In this document: piece by piece, positions 1-64,000 of the stretch | Numbering within the stretch: the first letter of the stretch is position 1 | Layout of the letters: each line of letters starts with the position of its first letter | Assembly: GCF_024298885.1 (NCBI RefSeq) | Contig: NZ_CP101166.1 | Location: 2,789,149 to 2,853,148, forward strand | Reading direction: 5' to 3' | DNA length: 64,000 bases | Source: Haloglomus halophilum | GTDB lineage: Archaea > Halobacteriota > Halobacteria > Halobacteriales > Haloarculaceae | The notes under the pieces: model-generated | What the model was told of the DNA's origin: nothing | What the model saw: the letters and a program-made list of their open reading frames with translations, nothing else | Database searches by the model: none | Program-made: the position numbers and the translations under genes

Positions 1-10
1 TGGTCTGAAT

Positions 11-1243
11 ATGGACGACACTGATACGGAACGACGGTCCGACGGCGGCGTGACGGTGCAGGAACAGCCCTTCGGCCTCCCGCGATGGGTGGTCGCCATC
101 GTCCCGCTCGTGTTGCTGGCGGCGGTACTGGCGTACCTGTTCTTCGGGTCGCCGTTCGCCGCGCTCGCGACTGGCGGGAGTGCGCTTCCCGACGTGACCG
201 TCTCCTACACGACGCTGCCGAACGAGGAGACGGTCCTCGTGCACGTGACGAACAACGGGCCGCGAGCGGTGACCGTCGAGCAGGTACTCGTCGACGAGGC
301 GTACTGGTCGTTCCAGATGAGTGGCGGGGACCGAACCCTTGAGCCACTCGAGAGTTCGACCATCAGTATCCCGTACCACTGGAACCCCGGGTGGGACCTG
401 AACGTCGCGATGGTCCTGTCCGACGGCGCGGTCATCCACCACACCATCGTCGCGCCCGCGATGAGTCCGGGTGTGACCGGTGAGATAATCGGGACGCTGG
501 CGGTCGTCGGCCTGTTCGTCGGCGTCATCCCGGTCGTGCTGGGGATGCTGTGGCTCCCCTACCTGCGCTCGGTCTCCGACCGTGCGCTCCACGCCGTCCT
601 CGTGTTCGCGGTCGGCGTCCTCGCCTTCCTCGGATTCGACGCGCTGGTCGACGTCGGGGAGTTCATGGAGTCGGTTCCGGGCGGGTACGAGGGGCCCTTC
701 CTCTTCGCGCTCGGCGTGGCCGGCTCGGTGCTGGTCATCCAGGCCATCAGCGCCTGGGTGGATTCCCGGACCGAGGGCGAGACGGGTCGCCTGCGGACGG
801 CCTACCTGGTAGCGATCTCCATCGGCCTGCACAACCTCGCGGAGGGGCTGGCTATCGGGACCGCGTTCGCGCTCGGCCGCGTCGAACTCGGCGCGTTCCT
901 CGTGGTCGGGTTCCTCGTCCACAACGTGACCGAGGGGCCCGCCATCGTCGGCCCGCTCGCGCGGGGTCGTCGCCCCGGTATCGAGCACTTCGCCGCGCTC
1001 GGGCTCATCGGTGGCGCGCCGGTCATCGTGGGTGCGTGGATCGGGAGCTACGCGTTCTCGCCCACGCTCGGCGTGTTCTTCCTCGCCATCGGGCTGGGCG
1101 CCATCCTCCAGGTCGTCTGGGAGATGGCCGACCTCGTCCGGGGTGACGACTCGCTCGCCAGTATCGGGACGCCCGTCAACGCGGGGGCGTTCCTGTTCGG
1201 CGCCGTGTTCATGTACGTGACCGGGCTGTTCATCGCACTCTAG
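11..1243 (+). CDS. ZIP family divalent metal transporter
   Basis: A 410-residue membrane protein likely to move Zn2+ or a related divalent cation across the cytoplasmic membrane. A first hydrophobic segment (about residues 25-47) is followed by a hydrophilic domain of roughly 100 residues that probably faces outside, and then by about seven hydrophobic segments from residue 155. Two histidine motifs typical of ZIP transport helices are visible: HNLAEG at 274-279 and HNVTEG at 304-309. The extra N-terminal domain is not part of the core ZIP fold. A metal-responsive DtxR-type regulator follows on the same strand, which supports a metal transport role. The exact metal cannot be read from the sequence. 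Confidence 0.88.
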   Translation: MDDTDTERRSDGGVTVQEQPFGLPRWVVAIVPLVLLAAVLAYLFFGSPFAALATGGSALPDVTVSYTTLPNEETVLVHVTNNGPRAVTVEQVLVDEAYWSFQMSGGDRTLEPLESSTISIPYHWNPGWDLNVAMVLSDGAVIHHTIVAPAMSPGVTGEIIGTLAVVGLFVGVIPVVLGMLWLPYLRSVSDRALHAVLVFAVGVLAFLGFDALVDVGEFMESVPGGYEGPFLFALGVAGSVLVIQAISAWVDSRTEGETGRLRTAYLVAISIGLHNLAEGLAIGTAFALGRVELGAFLVVGFLVHNVTEGPAIVGPLARGRRPGIEHFAALGLIGGAPVIVGAWIGSYAFSPTLGVFFLAIGLGAILQVVWEMADLVRGDDSLASIGTPVNAGAFLFGAVFMYVTGLFIAL

Positions 1244-1289
1244 TGAGGGACAAGGTTCTATGCACGCCGGCCGGAAACGTGAGCCAACG

Positions 1290-1970
1290 ATGCTGAGCGC
1301 CGTCATGGAGGACTACATCAAGGCCATCTACGCCATCGGCGGCGACGGCGAGGAGCGGGTCTCCACGTCCGAACTCGCCGACTACCTCGATGTGACCTCC
1401 CCCACCGTCTCCTCGATGGTGAAGAAGCTGGAGGAGCGCGGGCTGGTCGACCGCGAGGAGTACAAGGGCGTCACGCTGACCGAGGAGGGCGAACTGGTCG
1501 CCCTGGAGATTCTCCGGCACCACCGGCTGCTGGAGGCGTTCCTCACCGAGCAGCTGGACTACGACTGGGCCGACGTCCACGACGAGGCCGACCGTCTCGA
1601 ACACCACGTCTCCGACGAGCTGACCGACCGCATCGCGGAGGCGCTGGGCAACCCACCGGTCGACCCGCACGGCGACCCCATCCCGGATGCGGACCTCTCG
1701 CTCCCGGAAGCCGGCGAGACAACCCGACTGGCGGAGGCCGGCGAGGGCGAGCGCGTCGTCGTCCGTCGCATCCGCCACCAGGGTGACGAGGAACTCCGCT
1801 ACCTCGCGGACGCGGGTATCCGCCCGGAGGTGGTGGTCCGGGTTGTCGATGTCGCGCCGTTCGGCATGGTCACCGTCGAGACCCCGGACGGCGAGCAGAG
1901 CCTCCCGGAGGAGATCGCGCGGCTCATCGAGGTCGTCCCGGCTGCCGAGACCGACGGGCTCGAAGTCTGA
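1290..1970 (+). CDS. DtxR/MntR-type metal-dependent transcriptional regulator
   Basis: A 226-residue winged helix regulator that probably represses metal uptake genes when loaded with Mn2+ or Fe2+. The N-terminus (MLSAVMEDYIKAIYAI) and the HTH (TSPTVSSMVKKLEERGLV, about residues 40-57) are typical of the family. The dimerisation and metal-binding region follows with RHHRLLEAFL and the E-x3-LEHHVSD type segment, and a C-terminal SH3-like domain (about 155-226) is present. An ATG ten codons upstream at 1260 is possible, but the family N-terminus begins at 1290, so that start was chosen. The gene is 46 bases downstream of the ZIP transporter and probably controls it. Mn versus Fe specificity is unresolved. 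Confidence 0.9.
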   Translation: MLSAVMEDYIKAIYAIGGDGEERVSTSELADYLDVTSPTVSSMVKKLEERGLVDREEYKGVTLTEEGELVALEILRHHRLLEAFLTEQLDYDWADVHDEADRLEHHVSDELTDRIAEALGNPPVDPHGDPIPDADLSLPEAGETTRLAEAGEGERVVVRRIRHQGDEELRYLADAGIRPEVVVRVVDVAPFGMVTVETPDGEQSLPEEIARLIEVVPAAETDGLEV

Positions 1971-2100
1971 GGAGACTGGCCGATAGCTCTCTCGATGCAG
2001 AAATTGCTACTGTAGCTGCCCGATTCTCTGGTTGCTTCCGAATCTCGCGGGGAATACGTGCAGTAACTCGAAAACCGCCTCCGGCCGTCCGCCTCGCCCC

Positions 2101-2721
2101 TCACCGTTCGGCGAGGTACCAGTAGGCGGTCACGCCACAGAGGGCCACCAGTCCGCCGAGGAAGAACACGACCGTCGGGTCGAGGGCGAGGCCGCCGCTG
2201 CTCGCGGCCGCGTCGCCGACGCGTTCGACGGCTGGCTGGGCCTGGTCCGCGGTGAACCCGCCGCCCTGCTGGGGTGGCTCGCTGACGAGCCACTGGCGGA
2301 GGTAGTAGAACGCGATGGTCGCGAGCGCGAGCAGGAAGTACAGTCCCAGTACGCGCCCGACCAGTCGCTCGATGCGTCCGCGCTCGTGGTCGCTCCCGGC
2401 GAACAGGACGACCGCCTCGCTCGCGGGGGCGTAGACGGTCATCTCGTTGCCCTTCTCGGAGTACCCCACCCCGGCCGCCTTGAGGAGGTCTGCGTCCTCC
2501 AGCTTGTCGATGTGGTAGTGGACGTTCTGGAGGGAGGTGCCGACCTCCTCGCGGATCTCGACGGGCGTCCGCGGTTGCTCGTAGACGGCCGCCATGATGC
2601 GTCGGGCCGTCTCGGAGCCGAGCGCGTCGAAGGTCGCCGAGGCCTCCTCGCCGCTCACGTCCAGCACCTTCGCGGCGTCCGGTCGTTCCTCGGGTTCCGC
2701 GCGACGCGGTAACAGTCCCAT
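2101..2721 (-). CDS. ArsR-like HTH regulator with C-terminal membrane segments
   Basis: A 206-residue protein combining an N-terminal winged helix domain (about residues 25-90, containing ALGSETARRIMAAVYEQP and a recognition helix TSLQNVHYHIDKLEDADLL) with two hydrophobic segments in the C-terminal half (about 125-145 and 183-203). The HTH resembles the ArsR-like domain found in many haloarchaeal one-component regulators, so the protein is probably a membrane-tethered transcription factor. It reads away from its neighbours on both sides, so no operon partner helps define its target. The signal it senses is unknown. Confidence 0.75.
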   Translation of the reverse strand: MGLLPRRAEPEERPDAAKVLDVSGEEASATFDALGSETARRIMAAVYEQPRTPVEIREEVGTSLQNVHYHIDKLEDADLLKAAGVGYSEKGNEMTVYAPASEAVVLFAGSDHERGRIERLVGRVLGLYFLLALATIAFYYLRQWLVSEPPQQGGGFTADQAQPAVERVGDAAASSGGLALDPTVVFFLGGLVALCGVTAYWYLAER

Positions 2722-2876
2722 CGGTACCGTCTACCGCCGGAGGGGGGTTCCCTGTTGCGGTAGGTCAAATCGTGATTTGACTGTCGTCGCCGGGCGAGGC
2801 ATCCGTTCCGGCTGCGAACGTGACGGCCGCGGCTCACGGGGTGGCGGCGCGAAGAAAATCCGCTATGGAGGCTCCC

Positions 2877-3131
2877 TTAGAGGTAGCCCTGCTCCTCGAG
2901 CCCGTCCATGATGTCGTCGACGAGGTCGTCGACGTTGTCGTAGGGGAACTCCTGGTTCCCACCGCCCTTCGTGTTGAGCTCCATGGCGGTCATGGAGAAG
3001 TCGCCCGATTCGAACGTGGTGCCCGGGCCGTTCGGCAGCGCGGGGACGAGGTCCATCGGGGAGTTGACTGGGAAGTCGGCGCCTTCGAACGCCTCGGTGA
3101 ACTGCTGTCGCAGGTCTTCTTTGTCGACCAT
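2877..3131 (-). CDS. MTH865 family protein
   Basis: An 84-residue acidic protein starting MVDKEDLRQQF. The frame is open far upstream on this strand, but the family N-terminus and the conserved NSPMDLVPALPNG segment place the start at 3131. The MTH865 family is a small helical, EF-hand-like fold of unknown function found in methanogens and haloarchaea. It appears to be a single-gene transcript: the upstream 790 bases hold no gene, and the downstream neighbour is the ArsR-like regulator on the same strand, 155 bases away. No catalytic or metal-binding motif is obvious. Confidence 0.75.
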   Translation of the reverse strand: MVDKEDLRQQFTEAFEGADFPVNSPMDLVPALPNGPGTTFESGDFSMTAMELNTKGGGNQEFPYDNVDDLVDDIMDGLEEQGYL

Positions 3132-3921
3132 TACACCTCTTGCGTGACACACACAACCAATTGAACGTTTCGGGACGCATCCACCATGGGCGTCGAGTCG
3201 GTGGGGGTACCCACGGCCCATCGTGGCCGTCGCTGGCGTCCCGGGTACAAATAATGAAATGGTGGTGGTGGTGGTGGGACCGTGCCGACACGTGGGTGCC
3301 GACGACGGGGCCCGTCGGAAGCACGTTCTCCGAGTCTGGGACAGGTGTGGCAGCCAGCCCCGGGCCACTTCGTACTGAACGTTCATTCCATATAAAATCT
3401 GCTGACCGTTACGAGGTGTGGACTGCGGCTCGGATGGGTCGATATGTCGCGTCACCCGCCGGTAGGCAATGTGGAGTGTGTCGCCCGGAACACTAACGTC
3501 CGGTCTCATCCCGTGGCGGCGTGCCGCGTCGACCGGGAAACCCTCGTGCCGGGCGGGGGGCGCTCTGCGCCCCCAGTTGCCGAGCTGGCGTCAGCCAGCG
3601 AGGCGGAGCGCGCCGATGGCGCGCACGAATGCCGAGGCGGTGTCAACCGCCGAGGCGGGTCGCGCTACGCGCGACCGGATGCCGGAACCCGAGTTGGTGG
3701 GTCACGGCGAGGTGCTGTCTGGTTCTGGCCGACAGCGATGCCAGTGTCACGTGCCCGGGTTCTCCGCGCGTCATCGCGCCCTGCTGGGGTCTCGGGCGGG
3801 GACTGAGGCACGCAACGGACGTAGCCGACGACACCGTATCCGTGTTTCGGGGCGCGGATGGGTCGCTCGCGCGCGGTCGGTGCCCGGAAGGGTCAGGTGT
3901 CGCGGGCGCCTACGTCCGGGC
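3132..3921. other. 790-base intergenic region with a hairpin array and TGG repeat
   Basis: No convincing gene is seen here. Frames on both strands are open only because GC is high. It holds a short TGG trinucleotide run near 3260-3277 and an unusual cluster of five perfect short hairpins at 3556-3676, annotated separately. The downstream edge probably contains the promoter of the DCC-family gene that begins at 3922. Confidence 0.6.
3556..3676. repeat. array of five short perfect hairpins
   Basis: Five perfect inverted repeats with loops of 3-4 bases follow each other: 3556-3574 (8-bp stem, TCT loop), 3584-3599 (6 bp, GTCA), 3608-3624 (7 bp, GAT), 3636-3651 (6 bp, GTCA) and 3658-3676 (8 bp, TAC). 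They are separated by short spacers that repeat the word GAGGCG. The stems differ in sequence but share geometry, so the array is not a simple tandem repeat. Confidence 0.7.
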
Positions 3922-4455
3922 ATGACTGACCCGAGTGCGGGTTCGCCGGTCGACGACGTGGACGGGCCGGTCGTGCTGTTCGACGGGGTCTGCAACTTCT
4001 GTGCATGGAGCGTGCGCTTCATCCACGCGCACGACGACGGCGTCCTCCGGTTCGCGCCGCTCCAGTCCGAGGTCGGTGCGGCCCTGCTCGACGAGCACGG
4101 GATGGCGCCCGACTACTTCGACTCGCTGGTCTACATCGGTGCGGACGGTGTCCACACGAAGTCTGCCGGCGCGGTCCGTATCGCGCGCCACTTCCGGGGT
4201 CCCTACCGGCTCCTGTGGCTCCTCCGATTCGTGCCCCGCATCGTCCGCGACGCGGGCTACGACCTGCTCGCACGCGTCCGATACGACGTCTTCGGGAAGA
4301 AAGAGGAGTGCATGGTCCCCGACGCCGAGTTGCGCGAACGGTTCCTCGCGACCGACGACGGCGCGGTCGGCGGGGCGGTTGGCGCCGGCAGCGCGGCCGA
4401 CGGCGAGCGCGAGGCGGCGGCCTCCGCCTCGGCCGTCTCGCCTCAGAGGGAGTAG
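3922..4455 (+). CDS. DCC family thiol-disulfide oxidoreductase-like protein (DUF393)
   Basis: A 177-residue protein of the DCC family, named for the conserved Asp-Cys-Cys near the N-terminus. Here the motif is FDGVCNFCAW at about residues 18-27, with two cysteines in CxxC spacing as in thioredoxin-like folds. Conserved RFAPLQS and a SAGAVRIARH segment follow, which are usual for the family. The C-terminal tail is Ala-rich and low complexity. An upstream open frame extends to 3469, but the family N-terminus begins at MTDPSAG (3922). It converges on the flavoprotein gene with a 13-base overlap of the 3' ends. A redox role is inferred only. Confidence 0.8.
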   Translation: MTDPSAGSPVDDVDGPVVLFDGVCNFCAWSVRFIHAHDDGVLRFAPLQSEVGAALLDEHGMAPDYFDSLVYIGADGVHTKSAGAVRIARHFRGPYRLLWLLRFVPRIVRDAGYDLLARVRYDVFGKKEECMVPDAELRERFLATDDGAVGGAVGAGSAADGEREAAASASAVSPQRE

Positions 4456-5801
4456 TCGTCCTCGCGGACCTGGCAGTAGCCCCCATCGCGGACCTGGAAC
4501 TTGCCCCACTGGTACTGACCGAACAGCTTCAGCGCGCCCGGTCCGGCACGGATGGCGTCGAGCCAGTCCGTCCGGCCGCCCTCGTCGGGCTGCATCGCGC
4601 TGGCGAGGCCGAAGACGCGGTCCCAGTCCGACGGGCCGTAGTCCCGGACCATGTCCGCCAGCACGACGTTGCGCCGGACCTCCTCGCCGATGGCGCGCTT
4701 CCACTCGTAGTTGTACGCCCGGAGCGCCCCCAGTCCGGCGAGGCGCCCGGCCTCCTTGCCCGAGCGGATGGCGACGTGGTCGCCGCCCTCGTGGAACGCG
4801 CTCGTGGCACCCATCGCGCCGCCGACGACCGCGATGTTGGCCGCCGTCGGTGATTCGATGGGACGAGTCGAGGAGATTGGGTAGGTCTCGGTCCCCTTCG
4901 CTTTCCCGCGGTCCTCCAGCAGCGGGAAGTCGCTCTCGTCGTAGTCCGGATAGGCGTGCTCCAGCAGGCGGCTGATGTACTCCTTGCCCGCGGGGACGCG
5001 CTCGTCGTCGGGCCGGAGGAGGGCGTACTCCTCGCGGTTCTCGACGGTGTCGAGGTCGAGGCCGATGGGCATCGTCAGCCCGACACGTGCGACCTGGCCG
5101 TCGTTGGGGAACACCCACGGGTAGGCCGTGTGGCCGGGCATGTGGCCCCACCAGAACTTCAGGCGGTCCGTCTCCAGCAGCTCCTTGGGGAACTCGCGGT
5201 ACTCCTGGTAGGCGATGTGGTTGGCTTTCGTCGAGGCAAGACCGTCGTACTGGCCGTCCGGGAGGAGCGGTTCGAGGACCTGCCCGGTGATGGTGCGCTG
5301 GGGGCCGTCGGCGAGGATGAGGTAGTCGGCCTCGACCTCGGTCCCGTCCTTCAGCGTCAGCCGGTGGGTCGGGCTGCCCGTGAGGTCTGACTCGACCTCG
5401 CGGACGCCGGTGCCGACGCGGTACTCGGCGCCGGCGTCCTCGGCGCGCTCGCGGAGCCAGTCGTCCATCCGGGCGCGCTGGAAGGTGAACCCGAAGTTGG
5501 GGTAGGAGGCGTCGATACCCGTCTCGTCCATCTCGACCGAGGCGTTGGGTCCGATGAAGTCCGCGCCCGACAGCTCGCGGAGCTTGACGTGCTCCGGGAT
5601 GGGCACGTCGAGGTCCATGATGTCGACCCAGTAGTCGAGGATGCCGGCGGCGTCCGTCGAGTCCGGGCCCAGCCCCTCGCGGTCGGCGCGCGGGACGCCC
5701 TTCTCGATGACGAGGGCGTCGGCGCCCTCGGCGGCAGCCGCTCGCCCGGCGGAGCTCCCGGCCGGCCCACCGCCGACGACGGCCACGTCGACTCGTTGCA
5801 T
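4443..5801 (-). CDS. geranylgeranyl reductase family FAD-dependent oxidoreductase
   Basis: A 452-residue flavoprotein with an N-terminal Rossmann dinucleotide-binding motif (VVGGGPAGSSAG, about residues 9-20), a family-typical YPNFGFTFQRARMDDWL segment, ILADGP near the middle and IAVVGGAMG as the second FAD contact. This family includes archaeal digeranylgeranylglycerophospholipid reductases, which saturate the isoprenoid chains of membrane lipids, but also related reductases such as those acting on menaquinone side chains or carotenoids. The specific substrate therefore stays open. Its 3' end overlaps the DCC gene by 13 bases. Its start region faces the 1-kb repeat-rich intergenic block. Confidence 0.82.
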   Translation of the reverse strand: MQRVDVAVVGGGPAGSSAGRAAAAEGADALVIEKGVPRADREGLGPDSTDAAGILDYWVDIMDLDVPIPEHVKLRELSGADFIGPNASVEMDETGIDASYPNFGFTFQRARMDDWLRERAEDAGAEYRVGTGVREVESDLTGSPTHRLTLKDGTEVEADYLILADGPQRTITGQVLEPLLPDGQYDGLASTKANHIAYQEYREFPKELLETDRLKFWWGHMPGHTAYPWVFPNDGQVARVGLTMPIGLDLDTVENREEYALLRPDDERVPAGKEYISRLLEHAYPDYDESDFPLLEDRGKAKGTETYPISSTRPIESPTAANIAVVGGAMGATSAFHEGGDHVAIRSGKEAGRLAGLGALRAYNYEWKRAIGEEVRRNVVLADMVRDYGPSDWDRVFGLASAMQPDEGGRTDWLDAIRAGPGALKLFGQYQWGKFQVRDGGYCQVREDDYSL

Positions 5802-5852
5802 GGATGCGTTCGCGGTTCGGGACGGCTTAAATGACGTGACACGAGGTGGGCG

Positions 5853-5938
5853 ACGACGGAACTGCTCCCGAGGCCCTCTCCCGCTCGCACGGTGTGTGCG
5901 ACCACGACGGAACTGCTCCCGAAGCCCTCTCCCGCTCG
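5853..5938. repeat. two direct copies of a 35-base sequence at 51-base spacing
   Basis: The block at 5853-5887 (beginning ACGACGGAACTGCTCCCGA) recurs at 5904-5938 with one mismatch. The 16-base spacers differ. It lies just upstream of the flavoprotein start codon, so it may overlap that promoter. Confidence 0.8.
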
Positions 5939-5994
5939 ACCATCCGGGACCCGCTCGGTCGCTTCGCTCCCTCGCGTCGCCTTCGGCGACGGCT

Positions 5995-6070
5995 GCGCTC
6001 CTCGGCCTCCGCTACGCTCCGGCCTGCGGTGCTTGCCGGGTCCGGGATGGGTCGAGCGGGTTCGCCTTCC
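5995..6070 (+). repeat. dispersed repeat, copy A
   Basis: CCTGCGGTGCTTGC at 6023-6036, a four-base gap, then TCCGGGATGGGTCGAGC at 6041-6057. The same two blocks with the same gap and one mismatch occur at 34124-34158 in the second repeat-rich intergenic region. A CTCCTCGG word also precedes both. Confidence 0.6.
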
Positions 6071-6345
6071 GGTAGACTTCGTCTATCGGCCTTCGCCTCG
6101 CTGCGCTCGGCTCAGCTTCGGAAGTCCGCCAGGCCCGCACGTGGGTCAGGCGGTAGCCGTGAGCCTCGTACCTCCCCAGCCGCCTGCAGTGCTCGCTGGC
6201 GCTGCGCGCTTCGGCCCTCGCGCGCTTAGAGACGGCCGGCACCCGCCGTTGGTGCTCGCGGCATGAAGCCGCTCGCGGGGGCGCGCGCCGGCCACCAGCG
6301 CGCGCCGGTTCGACTGACGGGGAGGTGCGACCCGCCACAATCCAC

Positions 6346-6559
6346 GGGCCGGGAGCGCGTGGCCGAGCGCGGACGCGCGAGGCCCGCGTGACCTGGGGAA
6401 GGGCAGGGCCATCGCTTCGTGCCGCTATCTACGTTCCTGGTGGACTCGAAGGGCGAGCGCGCTCAGGGAAGCACGGCGACGCAAGCACCGGAGGGAGCGA
6501 ACGCAGTGAGCGACCGAGGCGCGCAGCGAGCCGCGCGACCTGAGCGCGCGAGGGCTTCG
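6346..6559 (-). repeat. dispersed repeat, copy B (opposite orientation to A)
   Basis: Three blocks match the reverse complement of 34099-34272 in the same order and nearly the same spacing: 6346-6363 (18/18), 6382-6407 (24/26) and 6477-6519 (41/43). The spans of the homologous region are both 174 bases. The end beyond 6519 also shares words such as GCGCAGCGAGCCGCG with copy D near 34.57 kb. Confidence 0.7.
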
Positions 6560-6814
6560 TAGGCTGTATGCTTCGTAGCGGTGGGATTACAGTCCAAACT
6601 GGGAATCTGGGCTTGAGATTCTGGGAAAGGTGTTTAACGTGGAACATTACCCCAAAATTGGGATGTCTCACCACACCACTCTTACTGCCGCCACGCCCAC
6701 GAAGGAACACTCATTTACCGGGCACCCACATCCGTCAGTCAGGATGCGGCGGGGCCGCGGCCGGCGGCCCCAGCAACGCAACACGACAACGCGAAACCCA
6801 GAGACGACGACACG

Positions 6815-8008
6815 ATGAACGAACGAACGCGCGAGTACCTCCGGGGGCGGTTCGGCGACCACTACCGGCGGGTATCGATAGAGCCGCCGCCGCGCGCCAA
6901 CGAGCGCGAGTGGGGGTACATCCCGTTCTCCGAGGGCGGCACCCGGATGGTCCGGCACCGCGCGTGGATCGACCTCGTCGGCGGGGCCGACGACCTGGCG
7001 GACGCGCTGGCCGACGACTCGGTGCGGCCCCAGCACGTCTACTACTCGGCCGGGAGCTACGACGACCCCGGCGCGAACTCGATGGGGCAGAAGGGGTGGC
7101 GCGGGTCGGACCTCGTGTTCGACCTCGACGCCGACCACCTGCCCGGCGTCGACCCCGAGGCGGCGACCTACGCCGAGATGCTGGCGACCTGCAAGGAGGC
7201 GCTGCTGCGACTGCTCGACATTCTGGAGGACGACTTCGGCTTCGAGGACACGTACGTCGTCTTCTCGGGCGGGCGAGGCTACCACGTCCACGTGCGCCGC
7301 GAGGACGTGCAGGCGCTCGACCGGAGCGCGCGCGGTGAGATTGCCGTCTACGTCCGCGGCGCGGAGGTGGCGTTCGAGGACCTGATCCGGACGGAGGCGG
7401 TCGGCGGCGAGGCCGGCCGGAAATCGCCGGCGGAGAAGCGGTCGCTCCCGCCCGAAGGTGGGTGGAGCGGCCGGCTCCACGCCGAACTCCTCGCGTTCGT
7501 CGACGAGGTGGCCGCGCTCGACGACGAGGCCGCCGTCGAACGGCTCCGCGAGTTCGAGAACGTGGGCGAGAAGAAGGCCCAGGGCGCGCTCCGGGCGATG
7601 CGGAACAACCGCGACGCCATCGCGGCCGGCAACATCGACGTCCACCCGGCCTTCTTCAGCGTGGCGCGGACGCTGCTGGAGGACGAACTCGCGAGCGCGG
7701 GCGCGCCCATCGACGAGCCCGTCACCACGGACATCAACCGGCTCATCCGGCTGCCGGGGAGCCTCCACGGCGGGAGCGGGCTGGCGGTGAAACCGCTCGC
7801 CCGCGGGGAACTGGCCGACTTCGACCCGCTCGCGGACGCCGTCCCGGACACGTTCCGCGACAACGAGATCCGGATCGAGGTGACCGAGCCGGGGCCGGTC
7901 GAACTGCTCGGCGAAGAGTTTACCATACAGGAGGGAGAGCGTCAAGTGACAGAGGCACGGGGCGTCTTCCTCATGGCGAGGGGGCGCGCCGAGAAGGCAC
8001 CCGAATGA
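6815..8008 (+). CDS. priS: DNA primase small (catalytic) subunit PriS
   Basis: A 397-residue archaeal-eukaryotic type primase catalytic subunit, which makes RNA/DNA primers for replication together with PriL. The signature FDLDADHL with the metal-binding aspartates D103 and D105 is present, as are SGGRGYHVHVR (about residues 151-161) and a later FINRLIRLPGS-like segment, here DINRLIRLPGSLHGG. Length is normal for the family. It is followed 13 bases later by the GINS gene, the usual haloarchaeal arrangement, so the two are probably co-transcribed as part of the replication fork machinery. Confidence 0.96.
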   Translation: MNERTREYLRGRFGDHYRRVSIEPPPRANEREWGYIPFSEGGTRMVRHRAWIDLVGGADDLADALADDSVRPQHVYYSAGSYDDPGANSMGQKGWRGSDLVFDLDADHLPGVDPEAATYAEMLATCKEALLRLLDILEDDFGFEDTYVVFSGGRGYHVHVRREDVQALDRSARGEIAVYVRGAEVAFEDLIRTEAVGGEAGRKSPAEKRSLPPEGGWSGRLHAELLAFVDEVAALDDEAAVERLREFENVGEKKAQGALRAMRNNRDAIAAGNIDVHPAFFSVARTLLEDELASAGAPIDEPVTTDINRLIRLPGSLHGGSGLAVKPLARGELADFDPLADAVPDTFRDNEIRIEVTEPGPVELLGEEFTIQEGERQVTEARGVFLMARGRAEKAPE

Positions 8009-8021
8009 GACACTCGAACTG

Positions 8022-9377
8022 ATGGATCTGGACGAACTCCGAAGCGCACAGAGCCGGGAACGACAGGCGTCCCAGCTCCAGCACCTGCGCGACGGCTTCT
8101 ACGAGGAGGCGGCCAGCTTCATCCGCGGCCTGCGCACGGAGCGCGAGCGCGCGACCGCCAATTCGGAGTACTCCTACCCCTACGACGACCCCGAGGTCCA
8201 GCGCCTGACGAACGAGATACAGACGGCCGAGGAGGTCGTCGAGTCGCTGTACGAGCGCCGCGTCGGCAAGGTCGTCAAGATGGCCTCGTTCGACGCGGCG
8301 GGGATGGCGGTCGACGCCGAGGGGCTGACGACCGAGGAGTCGGACCTCTTCGAGACGCTGGTGGGCGACATCGAGTCGAACCGCGGGCGCGTCCTCGACG
8401 CGCTCGCGGGCACGGCCGGCGGCGACGGGAGCCCCGGCGCGGGTGGCGGTGCCGGAAGCGCTTCCGAACCGGCTGCCGGGAACGCGACGCCCACCGACGC
8501 CGGCCACGAGCAGGCCGCCCCGGACGAGGACGGGCCGGTCCACATCGGCTCGGGACCGGCGGCGGATGGCCCCGTCTCGACCGCTGACGAGGCCGCACGA
8601 CCCGACGGCGAGGCGCCGCCCGAACAGGCACCGACGCCGGCCTCGGAGTCCCCGGAGGCGGCCGCGCCGGAGTCGGCCCAGGAGACATCCACAGCCGAGG
8701 CGCCACCTCGGGGGGACGCACGGACGCATGACGCCTCCGGGGATGCCGGCCCCCCAGGTGGCGACGCGATGGACGCGGCGTCGGCGATGGGCGGCAGTGC
8801 GGACGACGACTCGGCAGCTCCGGCCGACCCCGAAGCCACGGCAGACGCCACGTCGACGGCGGACCCCACGTCGACGGCAGACGCCTCCGCCGCGGCCGGG
8901 TCCGACACGGCCGACGAAGGGGGCCATCAGGCAGTTCCGCCCGCCGACGGACCACCGGGAGCGGACCCGGACCAGGGGTCGGAGACACGGGCGCCGACCG
9001 GCACGGACGCCGTCGGCGGAGTGACCGCTGCCGACACGTCGGACCCGACCTCCGGAACGGACACGTCCGACACGACGGATGGCCGGTCGTCCGAGGCTGC
9101 CGGCCCTCCCCACGGCGAGCCTTCATCCGACGCTGGCGGCGGGTCGGCGGCGGCTCCGTCGAACGCCGCCGACGAGCCGGGAGCGAGCGAGACGCTGGTC
9201 CGTATCACGGACGACGTAGGCGAGATATTCGGCGTCGACGGCCGGGCCTACGACCTCTCGGCGGACGACGTGGCGGTCCTCCCGACGGACAACGCCGAGC
9301 TACTGGTCGAGAACGGCGATGCGGAGTCCCTCGACCCGACGATACCCTTCTCCGGCGATCACTCGAACCGGTCCTGA
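8022..9377 (+). CDS. GINS complex subunit (Gins51-type) with very long acidic linker
   Basis: A 451-residue protein of the replicative CMG-type helicase accessory complex. The helical A domain occupies about residues 1-130 (MDLDELRSAQSRERQ, then RRVGKVVKMASFDAAG). The small beta B domain lies at about 390-440 (TLVRITDDVGEIFGVDGRAY and DVAVLPTDNAELLV). Between them is a linker of roughly 250 residues made mostly of Ala, Asp, Pro, Thr, Ser, Gly and Glu, including PTSTADA-type repeats, and it is probably disordered. The gene follows priS by 13 bases. The last 19 bases overlap the 3' end of the small membrane protein gene on the other strand. Confidence 0.9.
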   Translation: MDLDELRSAQSRERQASQLQHLRDGFYEEAASFIRGLRTERERATANSEYSYPYDDPEVQRLTNEIQTAEEVVESLYERRVGKVVKMASFDAAGMAVDAEGLTTEESDLFETLVGDIESNRGRVLDALAGTAGGDGSPGAGGGAGSASEPAAGNATPTDAGHEQAAPDEDGPVHIGSGPAADGPVSTADEAARPDGEAPPEQAPTPASESPEAAAPESAQETSTAEAPPRGDARTHDASGDAGPPGGDAMDAASAMGGSADDDSAAPADPEATADATSTADPTSTADASAAAGSDTADEGGHQAVPPADGPPGADPDQGSETRAPTGTDAVGGVTAADTSDPTSGTDTSDTTDGRSSEAAGPPHGEPSSDAGGGSAAAPSNAADEPGASETLVRITDDVGEIFGVDGRAYDLSADDVAVLPTDNAELLVENGDAESLDPTIPFSGDHSNRS

Positions 9378-9604
9378 TACCAGCCGTCGATCCGCTCCCA
9401 GTTCGAGTCGACGACGAACGGGAGCGTGAACAGGACCATGATGAGCAGTATCGAGAAGACGTCTCCAGGGATGCCGAGGCGCGAACTCGGGATGACCGAC
9501 CCGAGGAACGCACCGGTGTGCGAGCCGGCGATGACGAACAGCAACTGACGAACGCTCCGGCGTCGCCGCTCGGAGCGGCGCACACCATGCTGGTCCGGAC
9601 TCAT
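9359..9604 (-). CDS. small membrane protein, unknown function
   Basis: An 81-residue protein beginning MSPDQHGVRRSERRRR, a basic N-terminus followed by two hydrophobic stretches (about residues 21-35 and 47-65) and an acidic, tryptophan-containing tail (SNWERIDGWYQDRFE). The start at 9604 is preferred over the frame extension to 9631 because it gives a positive-inside N-terminus. It converges on and overlaps the GINS gene by 19 bases. Small proteins of this shape are common next to GINS in haloarchaea, but no function is known to me. Confidence 0.65.
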   Translation of the reverse strand: MSPDQHGVRRSERRRRSVRQLLFVIAGSHTGAFLGSVIPSSRLGIPGDVFSILLIMVLFTLPFVVDSNWERIDGWYQDRFE

Positions 9605-9859
9605 GGCTGCGGATGCGGTTGCGCGGCTCAAAACCAGTCCGACTTCGGGACGTGTTCAGCGAAGGGTGCAGCCCCCCACCTGGGGCCCCAGTTCCGCTCG
9701 CCGTCGTGTGTCCGAGCCTCCCACCAGGGCGGCCCGGGCATCCCGTTTCGGTCTCCGCTCCGTCGACGGCCGCCCACCACCAGTGTCCCACCAGTGCGGC
9801 CGCCGTGCCGGCGACACACACTCACGTGTGCCACCGGCGGCTAACCGGGAGTGGACCGT

Positions 9860-10510
9860 CTACTGGACCAGGCCGGAGACGACGCGCGACTCCGCCTTGC
9901 GGAGGTGCTCGTCGACGGTCGAGGGGGCACAGCCGAGGTTCTCGGCGATGTCCTTGTGCGTCGCGCGACGCGGGACATCGTAGTAGCCCTCCTCGACGGC
10001 GGTCTCGAAGACCTCCAGCTGCCGGTCCGTGAGCGGTGACAGCAGGTCCTCGCCGCCGGGGACGTACGGGCCGGCGTTCTCGACGGTGAAGTCGAGCGCC
10101 TCGGGCAGCAGTCCCAGTGCCTCGCGCAGGTTGCCGTGGGTCCCGACGAGCGTGGCCTTCAGGCCGTCCTCGGTGAACTCCAGCGGCGTGTCGATGATGA
10201 GGGCGTTCTCGTGGGCGATGTCGAGCAGGGCACCACCCTCCTCGGCGGACTCGGCCTGGACGAACGCGTGGAACCCCTCCTCCTCGACGTCGACGACATC
10301 GTAGTCCCGGACGCTGGCGCGCTGTGAGAGCGCCGTCTCGAACGACTCCTGGTCACCGACGAGGCGGTACAGGAGGACGGTCGTGCCGTCGGCCCGGGCG
10401 TCGACGTGGAGGAGTTCCTCCCGCGTGACGCTTCGATGGCCCTCGATGAACCGGTCGACAGGGTGAATCGCGCGGTGCGTGGGTGACAGCGTGAGTTTGA
10501 GGTACTGCAT
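9860..10510 (-). CDS. HTH_10 (bacterio-opsin activator-like) transcriptional regulator
   Basis: A 216-residue regulator of the haloarchaeal bacterio-opsin activator group. The C-terminal HTH_10 domain (about residues 155-210) contains LTDRQLEVFETAVEEGYYDVP, then RATHKDIAENLGCAPSTVDE, ending in HLRKAESRVV. The N-terminal half is a mixed alpha/beta domain of the type that often binds small ligands. It is transcribed away from the DUF5785 gene across 320 bases of intergenic DNA. Target genes and signal cannot be inferred. Confidence 0.88.
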   Translation of the reverse strand: MQYLKLTLSPTHRAIHPVDRFIEGHRSVTREELLHVDARADGTTVLLYRLVGDQESFETALSQRASVRDYDVVDVEEEGFHAFVQAESAEEGGALLDIAHENALIIDTPLEFTEDGLKATLVGTHGNLREALGLLPEALDFTVENAGPYVPGGEDLLSPLTDRQLEVFETAVEEGYYDVPRRATHKDIAENLGCAPSTVDEHLRKAESRVVSGLVQ

Positions 10511-10833
10511 TGTTTGACGTGCCCCGGTTGCTCCCGGTGTACCCCAATCTGGATGCTACGGGTTAAAGAAGAAATTGACAACTGCGTCCAAAGGTTGGGT
10601 AGAGGGCTTCTAGCTTTCGAATTCGGCTTCAGAGCCGGTTCCGGGGACACTTGAACACCCGGTACAACACCGGTCGGACCTTTACCAGTCGCCCGTGATG
10701 GCTGGGGGGTCGTTCCCCCCGCGGCTCCGGCGTTCCGTCCGGTTCCGGTGCCGAACCGGCGGGACGAGCCGGCCGTGGCCACGCTCGCACGCAGAGCATA
10801 ACGACTATGCGCGGGCCAGTCGGACTCGTAGGT
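10511..10833. other. 320-base divergent intergenic region
   Basis: No gene is visible. An AT-richer patch around 10560-10580 lies about 50-70 bases upstream of the HTH_10 regulator start and is the likely position of its promoter. The remainder is GC-rich with short CCGGT-containing inverted words near 10659-10676. Confidence 0.4.
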
Positions 10834-11139
10834 ATGAGCGACTGGCCGCACGACCCCGACGGCGAGGAGGGGAGCGAGGGGATGCGCAAGTACGGACAGG
10901 CCATCCTCGCGAAGAAGCTCGACGAGGACGAGGACTTCCCGCTCAGTCGGGAGGAGTTCGTCGAGGAGTACGGCGACCACCCGGTTCGACTGAACCACGA
11001 GCGCGTCGTCAGCGTCGCCGACATCATGGAGCACGTCGGGCAGGAGGAGTTCGACGGGTTCGTGCCGTTCCACAAGGCTGTGGGCCAGGCGATGCGCGAG
11101 AACGGGATGTGGGAGATCACGCCCGAGGAGATCAACTGA
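10834..11139 (+). CDS. DUF5785 family protein
   Basis: A 101-residue acidic soluble protein starting MSDWPHDPDGEEGSEGM. It has the sequence style of the haloarchaeal DUF5785 family: a KYGQAILAKKLDEDEDFPLS segment followed by EEYGDHPVRLNHERVVSV and a helical C-terminus. Nine upstream in-frame codons were left out because the conserved region starts at this ATG. The gene is followed by 122 bases and then GTP cyclohydrolase III. No catalytic motif is visible, and function is unknown. Confidence 0.7.
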   Translation: MSDWPHDPDGEEGSEGMRKYGQAILAKKLDEDEDFPLSREEFVEEYGDHPVRLNHERVVSVADIMEHVGQEEFDGFVPFHKAVGQAMRENGMWEITPEEIN

Positions 11140-11261
11140 CACTCGCCGTCCGGACGGTTCCGGCGCGACGCTGTCCCCCCTGGACCCAGCCACCGCGCCC
11201 CCTCGCGTCTCGGAACCGTGAACGATAACGCATTTACTACGAACCCCCCGAAGCATCGATA

Positions 11262-12029
11262 GTGACGAACACGCAGGTTACCCTCGTCCAGATCGACAAC
11301 TACGGACCCTGGACGGTCACGCCGGAGCCGCGTCGCGAGGTCGACCTCCAGACGCTCCAGTCGCGGCTGTACGCCGACCTCTCACAGCTCATCGGGAACC
11401 GCGAGGGGTACGTCTTCTTCACCCGCTTCGACAACATGATCGCGGTGACGAACGGGCTGGACCGCGAGGCCCACGCGCTCGTTCAGGAGTCGGTGGCCAA
11501 CCGCTACCCCGTCACCGTCTCGCTGGGTGTCGCGACCGACCCCTCGCCCGCGACCGCGCTGGGTGACGCCACGGACCTCCTGCAGGCCGCCGGCAGCGCC
11601 CAGGACGAGGACCGTACCCAGATTCTCGGCGGCGGGTTCCTCGCCGAGGAGGATCGCACCGACGGCGACGTCCAGATCGCCCACTTCGACGTCATCGACG
11701 CCACCGGGAAGTACACGGACCGGCTGAACGCCTTCGACTCGTTCATCCACATCGAGCAGGGGTACGCGGAGCTGATGCGGCATATGCGCCGGGCCCACGA
11801 CTCCCTCTCCTTCTTCGTCGGCGGGGACAACGTCATCGCCGTCTGCCCGGAGCTGGACCGGGCTGCCTACCGGGACGCCATCGACCACGTCGCCGGAGAG
11901 GTCGGAGTCGACCTCCAGGTCGGCGTCGGCCAGGCCCGGACGGCACAGGATGCCGGGATGGGGGCGAAACACGCCCTCGAGACCTGCCGTCACGACGGGA
12001 CCGACGTGGAGTTCGCCTCTCGTCGCTGA
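11262..12029 (+). CDS. gch3: GTP cyclohydrolase III (IIa type)
   Basis: A 255-residue enzyme that opens GTP to a formylaminopyrimidine product, an early step of riboflavin and deazaflavin (F420) synthesis in archaea. The start codon is GTG at 11262, placed by the conserved N-terminus TQVTLVQIDNYGPWTVTPEP. Two related halves are seen, each with a ferredoxin-like fold and a nucleotide-cyclase-like loop: FTRFDNMIAVTNG with VSLGVATDPSP, and FFVGGDNVIAVCPE with LQVGVGQA. That duplicated layout is typical of the family. It appears to be transcribed alone. Confidence 0.93.
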   Translation: MTNTQVTLVQIDNYGPWTVTPEPRREVDLQTLQSRLYADLSQLIGNREGYVFFTRFDNMIAVTNGLDREAHALVQESVANRYPVTVSLGVATDPSPATALGDATDLLQAAGSAQDEDRTQILGGGFLAEEDRTDGDVQIAHFDVIDATGKYTDRLNAFDSFIHIEQGYAELMRHMRRAHDSLSFFVGGDNVIAVCPELDRAAYRDAIDHVAGEVGVDLQVGVGQARTAQDAGMGAKHALETCRHDGTDVEFASRR

Positions 12030-12096
12030 CCACGCCGCTCTCCGGGTCCTCGGCGGCCAGCCGGAGGGTGAAATCCGGTTTGCACTCTTAACCAGC

Positions 12097-12129
12097 TTTA
12101 TATATATCGGAAACAAGTCAACAGTTGAC
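12097..12129 (+). promoter_or_regulatory. TATA box and 13-base inverted repeat before the ABC binding protein
   Basis: A strong TATA element (TTTATATATAT, 12097-12107) lies about 28 bases before the ATG at 12130, so the mRNA is probably leaderless. A perfect inverted repeat, GTCAAC-A-GTTGAC (12117-12129), sits between the TATA box and the start codon, where a bound repressor would block initiation. Confidence 0.65.
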
Positions 12130-13401
12130 ATGACACGGAACTATCGACGGCGTGATGTGCTGAAGGGGACCGCGGGCATCGGTATCGCTGCGGGACTCGC
12201 TGGCTGTACCGGTGATGGTGGCGATGGTGGCGATGGCGGCGGTGGCGACGGCGGTGACGGTGGCGACGGCGGGAGCGGCGGTCGGTCGCTCAAACAGGGT
12301 ATCCTCCTCCCGCTCACGGGGGACCTGGGCTCGCTCGGGAAACCCATCCGTGACGGGGCTATCCTCCCGAAGGCCCAGATCGAGGAGGACATCGACTTCA
12401 CGATCGACCTCCAGGTAGAGGACACGGAGACCAACGCCCAGGCCGGAATCCAGGGGGCCAACACCCTCATCAACAACGGCTATCCTGCCGTCACCGGCCC
12501 GGCCTCCTCGGGCGTGAACCTCCAGGTCACCCGGGAGGCGCTCATCCCCAACGAGACGGTCGGCGTCTCGCCGTCGTCCACGTCGCCCGCGGTCACGGAC
12601 CTGGAAGACGATGATTACATCTTCCGGACGTGCCCGTCCGACGCCCTGCAGGGGCAGGTCATCGCACAGGTGGCCACCGAGCAGCTCGGGAACTCCACGG
12701 CCGCGACGATGTACGTGAACAACTCCTACGGGCAGGCCCTCTCCCAGTCGTTCGCCGGAGCGTTCGACGGCGAGGTCCTCCAGCAGGTCGCCTTCCAGAA
12801 GGAGCAGTCCTCGTACAGCTCCCAGCTGGAGCAGGCGCTCAACGGCGACCCGGACACGCTCGTGGTCATCGGCTACCCGGCCTCGGGTGTTCAGCTGTTC
12901 CGTGACTACTACAACAGCTTCGACTCCGGGGAGGACATCATCGTCACCGACGGCCTCATCGACAACGAACTACCGGACAACGTCGACAGCGACATGGGCA
13001 ACGTCACCGGGACGGCACCGCAGGCGTCCGGGCCGGGGCGAGACGCGTTCGACCAGGCCTATCAGGACGAGTACGGCCGCGAACCGGGCGTGTTCAACGC
13101 CCAGGCGTACGACGCGACGGCCGTCTGTCTGCTCGCGAACGTCTACGCCGGCGAGAACACGGGCACCGCGGTGCGCGACAACATCCGGAAGGCTGCCAAC
13201 CCGGACGGCGAGGAGTTCGACGCCAGCAACCTCGCCGACGCGTTCGCGGCCGCCGCGGCCGGCGACGAGATCAACTACCAGGGTGCCTCCTCGGCGTGTA
13301 ACTTCAACGATGACGGCGACATGGTCGCTGTCTCCTACGGCGTCTACGAGGTGCAGGACCGCGACTTCTCGCAGACCGACACCGTCGCCTTCGGCCAGTA
13401 A
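12130..13401 (+). CDS. ABC transporter substrate-binding lipoprotein (branched-chain amino acid type)
   Basis: A 423-residue extracellular binding protein. The N-terminus carries a Tat twin-arginine signal and lipobox (RRRDVLKGTAG, then AGLAGC), so it is probably exported folded and lipid-anchored. A Gly/Asp-rich tether of about 25 residues follows. The rest is the periplasmic-binding-protein type I fold of the LivJ/LivK family (GILLPLTGDLGSLGKP, then AVTGPASSGVNL and SPSSTSPAVTD). The ATG at 12130 was chosen because it gives the complete signal and has a TATA box 28 bases upstream. It converges on livF, so it is transcribed apart from the permease genes it probably serves. The ligand could be an amino acid, amide or urea. 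Confidence 0.9.
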   Translation: MTRNYRRRDVLKGTAGIGIAAGLAGCTGDGGDGGDGGGGDGGDGGDGGSGGRSLKQGILLPLTGDLGSLGKPIRDGAILPKAQIEEDIDFTIDLQVEDTETNAQAGIQGANTLINNGYPAVTGPASSGVNLQVTREALIPNETVGVSPSSTSPAVTDLEDDDYIFRTCPSDALQGQVIAQVATEQLGNSTAATMYVNNSYGQALSQSFAGAFDGEVLQQVAFQKEQSSYSSQLEQALNGDPDTLVVIGYPASGVQLFRDYYNSFDSGEDIIVTDGLIDNELPDNVDSDMGNVTGTAPQASGPGRDAFDQAYQDEYGREPGVFNAQAYDATAVCLLANVYAGENTGTAVRDNIRKAANPDGEEFDASNLADAFAAAAAGDEINYQGASSACNFNDDGDMVAVSYGVYEVQDRDFSQTDTVAFGQ

Positions 13402-13518
13402 CGACCACGGACCCCTCGATTTCTCTTCGACGCTCGATGGCCAGTCACAACGGAAGCCGCGCCAGCGGTCGGATCGTCGCCGCATCGTCGATGCCGACGA
13501 TTCGTCGCCCCTCGGCTG

Positions 13519-14265
13519 TCAACCGCCGAGGAAGTCCTGCCGGACCTGCTCGTCCTCCAGGAGGGCGTCGCCCGCGTCCATGTAGCGGTTCTTCCCCTGG
13601 ACGAGGACGTAGCCGCGGTCACAGCGCCGGAGTGCCTCCTTGGCGTTCTGCTCGACCATCAGCACCGCCGTCCCGTCGTCGTTGATGCGGTCGATGCGGT
13701 CGAACATCTCCTCGACGAGGTCGGGCGCCAGTCCCGCGGACGGCTCGTCGAGCAACAGCAGGTCCGGGTCGAGCATCAGTGCCCGACCCATCGCGACCAT
13801 CTGCTGCTGGCCGCCGGACATGGAGCCGACCTGCTGGCCGGACCGCTCCTCGAGGATGGGGAAGTAGCCATAGACCGCCTCGATCCGCTCCTCGGGCACC
13901 TCATCCAGGATGTACGCCCCCATCTCCAGGTTCTCACGTACGGTGAGCGTCCCGAAGATGTTCTCGTTCTGCGGAACGTAGCCCAGCCCCTCGTGGATGA
14001 TGTCGTCGGGCCGCATGCCGGCGATTTCCTTGCCATCGAACTGGATGGTCCCGCCCATGTAGTCGGTGAGCCCGAAGACGCTCTTCATCAGCGTCGACTT
14101 GCCGGCGCCGTTCGGGCCGACGATGGTGACGTACTCCCCGTCGGCGACATCCAGGTCGACGTTCTCGAGGATCTTGAGGTCGCCGTAGCCGGCGTCGAGG
14201 TCGCGCACCTCGAGGAGCCCGTCGTTCAGTTCCACCGGGTGACGGTTCTCCGTCTCCGCGCTCAT
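13519..14265 (-). CDS. livF: branched-chain amino acid type ABC transporter ATP-binding protein LivF
   Basis: A 248-residue ATPase, the second nucleotide-binding subunit of the transporter. Walker A GPNGAGKSTLM (about residues 45-55), signature SGGQQQMVAMGRAL and Walker B LLLLDEPSAGLAPD are intact, as is the switch histidine region, here replaced by MVEQNAKEAL, typical of LivF. It is the last gene of the livHMGF operon and overlaps livG by four bases (ATGA). The 117 bases beyond its stop separate it from the convergent binding protein gene. Confidence 0.94.
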   Translation of the reverse strand: MSAETENRHPVELNDGLLEVRDLDAGYGDLKILENVDLDVADGEYVTIVGPNGAGKSTLMKSVFGLTDYMGGTIQFDGKEIAGMRPDDIIHEGLGYVPQNENIFGTLTVRENLEMGAYILDEVPEERIEAVYGYFPILEERSGQQVGSMSGGQQQMVAMGRALMLDPDLLLLDEPSAGLAPDLVEEMFDRIDRINDDGTAVLMVEQNAKEALRRCDRGYVLVQGKNRYMDAGDALLEDEQVRQDFLGG

Positions 14266-15164
14266 ACGTCCTCACCCAGGTAGGCCTCGACCACCTGCTC
14301 GTTGTTCCGGATGTCCTCGGCGGTTCCTTCGGCCAGCAGGTCACCCTGGTGCATGACGATGATATGTTCGCAGTTCTGCATGATGAGGTCCATGTCGTGT
14401 TCGACCAGCAGGAACGTGTACCCCCGGTCGGTGAGCTCGTGGATACGCTCGAGCAGCTTCTCCTCCAGCGTCGGATTGACGCCGGCGAACGGCTCGTCGA
14501 GCAGCAGCATCTCCGGGTCGGTCATCAGGGCGCGGGCCATCTCCAGTAGCTTGCGCTGCCCGCCCGACAGGTTGCCGGCGTACTCCTCCGCGAGGTGGTC
14601 GATCTCGAAGAACTCGAGCATCTCCCAGACATCCTCACGGATGGCTTCCTCGTCTCGCTTCACCTGATCGCGTAGCCCGGGCGTGATGGCGTTGGTCAGC
14701 TTCTCACCCTCCTGGTCCTGCGGCGCCAGCATCAGGTTCTCGAGCACCGTCATCTCCTCCAGTTCGCGGGCGATCTGGAACGTCCGGACCAGTCCCTTCT
14801 GGGCGATCTCGTGGGGGCGCTGCCCGGTGATCTCCTCGCCCTTGAACAGGATGGTGCCGCTGTCGGGCTCGTGGACACCGGTGATGCAGTTGAACGTCGT
14901 GGATTTGCCGGCGCCGTTGGGCCCGATGAGCCCGGTCAACGACCCTTCCTCCACCTCGAAGCTCACGCCGTCGACGGCGGTGATGCCACCGAAGGTCTTC
15001 CGGAGGTTCTGCACCCGAAGCGGCAGCCCCCGCGGGACGGTCTTGGCCGACTCCTCGATGGACGAGTCGGCGGTCTCGGGGTCGACATCATCGAGGTCGA
15101 CATCGTCGGGGACGTTCGACTCGACCGGGGCCGCCCCGCCTCCGGTTTCGCCCTGTTCACTCAT
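14262..15164 (-). CDS. livG: branched-chain amino acid type ABC transporter ATP-binding protein LivG
   Basis: A 300-residue ATPase with an extra N-terminal acidic stretch of about 40 residues before the conserved core. Walker A GPNGAGKSTTFNCITG, signature LSGGQRKLLEMARAL, Walker B MLLLDEPFAGVNP and the histidine loop LLVEHDMDLI are present. The ATG at 15164 is used. A GTG three codons earlier at 15173 is possible. The start overlaps the end of livM by eight bases and the end overlaps livF by four, so translation of the three is probably coupled. Confidence 0.93.
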   Translation of the reverse strand: MSEQGETGGGAAPVESNVPDDVDLDDVDPETADSSIEESAKTVPRGLPLRVQNLRKTFGGITAVDGVSFEVEEGSLTGLIGPNGAGKSTTFNCITGVHEPDSGTILFKGEEITGQRPHEIAQKGLVRTFQIARELEEMTVLENLMLAPQDQEGEKLTNAITPGLRDQVKRDEEAIREDVWEMLEFFEIDHLAEEYAGNLSGGQRKLLEMARALMTDPEMLLLDEPFAGVNPTLEEKLLERIHELTDRGYTFLLVEHDMDLIMQNCEHIIVMHQGDLLAEGTAEDIRNNEQVVEAYLGEDV

Positions 15165-16548
15165 CCGACTCACCCCCGGTGGCGGCCGCCTGGCCGCCGG
15201 GCTTGCCCGGTTCGTTGGTCGACGCTGGCCGCTCCGAGAGGTCGACGCTGGAGGCGGTCTCCTTGCGGTGGCCGAGCAGCCCTTCCGACCGGTTCTGCAT
15301 CAGGTAGACGAGCACGGCGCCGAGGAAGACGAACTTCAGGTTCGGCGTCTGGGTGACGAGATAGCCGAGCCACGCCAGCGGGTCGAGGGAGGTGAGTGCG
15401 ACCCAGAAGTTGGCCGGCTCCGGCAGGCTGCCGCCGGTGCTGTACTGCGCACCGGCGTTGATGAGGCCGGCGAGCCGGCGCGGTCCCTGTAGCAGTAGCG
15501 CGGCGAACACCGCGCCGCCGACGACGCTCCCGGTGTTCGACCCCGACCCACCGACGATGAGGGCGGTGAACACGTAGAACGTGACCAGCGGCCGGAACGT
15601 GTTCGGGTTGACGTAGCCGAACGTGCCGTACCAGAGGATGCCAGCCAGCCCCATCAGCCCGCTGCCGAGCATGAACACCTTGATCTTGAACAGCCGGGTG
15701 TCCTTCCCGAGCGACTGGGCGACGAGTTCGTCCTCGCGGATGGCCTTCAGCACGCGGCCGAACGGCGAGTAGCCGACACGCTGGACGAGGAGGTAATAGG
15801 CCGGCAGTACCAGCAGGACGATGAACGCGGTGTAGGTCGTGGCCTCGACGACCTGGGGGATGATGCCGATCGCGTCGCCGACGGAGACGAGCACGTCGCC
15901 GACCGGCTGGAGGGGCCCGTCGAACAGGAACTCGAGCGGGTTCCCGATCGGCGTGCTGATGCCGCGACCGCCGCCGGTGCCGAACTCGAGACCGAACAGG
16001 TTCACGACGTTGTACTGGCTCGAACTCGGGTCGGTGACGGTCCCGGAGAAGGTGTCCGCCAGCAGGGTGAGCCGGATGATCTCCGAGAAGCCGACGGTGA
16101 CGATGGCGAAGTAGTCCGCGTCGAGCTGGAGTGCCGGGAGCGCGGCGATGCCGCCGACGATGGCCGCCGCGAGGACGCCGCCGAGGACGGCGACCGGCAC
16201 CGGCAGCCCCAGTCCCGGTGGGAGCCCATCCGGTGACCCAGCCAGGATGGACATGGTGTAGACGCCGACCGCCATGAACCCGGCGACGCCGATGTTGAAC
16301 AGGCCGGTGTACCCCCAGTGGAGGTTCAGGGCGAGTGCAAGGATGGCGTACACGCCCGACAGGAAGAGGATTGACTGGAACGTCTGGAACGCGGCGTTGA
16401 CGATGGTGGCGTCGGCGAGGAACGCCTGCAGCCCGCCGATGAGGAAGTAGAGCACGCCGATGCACAGCAGCAGCACGGCGATGAGGACGGTGTCGTCCTC
16501 GGTGAGGGCGTCGGGGAGGGCCGACCGGGCGCGGCCGCGGATACTCAT
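15157..16548 (-). CDS. livM: branched-chain amino acid type ABC transporter permease LivM
   Basis: A 463-residue integral membrane permease with about ten hydrophobic segments. The family feature RVGYSPFGRVLKAIREDELVAQSLG (the cytoplasmic coupling loop contacting the ATPases) is clear in the second half. A hydrophilic Gly/Ala tail ends the protein. The frame is open upstream to 16842, but the ATG at 16548 (MSIRGRARSALPD) forms a four-base ATGA overlap with livH, so the extension is rejected. An insertion of roughly 80 residues between membrane segments around 150-240 makes it longer than typical bacterial LivM. Confidence 0.92.
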   Translation of the reverse strand: MSIRGRARSALPDALTEDDTVLIAVLLLCIGVLYFLIGGLQAFLADATIVNAAFQTFQSILFLSGVYAILALALNLHWGYTGLFNIGVAGFMAVGVYTMSILAGSPDGLPPGLGLPVPVAVLGGVLAAAIVGGIAALPALQLDADYFAIVTVGFSEIIRLTLLADTFSGTVTDPSSSQYNVVNLFGLEFGTGGGRGISTPIGNPLEFLFDGPLQPVGDVLVSVGDAIGIIPQVVEATTYTAFIVLLVLPAYYLLVQRVGYSPFGRVLKAIREDELVAQSLGKDTRLFKIKVFMLGSGLMGLAGILWYGTFGYVNPNTFRPLVTFYVFTALIVGGSGSNTGSVVGGAVFAALLLQGPRRLAGLINAGAQYSTGGSLPEPANFWVALTSLDPLAWLGYLVTQTPNLKFVFLGAVLVYLMQNRSEGLLGHRKETASSVDLSERPASTNEPGKPGGQAAATGGESDE

Positions 16549-17684
16549 GCGGTCGTCACCCCTCCGAAGAGCCCCGCCGGACGGTAGAGCAGGACGAGGA
16601 TCATGACACCGAACGCCGCGACCCGCGGGAACCCGGAGGGGAGCCACACGAGCGCGATTCGGGAGGCGACACCGATGATGATTCCGCCGCCGATGGCGCC
16701 GTAGACGGAGCCGATACCGCCGAGGATGACGCCCGAGAAGATGAACAGCAGGAGCCGCCAGCCGAAGTTGAACGAGAGGACGCCGCGTTCGAGGATGATG
16801 AGGAAGCCGGCGACACCGGCGAGCCCGCCGCCGATGACCCACGTGGCGCGCACGACCCGTTCGGTCGGGATGCCGGTGACCTGTGCGAGCGCCTTGTTGT
16901 CCGACATCGCCCGCATCGCCTTCCCGAGCTTCGTGTACTGCAGCAGGAGATGCACGCCGAGCATCAGACCGACCGCCACGACGATCATGATGGCCTCGTG
17001 GAGGTTCAGCGTGTAGATACCGAAGAGGTCCATGGAGGGCAGCGATTCCGGATTCGTGGAGGTGACCCCGCGGGTGCTGGGCGACCAGACGAACACGATG
17101 AGGTACCGGAGCGCCAGCGCGACGCCGATCGAGGCGATGAGCAGCGAGATGCCGTCCTTGTCGCGCATCGGCCGGTACACGATCCGGTCGAGACCCAGCA
17201 CCAGCGCGACGCTCACCACCGCCGCGACGATGAAGCCGACCAGAACCGCGAACGGTGAGGCCCAGGCCGACACCAGGGACGGGGCGTTCAGCAGGATGAT
17301 CTCCCCGAACGTCACGTCGAGCCCATCGAGGGTGAACAACGCCACGACGTACGCGGCGGCCCAGCCGGAGAACGCCCCGGCAGTAAGGTAGTCACCGTGG
17401 GCGAAGTTCGCGAACCCGAGGATACTGTACGTCATCGACAGTCCGACCCCCGCGAGCGCGATGATGAGCCCGAGGATGAGCCCGTCCATCAGGAACCCGA
17501 CGACGTTCGAGACCGCGATCTCTCCACCGATGAGGTGGATGCTACCGAGAGCGATCGTGATGCCAGCGAGCTTCACCACTAGGTCGACAAGCAGGTAGAG
17601 GCAGGCGACGGCGAGGAGTAGTACCGTCGGACGGCGCAGATAACTCCGGAGACCGTCGTCGGCCTGTGACTCAGCTACACCCAT
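16545..17684 (-). CDS. livH: branched-chain amino acid type ABC transporter permease LivH
   Basis: A 379-residue membrane permease, first gene of the livHMGF operon. Features include GLSMTYSILGFANFAHGDYLTAGAF near the N-terminal third, typical of LivH, and the coupling loop KLGKAMRAMSDNKALAQVTGI. About nine hydrophobic segments are visible. The start MGVAESQADDGLRS is at 17684. The 139 bases to pgk on the opposite strand must hold both promoters. The whole operon reads toward the separately transcribed binding protein gene. Confidence 0.93.
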   Translation of the reverse strand: MGVAESQADDGLRSYLRRPTVLLLAVACLYLLVDLVVKLAGITIALGSIHLIGGEIAVSNVVGFLMDGLILGLIIALAGVGLSMTYSILGFANFAHGDYLTAGAFSGWAAAYVVALFTLDGLDVTFGEIILLNAPSLVSAWASPFAVLVGFIVAAVVSVALVLGLDRIVYRPMRDKDGISLLIASIGVALALRYLIVFVWSPSTRGVTSTNPESLPSMDLFGIYTLNLHEAIMIVVAVGLMLGVHLLLQYTKLGKAMRAMSDNKALAQVTGIPTERVVRATWVIGGGLAGVAGFLIILERGVLSFNFGWRLLLFIFSGVILGGIGSVYGAIGGGIIIGVASRIALVWLPSGFPRVAAFGVMILVLLYRPAGLFGGVTTA

Positions 17685-17823
17685 GTCTACAATTCACGGT
17701 GTTGATGACGGGGCGTCAGTAAAAGAAGTATCGCTCCCCCGGCGGAAAACGGCTAGAATATGGGTTCAGGGTATCCAGCAAGGGAACACAATACCTTTGG
17801 CTCGTCCCCCGGGACGGGCGACT

Positions 17824-19041
17824 ATGTTACGGACGCTGGCGGACCTCGACGCCACTGGGACTACCCTCGGGGTTCGGGTCGATATCAACAGCCCCCTCGA
17901 GGGGGGTGACCTGGCGGACGACTCGCGGGTCCGCGCCCATCTGGATACGCTCTCCGAACTGCTGGACCGCGACGCCCGGGTCGCGGTGCTGGCCCACCAG
18001 GGACGCCCCGGCGGCGACGAGTTCGCCGACCTCTCCTCGCACGCCGCGCGTCTGGACGAACTGCTGGACGCGCCGGTCGACTACTGTGACGCCACGTTCA
18101 CCGCCGCCGCCCGCGACCGCATCGACGCCCTGGACGATGGGGAGTGTGTCGTCCTCGAGAACACACGCTTCTACTCCGAGGAGTACATGGAGTTCGACCC
18201 CGAGGTCGCCGCGGACACGTTCCTGGTCCGCAAGCTCGCGCCCGCGCTCGACGCCTACGTCAACGACGCCTTCGCCGCGGCGCACCGCTCGCAGCCCTCG
18301 CTCGTCGGCTTCCCCGTCCACGTTCCCGGCTACGCCGGCCGCGTCATGGAGGAGGAACTGGACGTGCTGGGTAGTATCGAATCCACCCCGGAGCCACGCA
18401 TCTACGCGCTCGGCGGCGCGAAGATCGTCGACTCGCTCGACGTGGCCCGTTCGGTCCTCGAACGCGGGCTCGCGGACCACGTACTCGTCTCCGGCATCGT
18501 CGGGAACGCCTTCCTGCTGGCCGATGGCGTCCAGCTCGGCGCCGCCAGCGCCCACGTCGTCAACGAGCGCTCGGCCGAGGCCGTCAAGCGCGCCGGCGAC
18601 CTGCTGGACGACTTCGGCAGCCGCATCCACCTCCCCCGGGACGTGGCGGTCGAGCGCGGCGGCGAGCGGGTCGAACTCGACCTCGACGAGCTGCCCTCGG
18701 AGAACGCCGCCATGGACATCGGGGCGAAGACGGTCGCCGCCTACGCAGAACTCCTCGAGGACGCCGGGACGGCCATCCTCAACGGGCCCGCGGGCGTCTT
18801 CGAGGAAGAGCTGTTCGCGACCGGGACGAAGGAGCTGTTCGGGGCGGCCACGCGCTCGGAGTTCAGTATCGTCGGCGGCGGTGACACGGCCGCGGCGCTT
18901 CGCCGGCTGGGCGTCGAGGGGTTCGACCACGTCTCCACGGGCGGCGGCGCGGCGCTCCGGATGCTGACCGGGGAAACGCTCCCGGCCGTCGAGGTGCTCC
19001 GTGCGGACTGGCAGACGGAGTCGCCCCCGGACGCGGCGTGA
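17824..19041 (+). CDS. pgk: phosphoglycerate kinase
   Basis: A 405-residue glycolytic/gluconeogenic enzyme interconverting 1,3-bisphosphoglycerate and 3-phosphoglycerate with ADP/ATP. The substrate-binding motif VRVDINSPLEGG is at about residues 18-29, VLENTRFYSEE and YVNDAFAAAHRSQPSLVGFP follow, and the C-terminal nucleotide domain shows LNGPAGVFEE, SIVGGGDTAAAL and STGGGAALRML. A longer open frame from 17683 was rejected because the conserved N-terminus starts at the ATG at 17824. The stop overlaps the GTG start of the acetyltransferase by four bases, suggesting co-translation. Confidence 0.96.
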   Translation: MLRTLADLDATGTTLGVRVDINSPLEGGDLADDSRVRAHLDTLSELLDRDARVAVLAHQGRPGGDEFADLSSHAARLDELLDAPVDYCDATFTAAARDRIDALDDGECVVLENTRFYSEEYMEFDPEVAADTFLVRKLAPALDAYVNDAFAAAHRSQPSLVGFPVHVPGYAGRVMEEELDVLGSIESTPEPRIYALGGAKIVDSLDVARSVLERGLADHVLVSGIVGNAFLLADGVQLGAASAHVVNERSAEAVKRAGDLLDDFGSRIHLPRDVAVERGGERVELDLDELPSENAAMDIGAKTVAAYAELLEDAGTAILNGPAGVFEEELFATGTKELFGAATRSEFSIVGGGDTAAALRRLGVEGFDHVSTGGGAALRMLTGETLPAVEVLRADWQTESPPDAA

Positions 19042-19565
19042 CCGACCGGGACGCCGCGCCGGCCGACGTGGTCGTCGAGCGTGGCGAGACGGCCGACGCC
19101 GAGGCGGTCGCGGACTGCTGGGTCGCACTGGCCCGGGACCAGCAGGCGTACGGCTCGCGACTGTACGCGGACCGCAACCGCAGTGCGGCCCGCGAGGCGG
19201 CCCTCCGCCACGCCGTCACGGGTGGATTGTTCGTCGCGCGCCGCGCCGAGGACGAGCGGCCGGCCGACTCTGACGACGGCGAGGGCGATGTGCTCGGTTT
19301 CGTCACGGCGAGTCCCGCCTCGGGGGAGTTCGTCGAGGCGGACGAACGCGGCGCGGTTCGGAATCTCTACGTCCGCGCGGCCGAGCGCGGGCGCGGTATC
19401 GGGACGGCACTGCTGGCGGCCGCCGAGGCGCATCTGGAAGCACAGGGGGTGGCCGTGGTGTCGCTGGAGGTGATGGCCGGGAACGAGGCCGCGCGTCGAT
19501 TCTACCGGCGGCACGGCTACGCCGACCACCGGATGGAACTCCGGAAGCCCGTCGGCGACCGATAA
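19038..19565 (+). CDS. GNAT family N-acetyltransferase
   Basis: A 175-residue acetyltransferase of the GNAT fold, with the acetyl-CoA pyrophosphate loop AAERGRGIGTALLAAAEAHL (about residues 113-132) and the C-terminal NEAARRFYRRHGYADHRMEL segment typical of the superfamily. It starts at GTG 19038, overlapping the pgk stop by four bases, so it is translated with pgk. The substrate amine cannot be identified: members modify protein N-termini, small amines or antibiotics. Confidence 0.88.
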   Translation: MTDRDAAPADVVVERGETADAEAVADCWVALARDQQAYGSRLYADRNRSAAREAALRHAVTGGLFVARRAEDERPADSDDGEGDVLGFVTASPASGEFVEADERGAVRNLYVRAAERGRGIGTALLAAAEAHLEAQGVAVVSLEVMAGNEAARRFYRRHGYADHRMELRKPVGDR

Positions 19566-19598
19566 GGTTTCCAGTCACCCGAGCGAACCACCGTGCGC

Positions 19599-19672
19599 GC
19601 CACGGGAGCTTGGGTGGTCCAAGCACTCGACTTGTAATCGAGAGTTCGTGGGTTCAAATCCCACCCGTGGCT
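19599..19672 (+). tRNA. tRNA-Thr (anticodon TGT)
   Basis: A complete 74-base cloverleaf without encoded CCA. The acceptor stem GCCACGG pairs with CCGTGGC, the D arm is GCTT/AAGC, the anticodon arm is CTCGA-CTTGTAA-TCGAG with anticodon TGT, and the T arm is GTGGG-TTCAAAT-CCCAC. No intron is present. A possible box A (AAGGTTT, 19564-19570) lies about 30 bases upstream. Confidence 0.97.
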
Positions 19673-19860
19673 CCTTCCGTTCTCTCGGGTCGGGAGACGC
19701 GGTCTACACCGTGTCGTACCCCCGGACTGCGAGCCGGCCGTCGTGACCTTCCGGACGCCCCACCGGCCCGCAGCCGACCGGGCGGCGTTCGGTTCGAGGG
19801 GACACCTGTGGAATCGGTCACAGAAAGGGGGTCACGCGCAACCGGGCCAGACGGACGGGT

Positions 19861-20112
19861 TCAGCGGGCCGTTCGCGCCTCGTCGACGTACTCCCGTCCG
19901 GCCGGCGCGATCCGGTAGTAGCCGTCCGTCCCGTCGACCCGGTCGACGAGTTCGGCCTCCATCAGGAGCTTCAGCCGGCGCTTCAGCGTCCGTTCGGAGA
20001 ACGTTATCTCCCTGTCAGATTTCATATTGTAGTACAGTACCTTCGGCGGAAGCGCCAGGCTCACGTCCGCCAGATACTCCAGGATAGCAACATCACGTCG
20101 ATTCGGCTCCAT
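19861..20112 (-). CDS. small winged-helix regulator (phage PhiH1 repressor-like)
   Basis: An 83-residue protein almost wholly made of one winged helix domain: MEPNRRDVAILEYLADVSLALP, then SERTLKRRLKLLMEAELVDRV and a beta wing ending YYRIAPAGREYVDEA. Small proteins of this type in haloarchaea resemble the PhiH1 phage repressor. A TTG one codon upstream is possible, but ATG at 20112 is preferred. A TATA box on this strand lies about 30 bases upstream. It sits between tRNA-Thr and the UPF0058 gene, but no integrase or other phage gene is nearby. Confidence 0.75.
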   Translation of the reverse strand: MEPNRRDVAILEYLADVSLALPPKVLYYNMKSDREITFSERTLKRRLKLLMEAELVDRVDGTDGYYRIAPAGREYVDEARTAR

Positions 20113-20136
20113 CAACCGTATATCGGTCGACTCAGT

Positions 20137-20147
20137 GTATAATTTTG
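20137..20147 (-). promoter_or_regulatory. TATA box of the small winged-helix regulator
   Basis: On the minus strand the sequence reads CAAAATTATAC, centred about 30 bases before the ATG at 20112, in an AT-rich stretch (20113-20180) that stands out from the surrounding GC-rich DNA. Confidence 0.5.
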
Positions 20148-20331
20148 ACGGTAATTTCAGATATCTGTACTAATTAACGACGGATTGTGGTGGAAAATGT
20201 AAAATGGCATCTTCTGGTGCTATCCGTGCGTCGGAACGGACGAATCATGCGAAGAACCACCATGGAGTTCGGGTTCCTCCGACCACGACCGGCGGCAGTC
20301 GGGTCCAGCACCGGGTGTCCGGAACCGGTCG

Positions 20332-20562
20332 TCAGTCCGCATCCGCGTGCATCTTCTGACGGTGCTCCATCGCCTCGGTCAGCTCCGAGAGAAGAGTCGT
20401 GACGGCTTCCTCCTGTGCCGCCTTCGACCGGTGGATGGCGCTAGCGGAGACATCGCACGCGTCGTATTCGGGTGTGGGGACGGGCTCGTCCGCCTCGCGC
20501 TCGTAGTAGTCACGGACCTCCCGGAGCAGGCCGTGCAGGTAGACGAGTTCCTGTTTCCGCAT
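20332..20562 (-). CDS. UPF0058 family protein
   Basis: A 76-residue helical protein starting MRKQELVYLHGLLREVRDYYE, which matches the small archaeal UPF0058 family. The middle contains YDACDVSASAIHRSKAAQEE and the C-terminus is a charged helix. The frame extends upstream to 20754, but the family N-terminus fixes the start at 20562. The gene diverges from the DUF63-like gene. No function is known, although the compact helical pattern suggests a small bundle. Confidence 0.82.
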   Translation of the reverse strand: MRKQELVYLHGLLREVRDYYEREADEPVPTPEYDACDVSASAIHRSKAAQEEAVTTLLSELTEAMEHRQKMHADAD

Positions 20563-20696
20563 GGAGTGTAGTAGGACCTGGACCCCTAAGGGTCTGTCTC
20601 CGAATCCGTTCGTGTCCAGCGATTGTCGTCGCCGGAACGGGTGTCGCCGTGTGGTGAACGCGCAAGGGTTTTGCCGTGGCCCGCTGGGACGACGAT

Positions 20697-21503
20697 ATGG
20701 CCGGGCCACCTGCACCTGCCCTCGTGACAGCGGTGCTGGTCTCGGTCGCGGCACTGCTCGCGGTGGGGTGCATCGCGTGGGTGGGCCCCCCGGTTACGCG
20801 CCGTCTCGTCCTCGCCGGCACCCCGTGGATGGTGCTCGCAGGGCTCCTCTATCCACTGGCGGCCACCGGTGTCTACGGTGGCCCGCTCGCGGCGACGCTG
20901 GGGTCGCCGCTGGTCGTGCCCGTGACGGTCGTGCTGGCGACGGTGCTCTGGATCCCGCTGGTCCAGGCCGGGCGTGTCCGTACCCGTGGGGACCCAGCCG
21001 GGTATCTCGTCGCGAGCGGGACCGGCGTGGTCGCCCCGGTGCTGGCCGTGACGGTGCTCGCGGGGCGCGCCACCGTCGCCACCCTCGTCCCGCTCGCGCT
21101 GGCCCCGGTGGTGGCCGCTATCGCCGCGGCGGCGGTCGTGTTCGTCCTCGGACTGAGCGCCGCCCCCGCGCTGGCGGCGGCGCGCTCGCTCGCCCTGCTC
21201 GCGGTGTACGCCCAGGCGTTGCACGCCGTCGCCGTCGTCGTGGCGGTCGACGCACTGGGGGTGCCTGCGAGCGGCCCGATGGCTCGTGCGACCGTCGGGC
21301 TGGGGGCCGAACTCGTCGGCGGGTTCGGCATCGGCTGGCCGTTCCTGCTCCTGAAGCTGTGTGCCGTCGCGCTGCTGGTGGTCGGGCTCGGCCGGCTCGC
21401 CGAACGCCGCGAGACGGTGGCGTACGTGTTGCTCGGCACCGTCGCCGCGCTGGGTGTCGGGCCCGCGGTCGCGGTGCTGGTCTCGGCAACGCTGCTCGCG
21501 TGA
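20697..21503 (+). CDS. multi-spanning membrane protein, DUF63-like
   Basis: A 268-residue, almost entirely hydrophobic protein with about eight membrane segments. A GTPWMVLAGLLYPLAATGVY segment near residue 45 and the overall length and topology recall the archaeal DUF63 family, but I hold that assignment loosely. The start MAGPPAPAL at 20697 was preferred to an ATG seven codons earlier because the shorter form begins right before the first hydrophobic segment. A second small membrane protein follows 50 bases later on the same strand. Function is unknown. Confidence 0.65.
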   Translation: MAGPPAPALVTAVLVSVAALLAVGCIAWVGPPVTRRLVLAGTPWMVLAGLLYPLAATGVYGGPLAATLGSPLVVPVTVVLATVLWIPLVQAGRVRTRGDPAGYLVASGTGVVAPVLAVTVLAGRATVATLVPLALAPVVAAIAAAAVVFVLGLSAAPALAAARSLALLAVYAQALHAVAVVVAVDALGVPASGPMARATVGLGAELVGGFGIGWPFLLLKLCAVALLVVGLGRLAERRETVAYVLLGTVAALGVGPAVAVLVSATLLA

Positions 21504-21553
21504 GTCGGGCGAGTGGCCGCCGGAGTAAAGACCGCTCGTGTGGGAGCGTCGCT

Positions 21554-21784
21554 ATGGAAACCGCGGACGACCCGGCCGGCGTTGCCGTCGCGCTGCTTCT
21601 GGGTGCCGGTGTCGGTGTCGCGCTCGCCGTTCCGGCACTCCCGCCGGGTGGTCTCACGCTCAGCGTCGGCGGATTCACGCTGGACACCATCGGGACGGTG
21701 CTGGTGGTGAGTGCGCTGTCGGTGCTGCTGTTGCCGCTCGTGCTGATGACGCTCTACCAGCTGTTCTCGCTCGCGGACCGGTAG
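21554..21784 (+). CDS. small two-span membrane protein, unknown function
   Basis: A 76-residue protein starting METADDPAG with two hydrophobic helices (about residues 9-29 and 42-70) and a short charged end. It follows the DUF63-like gene by 50 bases on the same strand and may be co-transcribed with it. The stop is 15 bases from the end of the convergent acyl-CoA dehydrogenase gene. I do not recognise a family. Confidence 0.6.
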   Translation: METADDPAGVAVALLLGAGVGVALAVPALPPGGLTLSVGGFTLDTIGTVLVVSALSVLLLPLVLMTLYQLFSLADR

Positions 21785-21799
21785 CGCCGACGGTCGGCG

Positions 21800-22945
21800 C
21801 TACTTCTGCAGTTCGCGGGCGATGATGTTCTTCTGGATCTCGGTAGTTCCCTCGTAGATCTGGGTGATCTTGGCGTCACGGTAGAAGCGCTCGGCGTCGA
21901 AGTCGTCGACGTAGCCGGCACCACCGTGAATCTGGACGCACTCGTTCGCCACGTCGACAGCCACGCGGGAGGCGTACTCCTTCGCCATCGACGCGAGCGT
22001 CGTCAGCTGCTCGTCGAGGTTGTCGACGGACCACGCCGACTTGTAGGTCAACATCCGGGCGGCCTCCAGCCGGGTGTGCATGTCGGCGAGTTTGTGCTGG
22101 ATGGCCTGGAACTCGCCGATGGGCTGGCCGAACTGCTCGCGCTGCTGGCTGTACTCGAGTGCGCGCTCGGCGGCGCCCTTCGCGATACCGACTCCCTGTG
22201 CCGCGACCTGGGTTCGGGTCTCGTCGAAGAACTGCATCTGCTGCAGGAAGCCGGCGCCACGCGTTCCGACGAGGTTCTCCTCGGGGACGCGGACATCGTC
22301 GAAGATGAGCTCTGCCGTGTCGCTCGCGCGAATCCCCATCTTCCCGGTGATCTTGTCGGCCTGGAAGCCGTCGCGGTCGGCCTCGACGATGATCTGGCTG
22401 AAGCCGTTGTAGCGGCCCTCGGCGTCGGGGTCCGTCTTGCACAGCACGACGAAGAAGTCCGCGACCGAGCCGTTGGTTATCCACATCTTGTTGCCGTTGA
22501 CGACCCACTCGTCACCGTCCTTCTCCGCGCGCGTGCTCACGCTGGAGACGTCGGAGCCGGAGTCCGGCTCGGAGATGGCCGAGCCCATGATGGCGTCACC
22601 GGCAGCGAGCGGCGGGAGGTACTCCTCCTTCTGCTCCTCGGTCCCGAAGCCGATGATGGCCTCGCTTCCGAACGCGGTGCCGAGGACGGAGCCGCCGACG
22701 CCGGGGTCGGCCGCGTACAGTTCCTCGATGATGATGGCCACGTCGAGCGCGTCGTAGCCCGCGCCCCCGTACTCCATGGGAATCTGTGCGCCGGTGAGCC
22801 CCATCTCGGCGCCCTTCTCGACGACCTCGTGCGGGAACTTCTCCGCCCGGTCGTACTCCTGTGCGACCGGCCGTATCTCGTTCTCGCCGAAGCGCCGGAC
22901 CTCCTCGCGGATCTGCTGTTGCTCGTCGGACAGCTCGAAGTCCAT
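21800..22945 (-). CDS. acyl-CoA dehydrogenase (first of three)
   Basis: A 381-residue flavoenzyme that introduces the alpha-beta double bond into acyl-CoA and passes electrons to ETF. Typical features are the N-terminal [19 protein letters not shown], the FAD/substrate loop [32 protein letters not shown], and the C-terminal IYEGTTEIQ, in which the glutamate is the usual catalytic base. It closely resembles the protein encoded at 25660-26814, and the two share a 74-base identical stretch. Chain-length specificity cannot be read. The 3' end converges on the small membrane protein. Confidence 0.93.
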   Translation of the reverse strand: MDFELSDEQQQIREEVRRFGENEIRPVAQEYDRAEKFPHEVVEKGAEMGLTGAQIPMEYGGAGYDALDVAIIIEELYAADPGVGGSVLGTAFGSEAIIGFGTEEQKEEYLPPLAAGDAIMGSAISEPDSGSDVSSVSTRAEKDGDEWVVNGNKMWITNGSVADFFVVLCKTDPDAEGRYNGFSQIIVEADRDGFQADKITGKMGIRASDTAELIFDDVRVPEENLVGTRGAGFLQQMQFFDETRTQVAAQGVGIAKGAAERALEYSQQREQFGQPIGEFQAIQHKLADMHTRLEAARMLTYKSAWSVDNLDEQLTTLASMAKEYASRVAVDVANECVQIHGGAGYVDDFDAERFYRDAKITQIYEGTTEIQKNIIARELQK

Positions 22946-22984
22946 ACCCCTCCCTAGAGCGGTGGGTGAAAAACGGTTCCCCCG

Positions 22985-23437
22985 CTACTCGTACTCGCCC
23001 TTCCCGATGTCGGGCTCGGGCTGGGGCGTCATGTCGATGCGGAGCTGGGGCAGGTAGAGCGCGAGGTCCGTCGTGGTGATGATACCGATGGCCTTGCCGT
23101 CCTCGGCGACGGGGAGCTTCTTGACACCGTTGTGGCCCATCCGCTCCCCGGCGACGCGGGCCGACTCGTTCGGTCGGATGGTGACGACGGGGTCGGACAT
23201 CAGCTCCTCCACGGTCGTCGTTTCGGGGTCCATCGCGTTCCCGACGCTCTCGACGATATCCATCTCGGTGATGATGCCATCGATGATGTCCTCGCCGATG
23301 ATCAGCGAGCCGATTCCCTCGCTTGAGAGGATCTGCGCGGCCTCGGCGATGGTGGTGTCGGCCGGCACGGTGCGAACCGGCGATGTCATGATCTCGCTCA
23401 CCGGCGTGTCGATCTCCGAGTCTTGCTCCTCCGTCAT
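22985..23437 (-). CDS. CBS-domain pair protein
   Basis: A 150-residue protein made of two CBS domains: VSEIMTSPVRTVPADTTIAE with GSLIIGEDIIDGIITEMDIV, and VEELMSDPVVTIRPNESARV with VKKLPVAEDGKAIGIITTTD. CBS pairs bind adenosine nucleotides and act as energy or ligand sensors, usually controlling a partner protein. The start at 23437 removes an upstream open stretch without family similarity. It lies 39 bases downstream of the acyl-CoA dehydrogenase start on the same strand, so the dehydrogenase follows it in one direction and may be co-transcribed. The partner is unknown. Confidence 0.88.
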   Translation of the reverse strand: MTEEQDSEIDTPVSEIMTSPVRTVPADTTIAEAAQILSSEGIGSLIIGEDIIDGIITEMDIVESVGNAMDPETTTVEELMSDPVVTIRPNESARVAGERMGHNGVKKLPVAEDGKAIGIITTTDLALYLPQLRIDMTPQPEPDIGKGEYE

Positions 23438-23707
23438 GGGTGGAGGCTGGGGACCCCGAATGATAAGCCTACCCGACGACCGCGTTCGGTGGACCGGCAG
23501 GAACACTGTTCTCGTACGGATCTCTGGAGACGGGCCGACGCCGTCGCGCTCCCGCCGCGTACGGTACGGCGTTCCGCACCGCAAGCGGGCGCAGGACTTA
23601 CCCCTGCGTGTCTCGTATCGTTCTACGGCGTGCGGTGGGGCTCCGAACGTCACCTTGGGTAGGGAGACTCCTCGACGTCCCCTGCACGCCACCCCGCTTC
23701 GTTTTGG

Positions 23708-23893
23708 TTACTCGCCGTCCCAGTCCATCCGGCAGGTGTCGTCACAGAAGTGTGCGCTCCGGACTTCGCCGTCCTCGACCCAGGTGATGACGCGGTGTTG
23801 CGGGTCGTTCAGGATCGGCTCGCCGCAGGCTCGACACTGCGGGGCGTCCTCCTCGGTGACATCCTCACCCAGGTCCGAGGTCGGGTCTACCAT
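23708..23893 (-). CDS. small zinc-finger protein (DUF7576-like)
   Basis: A 61-residue protein with a cysteine pattern for one zinc site: CRACGEPI in the first half and HFCDDTCRMDW near the C-terminus. The start MVDPTSDLGEDV at 23893 removes an upstream extension. Haloarchaea encode many such small zinc proteins, and this pattern resembles the DUF7576 group. It stands 80 bases downstream of the nucleotidyltransferase gene on the same strand. A nucleic-acid or protein-binding role is possible, but nothing specific can be said. Confidence 0.7.
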   Translation of the reverse strand: MVDPTSDLGEDVTEEDAPQCRACGEPILNDPQHRVITWVEDGEVRSAHFCDDTCRMDWDGE

Positions 23894-23973
23894 TACCCGA
23901 GGACAGACACCGACCCTACTTATGCCCATACTTTCGGCGGCGTTCTTGCGGCAACACTCTCGGCGGGCGATAG

Positions 23974-25179
23974 CTACGCGTCCCCATCCGATGACGGGTC
24001 GGGGCCGCGGTACGCCTCGCCGGGTCGGGTCCAGCCGTCCGTCGGAAGGACGCTCCCGGGGTAGAGGCTGGTGTTGATTCCGGTCTTCGCTCCGGGACCG
24101 ACCACGACGCCGAACTTCCGGCGCCCGGTGGAGGTTCGCTCGCCCTTCACGACGGTCTGTACGTCCCCGTCATCGTGGCGGAGATTGGCGACCTGTGTCC
24201 CCGCCCCGAGGTTCGCATCCGGACCGAGGACGCTGTCCCCGACGTAGGAGACGTGTGGGACGTTCGTCCCGGCCATCACGACGGTGTTCTTCACCTCCAC
24301 GCCGTGGCCGACGTGCGTGTCGGGGCCCAGCAGCGTCGCGCCCCGAACGTACGCGTTCGGGCCGACCTCGGCGCCCTGGCGGACGAGCGCCGGCCCCTCG
24401 ATGACGACGCCGGGTTCGATGGTCGCCCCGTCCTCCACGACCACGTCGCCCCGGAGTTCGGCGTCGCCGCGCACGTCGCCGTCGATGCGTCGCTCCAGCT
24501 CGCCGAGCTTCCACTCGTTCGCCTCGAGGAGCTCCCACGGGCGGCCGACCCCGAGCCACCGTTCGACGTCGACCGCGGCCACGTCGAACGCGTCGACGAC
24601 GCGTGCCAGCACGTCGGTGATTTCGTGCTCGCCGCGCTCGGACAGCTCGGTCTCGGTCAGCCAGTCGGCGGCCTCGGCCGGGAAGTGGTAGGCGCCGACG
24701 TTGACGCGGTTGCTGGGTGGCTGGGCGGGTTTCTCCACCACGTCGGTGACGTGGCCGTCGCTGATCGAGAAGACCCCGTACGGGCGCGGGTCGTCCACCT
24801 CGTACGCCCCCACGGCGGGACACGCGTCGAACAGCGCGTCCAGCGCGGCCTCGTCGTAGAGGTCGTCGCCGTTCAGGACGACGAAGTCACTGTTCAGGTG
24901 CGGCCGGGCCTGCGCAGCGGCGTGGGCGGTCCCCAGCCGCTCGGCCTGCTCGGCGTACCGGACCGGGACCCCCTGATACTCGTCGCCGAAGTGCTCGCGA
25001 ACGTCCTCGCCGCGGTAGCCGACGACGAACACCAGCTCGTCGGCGCCCGCGCGGACGGCGGCGTCGGCCGTGTGCGCACAGAGCGGCCGGTCGCCGACCG
25101 GGAGCATCGGCTTCGCGACGGCGTCGGTCAACGGGCGCATCCGGGTTCCCTGCCCCGCGGCCAGGATGACGACTTCCAT
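23974..25179 (-). CDS. sugar-1-phosphate nucleotidyltransferase with left-handed beta-helix
   Basis: A 401-residue enzyme with an N-terminal nucleotidyltransferase domain (ILAAGQGTRMRPLTDAVAKP at about residues 4-23, and VVLNGDDLYD holding the metal-binding aspartate) and a C-terminal hexapeptide-repeat helix (about 235-370, for example GVVIEGPALVRQGAEVGPNA and ASTNVPHVSYVGDS-like repeats). Such archaeal proteins are glucose-1-phosphate thymidylyl- or uridylyltransferases or GlmU-like enzymes making UDP-GlcNAc. The VPHVSYVGDS region and N-rich turn VANLRHDD resemble the GlmU acetyltransferase half. The start at 25179 gives the canonical N-terminus. Exact sugar is unresolved. Confidence 0.88.
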   Translation of the reverse strand: MEVVILAAGQGTRMRPLTDAVAKPMLPVGDRPLCAHTADAAVRAGADELVFVVGYRGEDVREHFGDEYQGVPVRYAEQAERLGTAHAAAQARPHLNSDFVVLNGDDLYDEAALDALFDACPAVGAYEVDDPRPYGVFSISDGHVTDVVEKPAQPPSNRVNVGAYHFPAEAADWLTETELSERGEHEITDVLARVVDAFDVAAVDVERWLGVGRPWELLEANEWKLGELERRIDGDVRGDAELRGDVVVEDGATIEPGVVIEGPALVRQGAEVGPNAYVRGATLLGPDTHVGHGVEVKNTVVMAGTNVPHVSYVGDSVLGPDANLGAGTQVANLRHDDGDVQTVVKGERTSTGRRKFGVVVGPGAKTGINTSLYPGSVLPTDGWTRPGEAYRGPDPSSDGDA

Positions 25180-25659
25180 ACCGACCACTGCCTCGCCGGT
25201 CCGCAAAGGTCCACCGACCCCGGCGACCGTGGCCCCGACGGCCGTGGGATCGGTTGCAGTGGCTGGCGAACAGGCGACACCGCTCCCGCGCGCCGGACCG
25301 TGGTATCGCGCTGGCGGAACCGACCAGCCAGTGGCGTGCTGACTGCTCGGGTCGGCGGTCCGGCGATGGCTCGTCAGGTCACAGGGGCGCTGGCCGCGGT
25401 CTGGTATTTGAATCTACGCACCGGGCATAATCTGGATATTCGAAGAATATATCTGTAATTCAGTTCATAAATCACAAAATCGGAAAATGCTGTGGGTTGC
25501 TCGGCGAATCGTATTCTGTGGTCTGCATCCGCGAGCGCGCCAGCGGCGCGCGAGCGGTTCACCGGGCCGAGCGAAGCGAGGTCCGGCTTTTTTGGTGCAG
25601 ATTTTTTGGCCGAGTGGTTCCGCGCCGGCGGCGCGGAACCCGAGGCGAAAAAAGGTGCT
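25180..25659. other. 480-base intergenic region with hairpins and T runs
   Basis: No gene is supported. An AT-rich patch lies around 25400-25500. Perfect hairpins occur at 25535-25551 (7-bp stem, AGC loop) and 25616-25640 (11-bp stem, GGC loop). Runs of six T on the plus strand (25588-25593, 25602-25607) and on the minus strand (25653-25648) suggest transcription ends here, at least for the acyl-CoA dehydrogenase read on the minus strand. Confidence 0.5.
25616..25653 (-). terminator. probable terminator of the second acyl-CoA dehydrogenase
   Basis: On the minus strand, a T6 run (25653-25648) begins seven bases beyond the TAA stop, as expected for archaeal intrinsic termination. A perfect 11-bp hairpin (25616-25640) follows immediately. 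Confidence 0.5.
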
Positions 25660-26814
25660 TTAGAAGCCCTTGCCCTGGAGTTCGCGGGCGATGATGTTCT
25701 TCTGGATCTCGGTGGTGCCCTCGTAGATCTGGGTGATCTTGGCGTCGCGGTAGAAGCGCTCGACGTCGAAGTCGTTGACGTAGCCGGCGCCGCCGTGGAT
25801 CTGGACGGCCTCGTTGGCGACGTCGACGGCCACGCGGGAGGCGTACTCCTTGGCCATCGATGCGAGCGTCGTCAGCTGGCCCTCCTTGTTGTCGACCGAC
25901 CAGGCGGACTTGTAGGTCAGCTGGCGGGCGGCCTCGATGTCCGTGTGCATCTCCGCGAGTTTGTGCTGGATGGCCTGGAACTCGCCGATGGGCTGGCCGA
26001 ACTGCTCGCGCTGCTGGCTGTACTCGAGCGCGCGCTCGGCGGCGCCCTTCGCGATGCCGACGGCCTGCGCGGCGACGCCGGTCCGGGTCTCGTCGAAGAA
26101 CTGCATCTGCTGCAGGAAGCCCATCCCCTCCGTGCCCAGCAGGTTCTCCTCGGGGACACGGACATCGTCGAAGATGAGTTCCGCCGTGTCACTCGCGCGG
26201 ATGCCGAGCTTGCCGTGGATCTTGTCGGCCTGGAAGCCGTCGCGGTCGGCCTCGACGATGATCTGCGAGAAACCGTTGTAGCGGCCCTCGGCGTCGGGGT
26301 CCGTCTTGCACAGCACGACGAAGTAGTCGCCGACGGTCCCGTTCGAGATCCACATCTTGTTGCCGTTGATGACCCACTCGTCGCCGTCCTTCTCGGCGGT
26401 CGTGGAGACGCTCGAAACGTCGGAGCCGGTGTCGGGCTCGGAGATGGCCGCGCCCATGACGGACTCGCCCTCGGCGATGGGCGGGAGGTACTCCTCCTTC
26501 TGCTCCTCGGTACCGAACTCGACGATGGCCTCGCTCCCGAACGCCGACGCGGTCACACAGAACCCGATGCCCGGGTCCGCGGCGAACATCTCCTCGACGA
26601 CGATGGACGTGTCCAGCGTGTCGAGGCCGGCGCCGCCGTACTCGATAGGCAGGCCGCCGCCCAGCAGACCGTTCTCCGCGGCCTTCTCCATCACGTCGTG
26701 GGGGTACTTCTCCTCGACGTCGTACTCGGTCGCGACCGGCTTGATCTCGTTCTCGGCGAACCGACGAACCTCCTTTTTCAGCTGCTCCTGCTCGTCGGAC
26801 AGTTCGAAGTCCAT
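25660..26814 (-). CDS. acyl-CoA dehydrogenase (second of three)
   Basis: A 384-residue acyl-CoA dehydrogenase with the same motif set as the one at 21800-22945: [51 protein letters not shown] and IYEGTTEIQ with the catalytic glutamate. Compared with that paralogue, the N-terminal 125 residues differ at many positions while the rest is nearly identical. This uneven pattern suggests gene conversion after duplication. It starts at 26814, since the seven upstream codons lack family similarity. It is probably a single-gene transcript with a T-run terminator. Confidence 0.93.
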
Positions 26815-26963
26815 ACCCCTGTTGTACAATCCCACGCGTATAAGCCCAACTATTCTAACGGCGTTTATCGGCGGACTAAGAGGTATTAACGGTGTAAAAT
26901 CCGAAACCGTCCAACGCCGGGTTCTTCATTATCGTTACGGGGCGAAACGGAGGGTATGGCGGG

Positions 26964-29225
26964 TTACTGGAAGGTCCGCGAGACCTCGACCTCGTCCTCG
27001 GCGGTCTGCCCGCGCGAGAACCGCTCCTCGATCTGGTCGTAGCGCTCGCGGGTCTCCTCGTCGACGCTGGCGCCGACCTCGTCGAGCGCCTGCTCGAAGT
27101 GGTCCATCGTCACGCGGACGTTCCCGACGCTGGTCGCGGTCTCCTCCGGGGAGACGGAGTTGATGAACTCCCGCGTCGCGGCCATCGACGCCTCGCGGCA
27201 GACCGCCTCGATGTCCGCGCCGACGTAGCCGTCCGTCCGGCGGGCCAGCGAGTCCAGGTCCACGTCGTCGGCGAGCGGCTTGTGCTCGGTGTGGACCGCG
27301 AAGATGGCACGCCGGGCCTCCTCGTCGGGCACCGGGACGTGGACGTGGCGGTCCAGCCGTCCCGGGCGCAGGAGCGCGCTGTCGATGAGGTCCGGGCGGT
27401 TCGTCGTGGCGACGACGACCACGTCCTCCAGTTCCTCCAGCCCGTCCAGCTCGGTCAGGAGCTGGCTCACGACGCGCTCGCCGACGCCCGAGTCACCCAT
27501 CCGCTTGCCACGCTCGCCCGCGATGGAGTCGATCTCGTCGAAGAAGATGACCGTCGGGGCGTTCGAGCGGGCCTTCTCGAACACCTCGCGGACGCCCTTC
27601 TCCGACTCGCCGACGTACTTGTTGAGCAGCTCCGGTCCCTTGATGGAGATGAAGTTGCTCTGGGCCTCGTTGGCCACCGCTTTGGCCATCAGGGTCTTGC
27701 CGGTGCCGGGCGGGCCGTACAGCAGCACACCCTTCGCGGCTTCGAGGTCCATCTGCTCGAACACGTCGGCGTAGTCCAGCGGCCACTGGATGGTCTCGCG
27801 GAGGCGCTCCTTGGTGTCCTCCAGCCCGCCGACCTGGTCCCACGACACGTCGGGGACCTCGACGAACACCTCGCGCATCGCCGAGGGCTGGATGCCCTTC
27901 AGGGCCTCCTTGAAGTCACGCTCGGTGACCTCCAGCGAGTCGAGCACGTCCGCGTCGATCTCGTCCTGTTCCAGGTCGAGCTGCGGGCGCACCCGCCGGA
28001 GCGCGTTCATCGCGCTCTCCTTCGCCAGCGACGCCAGGTCCGCGCCCACGAACCCGTGCGTGCTCTCGGCGTACTTGTCGAGGTCGATGCCCTCCACCAG
28101 CGGCATCCCGCGGGTGTGGACCTGCAGGACCTCCTTGCGGCCCGCCTTGTCCGGGACGCCGATCTCGATCTCGCGGTCGAACCGGCCGCCACGCCGCAGC
28201 GCCGGGTCCAGCGAGTCCAGCCGGTTGGTCGCACCGATGACGGTGACCTGTCCGCGCTCCTCCAGCCCGTCCATCAGGCTGAGGAGCTGGGCGACGACGC
28301 GGCGCTCCACGTCACCGGAGGTCTCGCCGCGCTTGGGCGCGATGGAGTCGATCTCGTCGATGAAGACGATGGCCGGGGCGTTCTCCGTGGCCTCCTCGAA
28401 GATCTCGCGGAGCTGCTCCTCGGACTCCCCGTAGTACTTCGACATGATCTCGGGGCCCGAGATGTCGGTGAAGTACGCGTCGATCTCGTTGGCCACCGCT
28501 TTGGCCATCAGGGTCTTGCCGGTGCCCGGGGGACCGTGCAGGAGCACGCCCTTGGGGGGCTCGATGCCGAGCTGCTGGAACAGCTCCGGGTGGCGCATCG
28601 GCAGCTCCACCATCTCGCGGACCTGCTCGAGCTCGTCGTCGAGCCCGCCGATGTCCTCGTAGGTGACGTTCGGGGTATCCGTGTCGCCGGTGGTCTGCCC
28701 GGAGATCTGCTCGGCGGGCTTCTCGCTCACCTCGATCTCGGTCGAGTCCGTGACGACGACGGTCCCCTCCGGGTCCGTGTCGGCCACCTTCAGCGGGATC
28801 TTCTGCCCGCTCATCGAGGAGAGCGGGCCCAGCCCGAGCGAGAAGGGCACCTGCTGGCCCTTCGTGACGGCCTGCCCGCTCAGCTTGTCGCGGATGTGCG
28901 GGCCGACGTTACCGCGGATGCGGAGGTTCTGGGGCAGTGCGACCGTGATGCTGGTCGCCGGCTTCACCTCTGCCGGCTCCACCTCGACCCGGTCGTCGAT
29001 GCCGACATCGGCCTCCTGCCGGAGGCGGCCGTCGACCCGGATGATGCCGTTCCCCTCGTCCTCGGGGTAGCCGGGCCAGACACGCGCCACGGCGCGGCCC
29101 TCGCTGCCCTCGATGAGGATGTAGTCGCCGTTCTCCAGTTCCATCTCCCGCATCGCCGCGCGGTCGACGGCCGCGAGGCCGCGTCCCGCGTCCTTCTGTT
29201 TGAGTGGTTTGACCGTGAGTTTCAT
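26964..29225 (-). CDS. cdc48: Cdc48/VAT-type AAA+ ATPase
   Basis: A 753-residue hexameric unfoldase. The N-domain (about residues 1-180) has the double-psi barrel start [19 protein letters not shown]1 has Walker A GPPGTGKT at 231-238 and Walker B IVFIDE at 286-291. D2 has Walker A GPPGTGKT at 504-511 and Walker B VIFFDE at 559-564. Both second-region-of-homology arginine segments ([25 protein letters not shown]) are intact. It extracts and unfolds proteins, often for the archaeal proteasome. Its start overlaps the small Hsp20-like gene by four bases (ATGA), so the two form an operon. The C-terminal tail ends in TFQ rather than the HbYX motif. Confidence 0.95.
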
Positions 29226-29542
29226 CGTTCGTCCTCCGTGTCCTCGTCCGCCTCGCTTCCGCCGTCCCGTACGTCGATATCGGTCGTTTCGCCGCCTCCG
29301 GCGGCCGAACCGTTCATCTCGACGGTGACGACGCCGTTGTTGATAGTCGCTTTGGCGGGCCGTCCCTCGGGGAGGTCCATCTCGAACTGCTCGTCGTCGA
29401 CGACGACCATCAGGGTCCCGTCGACCACGTCCACGGCGCCGGCTGCCCCGGCACCGAGGTCGAACGCCAGCACGTCGCCGTCGGCGTACTGGTACTGCCG
29501 CGCGACGACGTCGCGCTCTGCGAACCGCTGGGTCTCTGCCAT
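29222..29542 (-). CDS. small Hsp20-like/DUF7127 protein in operon with cdc48
   Basis: A 106-residue acidic protein: N-terminus [19 protein letters not shown], a beta-rich core ([20 protein letters not shown], then [21 protein letters not shown]) that reads like a reduced alpha-crystallin domain, and a long acidic tail ([10 protein letters not shown]). The core ends NNGVVTVEM, similar to the GVLTV element of small heat shock proteins. It overlaps cdc48 by four bases and is the first gene of the operon. I infer an accessory role in substrate handling for Cdc48. The DUF7127 name is from memory. Confidence 0.75.
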
Positions 29543-29573
29543 ACTAACTCAGAGTTAGTCATTCTAGTATATG
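29543..29573 (-). promoter_or_regulatory. TATA box and inverted repeat of the Hsp20-like/cdc48 operon
   Basis: The plus-strand word AGTATATGAA around 29566-29575 gives a TATA element about 27 bases upstream of the ATG at 29542. A perfect inverted repeat, ACTAACT-CAG-AGTTAGT (29543-29559), directly abuts the start codon, so on a leaderless mRNA it would cover the transcription start. Confidence 0.65.
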
Positions 29574-29688
29574 AATCTTTCTCTGATGGTGGTCGGAACG
29601 GGTGTCGGTTTCGGACGAAGAGGTGAATTGCGGTTCACACGAGCACCCGGCACGCTGGCTTCATACAGTCGCCGGCCGCAGGGGTGGT

Positions 29689-30474
29689 ATGGACCACGTC
29701 ACACACGACGGTCGCACGACGGCCTACCGGGACGCCCCCGCCGACACCGACGCTCCGGCACCGACGGTGCTGTACGTCCACGGGAGCGGCGGGACCCACT
29801 CGCTCTGGGCCAACCAGTACGGTCGGCCCGACCACGACGCGGTCGCGCTGGACCTGAGCGGCCACGGCGAGAGCGAGGATGTCGACCTCGGTCCCGAGGC
29901 GGGCCTCGATGTGATGACCGCGTACGCCGAGGATACGGTCGCCGTGGCCCGTGAGACCGACGCGACGGTCCTCTGTGGGAACTCCCTCGGCGGCGCGGTC
30001 GCCCTGACGGTCGCGCTGGAGTCCGACCTCGACCTCGATGGCCTCGTCCTCGTCGGGACGGGCGCGAAGCTGGGTGTCGCCGACGAACTGCTCGATGCGC
30101 TCGCGAACGACTACGATGCGGCCGTCGAGACGCTCCTGGGCGAGGACATGCTGTATCACGCGATGGACGACGAGCGCCGGGTCGAGGCCCGGGAGATGTT
30201 CCGCGCGGTGGGCCAGCGCGCCACCGAGCGTGACTTCCGCTCGTGTGACGCGTTCGACGTGCGCGACCGCCTCGGCGAGATCGACGTGCCGGCGCTCGTC
30301 TGCAACGGCGAGCACGACAGCCTCACCCCACCGGCCTTCCACGAGTACCTCGCGGAACACCTGCCCGACGCCCGACACGTGGAACTCGCCGACGCCGCGC
30401 ATATGCCGTACCTCGAGCGTCCGGCCGCCTTCGACGCCGCCGTCGATGAGTTCCTCGACGAGCTGGCCGCCTGA
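29689..30474 (+). CDS. alpha/beta hydrolase
   Basis: A 261-residue alpha/beta hydrolase. The oxyanion segment YVHGSGGTHSLW (about residues 28-39), nucleophile elbow GNSLGG (serine at about 94), acid NGEHDSLTPP and histidine in DAAHMPYLERP complete the catalytic triad. Substrate is not identifiable, since members include esterases, haloperoxidase-like enzymes and C-C hydrolases. The start at 29689 gives the normal N-terminus. The frame is open 29 codons further upstream but without family similarity. The gene ends directly in an 8-base tandem repeat that separates it from the lipid kinase. Confidence 0.87.
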   Translation: MDHVTHDGRTTAYRDAPADTDAPAPTVLYVHGSGGTHSLWANQYGRPDHDAVALDLSGHGESEDVDLGPEAGLDVMTAYAEDTVAVARETDATVLCGNSLGGAVALTVALESDLDLDGLVLVGTGAKLGVADELLDALANDYDAAVETLLGEDMLYHAMDDERRVEAREMFRAVGQRATERDFRSCDAFDVRDRLGEIDVPALVCNGEHDSLTPPAFHEYLAEHLPDARHVELADAAHMPYLERPAAFDAAVDEFLDELAA

Positions 30475-30518
30475 CCGCCTGACCGTCTGACCGCCTGACC
30501 GTCTGACCGCCTGACCGC
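30471..30518. repeat. six tandem copies of an 8-base unit
   Basis: The unit CTGACCGC or CTGACCGT is repeated six times without interruption, beginning at the stop codon of the hydrolase gene. Because the period is 8, TGA appears in all three plus-strand frames. Confidence 0.95.
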
Positions 30519-30569
30519 GCCGCTTCGGGCGCCGATGACTACTTCCGCCCGGCCACCGACCCGCAGGAC

Positions 30570-31517
30570 ATGCAGGGCGCCAGCAGGGTCCTCGTCCGCA
30601 ACCCGAACAGCGGGGACGGACGCGCGACGAAGCGGGCGAAGCGCCTCGCCACAGAGCGCGGCTACGATGTCCGCGACAGCGAGGGCGGGGACCACACCGT
30701 CGAGCTGGCCGAGCGCGCGGCCCGTGACGGCGCCGACCTTCTCGCGGCCTGTGGCGGCGACGGCACGCTCAACAAGGTCGTCCGTGGCGCGCTCGCCGCG
30801 GGCGGTGGCACCAGCGTTCCCGAGGGACTCACGCTCGGTGTCGTCCCCGCGGGCACGGGCAACGACTTCGCGGACAACGTCGGCGTCCGGAACGTCGAGC
30901 ACGCGCTCTCGGTGCTGGACCCGGACGACCCCGCGGGCGAGACGCGCGACCTCGACCTCGGTCTCGCGGGTGACCGCCCGTTCGTCAACAGCTGCGTGGG
31001 CGGGCTGACGGCCGACGCCAGCGCCCGGACCACCCGCGAGTCGAAGCGGCGACTCGGCGTGCTGGCGTACGTCCTCAACACGCTCCGGGAGTACCAGGAG
31101 TTCGAGCCGATGTCGGTCACGCTCCGCGGCGGCGACGGCGAGGACGCGCCGGTCTGGAGCGGCGACGCGCTGGTCGTCCTCGTCGGGAACGGGCGGCGGT
31201 TCCCCGGCGAGCGGATGCGGCAGGCCAACATGGAGGACGGCCTGCTCAACGTGGTCGTCGTCGAGCGCGCCCCCGCTATCGACTACGTCGCGTCGGGGGC
31301 CGCCAACCGGTTGCTGAAGCGCGAAGCATCGTATCTCACCCGGCTGCGGGTCCCGTACCTCTCGGTCGAGTGCCATCGACCCGTCGGGTTCAGTCTCGAC
31401 GGCGAGATGGTCGAACTCGACCACCTCCGCGCGCGGAGCCTCCCCGGCGTCATGCCGTTCCGCGTCGGTGACGGGTACGACCCGGCTCCCGAGGAGTGGA
31501 GCCGGCGGCTCCGGTGA
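30570..31517 (+). CDS. diacylglycerol/lipid kinase family protein (YegS/BmrU-like)
   Basis: A 315-residue lipid kinase. The N-terminal NPNSGDG, the nucleotide-binding CGGDGTLNKVVRGAL (about residues 65-79) and the VVPAGTGNDFADNVG motif (about 92-106) are diagnostic of the DAGK catalytic domain. The C-terminal half is the beta-sandwich domain ending SLDGEMVELD. The enzyme probably phosphorylates a membrane lipid or polyprenol-type alcohol; the acceptor is unknown. It is followed with an overlap or near overlap by the PHP-domain gene, so the two are likely co-transcribed. Confidence 0.9.
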   Translation: MQGASRVLVRNPNSGDGRATKRAKRLATERGYDVRDSEGGDHTVELAERAARDGADLLAACGGDGTLNKVVRGALAAGGGTSVPEGLTLGVVPAGTGNDFADNVGVRNVEHALSVLDPDDPAGETRDLDLGLAGDRPFVNSCVGGLTADASARTTRESKRRLGVLAYVLNTLREYQEFEPMSVTLRGGDGEDAPVWSGDALVVLVGNGRRFPGERMRQANMEDGLLNVVVVERAPAIDYVASGAANRLLKREASYLTRLRVPYLSVECHRPVGFSLDGEMVELDHLRARSLPGVMPFRVGDGYDPAPEEWSRRLR

Positions 31518-31519
31518 CG

Positions 31520-32179
31520 ATGCTGGACTGCGACCTTCACACCCACAGCCGGTTCTTCCACCGACCGCCTGAACGGCTGGCACGGTACGACCCCGGTGGC
31601 GCGTGGCTGAACGAGCGCGTCGCGCGCCGCCGCGGGCTCGACGGCCTCTGCGTCACGAACCACGACTACTTCCGGCCGGACACGCTCGACGCCCCCGGCG
31701 GGGGCTTCCGCCTCCCGGGCATCGAGATCTCCTCGACGGCGGGGCACGTCCTCGTGGTCGGGCCCGACCCGCCGGAACGGACGGTGCCCGGCGACCTGAC
31801 GCCGGCGGAGGCCGTCGGCCTCGCGCACGACCACGACTGCGCCGCCATCATGGCCCATCCGTTCCGGAACGGCTCGCTCCCGAAGAGCGACGCCCCGTTC
31901 GACGCCGTCGAACTCAACGGGAAGCACCCGGAGTTCCGGGCCCGGGTCGAGCGGCTCGCTCGCCGCCGCGACCTCCCCATCGTGGCGGGGAGCGACGCGC
32001 ACTTCCCGTTCGAGGTCGGGCGCGCGTCGACCCGGCTCGACGTGGACGAACTCACCCCCGGATCGGTCGTGGCGGCCATCCGCGACGGGCGCGTCGAGCC
32101 GGTCGTCCGACAGGGCCGGGTAGAGCGATTGCTCGGGCCTCTGTACCACCGGATCCATCGGCAGAAGGGACACCTGTAG
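31520..32179 (+). CDS. PHP-domain metal-dependent phosphoesterase
   Basis: A 219-residue PHP domain protein starting MLDCDLHTHSR, with the first metal-binding motif HTHSR, then GLDGLCVTNHDY, IMAHPFRNGS and AGSDAHFPFEVG, matching the spaced His/Asp metal ligands of the family. Stand-alone PHP proteins hydrolyse nucleoside or other phosphates. GTG at 31514 is an alternative start that would overlap the lipid kinase stop by four bases. Co-transcription with the kinase is likely either way. Confidence 0.88.
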   Translation: MLDCDLHTHSRFFHRPPERLARYDPGGAWLNERVARRRGLDGLCVTNHDYFRPDTLDAPGGGFRLPGIEISSTAGHVLVVGPDPPERTVPGDLTPAEAVGLAHDHDCAAIMAHPFRNGSLPKSDAPFDAVELNGKHPEFRARVERLARRRDLPIVAGSDAHFPFEVGRASTRLDVDELTPGSVVAAIRDGRVEPVVRQGRVERLLGPLYHRIHRQKGHL

Positions 32180-32286
32180 CTATCGGACCGCTAGCACCAT
32201 AGACTGATTACGGACTGTGATGTGAGTTCTCGTAACAGGGGGCGAATGGATGTTACTCGACCGACCCACGAGCGGGGTGACGAGCC

Positions 32287-32961
32287 GTGGATAACATGGA
32301 GACCGACCCGCGGTGCCCGGAATGTGGCGAGCCCATCGGTGCGACCGCCACCTACTGCATGCACTGCTCGGCCGACCTGACCGAGGAGCAGGCCGAAGCC
32401 GATACCGACGGCGACGGGACCTGGGACAAGACCGAGGCGCCGTCGGTGGGGGATGTCGTCTCCGACGCTGTCGGCGGTACAGACACGGGGGCTTCGGCCG
32501 GCGCGTCCGACGGCCAGCTCCTCGACCCCGATGGCCTCGTGGACAACGCGCTCACCATCCTCGTCGGTATCGTGGGTGGGGCCATCGCGGGCCTCGTCGG
32601 GACCATCGTCCTCGGCGTCGTGACCAACAGCGGCTACGGGGTCCTGTTCGGCATCGTCGCCTGGCTGGTGACGACCGCCTACCTCGTCCGGCAGCGGACG
32701 GTCCAGGGAGCGGTGTCGAAGAGCGGCTACGCCATCGCGCTCGTCCTGCTGCTGGTGCCGCTCATCGCACTCAGCCCGTTCGTGAACATCGATGGTGGGC
32801 TCTCGGAGCGCGGCGGGCTGTTCGTCGTCCTGCTGGTGTCGGTCGGTATCCCCGCGGCCATCGCGGCCGCGGTCGGCTGGGTCGCCGGGCGGTTCGTCCC
32901 GGACGAGCCGGGCGACGGCGCGACGCCGGCCGAGGGTGAGGCCGAAACGCCGACTCAGTAG
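32287..32961 (+). CDS. zinc-ribbon membrane protein, unknown function
   Basis: A 224-residue protein with an N-terminal zinc ribbon (CPECGEPI and CMHCSADL, about residues 10-32), an acidic low-complexity linker to about residue 78, and four hydrophobic segments in the rest, followed by a short polar tail. The start codon is probably GTG at 32287, and ATG at 32296 is an alternative. It converges on panB with a seven-base overlap of the 3' ends. The architecture, ribbon plus small membrane domain, is common in haloarchaea but uncharacterised. Confidence 0.75.
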   Translation: MDNMETDPRCPECGEPIGATATYCMHCSADLTEEQAEADTDGDGTWDKTEAPSVGDVVSDAVGGTDTGASAGASDGQLLDPDGLVDNALTILVGIVGGAIAGLVGTIVLGVVTNSGYGVLFGIVAWLVTTAYLVRQRTVQGAVSKSGYAIALVLLLVPLIALSPFVNIDGGLSERGGLFVVLLVSVGIPAAIAAAVGWVAGRFVPDEPGDGATPAEGEAETPTQ

Positions 32962-33767
32962 AGGTCGTCCGTGTCCAGGTCCTCGGCGACGTGGCTGTGC
33001 TCTTCGGCCGGGAACTCGCCTCCCTCGACCTCGTCGACGTAGCCCTCGATGGCGCGCTCCATCTCGCCGCGGACGTCGCCGAACTTCTTCGAGAACGGCG
33101 CGACGCCCTCGGTGAGGCCGATGACCTCGTCGACGGTGAGAACCTGTCCGTCGCAGTCCGGGCCCGCGCCGATGCCGATGGTCGGGATGTCGAGCGCCTC
33201 GGTGACGGCGGCAGCGGCGTTCGCGGGGACGTGTTCGAGGACGAGCGAGAACGCGCCGGCCTCCTCGTGGGCCTTCGCGAGGTCGAGCATCTCCGTCGCG
33301 GCCTCGTCGTCGGTGGCCTGCCGGAAGAGCCCGGTCTCGTTCTCGCGCTGTGGAGTCAGCCCGAGGTGGGCCTGCACGGGGATGCCCAGGTCGGTCAGGC
33401 GGTCGGTCAGGTCGACGGTGTGTTTCCCGCACTCCAGTTTGACGGCGTCGGCGCCGGCCTCCTTGACCATCCGGCCGCAGTTCTCGATGGAGTCGGCCAT
33501 GTCGACGCCGAACGAGAGGAACGGCATGTCCGCGATGACGAACGCGTCGTCGGTCGCGCGTGCGACCGCGGCCGTGAGACTGGCTATCTCGTCGGCCGTG
33601 ACGGGGAGGGTCGAGTCGTGGCCCAGCCGGAGGTTGCCCACCGAGTCGCCCACGAGGATCATGTCGACGCCCGCCGCGTCGACCACCTCGGCTGTGGGCG
33701 CGTCGTAGGCCGTCAGCATCGTGATGGGCTCTGTGCCGGCCTTCGCGCGGATGTCCTTCGCTCGCAT
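32955..33767 (-). CDS. panB: 3-methyl-2-oxobutanoate hydroxymethyltransferase
   Basis: A 270-residue ketopantoate hydroxymethyltransferase, first committed step toward pantothenate and coenzyme A. Conserved blocks are MLTAYDAPTAEVVDAAGVD, VGDSVGNLRLGHDSTLPVT, ADMPFLSFG, VKLECG, IPVQAHLGLTPQ and TIGIGAGPDCDGQVLTVDE. Metal-binding Asp and Glu residues sit in the VGDS, ADMP and LE elements. A long upstream open frame continues into the repeat-rich intergenic block, but the family N-terminus MRAKDIRAKAG fixes the start at 33767. It appears to be transcribed alone. Confidence 0.95.
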   Translation of the reverse strand: MRAKDIRAKAGTEPITMLTAYDAPTAEVVDAAGVDMILVGDSVGNLRLGHDSTLPVTADEIASLTAAVARATDDAFVIADMPFLSFGVDMADSIENCGRMVKEAGADAVKLECGKHTVDLTDRLTDLGIPVQAHLGLTPQRENETGLFRQATDDEAATEMLDLAKAHEEAGAFSLVLEHVPANAAAAVTEALDIPTIGIGAGPDCDGQVLTVDEVIGLTEGVAPFSKKFGDVRGEMERAIEGYVDEVEGGEFPAEEHSHVAEDLDTDDLY

Positions 33768-33965
33768 GTGTTGTCCCGATTCTGTCGGCGCCGCGAAAAG
33801 CGTGGCCCCTCTCGCTCGAAGCCGTCTCTTGTGGGGTCGTCTCTGGCGTTCTTTGCCGGTTGGTCGGTGTGTGCGACGGGTCCGCCTCCTCTCTCGAGTG
33901 CCTGATGTGTGCGACGGGTCCGCCGTTCCATACAACCTGTAGGAAGCCCCGGCGGGCTCGACTTC

Positions 33966-34089
33966 CGTCAGAGCAAGCTCTGACGACTTCTCGCTCGCTT
34001 CGCTCGCGAGAATGTCCGGGCCTCGCTGTCGTTCGAACGGCGGCGAAGCCGCCGTTCGTGATGACGAGAGACGCCAGAGGCGTCTCTCG
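33966..34089. repeat. chain of short perfect hairpins
   Basis: Consecutive inverted repeats are found at 33966-33985 (9-bp arms around AA), 33988-34012 (7-bp outer arms around a GC-rich loop), 34034-34058 (11-bp arms, GAA loop) and 34065-34089 (11-bp arms, AGA loop). The stems are perfect but unrelated in sequence, as in the array at 3556-3676. Confidence 0.7.
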
Positions 34090-34098
34090 AACCACGCT

Positions 34099-34272
34099 CC
34101 TCGGTCGCTCACTTCGTTCGCTCCCTGCGGTGCTTGCGTCGTCCGGGACGGGTCGAGCCCGCCGCCCCTTCCATTCCCCCCGAACGTGGTGTGTGACACG
34201 GGCGGGGCGCTCCTGCCCTTCCCCGGGTCGCGCGGGCTCACCCGCAAGGGGTTCGCCACGCGCTCCCGGCCC
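34099..34272 (+). repeat. dispersed repeat, copy C
   Basis: Homologous over 174 bases to the reverse complement of 6346-6519, with block identities of 41/43, 24/26 and 18/18 and nearly equal gaps between blocks. It also shares CCTGCGGTGCTTGC and TCCGGGACGGGTCGAGC with copy A near 6.03 kb. Confidence 0.7.
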
Positions 34273-34458
34273 GAGAGCGGTTGCTCGGCCGGCCGGTTCC
34301 GTGAACAGGAAGCGCGCGAGCGCCACCCGCGCCGAACCGCGAACGGAGTGAGCGTGTTCGGCAGCCATCGGCGCTCGCGCGGGGAGGAGTGGGGAAACTA
34401 GCACTCCGCTGGAACCGCCACCGCATACGCTCGGTGCAACAGGCAACAGGGCGGGACT

Positions 34459-34605
34459 GAAAGGGGCCACTCGCTCGACCCAGCCCCGGCGACGTAAGCA
34501 CCGCAACGCGTGCCCGGAACGGCGGCCGACCGAAGGGAGGCCGCCGCACGCCCGGACCGTGAGGAGCGCAACGAGCCGCGGCTGGTCGAGCGAGTGGGGG
34601 CTTTC
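34459..34605 (-). repeat. dispersed repeat, copy D, with a long nested inverted repeat
   Basis: Outer arms 34459-34485 and 34580-34605 are near-perfect inverted repeats. Inside, GCGTGC/GCACGC (34508-34513 with 34546-34551) and GGCGGCC/GGCCGCC (34521-34527 with 34539-34545) stack into an inner hairpin. Words GTAAGCACCG and GCGCAACGAGCCGCG match copy B. It could fold as a structured RNA. Confidence 0.6.
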
Positions 34606-34796
34606 AACAGAGTTCCATCGTCGTCATCGGGATTCAATTCTACTAATAGGTGCGATAAAGCCATACTATTTCGATATAAATGTGGTAACGTTGGAATATC
34701 TTGGAAATTCTAGTGGTTGTGGACGGCTCTATCGAACCTACGCTCCCATCTAGCGACCGTAACCGCTTAGCGCGAACCACTACAAACCGGTATCAC

Positions 34797-35081
34797 ATGC
34801 CCGAGCGCGTCGACAGCACCGACCCCGACGGCGTCGACTTCGGCTGGGTGATGCAGACCACGTTCGTCATCACCATCGTCGTCGGCGCCCCCGTGGTCGC
34901 CATCGCCTCGACCGCCGTCACGCTCCCCACGTGGACCGCGATGGCCTCGTTCGCCGTCCGTGTCGGCGCGCTCGTCTGGTTCGTCACCGCCGTCGCCGTC
35001 TACCTCTACGCCCGCCGACAGGAGCGTCAGGAGTCGGATGTCGACATCGAAACTGGACCCGACCCCGCGGAGAACGACTAG
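34797..35081 (+). CDS. small two-span membrane protein (DUF5822-like)
   Basis: A 94-residue protein starting MPERVDSTDPDGVDFGWVMQ with two hydrophobic helices (about residues 21-43 and 48-71) and an acidic C-terminus. The N-terminal DPDGVDFGWVMQTTFV segment looks like the haloarchaeal DUF5822 family, named from memory. The ATG at 34797 is used because the upstream open region lies within AT-rich promoter-like DNA. It converges on the HAD hydrolase gene with 15 bases between stops. Function is unknown. Confidence 0.7.
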   Translation: MPERVDSTDPDGVDFGWVMQTTFVITIVVGAPVVAIASTAVTLPTWTAMASFAVRVGALVWFVTAVAVYLYARRQERQESDVDIETGPDPAEND

Positions 35082-35096
35082 CCGGCGGCGCCAGGG

Positions 35097-35654
35097 TCAG
35101 AGCCACTCCTCGACGTATCTGAACGCGGTGCCGGCGCGCTCGGCGGTTATCTCGTCGCGCCGACCGTCGCCGACGAACACCGCACGGTCGGGAGCAACCT
35201 CCAGTCCCTCCAGCGTCGCCAGCAGCGGCTCGGGGTCGGGCTTCTCCGTCGCCACGCTGTCCCGGCCGACCACCGCGCGGACGCGATGGTCGAGGTCGTG
35301 ACGCTCCAGGGCGAGGTGGCACGCGTCCTCGCAGTTGAGCGAGCAGACGCCGACGGGAAGCGGCTCGGGGTGCGAGAGGAGGATGTCGGCACACCCGAGC
35401 CGCTCCGAAGTGCGTGCACCCTCGCGCTCGTGCTCGGCGATGGTCGCCTCCACCGCCTCGGCAAGCGTGGGCTCCTGCCGCGACCGTTCCAGCATCGACC
35501 AGAGGTCCAGTCCGTCCGGGTCCGCACCGTGGTCCGAGAGCGCGCGGCCCACGTCCTCCCGGACGTGCTCCCAGTCGACCGCCAGCTCCGCGAGCGTCCC
35601 GTCGAGGTCGTAGACGACCGCGTCGTAGCCGTCGAGGGGGTCGGTACCTGCCAT
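35097..35654 (-). CDS. HAD superfamily hydrolase
   Basis: A 185-residue phosphatase-type protein. HAD motif I is VVYDLDGTLAEL (about residues 13-24) with the nucleophile and acid/base aspartates. A helical cap follows, then motif II in VGVCSLN, motif III lysine in ATEKPDPEPLL and motif IV in AVFVGDGRRDEITAERAGT. The organisation is that of phosphoglycolate phosphatase-like HAD enzymes, though the substrate is open. The start at 35654 gives the normal N-terminus. It lies 53 bases downstream of the third acyl-CoA dehydrogenase gene on the same strand and may be co-transcribed. Confidence 0.88.
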   Translation of the reverse strand: MAGTDPLDGYDAVVYDLDGTLAELAVDWEHVREDVGRALSDHGADPDGLDLWSMLERSRQEPTLAEAVEATIAEHEREGARTSERLGCADILLSHPEPLPVGVCSLNCEDACHLALERHDLDHRVRAVVGRDSVATEKPDPEPLLATLEGLEVAPDRAVFVGDGRRDEITAERAGTAFRYVEEWL

Positions 35655-35707
35655 TGTCCCCAGGTTGGGTCCCGTCGACCAAACGGCTTGTGCCCCGGCC
35701 CCGACGA

Positions 35708-36841
35708 CTACCGCTCGCCCAGCCACTCCCGGGCGATGACGGTCCGCTGTATCTCGCTGGTCCCCTCGTAGATGGTGGTTATCTTCGCGTCGCGATACAG
35801 GCGCTCGACGGGGAAGTCCGTGGTGTAGCCGTAGCCACCGTGGATCTGAACGGCCTCGTTGGTCACGTCCATGGCCGTCTCGCTCGCCTTGAGTTTCGCC
35901 ATCGACGCGGCCTCGGCGGGCGGCGAGCCCTCGTCCAGCCCGCGCGCGGCATCGTAGGTGAGCAGCCGCGCACCCTGCGTGTCCGCCCGCATATCCGCGA
36001 GCTTGTGCCGGATTGTCTGGAAGTCGGCGATGGGCTGGTCGAACTGCTCGCGGTCGGTGGCGTACTCGGTCGCGAGGTCGAGCGCTGACTGGGCGAGCCC
36101 CACGGACTGGGCGGCGATGCCGACGCGCCCACCCGTCAGAATCTCCAGGGCGGCCGAGAGCCCACGCCCCTCCTCGGTGAGGCGGTTCTCGGCGGGGATG
36201 CGGGCGCCGTCGAAGGTGAGCGAGGTGGTGTCGCTCGCTCGCAGGCCGAGCTTCTCCTCCTTCTTCCCGACACTCAACCCGTCGACCTCCTTCGGGACGA
36301 GGAACTGCGTGACGCTCCCGGGGTCGTCGGGGTCGGTCTTCGCGAACAGGATGACCACGCCCGAGCGCTCGCCGTTGGTGATCCACTGCTTGTCGCCGTC
36401 GATGACGTACTCGTCACCCTCGCGGCGCGCGACGGTGGACATCTCGGCCGGGTTCGACCCGGCGTGGGGCTCCGAGAGGGCGAACGCGCCCACGGGGTAG
36501 CCGTCGCGCATCTCCGGCAGCCAGCGTTCCTGCTGTTCCTCGGTGCCGAACTTGGCGATGCAGGAGGTCGCGAGCGAGTGGACGGACAGTGCCGTCGCCA
36601 CCGCCAGTGTCCCGTAGGCGACCTCCTCGTTGACGAGCGCGTAGGTCAGTCCGTCGGCGTCGTAGCCCCCGTACTCCTCGGGGACGGTGAGACTGGTCAG
36701 GTCCATCTCGGCGAGCCCCTCCCAGACCTCCTCGGGGAACGACTCGTTCTCGTCTGCCTCGCGGGCGACCGGGCGGATCTCCTCCAGGGCGAACTCGCGG
36801 ACGGCCTCCCGGACGGCCCGCTGTTCCGGCGTCAGGTCCAT
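35708..36841 (-). CDS. acyl-CoA dehydrogenase (third of three)
   Basis: A 377-residue acyl-CoA dehydrogenase, clearly more distant from the other two in this window. Motifs are [67 protein letters not shown] and [20 protein letters not shown], with the catalytic glutamate in YEGT. The start at 36841 removes nine upstream codons. The HAD hydrolase follows 53 bases downstream. Likely role is fatty acid or branched-chain acyl-CoA oxidation; specificity is unresolved. Confidence 0.93.
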
Positions 36842-36914
36842 GCTCTCGATTCGGTGGCGTTCCGGCAAAAGTCCCCCGGCGGGGCCGAGCCGCGGGAGCC
36901 CATCCGCCCGGCTA

Positions 36915-38171
36915 TCACGTGAACAGCGCCGCGACCGTAACCGCCGCGGCCGCCAGCGCCGCCGCGCCCGACCAGCCCGCGACGCGCAGTGTGAACTGTC
37001 TGTCGGACGCGGGCGCGGTCAGGGCGACCTTCACCACCAGCGACGCCGCGGTCGCCACGAGGATGCCGACGACGGCCTCCTCGGCGGGCATCGAGCCGCT
37101 CCGGTAGAGGACGACCGCGGAGGTCGTCACGCCGGCCGACGACACGAGGCCCGCCAGCGCCGCCGTGGCGTAGAAGCCCGCCGTCCCGAACAGCGAGTCC
37201 GCGAGGCTCCCGGCGACCACGACGAGCAGGAACAGGAGGCCGAACGAGAGGACGTACCGCAGGGTGAACGGCCGGTCGAGCGACACGTCCAGCGAGCCCC
37301 CTCGGCCGGCGACGACGGCCGCGGCCGCGACGCTCCCCACGGCGAGGACACCGAGCGGGAGCGTCACGGCCGTCAGCGGCGGGACGGCCGCGCCGAGCGT
37401 GAACACGAGCGCGATGGCCAGGTTCCGGAGCGACATCGCCGCGTTCCCCAGCAGCACCGCAGCCACGGCGTACGGCGTCGCCGCCGCGTCCTCGCGGACG
37501 TGCTCGACCGCACTGCCGACGACGGCGGTCGAGGAGGCCAGCCCGCCCAGAAAGCCCGTCACGGCGATACCGTGGCCGCCGTACACCCGGACCGCGGCGT
37601 AGTTGACGATGCCGATGCCCGCGACGGTGACGACCATCGCCCAGACCACCCGCGGCTCGACGGCCACCGTCGTCCCCGCGAGCGCGACCGACCGCTCGCC
37701 GGCGGGCAGGAGCGGGTAGACGACGAACCCGATGATGGCGAACTGGGCCGCCGCCCGGACCTCCTCTCGCGAGAGCTGGTCGGCCACGCCGTGGAGTTCG
37801 CGCTTCGAGACCAGCAACAGGGCGGTGACGACCCCGACGGCCACGGCCGGGACCAGCTCCCCCGCGCCGGCCAGCGCGCCGACACCGTACGCCACCAGCA
37901 TCGAGATGGTCGTCGTGAGCGCCAGTCCCTCGCGCTCGCCGACGACGGCGCGCGCGCCGAGCAGTCCGCCCAGTACCACCACGAGGAGCCCGCCGACCGC
38001 CAGCAACAGCGGCTCCTCCAGCACGACGAATACGGCGGCGGCCAGGCTCAGCAGCGCGAACGTCCGGACGCCGGCAGCCTTCTCCGAGCGCTCTCGCTCG
38101 AAGCCGATGAACATCCCCAGCGCCGCGGCCACAGCCAGCCGGAGCACCGGCTGTGAGAGCACCGGCTCCAT
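36915..38171 (-). CDS. MgtC/SapB-DUF4010 family membrane protein
   Basis: A 418-residue membrane protein with about 12 hydrophobic segments. The N-terminal domain ([20 protein letters not shown], about residues 10-29, then [19 protein letters not shown]) matches the MgtC/SapB family, and the long C-terminal half ([20 protein letters not shown], then [20 protein letters not shown]) corresponds to DUF4010. ATG at 38171 is used, and a TTG six codons upstream is possible. MgtC proteins influence Mg2+ homeostasis in bacteria, but the role of the DUF4010 fusion is unknown. No operon partner is apparent. Confidence 0.85.
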
Positions 38172-38285
38172 CTGTGCTGGTTCTTGCAATACATCGCACT
38201 TCCGTCTTCGGGCCGTCCGCGAGGCGGTGTCAGGTGAGCGAACGAGGCCGTCGAGTTCGACGCGTCGCGCCGGTGCCGCCGCCTG

Positions 38286-38762
38286 CTATTCCTGCTGTTC
38301 GACGGCACTGTCGTCATCGTCCAGCACGTCCTGCGTGATCTCGTCCGGACTGCGTGGACTGGTCTGGAGGCCGACAGCGGACCGGAGCACCAGCCCGGCG
38401 GCGAGCAGTGCGACAACGGCCGAACTACCGATGAACCCGATCCCGATGAGGTACGCCTCGACTGCCGCGATCTCGAAATCCGTGCTCCAGCCGTAGAACT
38501 GGGTACCGGCGGTGAGGACGAGCAGAACCGTGACACAGACGAGGAACCACTGGCGCAGGCGACGGCCAGCGCGGTCGACGGGCCCGGTGAACACGGTCGC
38601 GAGCGTCGCGACGGCCGTCACCAGTACGAGCCCGAGCCCTACGTAGATTATCGGGCGAGAGAACGTCCGGCGGCCATACGTGTACAGATAGAACGAGAGA
38701 ACCAGTCCCACAGCCGCCATGTCGACACCAGCATCGCGAAGCCGCGCCCGGGCGGAGTCCAT
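38286..38762 (-). CDS. four-span membrane protein, unknown function
   Basis: A 158-residue protein with about four hydrophobic segments (around residues 14-29, 38-58, 72-90 and 103-127) and an acidic, Asp-rich C-terminus (DVLDDDDSAVEQQE). ATG at 38762 is used, and ATG at 38789 would add nine residues before the first membrane segment. I do not recognise a family. It stands alone between the MgtC-like gene and the TrmB-like regulator. Confidence 0.6.
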   Translation of the reverse strand: MDSARARLRDAGVDMAAVGLVLSFYLYTYGRRTFSRPIIYVGLGLVLVTAVATLATVFTGPVDRAGRRLRQWFLVCVTVLLVLTAGTQFYGWSTDFEIAAVEAYLIGIGFIGSSAVVALLAAGLVLRSAVGLQTSPRSPDEITQDVLDDDDSAVEQQE

Positions 38763-38902
38763 GTGCGACCACACACGAAGAGTGGGCATAAAACTCGGAT
38801 TTCTCCCCTCGTGCCACGTACCATGTTGCCGCTAGACCTGCCGGTCTCACTGACGCTGGAGCGGTTCCAATGCGGTCGGCTGGAGGTCGTCGCGGCCGTC
38901 GA

Positions 38903-39328
38903 TCATTCCGCGGTCAGCGGTTCCTCGGGACCGTCGTCGGTCCCGCCGGCCTCCGCCTCGGCGTACTTCTCCCGGAACTCGCCGACGAGCTGGCCCATCT
39001 TCGCGTAGAAGTCGTTGAGGGTCCGCTGCATGGCGTCGGCGATCTCGTCGGCGTCGCGGGGCGAGAACACGTGGTAGTAGCTCCCGCCGTCCTGGTTGAC
39101 CTGCTCGCGCTCGACGAGGTCAGCCTCGCGGAGCCGTTTCACCGACCGGTAGGCGGTCGTCCGCTCGCGGTCGACGGCCGCCGCGAGCTCGTCGACGGTC
39201 TGGGGCTCGTCGGCCTCGACCAGCAGGCGGAACACCTCGCGGTCGAGCTCCGAGAGTCCGTGGAAGCAGTCCAGCAGGCTCTCACACTCCATCTCCTGCT
39301 GGAGGAGCTCGGTCATCGCGTCGGGCAT
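38903..39328 (-). CDS. TrmB/HTH-type regulator, probable controller of the sulfur cluster
   Basis: A 141-residue winged helix protein: an N-terminal helical stretch with two cysteines (MECESLLDCFHGLSELDREV), an HTH (TVDELAAAVDRERTTAYRSV, about residues 44-63), the wing GGSYYHVFSP, and a C-terminal coiled helix with an acidic tail. The HTH resembles TrmB/GntR-like archaeal regulators. The gene is the last of a minus-strand run containing two YeeE/YedE genes and the rhodanese-metallo-beta-lactamase gene, 87 bases beyond the YeeE pair. It could use its cysteines to sense sulfur species; that is inference. Confidence 0.78.
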   Translation of the reverse strand: MPDAMTELLQQEMECESLLDCFHGLSELDREVFRLLVEADEPQTVDELAAAVDRERTTAYRSVKRLREADLVEREQVNQDGGSYYHVFSPRDADEIADAMQRTLNDFYAKMGQLVGEFREKYAEAEAGGTDDGPEEPLTAE

Positions 39329-39415
39329 GGCTACTGGTACTCACCTCCCACACAAGAGCCTGTCCGTGGCTTGTAGCGGCACTCGGCCGACGTGCGGGCC
39401 CGCCTGCGGCCGCCG

Positions 39416-39904
39416 TCAGTCCGCACCCGTGACCTCCGTCCCGGCGTCGCGCTCGGCCAGCTTCGACCGGGCGAACCCCTGCGCGTACGCGCCGAGGAAC
39501 ATGCCACCGATGGCCCAGAGGATGGGCCAGTTGCCGATGCCGACGCTGGCGTACGCGGCGCCCGGGCAGATACCTGAGAGCCCCCAGCCGACGCCGAAGA
39601 TGCTCCCGCCGACCAGGACGTTCCGGTCCATCTCGCGCACACGCCGGGTGTACGCGCGACCGGTCAGGGGTGCGCGCCGGTCGAGGACGTTCGTCCCGAT
39701 GTGGAAGGTCAGCGCCGAGACGACCGCCGCGCCGCCCATCACGAACAGCAGCCCGAGGTCCTGTAGCTGGAGGAAGTCCAGCACGACCTCGGGACGGGCC
39801 ATCCGGCTCACGCCGAGGCCGAAGCCGAAGAGGATGCCGCCGAACAGGATGACCGCGTGGAAGCGCGCGCCGCGGCCGTCGGGCTCGACGTCCGAGTCGC
39901 TCAT
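39416..39904 (-). CDS. YeeE/YedE family membrane protein (half transporter 2)
   Basis: A 162-residue membrane protein with about four hydrophobic segments. The conserved ILFGFGLGVSRMARPEVVLDFL segment and GGSIFGVGWGLSGICPGAAY with the family cysteine are present. YeeE/YedE proteins import thiosulfate or related sulfur compounds, with the cysteines relaying the sulfur. It overlaps the companion YeeE/YedE gene by four bases (ATGA), so the two half-size proteins probably form one transporter. Confidence 0.88.
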   Translation of the reverse strand: MSDSDVEPDGRGARFHAVILFGGILFGFGLGVSRMARPEVVLDFLQLQDLGLLFVMGGAAVVSALTFHIGTNVLDRRAPLTGRAYTRRVREMDRNVLVGGSIFGVGWGLSGICPGAAYASVGIGNWPILWAIGGMFLGAYAQGFARSKLAERDAGTEVTGAD

Positions 39905-40437
39905 GGCGCCACCCCCAGCGCGAGTGCGACCTGTGCCGTCCCGATGGCGACGGCCATGAACGTCACCACGTTGGTGATGCTGGTGCTCGAGACGGAGCCG
40001 ACGCCACAGACGCCGTGTCCGGAGGTACACCCCTTGCCGATGCGGGTGCCGACGCCGACGAGGACGCCGCCCGCCAGCAACCGCCAGGGCTGGACCGCCG
40101 TGGTCCAGCCACCGGGCCCGAGCGTCAGGGCGTAGACGGCGGCGCCGATGACGATGCCGGCGGTGAACGTGACCCGCCAGTCACGCGAGGCGAGGTACGT
40201 CCCCTGGTTGAACCGCGAGAGCCGGGAGCCGTACGAGAGCGTCGTCTCGAGGAACGTCGAAGCGCCCGCGATGATGCCGGTTCCGAAGTAGATGGCCGCC
40301 ACGCCGAGGCCGATGAACAGGCCCCCGATGGCGTAGCTGAGGACGCCGTCCGGGAAGTAGGTGGCCAGCCACGGCGGGAACTGCTCGACCACGGGGTCGG
40401 CCTGGAGCAGGACGGCGCCGAGCGCGTCCCGGCGCAT
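39901..40437 (-). CDS. YeeE/YedE family membrane protein (half transporter 1)
   Basis: A 178-residue membrane protein with about four hydrophobic segments. The family motif GGVLVGVGTRIGKGCTSGHGVCGV (about residues 123-146) carries two cysteines expected to handle thiosulfate or sulfane sulfur, and a conserved GLGVAAIYFGTGIIAGAST is in the first half. Its ATG overlaps the stop of the rhodanese-metallo-beta-lactamase gene by one base (TGATG), and its stop overlaps the next YeeE gene by four, so the three are translationally coupled. Confidence 0.9.
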   Translation of the reverse strand: MRRDALGAVLLQADPVVEQFPPWLATYFPDGVLSYAIGGLFIGLGVAAIYFGTGIIAGASTFLETTLSYGSRLSRFNQGTYLASRDWRVTFTAGIVIGAAVYALTLGPGGWTTAVQPWRLLAGGVLVGVGTRIGKGCTSGHGVCGVGSVSSTSITNVVTFMAVAIGTAQVALALGVAP

Positions 40438-41711
40438 CAGTCGTCGCCCCCGTCTCGCGCCCCGGCCGCTCGACTGTCGGCGGCGCGTGGCGCCGCCCCA
40501 TCCAGCCGGCCCTCGCTCGCCGCGCAGTTGTTCGGTCCGAGTTCCATGGTGAGTAGTTGGTCACGGTCCACGTCGCCACGACCCATGTTCGTGTCGATGA
40601 TGGCCTCGTAGTTCGCGGGGCGGGGCGGCATGTCGGCGAGCACCCGCTCGATGAACGTCTCGCGGTCCGCGTCGAGGACCGGCAGGCGCTCGCGGACGGT
40701 CCCCAGCGTGGCCGTGTAGGAGCCATCCTCGCGGGTGGGCGTGTGCTCGCTGGCGTGCCCCGGCGCCACGAGCAGGTCGTCGGGATACTCCAGCAGCCGC
40801 TGGAGGGTGTCGTAGAGCTGGGCCGCGGCATCCGGTGCGCCCTCGTCCCCCTCGTCTCGCGGCTCTGCCGCTCGACCATCTGCGGCGCGGGGCGCCGCGT
40901 GCTCGAGGTCGGGCCGCGCGACGCTGTCGACGAACAGGCCGTCACCCGTCAGCAGGACCGCGTCGTCGACGAGCAGCGAGGTCATGCCCGAGGTGTGGCC
41001 GGGCGTGTGGACCACCTCGACGGTGGTGTCGCCCACGGCCAACGTGTCACCGTCCACCAGCTCCCGGTCGACGTCGAACGCGACGCCACGGTCGACCGAC
41101 GCCTCCGGGAGGCAGGTCCGGACGCCCTGCTCGCCGAGTTCCGAGAGCGCCGAGACGTGGTCGGCGTGGACGTGGGTGTCCATCGCGCACGTCAGCTCCG
41201 CGCCCAGCGTCCGGACGTCCTGCGCGTACTCGTCGACGAACGCCAGCAGCGGGTCGACGACCAGGGCCTCGTCCCCGTCCACGACGAGGTAGCTCAGACA
41301 GCCGCTGGAGGGTCGGTGGTACTGGGCGATGGTCGCGTCCGTGTCGGCCGCGAGCTCTGTGTAGTCGTAGAGGTCCGCCCAGCCACGCATCCCACGTTCG
41401 AGGTTGACCGCGTCGACGCCCGCCTCGCGGAGCTGTTCGGCGATGAAGTCGCTGGAGTCCCCCTTCGCGCAGACGACGACCACCGGCTCGGGCCCGGGGA
41501 GGTCCTCCAGCACCTCTGCCGGAATCCCCTCCAGCATCTGGAAGTACGGGACGTTGCGGTAGTCGACGGACTCACCGCCGATACGCCACTGCTCGGCTTC
41601 GGACTCGGCCCGCACGTCGAGGAGCCCGACCGGTTCCCCCTGGTCGAGGCGCCCGCGCAGCGCCTCGGGTGTCATCGTATCACTGGATACGTTCGCGGAG
41701 TCCCCTGTCAT
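40437..41711 (-). CDS. rhodanese and metallo-beta-lactamase fold fusion, persulfide dioxygenase-like
   Basis: A 424-residue protein. Residues about 15-115 form a rhodanese domain with the active-site loop CAKGDSS (C81), and about 130-390 form a metallo-beta-lactamase fold with THVHADH (H180, H182, D184, H185) and HTPGHTSGM (H239). Proteins of this group oxidise persulfides or carry sulfane sulfur. The domain order, rhodanese first, is the reverse of common bacterial fusions. Two Ala/Arg/Asp-rich insertions at about 271-294 and 405-424 are copies of one 46-base DNA element. The frame is open upstream to 41828, but MTGDSANVSS at 41711 is the better start. It heads the yeeE operon. Confidence 0.88.
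   Translation of the reverse strand: MTGDSANVSSDTMTPEALRGRLDQGEPVGLLDVRAESEAEQWRIGGESVDYRNVPYFQMLEGIPAEVLEDLPGPEPVVVVCAKGDSSDFIAEQLREAGVDAVNLERGMRGWADLYDYTELAADTDATIAQYHRPSSGCLSYLVVDGDEALVVDPLLAFVDEYAQDVRTLGAELTCAMDTHVHADHVSALSELGEQGVRTCLPEASVDRGVAFDVDRELVDGDTLAVGDTTVEVVHTPGHTSGMTSLLVDDAVLLTGDGLFVDSVARPDLEHAAPRAADGRAAEPRDEGDEGAPDAAAQLYDTLQRLLEYPDDLLVAPGHASEHTPTREDGSYTATLGTVRERLPVLDADRETFIERVLADMPPRPANYEAIIDTNMGRGDVDRDQLLTMELGPNNCAASEGRLDGAAPRAADSRAAGARDGGDD
40451..40898. repeat. 46-base repeat present twice inside the rhodanese-MBL gene
   Basis: 40451-40496 and 40853-40898 are direct copies with 39/46 identical positions. They encode AAPRAADSRAAGARD at the C-terminus and AAPRAADGRAAEPRD in an insertion of the beta-lactamase domain. 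The span given covers both copies and the DNA between them. Confidence 0.8.
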
Positions 41712-41907
41712 TGCGGACTCGTTCGGCCCGGTTACCCAAAACAGTTTGCAACTATCGCACAACCTTCTCGGTATGTCCGGACGCTGCGTCTCGTCGTCAG
41801 ACTCCCCCGAACTATATGTGGGCTTCAAATCTGGGCAGAATGGGCGTCATGGGCTGGCATGGGCTCAGCCGCATCCTGTTCTTCCGACCGAATACCTTTT
41901 GAGTATT

Positions 41908-41921
41908 GCACAAGAATTGTG
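41908..41921. promoter_or_regulatory. possible operator upstream of tusA
   Basis: CACAA-GAA-TTGTG (41909-41921) is a perfect inverted repeat about 28-40 bases before the tusA ATG. The half-site GCACAA also occurs at 41757-41762 upstream of the divergent rhodanese-MBL gene. One regulator, possibly the TrmB-like protein of this cluster, may bind both. Confidence 0.35.
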
Positions 41922-41948
41922 TTCTAGATACAAGATGGTGGTTCCCAC

Positions 41949-42194
41949 ATGAGCACGGAATACGACATCGCGGAGACACTGGACGTGAAGGGTCTCTCGT
42001 GCCCGATGCCGGTCGTCGAGACCAAACAGGCAATCGACACGCTCGATGCGGACGAGGTGCTGGAGGTCGTGGCGACTGACAGTGGGAGCATGAGCGACAT
42101 CGCAGGCTGGGCCGACACCACGGCGGGCGTGGAACTGCTGGACCAGTCCGACGAGGGCGACGTGTTCCGACACGTCGTCCGGAAGACCGCATGA
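41949..42194 (+). CDS. TusA family sulfur carrier protein
   Basis: An 81-residue protein of the TusA/SirA fold with the conserved CPMP motif (Cys at residue 18 in KGLSCPMPVVETKQAI) that carries a persulfide. It is the first gene of the plus-strand half of the sulfur cluster and overlaps the DsrE-like gene by four bases (ATGA). Its neighbours, the YeeE/YedE pair and the rhodanese protein, fit a sulfur relay from imported thiosulfate to cellular acceptors. Confidence 0.92.
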   Translation: MSTEYDIAETLDVKGLSCPMPVVETKQAIDTLDADEVLEVVATDSGSMSDIAGWADTTAGVELLDQSDEGDVFRHVVRKTA

Positions 42195-42811
42195 GCTCCG
42201 ACGTGTCCGAGGGCGGTGACCCGGCCGACGCCGGGCCCGACGATGGCGGCGCCGACGGCCCCTCCCGTGCCGAGCTCCAGGCACAGGTCACGGCCCTGCA
42301 GGAGCGCGTCGAGGAACTCGAATCCGGTACGGCGGCCGACGACGCCGACGACGGGAAGCGGATGACCATCATCGCGACGAAGGGGACACTGGACATGGCG
42401 TACCCGCCGCTCATCCTCGCGTCCACGGCCGCCGCGTTCGGCTGGGACGTGACGGTGTTCCACACGTTCTGGGGGCTCGAGATACTCCACGAGGAGCGCT
42501 CGAAGGAGCTCCAGCTCTCCTCTGTCGGGAACCCGAACACCCCGATGCCGAACCTCGTCGCCGCGCTGCCGGGGATGGACCGGCTGACCACCGAGTTGAT
42601 GAACCGGCAGATCGACGAGGTCGGCACCCCCACCATCGCGGAACTGGTCGACACCTGTCTGGAGATGGGCGTGGACCTGCAGGCCTGCCAGATGACCGCC
42701 GACATGATGGACTACGACGAGGCCGAGTTCTACGACGAGGTCACGACCGGCGTGGGTGCCGCCTCCGCGCTGAGTGAGATGGCCGACGCCGACATCCAGC
42801 TGCTGGTCTGA
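42191..42811 (+). CDS. DsrE/DsrF-like (DrsH-type) sulfur relay protein
   Basis: A 206-residue protein. The first 50 residues are a polar, partly coiled segment (AELQAQVTALQERVEELE), followed by a DsrE-like Rossmann-type domain (MTIIATKGTLDMAYPPLILA, VTVFHTFWGLEIL, then the C-terminal MGVDLQACQMTADMMDYDEA with the conserved cysteine). Proteins of this type accompany TusA and rhodaneses in sulfur oxidation and trafficking. It overlaps tusA by four bases and is followed five bases later by the DUF2270 gene. It is therefore an intrinsic member of the sulfur operon. Confidence 0.9.
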   Translation: MSSDVSEGGDPADAGPDDGGADGPSRAELQAQVTALQERVEELESGTAADDADDGKRMTIIATKGTLDMAYPPLILASTAAAFGWDVTVFHTFWGLEILHEERSKELQLSSVGNPNTPMPNLVAALPGMDRLTTELMNRQIDEVGTPTIAELVDTCLEMGVDLQACQMTADMMDYDEAEFYDEVTTGVGAASALSEMADADIQLLV

Positions 42812-42816
42812 ATCCC

Positions 42817-51137: not shown

Positions 51138-51791
51138 GTGACCGACTCGCGCACGCGCCTGGTCGGGGCCGCCAGTGTCGCGAGCCTCGCTCTCGCCGTC
51201 CTCCTCGGACTCGCCCTCGACCCGACCGTCCGCATCCTCCCTGTCCGGGCCCGGCTCTCCGACCTCGGGCGCCCGGGCGGGGCGGGCGCGTTCCCGTTCG
51301 ACTACGGGCTCGTCCTCGCCGGGTTGCTCGGGCTGGTCGCCGTCAGCGTCTGGTGGGGAGCGGCGTCCGACCGCCACGGCCGGGTCACGACGGCGCTCGC
51401 CGGCGTGGCGTTCGCCGGCCTCGGCCTCGCGGGTCTGTTCCCCGCCCCGTCGGTGGCGCACCTTCCGGCACTCGCGGCCGCCTATCTCGCGGGCTGGACA
51501 GCGCCGCTCGTGGACGGCCTCCGACTGTGGCGGGCGGCTGCGAGCGCGGGCGACCGGTCCCGCACCGGCCTCCTCTTCGTCGGCGGTGCCGCGTTCGTCG
51601 CCGTGCTGTGGGTGGTCCGCGCGCTCGTTGCGGCGACGTTCCTCCTCTCGGACCCGACGAGTGCGCTGCTGCTGGCCGAACTCGCGACGCTCGCGCTGTT
51701 CGCCGGCTGGGTGCTGTTCCGGGCCGGCGTCGGGCACACGGCCGTCGCCCGGACCGCCTCGGACGGGGGCCTCAGCGCCGGCGGACGGTGA
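51138..51791 (+). CDS. multi-spanning membrane protein, DUF998-like
   Basis: A 217-residue protein with about six membrane segments. The start is GTG at 51138 (TDSRTRLVGAASVAS follows), directly after the tandem-repeat region. The pattern of a hydrophobic segment, a short loop SDLGRPGGAGAFPFDYG and further helices resembles the DUF998 family, although I hold that assignment with moderate confidence. Its end overlaps the cytochrome P450 gene on the opposite strand by 20 bases. Function is unknown. Confidence 0.65.
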   Translation: MTDSRTRLVGAASVASLALAVLLGLALDPTVRILPVRARLSDLGRPGGAGAFPFDYGLVLAGLLGLVAVSVWWGAASDRHGRVTTALAGVAFAGLGLAGLFPAPSVAHLPALAAAYLAGWTAPLVDGLRLWRAAASAGDRSRTGLLFVGGAAFVAVLWVVRALVAATFLLSDPTSALLLAELATLALFAGWVLFRAGVGHTAVARTASDGGLSAGGR

Positions 51792-53232
51792 CCTCGATGG
51801 GCTCCTCGGGCTGGAGCGTGACGTTGAGCGATGGCGTCACCTCGCCCTGGTCGGTGAACCGCCAGTCACGGGCCAGCGTCGCCAGCGCCAGCCGCGCCTC
51901 CAGCATCGCGAACCGCGCGCCGATGCAGTGGCGTGGGCCGCCACCGAACGGGAAGTAGGCGTATTCGGGGCGGTCATCGGCGGCAGGGGCCGCCTGTGAG
52001 CGGTCCTCGGAGTCGTCGTCGAGCCACCGCTCCGGGTGGAACGTCTCGGGGTCGTCCCACCAGCGCGGGTCCGTGTGGACGATGCGCTGGGGGAGGACCA
52101 GCGTCGCGCCCGCGGGCACGCGCCGGCCGCCCAGGTCGACCGGTTCGAGCGGTTCGCGGAACAGCGTGTACAGCGGCGGATACCGCCGCATCGACTCCTT
52201 CACCACCGCCTCCGTGTACGGGAGGTCGGGCAGGGCCGCGACCGTCGGCTCGCCGCCGAGCGCGTCGACCTCGGCCGTGAGGCGGTCGCTCGCGTCGGGC
52301 GCGCCCGCGAGCAGGTGGCCGGCGTACGAGAGCGCGAGCGCGGTCGTCTCGTGGCCGGCGAACAGGAAGGTGACGAGGTTGTCCCGGAGTTCGGCGCGCG
52401 AGAGCCGGTCGTCCTCGTCGGCGGCGCGGTTGGCCGCCAGCAGCAGGTCCAGCAGGTCCGGGTCCTCGATGGCGTCCATCGATGTCGGGCCGTCGGTCGC
52501 GGCGTCGTCGCCGGGACCTCCGCGGTCGTCGAGCAGGTCGTCGACGGCGTCGTCGAAGTCCGCGCGTGCGGCCTCGAAGCGCCGCTTCGACGGGGTCGGG
52601 AGCCAGTCCGGGAGCGGCAGGACGGTCCGGAGCGAGGTCGCATCCAGGAAGTCGTTGACGGTGCGTGCGGCCTCGGCGACGGTCTGCCCGAACTCGTCGT
52701 CGAGGTCGCGGTCGAACAGTGCCCGGACCAGCACGTCGAGCGTGACCCGTTTGGTGACCGCCCCGAGGTCCACGCGGTCACCGTCCGACCAGCCGGCCGT
52801 CGCCTCTCGGGTCGCGGCGACGGCGTGGCGGCCGTAGCGCTCGACGCGCTCGCGGTAGAAGGCGGGCTGGGCGACGGTGCGTGCGCGCCGCCACTGCTCG
52901 CCCGTCGCGAGGAACATCCCGTCCGTGAGGAAGCCGCCGCCGGCCTCGGCGACCTGCGAGGCCTTCCGGAAGCGGTGCTGGTCGCTCACGAGGACGCGCT
53001 GGATGTCCTCGGGGTGTGTGACGTAGTGGAAGCTGCCGCCCGCGAGTCGGACCCGGACCACGTCGCCCAGGTCGCGGGCGTGGCGCTCGTGGAAGGTGAG
53101 CGGGTCCCGGAGGTACTGGTGGGTGTTGCCGAGCAGCGGGAGTCCGTCGGGTTCGGGCGCCGGGGGGATGTCGGTGGAGCGGTCGGCCCCGGAGCGCGGT
53201 CGGTACCGTCCGGACGCCGGGTCGTCGGCCAT
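51772..53232 (-). CDS. cytochrome P450
   Basis: A 486-residue soluble P450 monooxygenase. The I-helix oxygen-binding motif FLFAGHETTALAL, the K-helix ExxR in KESMRRYPPLY, the PERF-like FHPERW and the heme loop FPFGGGPRHCIG with the axial Cys436 are all intact. No N-terminal membrane anchor is visible. The N-terminus PPAPEPDGLPLLGNTHQYL is typical of class I-like P450s, and haloarchaeal members are often linked to carotenoid or fatty acid hydroxylation. The redox partner is not encoded nearby. The CopD-like gene lies 38 bases upstream on the same strand. Confidence 0.93.
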   Translation of the reverse strand: MADDPASGRYRPRSGADRSTDIPPAPEPDGLPLLGNTHQYLRDPLTFHERHARDLGDVVRVRLAGGSFHYVTHPEDIQRVLVSDQHRFRKASQVAEAGGGFLTDGMFLATGEQWRRARTVAQPAFYRERVERYGRHAVAATREATAGWSDGDRVDLGAVTKRVTLDVLVRALFDRDLDDEFGQTVAEAARTVNDFLDATSLRTVLPLPDWLPTPSKRRFEAARADFDDAVDDLLDDRGGPGDDAATDGPTSMDAIEDPDLLDLLLAANRAADEDDRLSRAELRDNLVTFLFAGHETTALALSYAGHLLAGAPDASDRLTAEVDALGGEPTVAALPDLPYTEAVVKESMRRYPPLYTLFREPLEPVDLGGRRVPAGATLVLPQRIVHTDPRWWDDPETFHPERWLDDDSEDRSQAAPAADDRPEYAYFPFGGGPRHCIGARFAMLEARLALATLARDWRFTDQGEVTPSLNVTLQPEEPIEVTVRRR

Positions 53233-53270
53233 TACGGGTCCGTCGGGCGGCCGTGACTAACGCCTTCGGG

Positions 53271-53741
53271 TCAGAGCGGGAGGACCCCGGCGCTGTTGGC
53301 GGCCAGGACGCCCGCATCGAGCAGCAGGAGGACGGCGACGACGCCGGCCGCGCGGTAGAACCGCCCGGCCGTCCGTGCGGGCGAGCGGACCTTCTTGGCG
53401 TCGAGGCCGTCCTGTAGCCGGCTGTTCCCGACCTCGACGAGCCCCGTCATGACGAGCCAGAGCAGCGTCATCGTGAGGACGAGATGGCCCCGCGGGCTGG
53501 CGGTCAGGCTCTCGAACGTGTAGAGCTGGGCGGCCATATGCCCGCCCGTCAGCAACATCACGACCGCGGCACCCCGTGAGAGCGTCGTCAGCCGGCTGAA
53601 GACGGCCGACAGCGGTTCCGGCCTGACCTCGCCCGCGCGGGCGGTCGGCAGCACTGCAGCGGCGGCGAACAGGACGCTCCCGGTCCAGAGCGCCCCGACG
53701 AGGAGATGGATCGCGTAGAACACGGCGTCGACGATTGCCAT
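53271..53741 (-). CDS. CopD-like four-span membrane protein
   Basis: A 156-residue membrane protein with four hydrophobic segments and conserved histidines at helix ends (YAIHLLVGALWTGSVLF at about residues 9-25, and LTGGHMAAQLY near 65), as in the copper resistance D/DUF2269-like group. It begins MAIVDAVFYAIHL at 53741. The P450 gene follows 38 bases downstream on the same strand. A heme or copper-binding role is possible from the histidines but not proven by sequence. Confidence 0.75.
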   Translation of the reverse strand: MAIVDAVFYAIHLLVGALWTGSVLFAAAAVLPTARAGEVRPEPLSAVFSRLTTLSRGAAVVMLLTGGHMAAQLYTFESLTASPRGHLVLTMTLLWLVMTGLVEVGNSRLQDGLDAKKVRSPARTAGRFYRAAGVVAVLLLLDAGVLAANSAGVLPL

Positions 53742-53908
53742 GCCCCTGCTGGCGGGCGGATGGCTCTTGAAACCAGGCGGGACGGGTCGGCGATGTCGGC
53801 TCCCCATTGCGGGGTATCGGGTGCCCACGGCGGTCGCCGTGTCACGGGCTCCCGGGGTCTGCGGCCCGGTTGGCAAGGCTTAAACCCGGTCCACGACCAA
53901 ACGGAGGT

Positions 53909-54088
53909 ATGAGCCAGGCCGACAACAGCGAGACGCGCCAGTGCGTCTCCTGTGGCATCAACATCGCCGGGACGAACGCCGCCCGGTTCAAGTGCCCCGA
54001 CTGTGGGCACCTGATCTTCCGGTGTGCCACCTGCCGCAAGCAGAGCAACCTCTACGAGTGTCCGGACTGTGGCTTCACGGGGCCCTGA
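53909..54088 (+). CDS. HVO_2753-like double zinc finger protein
   Basis: A 59-residue protein with four CxxC motifs (CVSCGI, CPDCGH, CATCRK and CPDCGF) predicted to bind two zinc ions, ending [11 protein letters not shown]. It matches the Haloferax small zinc protein HVO_2753 in length and spacing and, as there, lies directly before the elongation factor 1-beta gene, only two bases apart. The Haloferax protein has been linked to swarming and biofilm formation; that link is recalled, not seen here. Confidence 0.9.
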
Positions 54089-54090
54089 CG

Positions 54091-54357
54091 ATGGGGAAGG
54101 TCGCAGCCAAACTCAAGGTCATGCCGGAGAGCCCCGACGTGGACCTGGACGCGCTCCAGGAGCGTCTGGAATCCTCCCTCCCCGAGGGCGCCCATATCAA
54201 GGGCACCCAGCGCGACGACGTCGCGTTCGGGCTGGTGGCGCTGTTCCCCACCGTCATCGTCCCCGACGACGCCGGCGGCACGGAGGCCGTCGAGGAGGCC
54301 TTCTCCGGCGTCGAGGGCGTCGAGTCGGTGCAGGTCGAGGAAGTCGGTCGCATCTGA
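54091..54357 (+). CDS. ef1b: elongation factor 1-beta (aEF1B)
   Basis: An 88-residue nucleotide exchange factor for aEF1A. The typical small ferredoxin-like protein starts [20 protein letters not shown] and continues through EDDVAFGL-type sequence, here [20 protein letters not shown], to the C-terminal [13 protein letters not shown]. It is separated from the zinc finger gene by two bases, so the two are co-transcribed. Length is exactly that of archaeal homologues. Confidence 0.95.
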
Positions 54358-54543
54358 GGCCAGCTCCGCCGTCGAGCCGGTTCTGCGGCGAACCCCTCTC
54401 GGCAGGTATAAGCCTTCTGGCCGCCGTGGAGGCCGTTTTCAGGACGCGAGAACGCCCGACCTACTTATGCAGACGTGGCCCATCGTTGCCGATATGACCC
54501 ACAGCAGGCAGCGCTCGACCTGGGCAACGTCGGGGTGGTCGGC

Positions 54544-54834
54544 ATGAGCGCCGGTGCCCGCGAGGATTCGACGACCTCCGAGGTCGAGACAGCGCGTGAC
54601 CCGCTCGCGCCGTGGGCCTTCCGTGCGGCGATGTCGGGCCTCTCCGAGGAGCAGGCCCGCGAGCTGCTCGAGGGCGAACGGTGCCCCCAGCCCAGCCACG
54701 AGGAGCGCTGGGAGGCCGAGATGGACGCCCTCGAGCTTCGAGAGGAGGGCGGTGACGTGGTGGTGTACCGGACGGACGAGGAGCACGCATGGCTCCAGTC
54801 TGATACGGCGCTTCGCCCGGACGAGGTCCGGTGA
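54544..54834 (+). CDS. conserved small acidic protein, unknown function
   Basis: A 96-residue acidic protein starting MSAGAREDSTTSEV with a helical middle (APWAFRAAMSGLSEEQAREL, then CPQPSHEERWEAEMDALELR) and a short beta-like end DVVVYRTDEEHAWLQS. A TATA-like CTACTTATGC near 54461-54470 suggests transcription starts around 54490. GTG at 54475 is a possible longer start. I do not recognise a family with certainty. It sits between ef1b and the L21e gene. Confidence 0.6.
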   Translation: MSAGAREDSTTSEVETARDPLAPWAFRAAMSGLSEEQARELLEGERCPQPSHEERWEAEMDALELREEGGDVVVYRTDEEHAWLQSDTALRPDEVR

Positions 54835-54959
54835 ACGGCCCCTTCTTCGGACGCGTGCTTGCGCCGTAGTGACCACGCCGAGCGGTTCGGCGGCGCCCAC
54901 GGCGTCGGACACAGAACACACCATTCAAGTACTCCTCGGGTCAATTCCGTCTCACGACT

Positions 54960-55253
54960 ATGCCGAGCTCCAACGGGCCCCTTCACGGAACACGCAACAA
55001 GCTACGGAACAAGCCCCGCGAGCGGGGGACCTCCCCGCCACAGCGCGCCGTCGAGGAGTTCGAGGCGGGCGACAAGGTCCACCTCCACATCGACCCGAGC
55101 GTGCCGAGCGGCCGCTTCCACCCCCGCTTCAACGGCCACACCGGCGAGGTCGAGGCACAGCAGGGCCGTGCCTACAAGGTGACCATCGTCGACGGCAGCA
55201 AGGAGAAGACCATCATCACGAAGCCCGCACACCTCCGCCGACAGACGGAGTAA
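54960..55253 (+). CDS. rpl21e: 50S ribosomal protein L21e
   Basis: A 97-residue large-subunit protein. Conserved parts are SSNGPLHGTRNKLRNKPRER, QRAVEEFEAGDKVHLHIDPS, GRFHPRFNGHTGEVEAQQG and the basic end HLRRQTE. Length and sequence are normal for archaeal L21e. It is followed four bases later by rpoF, the usual archaeal gene order. Confidence 0.97.
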   Translation: MPSSNGPLHGTRNKLRNKPRERGTSPPQRAVEEFEAGDKVHLHIDPSVPSGRFHPRFNGHTGEVEAQQGRAYKVTIVDGSKEKTIITKPAHLRRQTE

Positions 55254-55257
55254 CCGC

Positions 55258-55614
55258 ATGACGATCTTCAAGGAGACGCTCGACGCCGAGTACGTCACCA
55301 CCGCCGAGGCCAAGGAGCTGCTGGCGGAGGTCGAGCAGGAGCGCGCGCTCGACGAGGACCGCGAGATGCGCTACGAACTGGCGCGCGCCATCGACCACGC
55401 CAACCGCTTCGCCGCCATGAGCGGCGAGGACGGCCGCGCGCTCGTCGAGGACCTCCTCGAACTGGAGAAGCTCGACGAGAAGACCGCCCACAAGATCGCC
55501 GACACCCTCCCGCAGGACCGTGACGAGGTCCGGTCCGTGTTCGCCCAGGAGCGCTACGCGCTCGACGGCGACGAACTGGACGAGGTCCTCAACATCGTCG
55601 CGAAGTACGCCTGA
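55258..55614 (+). CDS. rpoF: DNA-directed RNA polymerase subunit F (Rpb4 homologue)
   Basis: A 118-residue protein starting MTIFKETLDAEYVTTAEAKE, with the HRDC-like helical domain at residues about 45-115 (LARAIDHANRFAAMSGEDGR, DEKTAHKIADTLPQDRDEVR, then VFAQERYALDGDELDEVLNI). It forms the stalk of archaeal RNA polymerase with subunit E. It lies four bases after the L21e stop. The DUF655 gene that often follows in archaea is absent here. Confidence 0.96.
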   Translation: MTIFKETLDAEYVTTAEAKELLAEVEQERALDEDREMRYELARAIDHANRFAAMSGEDGRALVEDLLELEKLDEKTAHKIADTLPQDRDEVRSVFAQERYALDGDELDEVLNIVAKYA

Positions 55615-55696
55615 GTGGGCGTTCGGCTTCTTCTCGCTGCATCCCCGGGGAGCCGCCGCTCCCACCGTCAGCGTTAACCGCTCTCGAGGGTTATAC

Positions 55697-55924
55697 ATGG
55701 TAATGAAATCCGCTCAAACCCATCCGGTGGCAGAGGGGGGTACCCCCGCGCCGCGGAAGTCGGTGTTGTTCTGCCCCACCTGCGGCCACAGGGCTCCAAC
55801 CGAGGGGAACTGGGTCGTCACCGAGCGGTCCGTGGACGGTGACCACCGACGGGCCTACGGATGCCCGACGTGCGGTCGCACACTGGTCGTCCAGCCCGTG
55901 TTCGAGGAGTCCATCCCGGCCTGA
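55697..55924 (+). CDS. small zinc-finger protein
   Basis: A 75-residue protein with two CxxC knuckles (FCPTCGHRAP and YGCPTCGRTLVV) separated by a WVVTERSVDGDHRRA segment. Two in-frame ATGs (55697 and 55703) are possible, and the longer form is given. A TTATACAT element at 55691-55698 immediately upstream does not fit a TATA position for a leaderless start, so the promoter is unclear. It converges on the eIF2B-like gene, seven bases apart. Function is unknown. Confidence 0.72.
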   Translation: MVMKSAQTHPVAEGGTPAPRKSVLFCPTCGHRAPTEGNWVVTERSVDGDHRRAYGCPTCGRTLVVQPVFEESIPA

Positions 55925-55931
55925 AGCCCGG

Positions 55932-56786
55932 CTACGGTGACAGCGTCCCTTCGTCCGTGATGACCGAGTCGACGAGATGCATCGGCGTCGCGTCGTACGC
56001 GGGGTTCTCGATGTCGAACCCGTCGGCGGGTTCGAGCATGACCTCGCTCGCCGGGCGGTACTCGTTCTGGAACTGGAAACCGCCCTCGTCGATGACCTTC
56101 GTCGAGGCGCCGACGACGGTGACCGGGACCGCGAGTTCGGCCGCGGTCGCGGCGATGGGGAAGGTGCCGACGCGGTTGTAGAACGTGTCCTCGACGATGC
56201 AGTCCATCCCGACCATCACGCGGTCGCACTCGGGGAGGACCTCGCCACAGGCCGAGTCCACGAGCAGGTTGGGTTCGATGCGGTCGATGCCCGCGAGCGT
56301 GCGGGCGGTCTTGCGCCCGAGGTAGCGCGGGCGCGCCTCGGTCACGTACACCTCGAGGTGGCGGCCCTCGGCGGCCGCGAGTTCCAGCGCCTCCAGCACG
56401 GTCGAGGAGTAATCGTGCGTGAGGACCACGTCACCGTCACGGAGCGCGTCGGCGGCGTTCTCGGCGGCCTGCCGTTTGCCGGTCTCGACCTGCTCGACGA
56501 CCGCCTCGATGGCGTCCTCGGTGGCCGCCTTCGCGGCCGCCATGTCCTCGTGGTCGACGTCCGTGACGGAGGCCTGTATCTGTCCCTGCGTGGTGTGCAG
56601 GGTCGCGTGGGAGGGTTGGGCGCGCTTGAGCGCCTGGCTGTTCCGCTCGAGGTCGCGAACGTACTCCTCGAGCGACGGGTACTCCCGGTCCAGCACCTCC
56701 CGCAGCGCCTCGGCCGCCTTGACCGCCACGACGGAGGAGCTGTGGGTCTGCATGTCGCGGATCTCCGCGACCGTCTCGTCGATCAT
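55932..56786 (-). CDS. eIF-2B alpha/ribose-1,5-bisphosphate isomerase family protein
   Basis: A 284-residue protein of the eIF2B-alpha/MtnA/R15P-isomerase fold. Recognisable are TRDMQTHSS-like start IRDMQTHSSSVVAV, the core GDVVLTHDYSSTVLEALE, VTEARPRYLGRKTARTL and VMVGMDCIVEDTFYNRVGT. The catalytic cysteine of characterised R15P isomerases (in a THC segment) is replaced by Asp in THDYSS, while the second catalytic Asp, in GMDC, is kept. It may therefore be a regulatory or translation-related homologue rather than the AMP-pathway isomerase. Start at 56786 by family N-terminus. Confidence 0.8.
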   Translation of the reverse strand: MIDETVAEIRDMQTHSSSVVAVKAAEALREVLDREYPSLEEYVRDLERNSQALKRAQPSHATLHTTQGQIQASVTDVDHEDMAAAKAATEDAIEAVVEQVETGKRQAAENAADALRDGDVVLTHDYSSTVLEALELAAAEGRHLEVYVTEARPRYLGRKTARTLAGIDRIEPNLLVDSACGEVLPECDRVMVGMDCIVEDTFYNRVGTFPIAATAAELAVPVTVVGASTKVIDEGGFQFQNEYRPASEVMLEPADGFDIENPAYDATPMHLVDSVITDEGTLSP

Positions 56787-56906
56787 GCGCGAGGGCACTC
56801 GCGGGGTGGTCAAAGGCGTGTCGGCCCCGAACCCGACCACGGCGAGGGCGTGCGCGGCTGGGGCGTCGGGCGTGGTCGTTTAGCCGCTGGCCACCGTACG
56901 GACGGT

Positions 56907-57242
56907 ATGGTCACGGTCACGTACACCTGCCCGCGGTGTGACGCGGTGGTGGAGCTGGAGCGGGATGCCTACCTCGCGGACAAGGCGGTCACGCCGGACC
57001 CGCTGGCGGGCTGGACGTACGTACCCGTCTACGAGGCGTTCGAGGCGGGAACCGAGCCACCGCTGCTGGACGGCGACGCCATCGACGCCGACGGCGTGGA
57101 ACTCGTCTGTGGCGCGAGCGAGACCCGCGGCGAGGGGTGCGGGCGACCGTTCTACCTCTCGTTCGTCCGGCACGAGGACGGCGAGGAGGTCGACCCGAAC
57201 CTGTCGCTGGACGATGTCTCGTTCGACTTTCTTCGTGGCTGA
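56907..57242 (+). CDS. zinc-binding protein, unknown function
   Basis: A 111-residue protein starting MVTVTYTCPRCDAVVELERD, so a first CxxC is at residues 8-11, and a second region with CGASETRGEGCGRPFYLSFV may supply the other zinc ligands. Acidic loops connect them. It is transcribed divergently from the eIF2B-like gene. The DUF7563 protein follows on the same strand but has its own promoter. I do not recognise a named family. Confidence 0.65.
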   Translation: MVTVTYTCPRCDAVVELERDAYLADKAVTPDPLAGWTYVPVYEAFEAGTEPPLLDGDAIDADGVELVCGASETRGEGCGRPFYLSFVRHEDGEEVDPNLSLDDVSFDFLRG

Positions 57243-57308
57243 TGGTCGTGCAATCACGCGAGGGCGAGGGGGGTGCTCGACCGGCGGAGTTTCCGTTCGA
57301 ACCAAAGC

Positions 57309-57318
57309 GTTAAATATG
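57309..57318 (+). promoter_or_regulatory. TATA box of the DUF7563-like gene
   Basis: GTTAAATATG is centred about 26 bases before the GTG start at 57339, as expected for a leaderless haloarchaeal transcript. Confidence 0.6.
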
Positions 57319-57338
57319 AGACTAAGTAGACGTTAGGT

Positions 57339-57497
57339 GTGCCCCACTGCAACAACTGCGACTCGTACGTTAGCGAGGCGTACGTACGGGTGTTCGCCCC
57401 GCAGGGCATGGATACCGTCCGTGTCTGTCCCCACTGCGAGGACAAGCTACGGGACGGAGCCGACGTCCGCGAGGCGCGAGCCCCACGTCAGCAGTAA
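57339..57497 (+). CDS. very small zinc-ribbon protein (DUF7563-like), 52 residues
   Basis: A 52-residue protein starting at GTG 57339 (MPHCNNCDSYVSEAYVRVFA) with a second knuckle VCPHCEDKLRDG, giving two CxxC pairs for one zinc. The fixed spacing, the middle YVRVF segment and the strong upstream TATA box support a real gene although it is very short. Similar tiny proteins occur widely in haloarchaea (DUF7563, from memory). It is the last host-type gene before the low-GC island. Confidence 0.75.
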   Translation: MPHCNNCDSYVSEAYVRVFAPQGMDTVRVCPHCEDKLRDGADVREARAPRQQ

Positions 57498-57882
57498 CAC
57501 ACTGAACTGGGGGTACAGTCCGCCGGTCCACGCGACCGGCTCCTTCCTCTAGCCCTCGACGGCCAGCGGCAGCGCCGGCGGTTACGGCGGCCGCCAGCGT
57601 CCGCTCAGCCCTTGATGTTGGAGACCTTGCCAGTGTCACGACAATCGTGTGACGATTGGAAGCTACCAACAATCGCTGCCGGTTCTACTGCCGGAGTCAC
57701 AATTCTGGAAACGGGTTGCGTAGGTGTCCAATAGCGGCCGGTTTCCCTGTGCACCATGCAAATTTGACAGGGTGCCAGCAGTTCCAGTTAGCGGTGCTGC
57801 ATACAGAGGATGCAGTCAGCAATTTGCCGCCATCCGTTTCACGAAAACAGTTGTGAAATAGCCACCAAGGAGAGATACAACG
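57498..57882. other. 385-base intergenic stretch holding the left island boundary
   Basis: GC-rich DNA continues to 57604. The copy of the rtcB 3' end then occupies 57605-57626, after which base composition drops. A CACGA-CAA-TCGTG inverted repeat is at 57637-57649. No gene is supported. Confidence 0.6.
57605..57626. repeat. left direct repeat (rtcB 3'-end copy)
   Basis: TCAGCC-C-TTGATGTTG-G-AGACC matches 59834-59855 at 20 of 22 positions. The right copy is the stop codon and last seven codons of intact rtcB. On the minus strand the left copy would still read SNIKG-stop. Confidence 0.75.
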
Positions 57883-58320
57883 TTACTGTTCTTCGATTCC
57901 GCTACTCTCGTTGATTGTGTCCGCATTCGAATGAGTTGACCTGCCGTGTTTTCGCATTGACCACCGATAGAGATACTGAAGAACCGGCTGAAGTTCGGAT
58001 GCACTTTCCGTTGCTGTATACTGTACATGGGGTGGGATTGTTTCGCGCACCTCTCGCGTGAGCAACCCGAACTCTTCGAGTTCCTGTAATCGTCGGGTCA
58101 ACGTATTCGGTGGGATACCGAGTTGATTCTCAAGCTCCTTGAATCGCCATGGACCGGCTTCGTCAGCGAACTGCGCGAGGACTTCAAGTCCTCGCGACCG
58201 GCTAAGTACCTCGAACAACTCCAAAATCGTTGGACCTTCCGAACGGATTTGTTCGCAACTCACGTCTCTGACCTGCTCCGGGCTGAAATCTGCCTCTGAA
58301 CGTGTAGTCCTATCGCTCAT
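57883..58320 (-). CDS. HxlR-type winged-helix regulator
   Basis: A 145-residue regulator. The HxlR-like core (about residues 30-125) contains ILELFEVLSRSRGLEVLAQF, PWRFKELENQLGIPPNTLTR, RLQELEEFGLLTREV and the wing PPHVQYTATESASELQPVLQ. The start at 58320 (MSDRTTRSEADFS) removes an upstream extension. Codon use is richer in A/T than in the surrounding chromosome, so it is probably acquired. It diverges from the MaoC-like gene and is likely to control it: an inverted repeat lies between their TATA boxes. A TATA box on this strand is at about 58344-58352. Confidence 0.82.
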   Translation of the reverse strand: MSDRTTRSEADFSPEQVRDVSCEQIRSEGPTILELFEVLSRSRGLEVLAQFADEAGPWRFKELENQLGIPPNTLTRRLQELEEFGLLTREVRETIPPHVQYTATESASELQPVLQYLYRWSMRKHGRSTHSNADTINESSGIEEQ

Positions 58321-58343
58321 AGTTGCAGAGCGGTCCCGAGAGG

Positions 58344-58412
58344 CAAATACATCACGCCACTTCCAGAGGTGGAAGTCACTTCCGGCGATGGGATCTCGCG
58401 CACCAATATAAG
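58344..58412. promoter_or_regulatory. divergent promoters with HxlR-type operator
   Basis: ACTTCCA-GAGG-TGGAAGT (58359-58376) is a perfect inverted repeat, followed by another ACTTCC half-site at 58378-58383. It lies between a minus-strand TATA (CAAATACAT, 58344-58352, 28 bases from the regulator start) and a plus-strand TATA (AATATAAG, 58405-58412, 30 bases from the MaoC start). Confidence 0.6.
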
Positions 58413-58438
58413 ATTGCTCTACTGCAATCTGCACGCGG

Positions 58439-58897
58439 ATGAAGTACTTCGAGGATTACGAGGTTGGAGACACGAAGACGGTCGGGTCGTTCTCGCTAAC
58501 GAAGTCGGAGATCATCGAGTTCGCCGAGCGATTCGACCCGCTCTGGCTGCACACCGACGAAGAACGGGCCGAGCAGGAATCACCATTTGGTGGAATTATC
58601 GCAAGCGGGTGGCATACGATATGTTCGTGCCACGGGATGGTCGTTCAAGACGCCGGAGCAGACTCAGCAGCAATCGGGTCTCCCGGGGTTGAAGGAGTTT
58701 CGTGGGAAAACCCAGTGTTTCCGGAGGACACGATAACAGTCTCCCGAACAGTCACCGGGAAACGACCCTCGGAGAAGTTACCCGACCGGGGGCTTCTTAC
58801 TGTCGAGATATCGGGGGAAAATCAACGAGAGCAGCAGGTCGTCACCTATACACCACAGATGTATTATCTGAAAGGTGATTCGTCGGAATCTGGTTAA
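58439..58897 (+). CDS. MaoC-like hydratase/dehydratase
   Basis: A 152-residue single hot-dog domain protein: MKYFEDYEVGDTKTVGSFSL, the catalytic-region IEFAERFDPLWLHTDEERAE with the Asp...His pair, FGGIIASGWHTICSCHGMVV and WENPVFPEDTITVSRTV. These enzymes hydrate enoyl-CoA or act on related thioesters. Codon use is lower in GC than the host average. It sits in the accessory island next to an HxlR regulator, suggesting an inducible catabolic step. The ATG at 58439 has a TATA box 30 bases upstream. Confidence 0.88.
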   Translation: MKYFEDYEVGDTKTVGSFSLTKSEIIEFAERFDPLWLHTDEERAEQESPFGGIIASGWHTICSCHGMVVQDAGADSAAIGSPGVEGVSWENPVFPEDTITVSRTVTGKRPSEKLPDRGLLTVEISGENQREQQVVTYTPQMYYLKGDSSESG

Positions 58898-59124
58898 GGG
58901 AGCTGTCACTTAGTACTGATTCAATAGTAGAGAAGTGACCGTTCACCAGACGGGCTGTACTTAGCGATTCTTCTCGGTCTATCTCTGCCATCATGGCGTG
59001 ACCGATTCGCACATTGTATTCAGCAGTTGCTATCTGACAACTGACAGACTGGTCGCCTCGGACTCGCGTAAGCGAAGACGGAAATCCGTCACCGGTTCCG
59101 GGGCATAGGCGGGAGCGGCTGATA

Positions 59125-59340
59125 TTGTTAAGTGACCGGGGGATGGTCACCATCCCGGCGGACATCCGCCGTCAGCTCGATATCGGTCCCGGTGACAAGC
59201 TCCGGTGGGATGTGGACGAGGATGGGAACCTGACCGTGGCGGTCATCCGCCAGCGCGAGGGTGTCTTCGACGACTTCGAGCCGGTCGACGCCGGTGAGAC
59301 GGACGCGGTCGAGGCCGAGCGCGAGTTCGGGGCCGAGTGA
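59125..59340 (+). CDS. AbrB-type antitoxin (VapB), possibly damaged start
   Basis: A 71-residue protein with the swapped-hairpin AbrB domain SDRGMVTIPADIRRQLDIGP, then DKLRWDVDEDGNLTV, and an acidic C-terminal tail that would bind the toxin (FDDFEPVDAGETDAVEAERE). No ATG or GTG precedes the domain in frame. TTG at 59125 or the internal ATG at 59143 are the only starts, and the latter would remove the first strand. The stop overlaps the toxin ATG by one base, the usual vapBC layout. Confidence 0.7.
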   Translation: MLSDRGMVTIPADIRRQLDIGPGDKLRWDVDEDGNLTVAVIRQREGVFDDFEPVDAGETDAVEAEREFGAE

Positions 59341-59773
59341 TGCCGGTCGCGCTACTGGACACCAACGCTGTTGTTCGCGAGCGCCAGCGCCCGCGACGAG
59401 TACCAACGACCCGGCGATGGAGATCGTCCGGGCGGTGGGCCACGGTGACCTACCCGACGGCATCGTCACCAACTACGTCCTCGCGGAGACGCTCAATCTC
59501 GTTCGCGAGCGGCTGGGTCCGGCGCCCGCGACCGGGATGCTCGACCGACTTGTCGAAGGGGCTCATTTCGATACCTCGCACGCGCCGCGTGCGGACTTCA
59601 CCGCCGGGCAGGCGCTCTTCCGGAAGTACGCGGACCTGTCGTTCGTGGACGCGACCATCGCTGCCTACATGCAGCGCGAGGACATCGAGTACCTCTACTC
59701 GTTCGACGACGGCTTCGACGGGGTCGACGGGGTGACGCGGCTGGAGACAGCGGACAACTCGTTCAGCAAATAA
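59340..59773 (+). pseudogene. PIN-domain toxin (VapC), broken by two frameshifts
   Basis: The PIN domain is spread over three frames. MPVALLDTN (first catalytic Asp) is read from 59340, LLFASASARDEY from 59368 in the next frame, and PAMEIVRAVGHGDLPDGIV with LAETLNLVRERLG and the last acidic LSFVDATIAAYMQ from about 59411 in the third. Removing one base at each of two places (near 59368 and near 59405) restores a continuous 143-residue VapC including DTNVLFASASARDEYHDPAM. All catalytic acids remain. A sequencing error is possible but two would be needed. Confidence 0.75.
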
Positions 59774-59833
59774 GACAAATATGGTCGGAATAATTATGTA
59801 ATATATTGTATATGTGAATTTAGTTGGAAATTA

Positions 59834-59855
59834 TCAGCCTTTGATGTTGCAGACC
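59834..59855. repeat. right direct repeat (end of intact rtcB)
   Basis: TCAGCC-T-TTGATGTTG-C-AGACC is the complement of the last seven codons and the stop of rtcB. It matches 57605-57626 at 20 of 22 positions and marks the other edge of the low-GC island. Confidence 0.75.
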
Positions 59856-61336
59856 GGGAACGTCCGCGCGACCCGGTCCCCGATGCCGAGCGCGTCGCTC
59901 ACCCGGACCACCTCGTCCACGTCCTTGTAGACGCCGGGCGCCTCCTCGGCGATGGTGGCGCCCGACGAGGCCTTCACGTAGATGTGCTCCTGCTCGCGGA
60001 GGTCGTCCTGCACGTCGCCGCCCCAGTAGTCCTGTTTGGCCTGGGTGCGGCTCATCAGGCGGCCGGCGCCGTGCGCGGTGGAGCCGAACGTCTCGGCCAT
60101 CGAGTTCTCGCCGCCGCGCAGGACGTACGACCCGGCGCCCATGCTGCCCGGGATGATGATGGGCTGGCCCACGTCACGGTGGGCCTTCGGGACCTCGGGA
60201 TTGCCCGCCGGGAACGCCCGCGTGGCACCCTTCCGGTGGACGAACAGCTCGCGCTGCTCCGTGCCGCCCGCGCCGTCGGGGACCTCGTGGAACTCCCGCT
60301 TGGCGATGTTGTGGGACACGTCGTACAGCAGGTCCATCCCCAGGTCCTGCCAGTCCGCGTCGAACACGTCGGCGAACACCTCGCGGGTGCGATGGGTGAT
60401 GAGCTGCCGATTGACCCACGCGAAGTTGATGGCGGCACACATCGCGCCGTAGTACTGTTCGGCGAGCTGGGAGCCGGCGGGCGCCGCGGCCAGTTCCCTA
60501 TCGGGTAACTGCGCCAGGAGCCCCTGGTGGGCCTGCTCGATCTTCCGGAGGTAGTCCGTACAGACCTGATGGCCCAGCCCCCGGGAGCCACAGTGGATGA
60601 GGACGACCACCTGGTCCGGTTCCAGTCCGTACGCGTCGGCCACGTCCTCGCGGTAGATGTCCGTGACACGCTGGACCTCCAGGAAGTGGTTGCCCGAGCC
60701 GAGCGAGCCCAGCTGCGTGCGGCCCCGGTCCTTCGCCTTCTTCGACACCGCGTCCGGGTCGGCGTCGTGGCGCATCCCCTCGTCCTCGCAGTGGGTCAGG
60801 TCGTCCTCGACGGCGTAGCCGTGTTCGAGCGCCCAGTCGACACCCCGGTTCAGGACCGACTCCACGGTCGAGATGTCGCTCTCGACGACCCCGCCACCGC
60901 CGAGGCCCGAGGGGACGGCGTCGAAGAGGGCGTCGACGAGTTCCTCCTCGCGGCCGCGGAGGTCGTCGTAGGAGAGATTTGTATTTATCATTCTCACTCC
61001 GCAATTTACGTCATAGCCCACCGCTCCGGGGGAGATACAGCCCTCTTCTGCATCTATTCCGGCCACCCCGCCGACCGGGAAGCCGTAGCCCTGGTGGCCG
61101 TCGGGCATACAGATGGCGTACTTCCGGATGCCGGGGAGGTGGGTCGTGTTCCGGAGTTGCTGGAGCGTCTTGTCGTTCTTGATCTCCTCCAGTAGCGACC
61201 GACTGGCGAGGATGCGGGCCGGGACGCGCATCCCCTCGGCCTCGTCCTGGGGGATCTCCCAGACGAACTCCCGGCGCTTCTCGAGGGTGATGCCGCCGGC
61301 GTCGAACGTCTCGGGGTCGTCGGCCGTGTCGCTCAT
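59834..61336 (-). CDS. rtcB: RNA-splicing ligase RtcB
   Basis: A 500-residue tRNA-splicing and RNA-repair ligase joining 3'-phosphate (or 2',3'-cyclic phosphate) and 5'-OH ends with GTP and Mn2+. The hallmark motif GYDVNCGVRM holds the metal-binding Asp109 and Cys112. Further conserved parts are GSLGSGNHFLEVQ, VVLIHCGSRGLGHQV, YDVSHNIAKRE, PAGNPEVPK and the GTP-linked histidine region GSTAHGAGRLMSRTQAK. The protein ends FPVCNIKG. The start at 61336 is set by MSDTADDPETFDAGG. A patch of AT-rich codons (60973-61060) surrounds Cys112. The frame is open far upstream, but that stretch is antisense to the next gene. Confidence 0.96.
   Translation of the reverse strand: MSDTADDPETFDAGGITLEKRREFVWEIPQDEAEGMRVPARILASRSLLEEIKNDKTLQQLRNTTHLPGIRKYAICMPDGHQGYGFPVGGVAGIDAEEGCISPGAVGYDVNCGVRMINTNLSYDDLRGREEELVDALFDAVPSGLGGGGVVESDISTVESVLNRGVDWALEHGYAVEDDLTHCEDEGMRHDADPDAVSKKAKDRGRTQLGSLGSGNHFLEVQRVTDIYREDVADAYGLEPDQVVVLIHCGSRGLGHQVCTDYLRKIEQAHQGLLAQLPDRELAAAPAGSQLAEQYYGAMCAAINFAWVNRQLITHRTREVFADVFDADWQDLGMDLLYDVSHNIAKREFHEVPDGAGGTEQRELFVHRKGATRAFPAGNPEVPKAHRDVGQPIIIPGSMGAGSYVLRGGENSMAETFGSTAHGAGRLMSRTQAKQDYWGGDVQDDLREQEHIYVKASSGATIAEEAPGVYKDVDEVVRVSDALGIGDRVARTFPVCNIKG
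60973..61060. other. AT-rich codon patch in rtcB around the Asn-Cys junction
   Basis: From 60973 to 61020 only 18 of 48 bases are G or C, and the patch uses ATA, AGA, ACA, AAT, GCA and GAA codons rarely seen elsewhere in this window. It encodes GYDVNCGVRMINTNLS and is centred on the Asn111/Cys112 junction at 61003/61004. Confidence 0.8.
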
Positions 61337-61444
61337 ACCTGGAGCCACGCCGTCGTCGCTGGAATACGTTTCGCAGGTGGCGTGCTCCGGGTCGTGCCGC
61401 CGCCACCCCCACGGCTTTAGGCGGGCGCGCCCGTCGGCCCGCCC

Positions 61445-62401
61445 ATGCGAGCCGTCCGATACCACGACCACGGCGGGCCGGAACAGCTCATGGTCGAGGA
61501 CGTCGACCGCCCGACCCCCGACGACGACGAGGTGCTGGTGAAGGTGCGTGCCGCGTCGGTCAACCCCGTCGACACGTACTTCCGGGAGGGGTCGTACGCG
61601 CCGGGGGGCCTCCCGTGGATTCCCGGCAGCGACGCCGCCGGCGTGGTGACGGCGGTCGGCGACGACGTGACCGAGTACGACCCCGGCGACCGCGTGGTCG
61701 CGACCGCGCTGGGAAACGACCGCCCGGGGACGTGCGCCGAGTACGTCGCGGTCCCGACCGACCGGCTCGCCCGGCTCCCGGACCGGGTGGGATTCGCGGC
61801 AGCCGCCGCGGGCGCCCTGGTCGGCGTGACGGCGTGGCAGTCGCTGGTCGCGCGGTGCGACCTCGACCCGGGCGAGCGCGTTCTCGTCCACGGCGGGTCG
61901 GGCGGCGTCGGTCACGTCGCCGTCCAGGTCGCGGCGGCCGCCGGTGCCCGCGTCACGACCACGGCGCGCCCGGCGTACCACGACGACCTCGCTGACCTGG
62001 GGGCCGACGACGTGCTCGACTACGGGCGCGACGACCTCGCGGACGCCATCCGCGAGACCGGCCAGCCCGACGTGATCCTCGACCACCGGCTCGACGACTA
62101 CCTCGGGCTGGACTGCGAGGTCGCGGCGTTCCGGGGACGCATCGCGGCTATCGGCAACTCGGACCCCGAGGCGACCTTCCCGAACGTCCCCGCACACCGT
62201 GGCAAGGCGCTGACGGTGAACCACGTCTCGATGTTCAACACGCCCGACGTGGCACGGGTGCTCGGCCGGTTGGCGGCCCTGCTGGAGCGTGGGTCGCTCG
62301 TGCCGCAGGTCGCGCGCACGTACGACCTCGCCGGGGTGAAGGACGCCCAGCAGGCCGTACTGGACGACTCGTTCCTCGGAAAGCTGGTCGTCGAGCCCTG
62401 A
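61445..62401 (+). CDS. zinc-independent quinone oxidoreductase (MDR superfamily)
   Basis: A 318-residue medium-chain dehydrogenase/reductase of the quinone oxidoreductase group. The N-terminal catalytic domain shows VKVRAASVNPVDTYFREGSY and WIPGSDAAGVVTAVGDDVTE. The Rossmann motif is VLVHGGSGGVGHVAVQVAAA (about residues 145-164), and the C-terminal LARLLERGSLVPQVARTYDL-like segment follows. Structural zinc cysteines are absent, as in NADPH:quinone reductases. It is transcribed divergently from rtcB with 108 bases between starts. The physiological substrate is unknown. Confidence 0.9.
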   Translation: MRAVRYHDHGGPEQLMVEDVDRPTPDDDEVLVKVRAASVNPVDTYFREGSYAPGGLPWIPGSDAAGVVTAVGDDVTEYDPGDRVVATALGNDRPGTCAEYVAVPTDRLARLPDRVGFAAAAAGALVGVTAWQSLVARCDLDPGERVLVHGGSGGVGHVAVQVAAAAGARVTTTARPAYHDDLADLGADDVLDYGRDDLADAIRETGQPDVILDHRLDDYLGLDCEVAAFRGRIAAIGNSDPEATFPNVPAHRGKALTVNHVSMFNTPDVARVLGRLAALLERGSLVPQVARTYDLAGVKDAQQAVLDDSFLGKLVVEP

Positions 62402-62428
62402 GCCGGTGAGAGGTCCGGATAGTGCCGT

Positions 62429-63016
62429 TCAGACGGCATCCGGGCCGCGCTTGCCCGTCCGGATCTGCAGTGCGCGCTCGACCGGCAGGACGAACACCTT
62501 CCCGTCGCCCGGGTCGCCGGTGTGGGCGGCGTCGGCGATGGCCTCGACCACGTCGTCGACGGGCACGTCGGCGACGACGCACTCGACCTTGGCCTTCCGG
62601 TGGAGGTCGACGGTGTACGTCTCGCCGCGCCACTGGCCCTCCTCGGGGGGCTGACTCCCGCGACCCGACACCTGCGTCACGGTCAGTGAGGGGGCGCCGA
62701 CCGCTGCGAGGGCCTCCTTGACGGCCTCCAGCCGGTCGGGGCGCACGTAGGCCATCACGAGTTTCGGACCGTGGGCGCCGGCGGCGGCACCCTGGTCCGA
62801 CGCGTCTCCGCGCGCTGCGCCGCTCCCGGACCCGCCGCCGTCCGTGGCCCAGCGAGCGACCGGACCGAGCGGCCGGTCGGTATCGCCGTCGCTGGCCGTG
62901 GCCGGTTCGGCTCTCGGGGCCGTGCCGTCGAGCCGCCGGATGCGGCGGCCGAGGAGGGCAGCACCGACCCCGAGCACGAGGCAGGTCAGCAGGAGGACCG
63001 CGACGACGGGCTCCAT
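62429..63016 (-). CDS. membrane-anchored PII (GlnB-type) signal protein
   Basis: A 195-residue protein with a hydrophobic N-terminal helix ([21 protein letters not shown], about residues 2-22), a flexible Gly/Ala/Asp-rich linker to about residue 83, and a complete PII domain (84-195). The domain has [20 protein letters not shown], the T-loop with Tyr134 in [10 protein letters not shown], and the signature [15 protein letters not shown] with the nucleotide-contacting [11 protein letters not shown] end. PII proteins bind ATP/ADP and 2-oxoglutarate and control nitrogen or carbon transport. A membrane anchor is unusual, and no ammonium transporter gene is next to it. The start at 63016 is the only one giving the anchor. 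Confidence 0.85.
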
Positions 63017-63047
63017 ACGCGGTGGTTACCGTCGGCGGAGTAGAGCG

Positions 63048-64000
63048 TTACGTCCCGCCCGAGTCGCCGTCGAACTCGCCCGGACGGGTCACACGCTTCA
63101 CGTCGCTGACGCTCGCGCGCCGGACCACCGCACGGACGGGGTCACGGTAGCCCGAGAGATTGTCCGAGTCGCCGTCGAGCACGAGGAGCCGGGCATCGCG
63201 GTCGGGTTCGATGCAGCCGCAGTTCAGCCCCGCGAGGTCCGCGCCCGCGACCGTGGCCATCCGCAGCACGTCGGGCGCGGTGACGCGGTCGTCGCTCAGT
63301 TTCATCGTGAACGCCATCTCGCGGAACATCGACGGAGAGTTGAGCATCACGTTGTCCGTCCCGAGCGCGACCGTCGTCCGCTCCAGCATGTCGCCGACGG
63401 GCGGGAAGCCCACCTTCGTGACGAGGTTCGAGCGCGGGCAGACGACGATGGGGGTCCCGCGCTCCTCGACGCGCTCGAAGTGGAGTTCCTCGGCGTGGAC
63501 CATGTGGACGAGGAAGTCCGGGTCGAGGTCCAGCGCCGGGTTGATGTCCATCGCATCGCGCTCGCCGGCGTGGATGCCGAACAGTTTGCCGGCCGTCCGG
63601 GTCGCGTTGCGTTCGCGCGAGAAGTCACCGTCCCGGGCGCCCGAGGCGCCGAAGCCGTCGGCGGCCTCCATCGCCTCGACCGTCTCCCGACCGAGGACGA
63701 CCGGCTCGATGTCGACCCCTTCCAGCGCGTCGCGGATGGCTTCGACGCCCTCGACGCCGCCCTCCCGGAACTCGACGAACGCGCCGGTGCCACCCTGGCG
63801 CATGTAGCGCAGCGACCGGTGCATGGCCGCGACGAGTTCCGAGCGGTCGGCGTCGCGGAGGAGTCGGTGTTTCAGGCCGTCCGGCGGTGCGACCAGTTCG
63901 TCCAGCGAGAGCCCGGCGCCGGCGTCCTTCGCGATGGAGTCCCCGATGTGGGTGTGGGCGTTGACGAACGCCGGCAGGATGATGTCGTCGCTGTCGACAT
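63048..64000 (-). CDS. amidohydrolase family protein, start beyond the window
   Basis: At least 317 residues are encoded, with the N-terminus beyond the window edge. The frame continues through 64000 as VDSDDIILPAFVNAHTHIGD, which contains the HxH metal motif of TIM-barrel amidohydrolases. Further conserved parts are ILVHMVHAEE-like DFLVHMVHAEELHFER, VCPRSNLVTKVGFPPV and VALGTDNVMLNSPSMFREM with the catalytic Asp. This pattern resembles cytosine/chlorohydrolase-type deaminases such as TrzA/MtaD relatives. A Met at 63824 is internal. The downstream PII gene lies 31 bases away on the same strand, so the two may share a transcript. Confidence 0.88.
   Translation of the reverse strand, partial: VDSDDIILPAFVNAHTHIGDSIAKDAGAGLSLDELVAPPDGLKHRLLRDADRSELVAAMHRSLRYMRQGGTGAFVEFREGGVEGVEAIRDALEGVDIEPVVLGRETVEAMEAADGFGASGARDGDFSRERNATRTAGKLFGIHAGERDAMDINPALDLDPDFLVHMVHAEELHFERVEERGTPIVVCPRSNLVTKVGFPPVGDMLERTTVALGTDNVMLNSPSMFREMAFTMKLSDDRVTAPDVLRMATVAGADLAGLNCGCIEPDRDARLLVLDGDSDNLSGYRDPVRAVVRRASVSDVKRVTRPGEFDGDSGGT

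Follow-up and report, generated by a model that had tools for sequence, protein, structure and literature searches.

Inteins are found in the RtcB proteins of Pyrococcus and Methanocaldococcus, where they sit at the same insertion point as the inteins analysed here, the catalytic Asn|Cys junction; the latter, however, are haloarchaeal. Homed introns and inteins are flanked by co-conversion tracts. Barzel et al. (2011) modelled the homing cycle and included empty alleles, termed X', with lowered susceptibility to homing (PMC3229294). According to this model, escape to X' is costly to the host when the target is a conserved motif, and models attribute the persistence of inteins partly to the inability of hosts to change such motifs cheaply (PMC3229294). 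In Haloferax, efficient homing of the polB intein was demonstrated in vivo, and single synonymous changes in the target are tolerated by endonucleases (PMC3024317). A study on the Haloferax MCM-a endonuclease describes survivors of cutting (‘escapers’) with point mutations in the target site, and a site with mostly synonymous divergence that seemed to be cut less (PMC10643990). The full text of a 2014 survey of 24 haloarchaeal intein alleles does not mention ‘rtcB’ (PMC4071816).

The window, a stretch of 64,000 nucleotides of the Haloglomus halophilum genome (contig NZ_CP101166.1, forward-strand positions 2,789,149 to 2,853,148), encodes an RtcB without an intein between Asn111 (61004–61006) and Cys112 (61001–61003; Table 1). 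A first-pass annotation had noticed an AT-rich patch within this GC-rich gene, and the patch is a real, non-random feature. The lowest-GC stretch of 48 bases (60968–61015) had a GC content of 0.354, compared with 0.682 for the gene, and A/T endings, present in 42 of 485 synonymous codons gene-wide, were densest in codons 103–120. Chance clustering was ruled out by a permutation in which AT and GC endings were shuffled inside amino-acid classes (p = 1e-4 for the densest window, 20,000 trials). The rare codons AGA, ATA, ACA and AAT listed in the annotation were all there: codons 93–97 read GGA ATA GAT GCA GAA, and GGA, TAT, GTA, AAT, GGA, AGA, ATA, AAT, ACA and AAT were all among codons 104–120. 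The patch had also been described as centred on the junction, which was only roughly so, as it consisted of a core and downstream block (codons 103–120) and an upstream block (codons 93–97). The normal RtcB motif was kept at the protein level (EEGCISPGAVGYDVNCGVRM), with Val110 in place of the usual Ile as the sole amino-acid departure in the core. A few empty alleles shared Val110, which was absent from all 42 occupied alleles compared.

Table 1. Coordinates of rtcB features in the window.
Feature	Position	Strand	Basis or remark
rtcB, tRNA-splicing ligase, 500 aa, intein-free	59834..61336	-	translation; Pfam RtcB PF01139, E 1.4e-162
AT-rich synonymous patch, rtcB codons 93–121	60973..61060	-	GC 0.477 vs gene 0.682
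Densest block of AT-ending codons, codons 103–120	60977..61030	-	10/17 synonymous codons AT-ending
Asn111-Cys112 junction AAT|TGC, empty	61001..61006	-	haloarchaeal RtcB inteins insert exactly here
Presumed homing target core, codons 109–114	60995..61012	-	occupied alleles uniform, empty alleles diverse

Once filtered for quality, the rtcB genes recovered by a search of 392 haloarchaeal genomes and of GTDB contigs made up a non-redundant set of 186. While 142 were insertion-free, 44 (L025, L026, L027, L041 and L073–L112) carried an insertion exactly between codons 111 and 112. The proposed tie between the patch and an intein insertion point was thereby borne out, and patches were concentrated at empty sites in polB and MCM as well. 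The patch occurred in some alleles only, rather than with the same codons in all relatives of an intein-free clade. The inserts were 465–487 aa long and free of stops (44/44), and the Pfam intein splicing domain (PF14890) was matched in the three that were scanned. All 44 had Cys1 (C1) and the terminal Asn (N476), followed by Cys+1, and ended in Ser-Asn (consensus VVSN) instead of the usual His-Asn. Both LAGLIDADG motifs (GDG, FGAE) were present, with the acids D153 and E260 invariant, and there was no mini-intein among the 44, which suggests a maintained endonuclease. The similarity of the inteins was nearly uncoupled from that of their host genes (r 0.09), indicating that the inteins move horizontally. 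Public annotation labels one haloarchaeal rtcB gene as ‘intein-containing’; plasmid records contained one haloarchaeal intein-bearing RtcB, the remainder being mostly remote bacterial ones. Two of the 44 intein-bearing genes were remote and were omitted from codon comparisons, leaving 42.

To describe the respelling across sequences, the chance of an A/T ending was modelled for each codon from the amino acid and the sequence, with the position's own frequency fitted. Overdispersion (OD) was the excess between-sequence difference over that of independent codons, in 15-codon windows. In intein-free rtcB genes (n = 142), OD peaked at codon 112 with 3.11 (median 1.02, 95th percentile 1.6). The identical scan was run on 84 polB and 53 MCM sequences, with each window evaluated only from the sequences that had no intein there. 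The four top peaks in polB (614, 292, 483 and 581) were the intein sites a, d, c and b, and those in MCM (342, 364, 418 and 399) lay near sites a, b, ~409 and d. PolB site d and two of the MCM sites (near 360 and 409) were placed from small numbers of insertions or from the ends of matches. The site labels follow general usage, together with the insertion positions in these genomes. When the intein sites were circularly shifted, no shift matched the observed OD in rtcB, polB or MCM. Conservation was rejected as a confounder, since its correlation with OD was weak and conserved windows distant from intein sites were flat (mean OD 1.0–1.1). The intein-free control genes EF-2 and CDC48 (30 haloarchaea each) had OD maxima of 2.0 and 1.97, compared with means of 3.0–4.6 at intein sites in 30-sequence subsamples. 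Across haloarchaea, empty intein sites are generally marked by respelled patches, and the rtcB patch is one instance of this class-wide pattern. At the isolated sites rtcB, polB-c and polB-d, the AT state of the core correlated with flanking codons only to about ±10 codons (~30 bp). Recoded rtcB alleles also had GC-neutral swaps (GGC to GGG, 8/41 vs 0/41; GTC to GTG, 10/41 vs 1/41). The pattern is therefore a departure from the common spelling, mostly towards A/T in a GC3-saturated genome.

Occupied rtcB alleles had AAC in 79% and TGC in 95% of cases at the junction, compared with 53% and 81% in empty alleles, in which AAT reached up to 47%. Synonymous diversity across six junction codons was compared between empty and occupied alleles at six sites. 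It was lower in occupied alleles at five of them (empty/occupied: rtcB.39/.22, polB-b.45/.32, polB-c.45/.30, MCM-a.60/.44, MCM-d.47/.10), and polB-a, which showed no such contrast (.51/.58), speaks against escape. Ranked among windows of the same gene and sequence set, the contrasts stood at.006 (rtcB),.010 (polB-b),.13 (polB-c),.004 (MCM-a) and.0015 (MCM-d), so that four of the five were in about the top 1%; the combined p of ~3e-6 is approximate because windows overlap. A recoded core (at least two AT endings in codons 109–114) was found in 51 of 142 empty but 6 of 42 occupied rtcB alleles (Fisher p.008). Independent pairs on the rtcB tree had the predicted sign without reaching significance, both for recoding (4.9 opposite vs 2.0 same) and for AAT111 (7.3 vs 1.7, median p 0.11). 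One pair of sisters, 94% identical elsewhere, consisted of an occupied allele with the common spelling (L098) and an empty, respelled one (L157). The AT excess at MCM-a was equal in occupied and empty alleles, and polB-a likewise lacked an AT contrast at the junction. The outer flanks were AT-enriched in occupied alleles too, and three of these (L080, L094 and L077) combined AT-rich outer flanks with a common-spelling core. Genus-level exposure was rejected as a predictor of recoding, which was not commoner in genera with occupied rtcB (16/50 vs 23/88, p.56).

From these sequence comparisons we infer an escape mechanism, and we give an even chance to the reading that the patch arose when synonymous respelling eroded the homing site in an empty rtcB allele. 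Haloarchaea have a full-length intein of the LAGLIDADG type circulating at the Asn|Cys junction. Its endonuclease would cut the common GC-type spelling, and exposed lineages would gain from several synonymous changes that jointly weaken recognition and the local homology for repair, with the catalytic motif GYDxNCG staying intact throughout. Dense patches would be needed for this, since endonucleases tolerate single synonymous changes (PMC3024317). As third positions are ~90% G/C, nearly any synonymous change would lower the GC content, and an escape allele would therefore look AT-rich without being foreign. L080, L094 and L077 may, as a conjecture, be once-respelled alleles into which an intein homed again, converting no more than a very short tract, and short-tract co-conversion could account for part of the uniformity in the core of occupied alleles. 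The width of the wider footprint (~60 bp) argues against escape, as it exceeds the typical endonuclease site of 14–40 bp. The AT-enriched outer flanks of occupied alleles, the equal AT excess at MCM-a and the lack of a genus-level exposure effect also speak against it.

The first-pass annotation had explained the patch as a co-conversion scar, left when an intein homed together with flanking codons of an AT-richer donor and was later lost precisely while the foreign codons stayed. Scar and escape make opposite predictions at the junction. Co-conversion tracts resemble the footprint in that codon differences are centred on the insertion site, but they are expected in occupied alleles, and there at their strongest, whereas the junction was respelled mainly in empty ones. 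The location of the patches exactly at intein sites would suit a scar, as would the horizontal movement of the inteins, the AT-rich outer flanks of intein-bearing alleles and the finding that intein-bearing and empty sister genes often differ most near the insertion site. Flank similarity also followed intein similarity, although weakly (codons 100–110, partial r 0.22 and 0.15) and within the range of other windows. However, AT codons were missing at the junction itself in occupied rtcB alleles: the alignment of relatives suggested in the annotation did reveal inteins at the site, but the occupied alleles, as the possible haloarchaeal donors, had GC-type junction codons. The shortness of the tract (~±10 codons) is a further point against a scar, as is the absence of excess haplotype sharing, since distant rtcB patches, conditioned on AT content, shared codon choices no more than control windows did. 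A single shared imported patch was rejected, because an apparent peak in rare codons common to distant genera vanished after AT conditioning and clade thinning. A viral donor was also rejected, since a search of IMG/VR returned no relative of rtcB or its intein. The donor scar is weaker than escape by synonymous changes and was not favoured; we consider it rather unlikely.

Two further explanations dispense with escape. Repeated endonuclease cuts might have been mended with further copies of the chromosome or divergent DNA as template, causing raised local substitution or short conversion tracts without selection for escape. A footprint that is centred where the cuts fall and fades within ~30 bp, raised differences between sister pairs near the sites, and altered outer flanks in both occupied and empty alleles are what such repair would leave. 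We nevertheless regard it as improbable, because amino acids were preserved and the innermost codons of occupied alleles were quieter, not noisier. Deamination of resected ends would give an A/T strand asymmetry, and this type of mutagenesis was rejected because none was observed (T 267/428, 281 expected). More improbable still is a DNA- or RNA-level constraint, or a translational effect, of active-site motifs independent of inteins. Some codons, among them TGT at codon 100 and GGA at codon 104, were indeed favoured whether or not the allele was occupied, but a motif constraint does not explain why the patch is missing from some alleles, and neither conserved windows off intein sites nor the two conserved P-loop control genes (EF-2 and CDC48) showed such heterogeneity.

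Escape by synonymous respelling resembles the X' alleles of the homing-cycle model in that an intein-free allele is altered at the target. It differs in that escape is costly in the model, whereas the rtcB changes are nearly all synonymous and are found in natural genomes, with similar patches at many sites. In X' alleles homing is reduced, as it would be in the haloarchaeal ones under escape. As the respelling is synonymous, most of the cost of X' (PMC3229294) would be avoided. The Haloferax escapers and resistant mcm alleles likewise carry target-site changes after cutting by a haloarchaeal MCM intein, but the escapers were found on plasmids and the MCM-d case concerned an amino-acid (Pro/Ser) effect on splicing; a class-wide synonymous footprint is not described in the sections used here (PMC10643990). 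That empty sites bear such a footprint across the class suggests that escape from inteins can be cheap in nature. The footprint allows the host–parasite conflict over inteins to be quantified in genome sequences and parallels, in nature, target-site resistance to gene drives. It is quite possible, and we propose it tentatively, that synonymous rewriting of the homing site is a common defence of core genes against inteins in haloarchaea, that natural escape alleles are frequent, and that past exposure, as well as intein sites yet to be discovered, can be predicted by reading the footprint in sequence alone.

The genome of H. halophilum itself has inteins in polB (polB-b) and MCM (MCM-a). In its MCM gene (G000, contig C1, ~520454–523942, minus strand; loci L206 and L207), 11 of 18 codons at the empty MCM-b site and 8 of 17 near site ~409 were AT-ending, which fits escape. 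Its empty polB-c and polB-d sites were in ordinary spelling. In two other MCM genes (L336 and L337), the MCM-a insertions were just 519 and 540 bp long, and by their length are probably mini-inteins without an endonuclease. Two lesser OD peaks, of 1.9 and 2.4, were found at MCM codons 632 and 651, near the C-terminus, where no intein site is known.

Many genomes of the window's own family (f1, mainly genus g3), as well as G390 of the window's own genus, were without a full rtcB match; the best E-values in such f1 genomes, within the 392 haloarchaeal genomes, were 1e-4 to 1e-8. From these matches, the presence of rtcB seems to be patchy among the near relatives of this genome. Codon 100 (61037–61039), TGT, and codon 104 (61025–61027), GGA, are favoured class-wide against the GC3 bias of the gene. 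An AT-rich gap with a GC content down to 27% was located at and just past the 3' end of rtcB (59760–59860).
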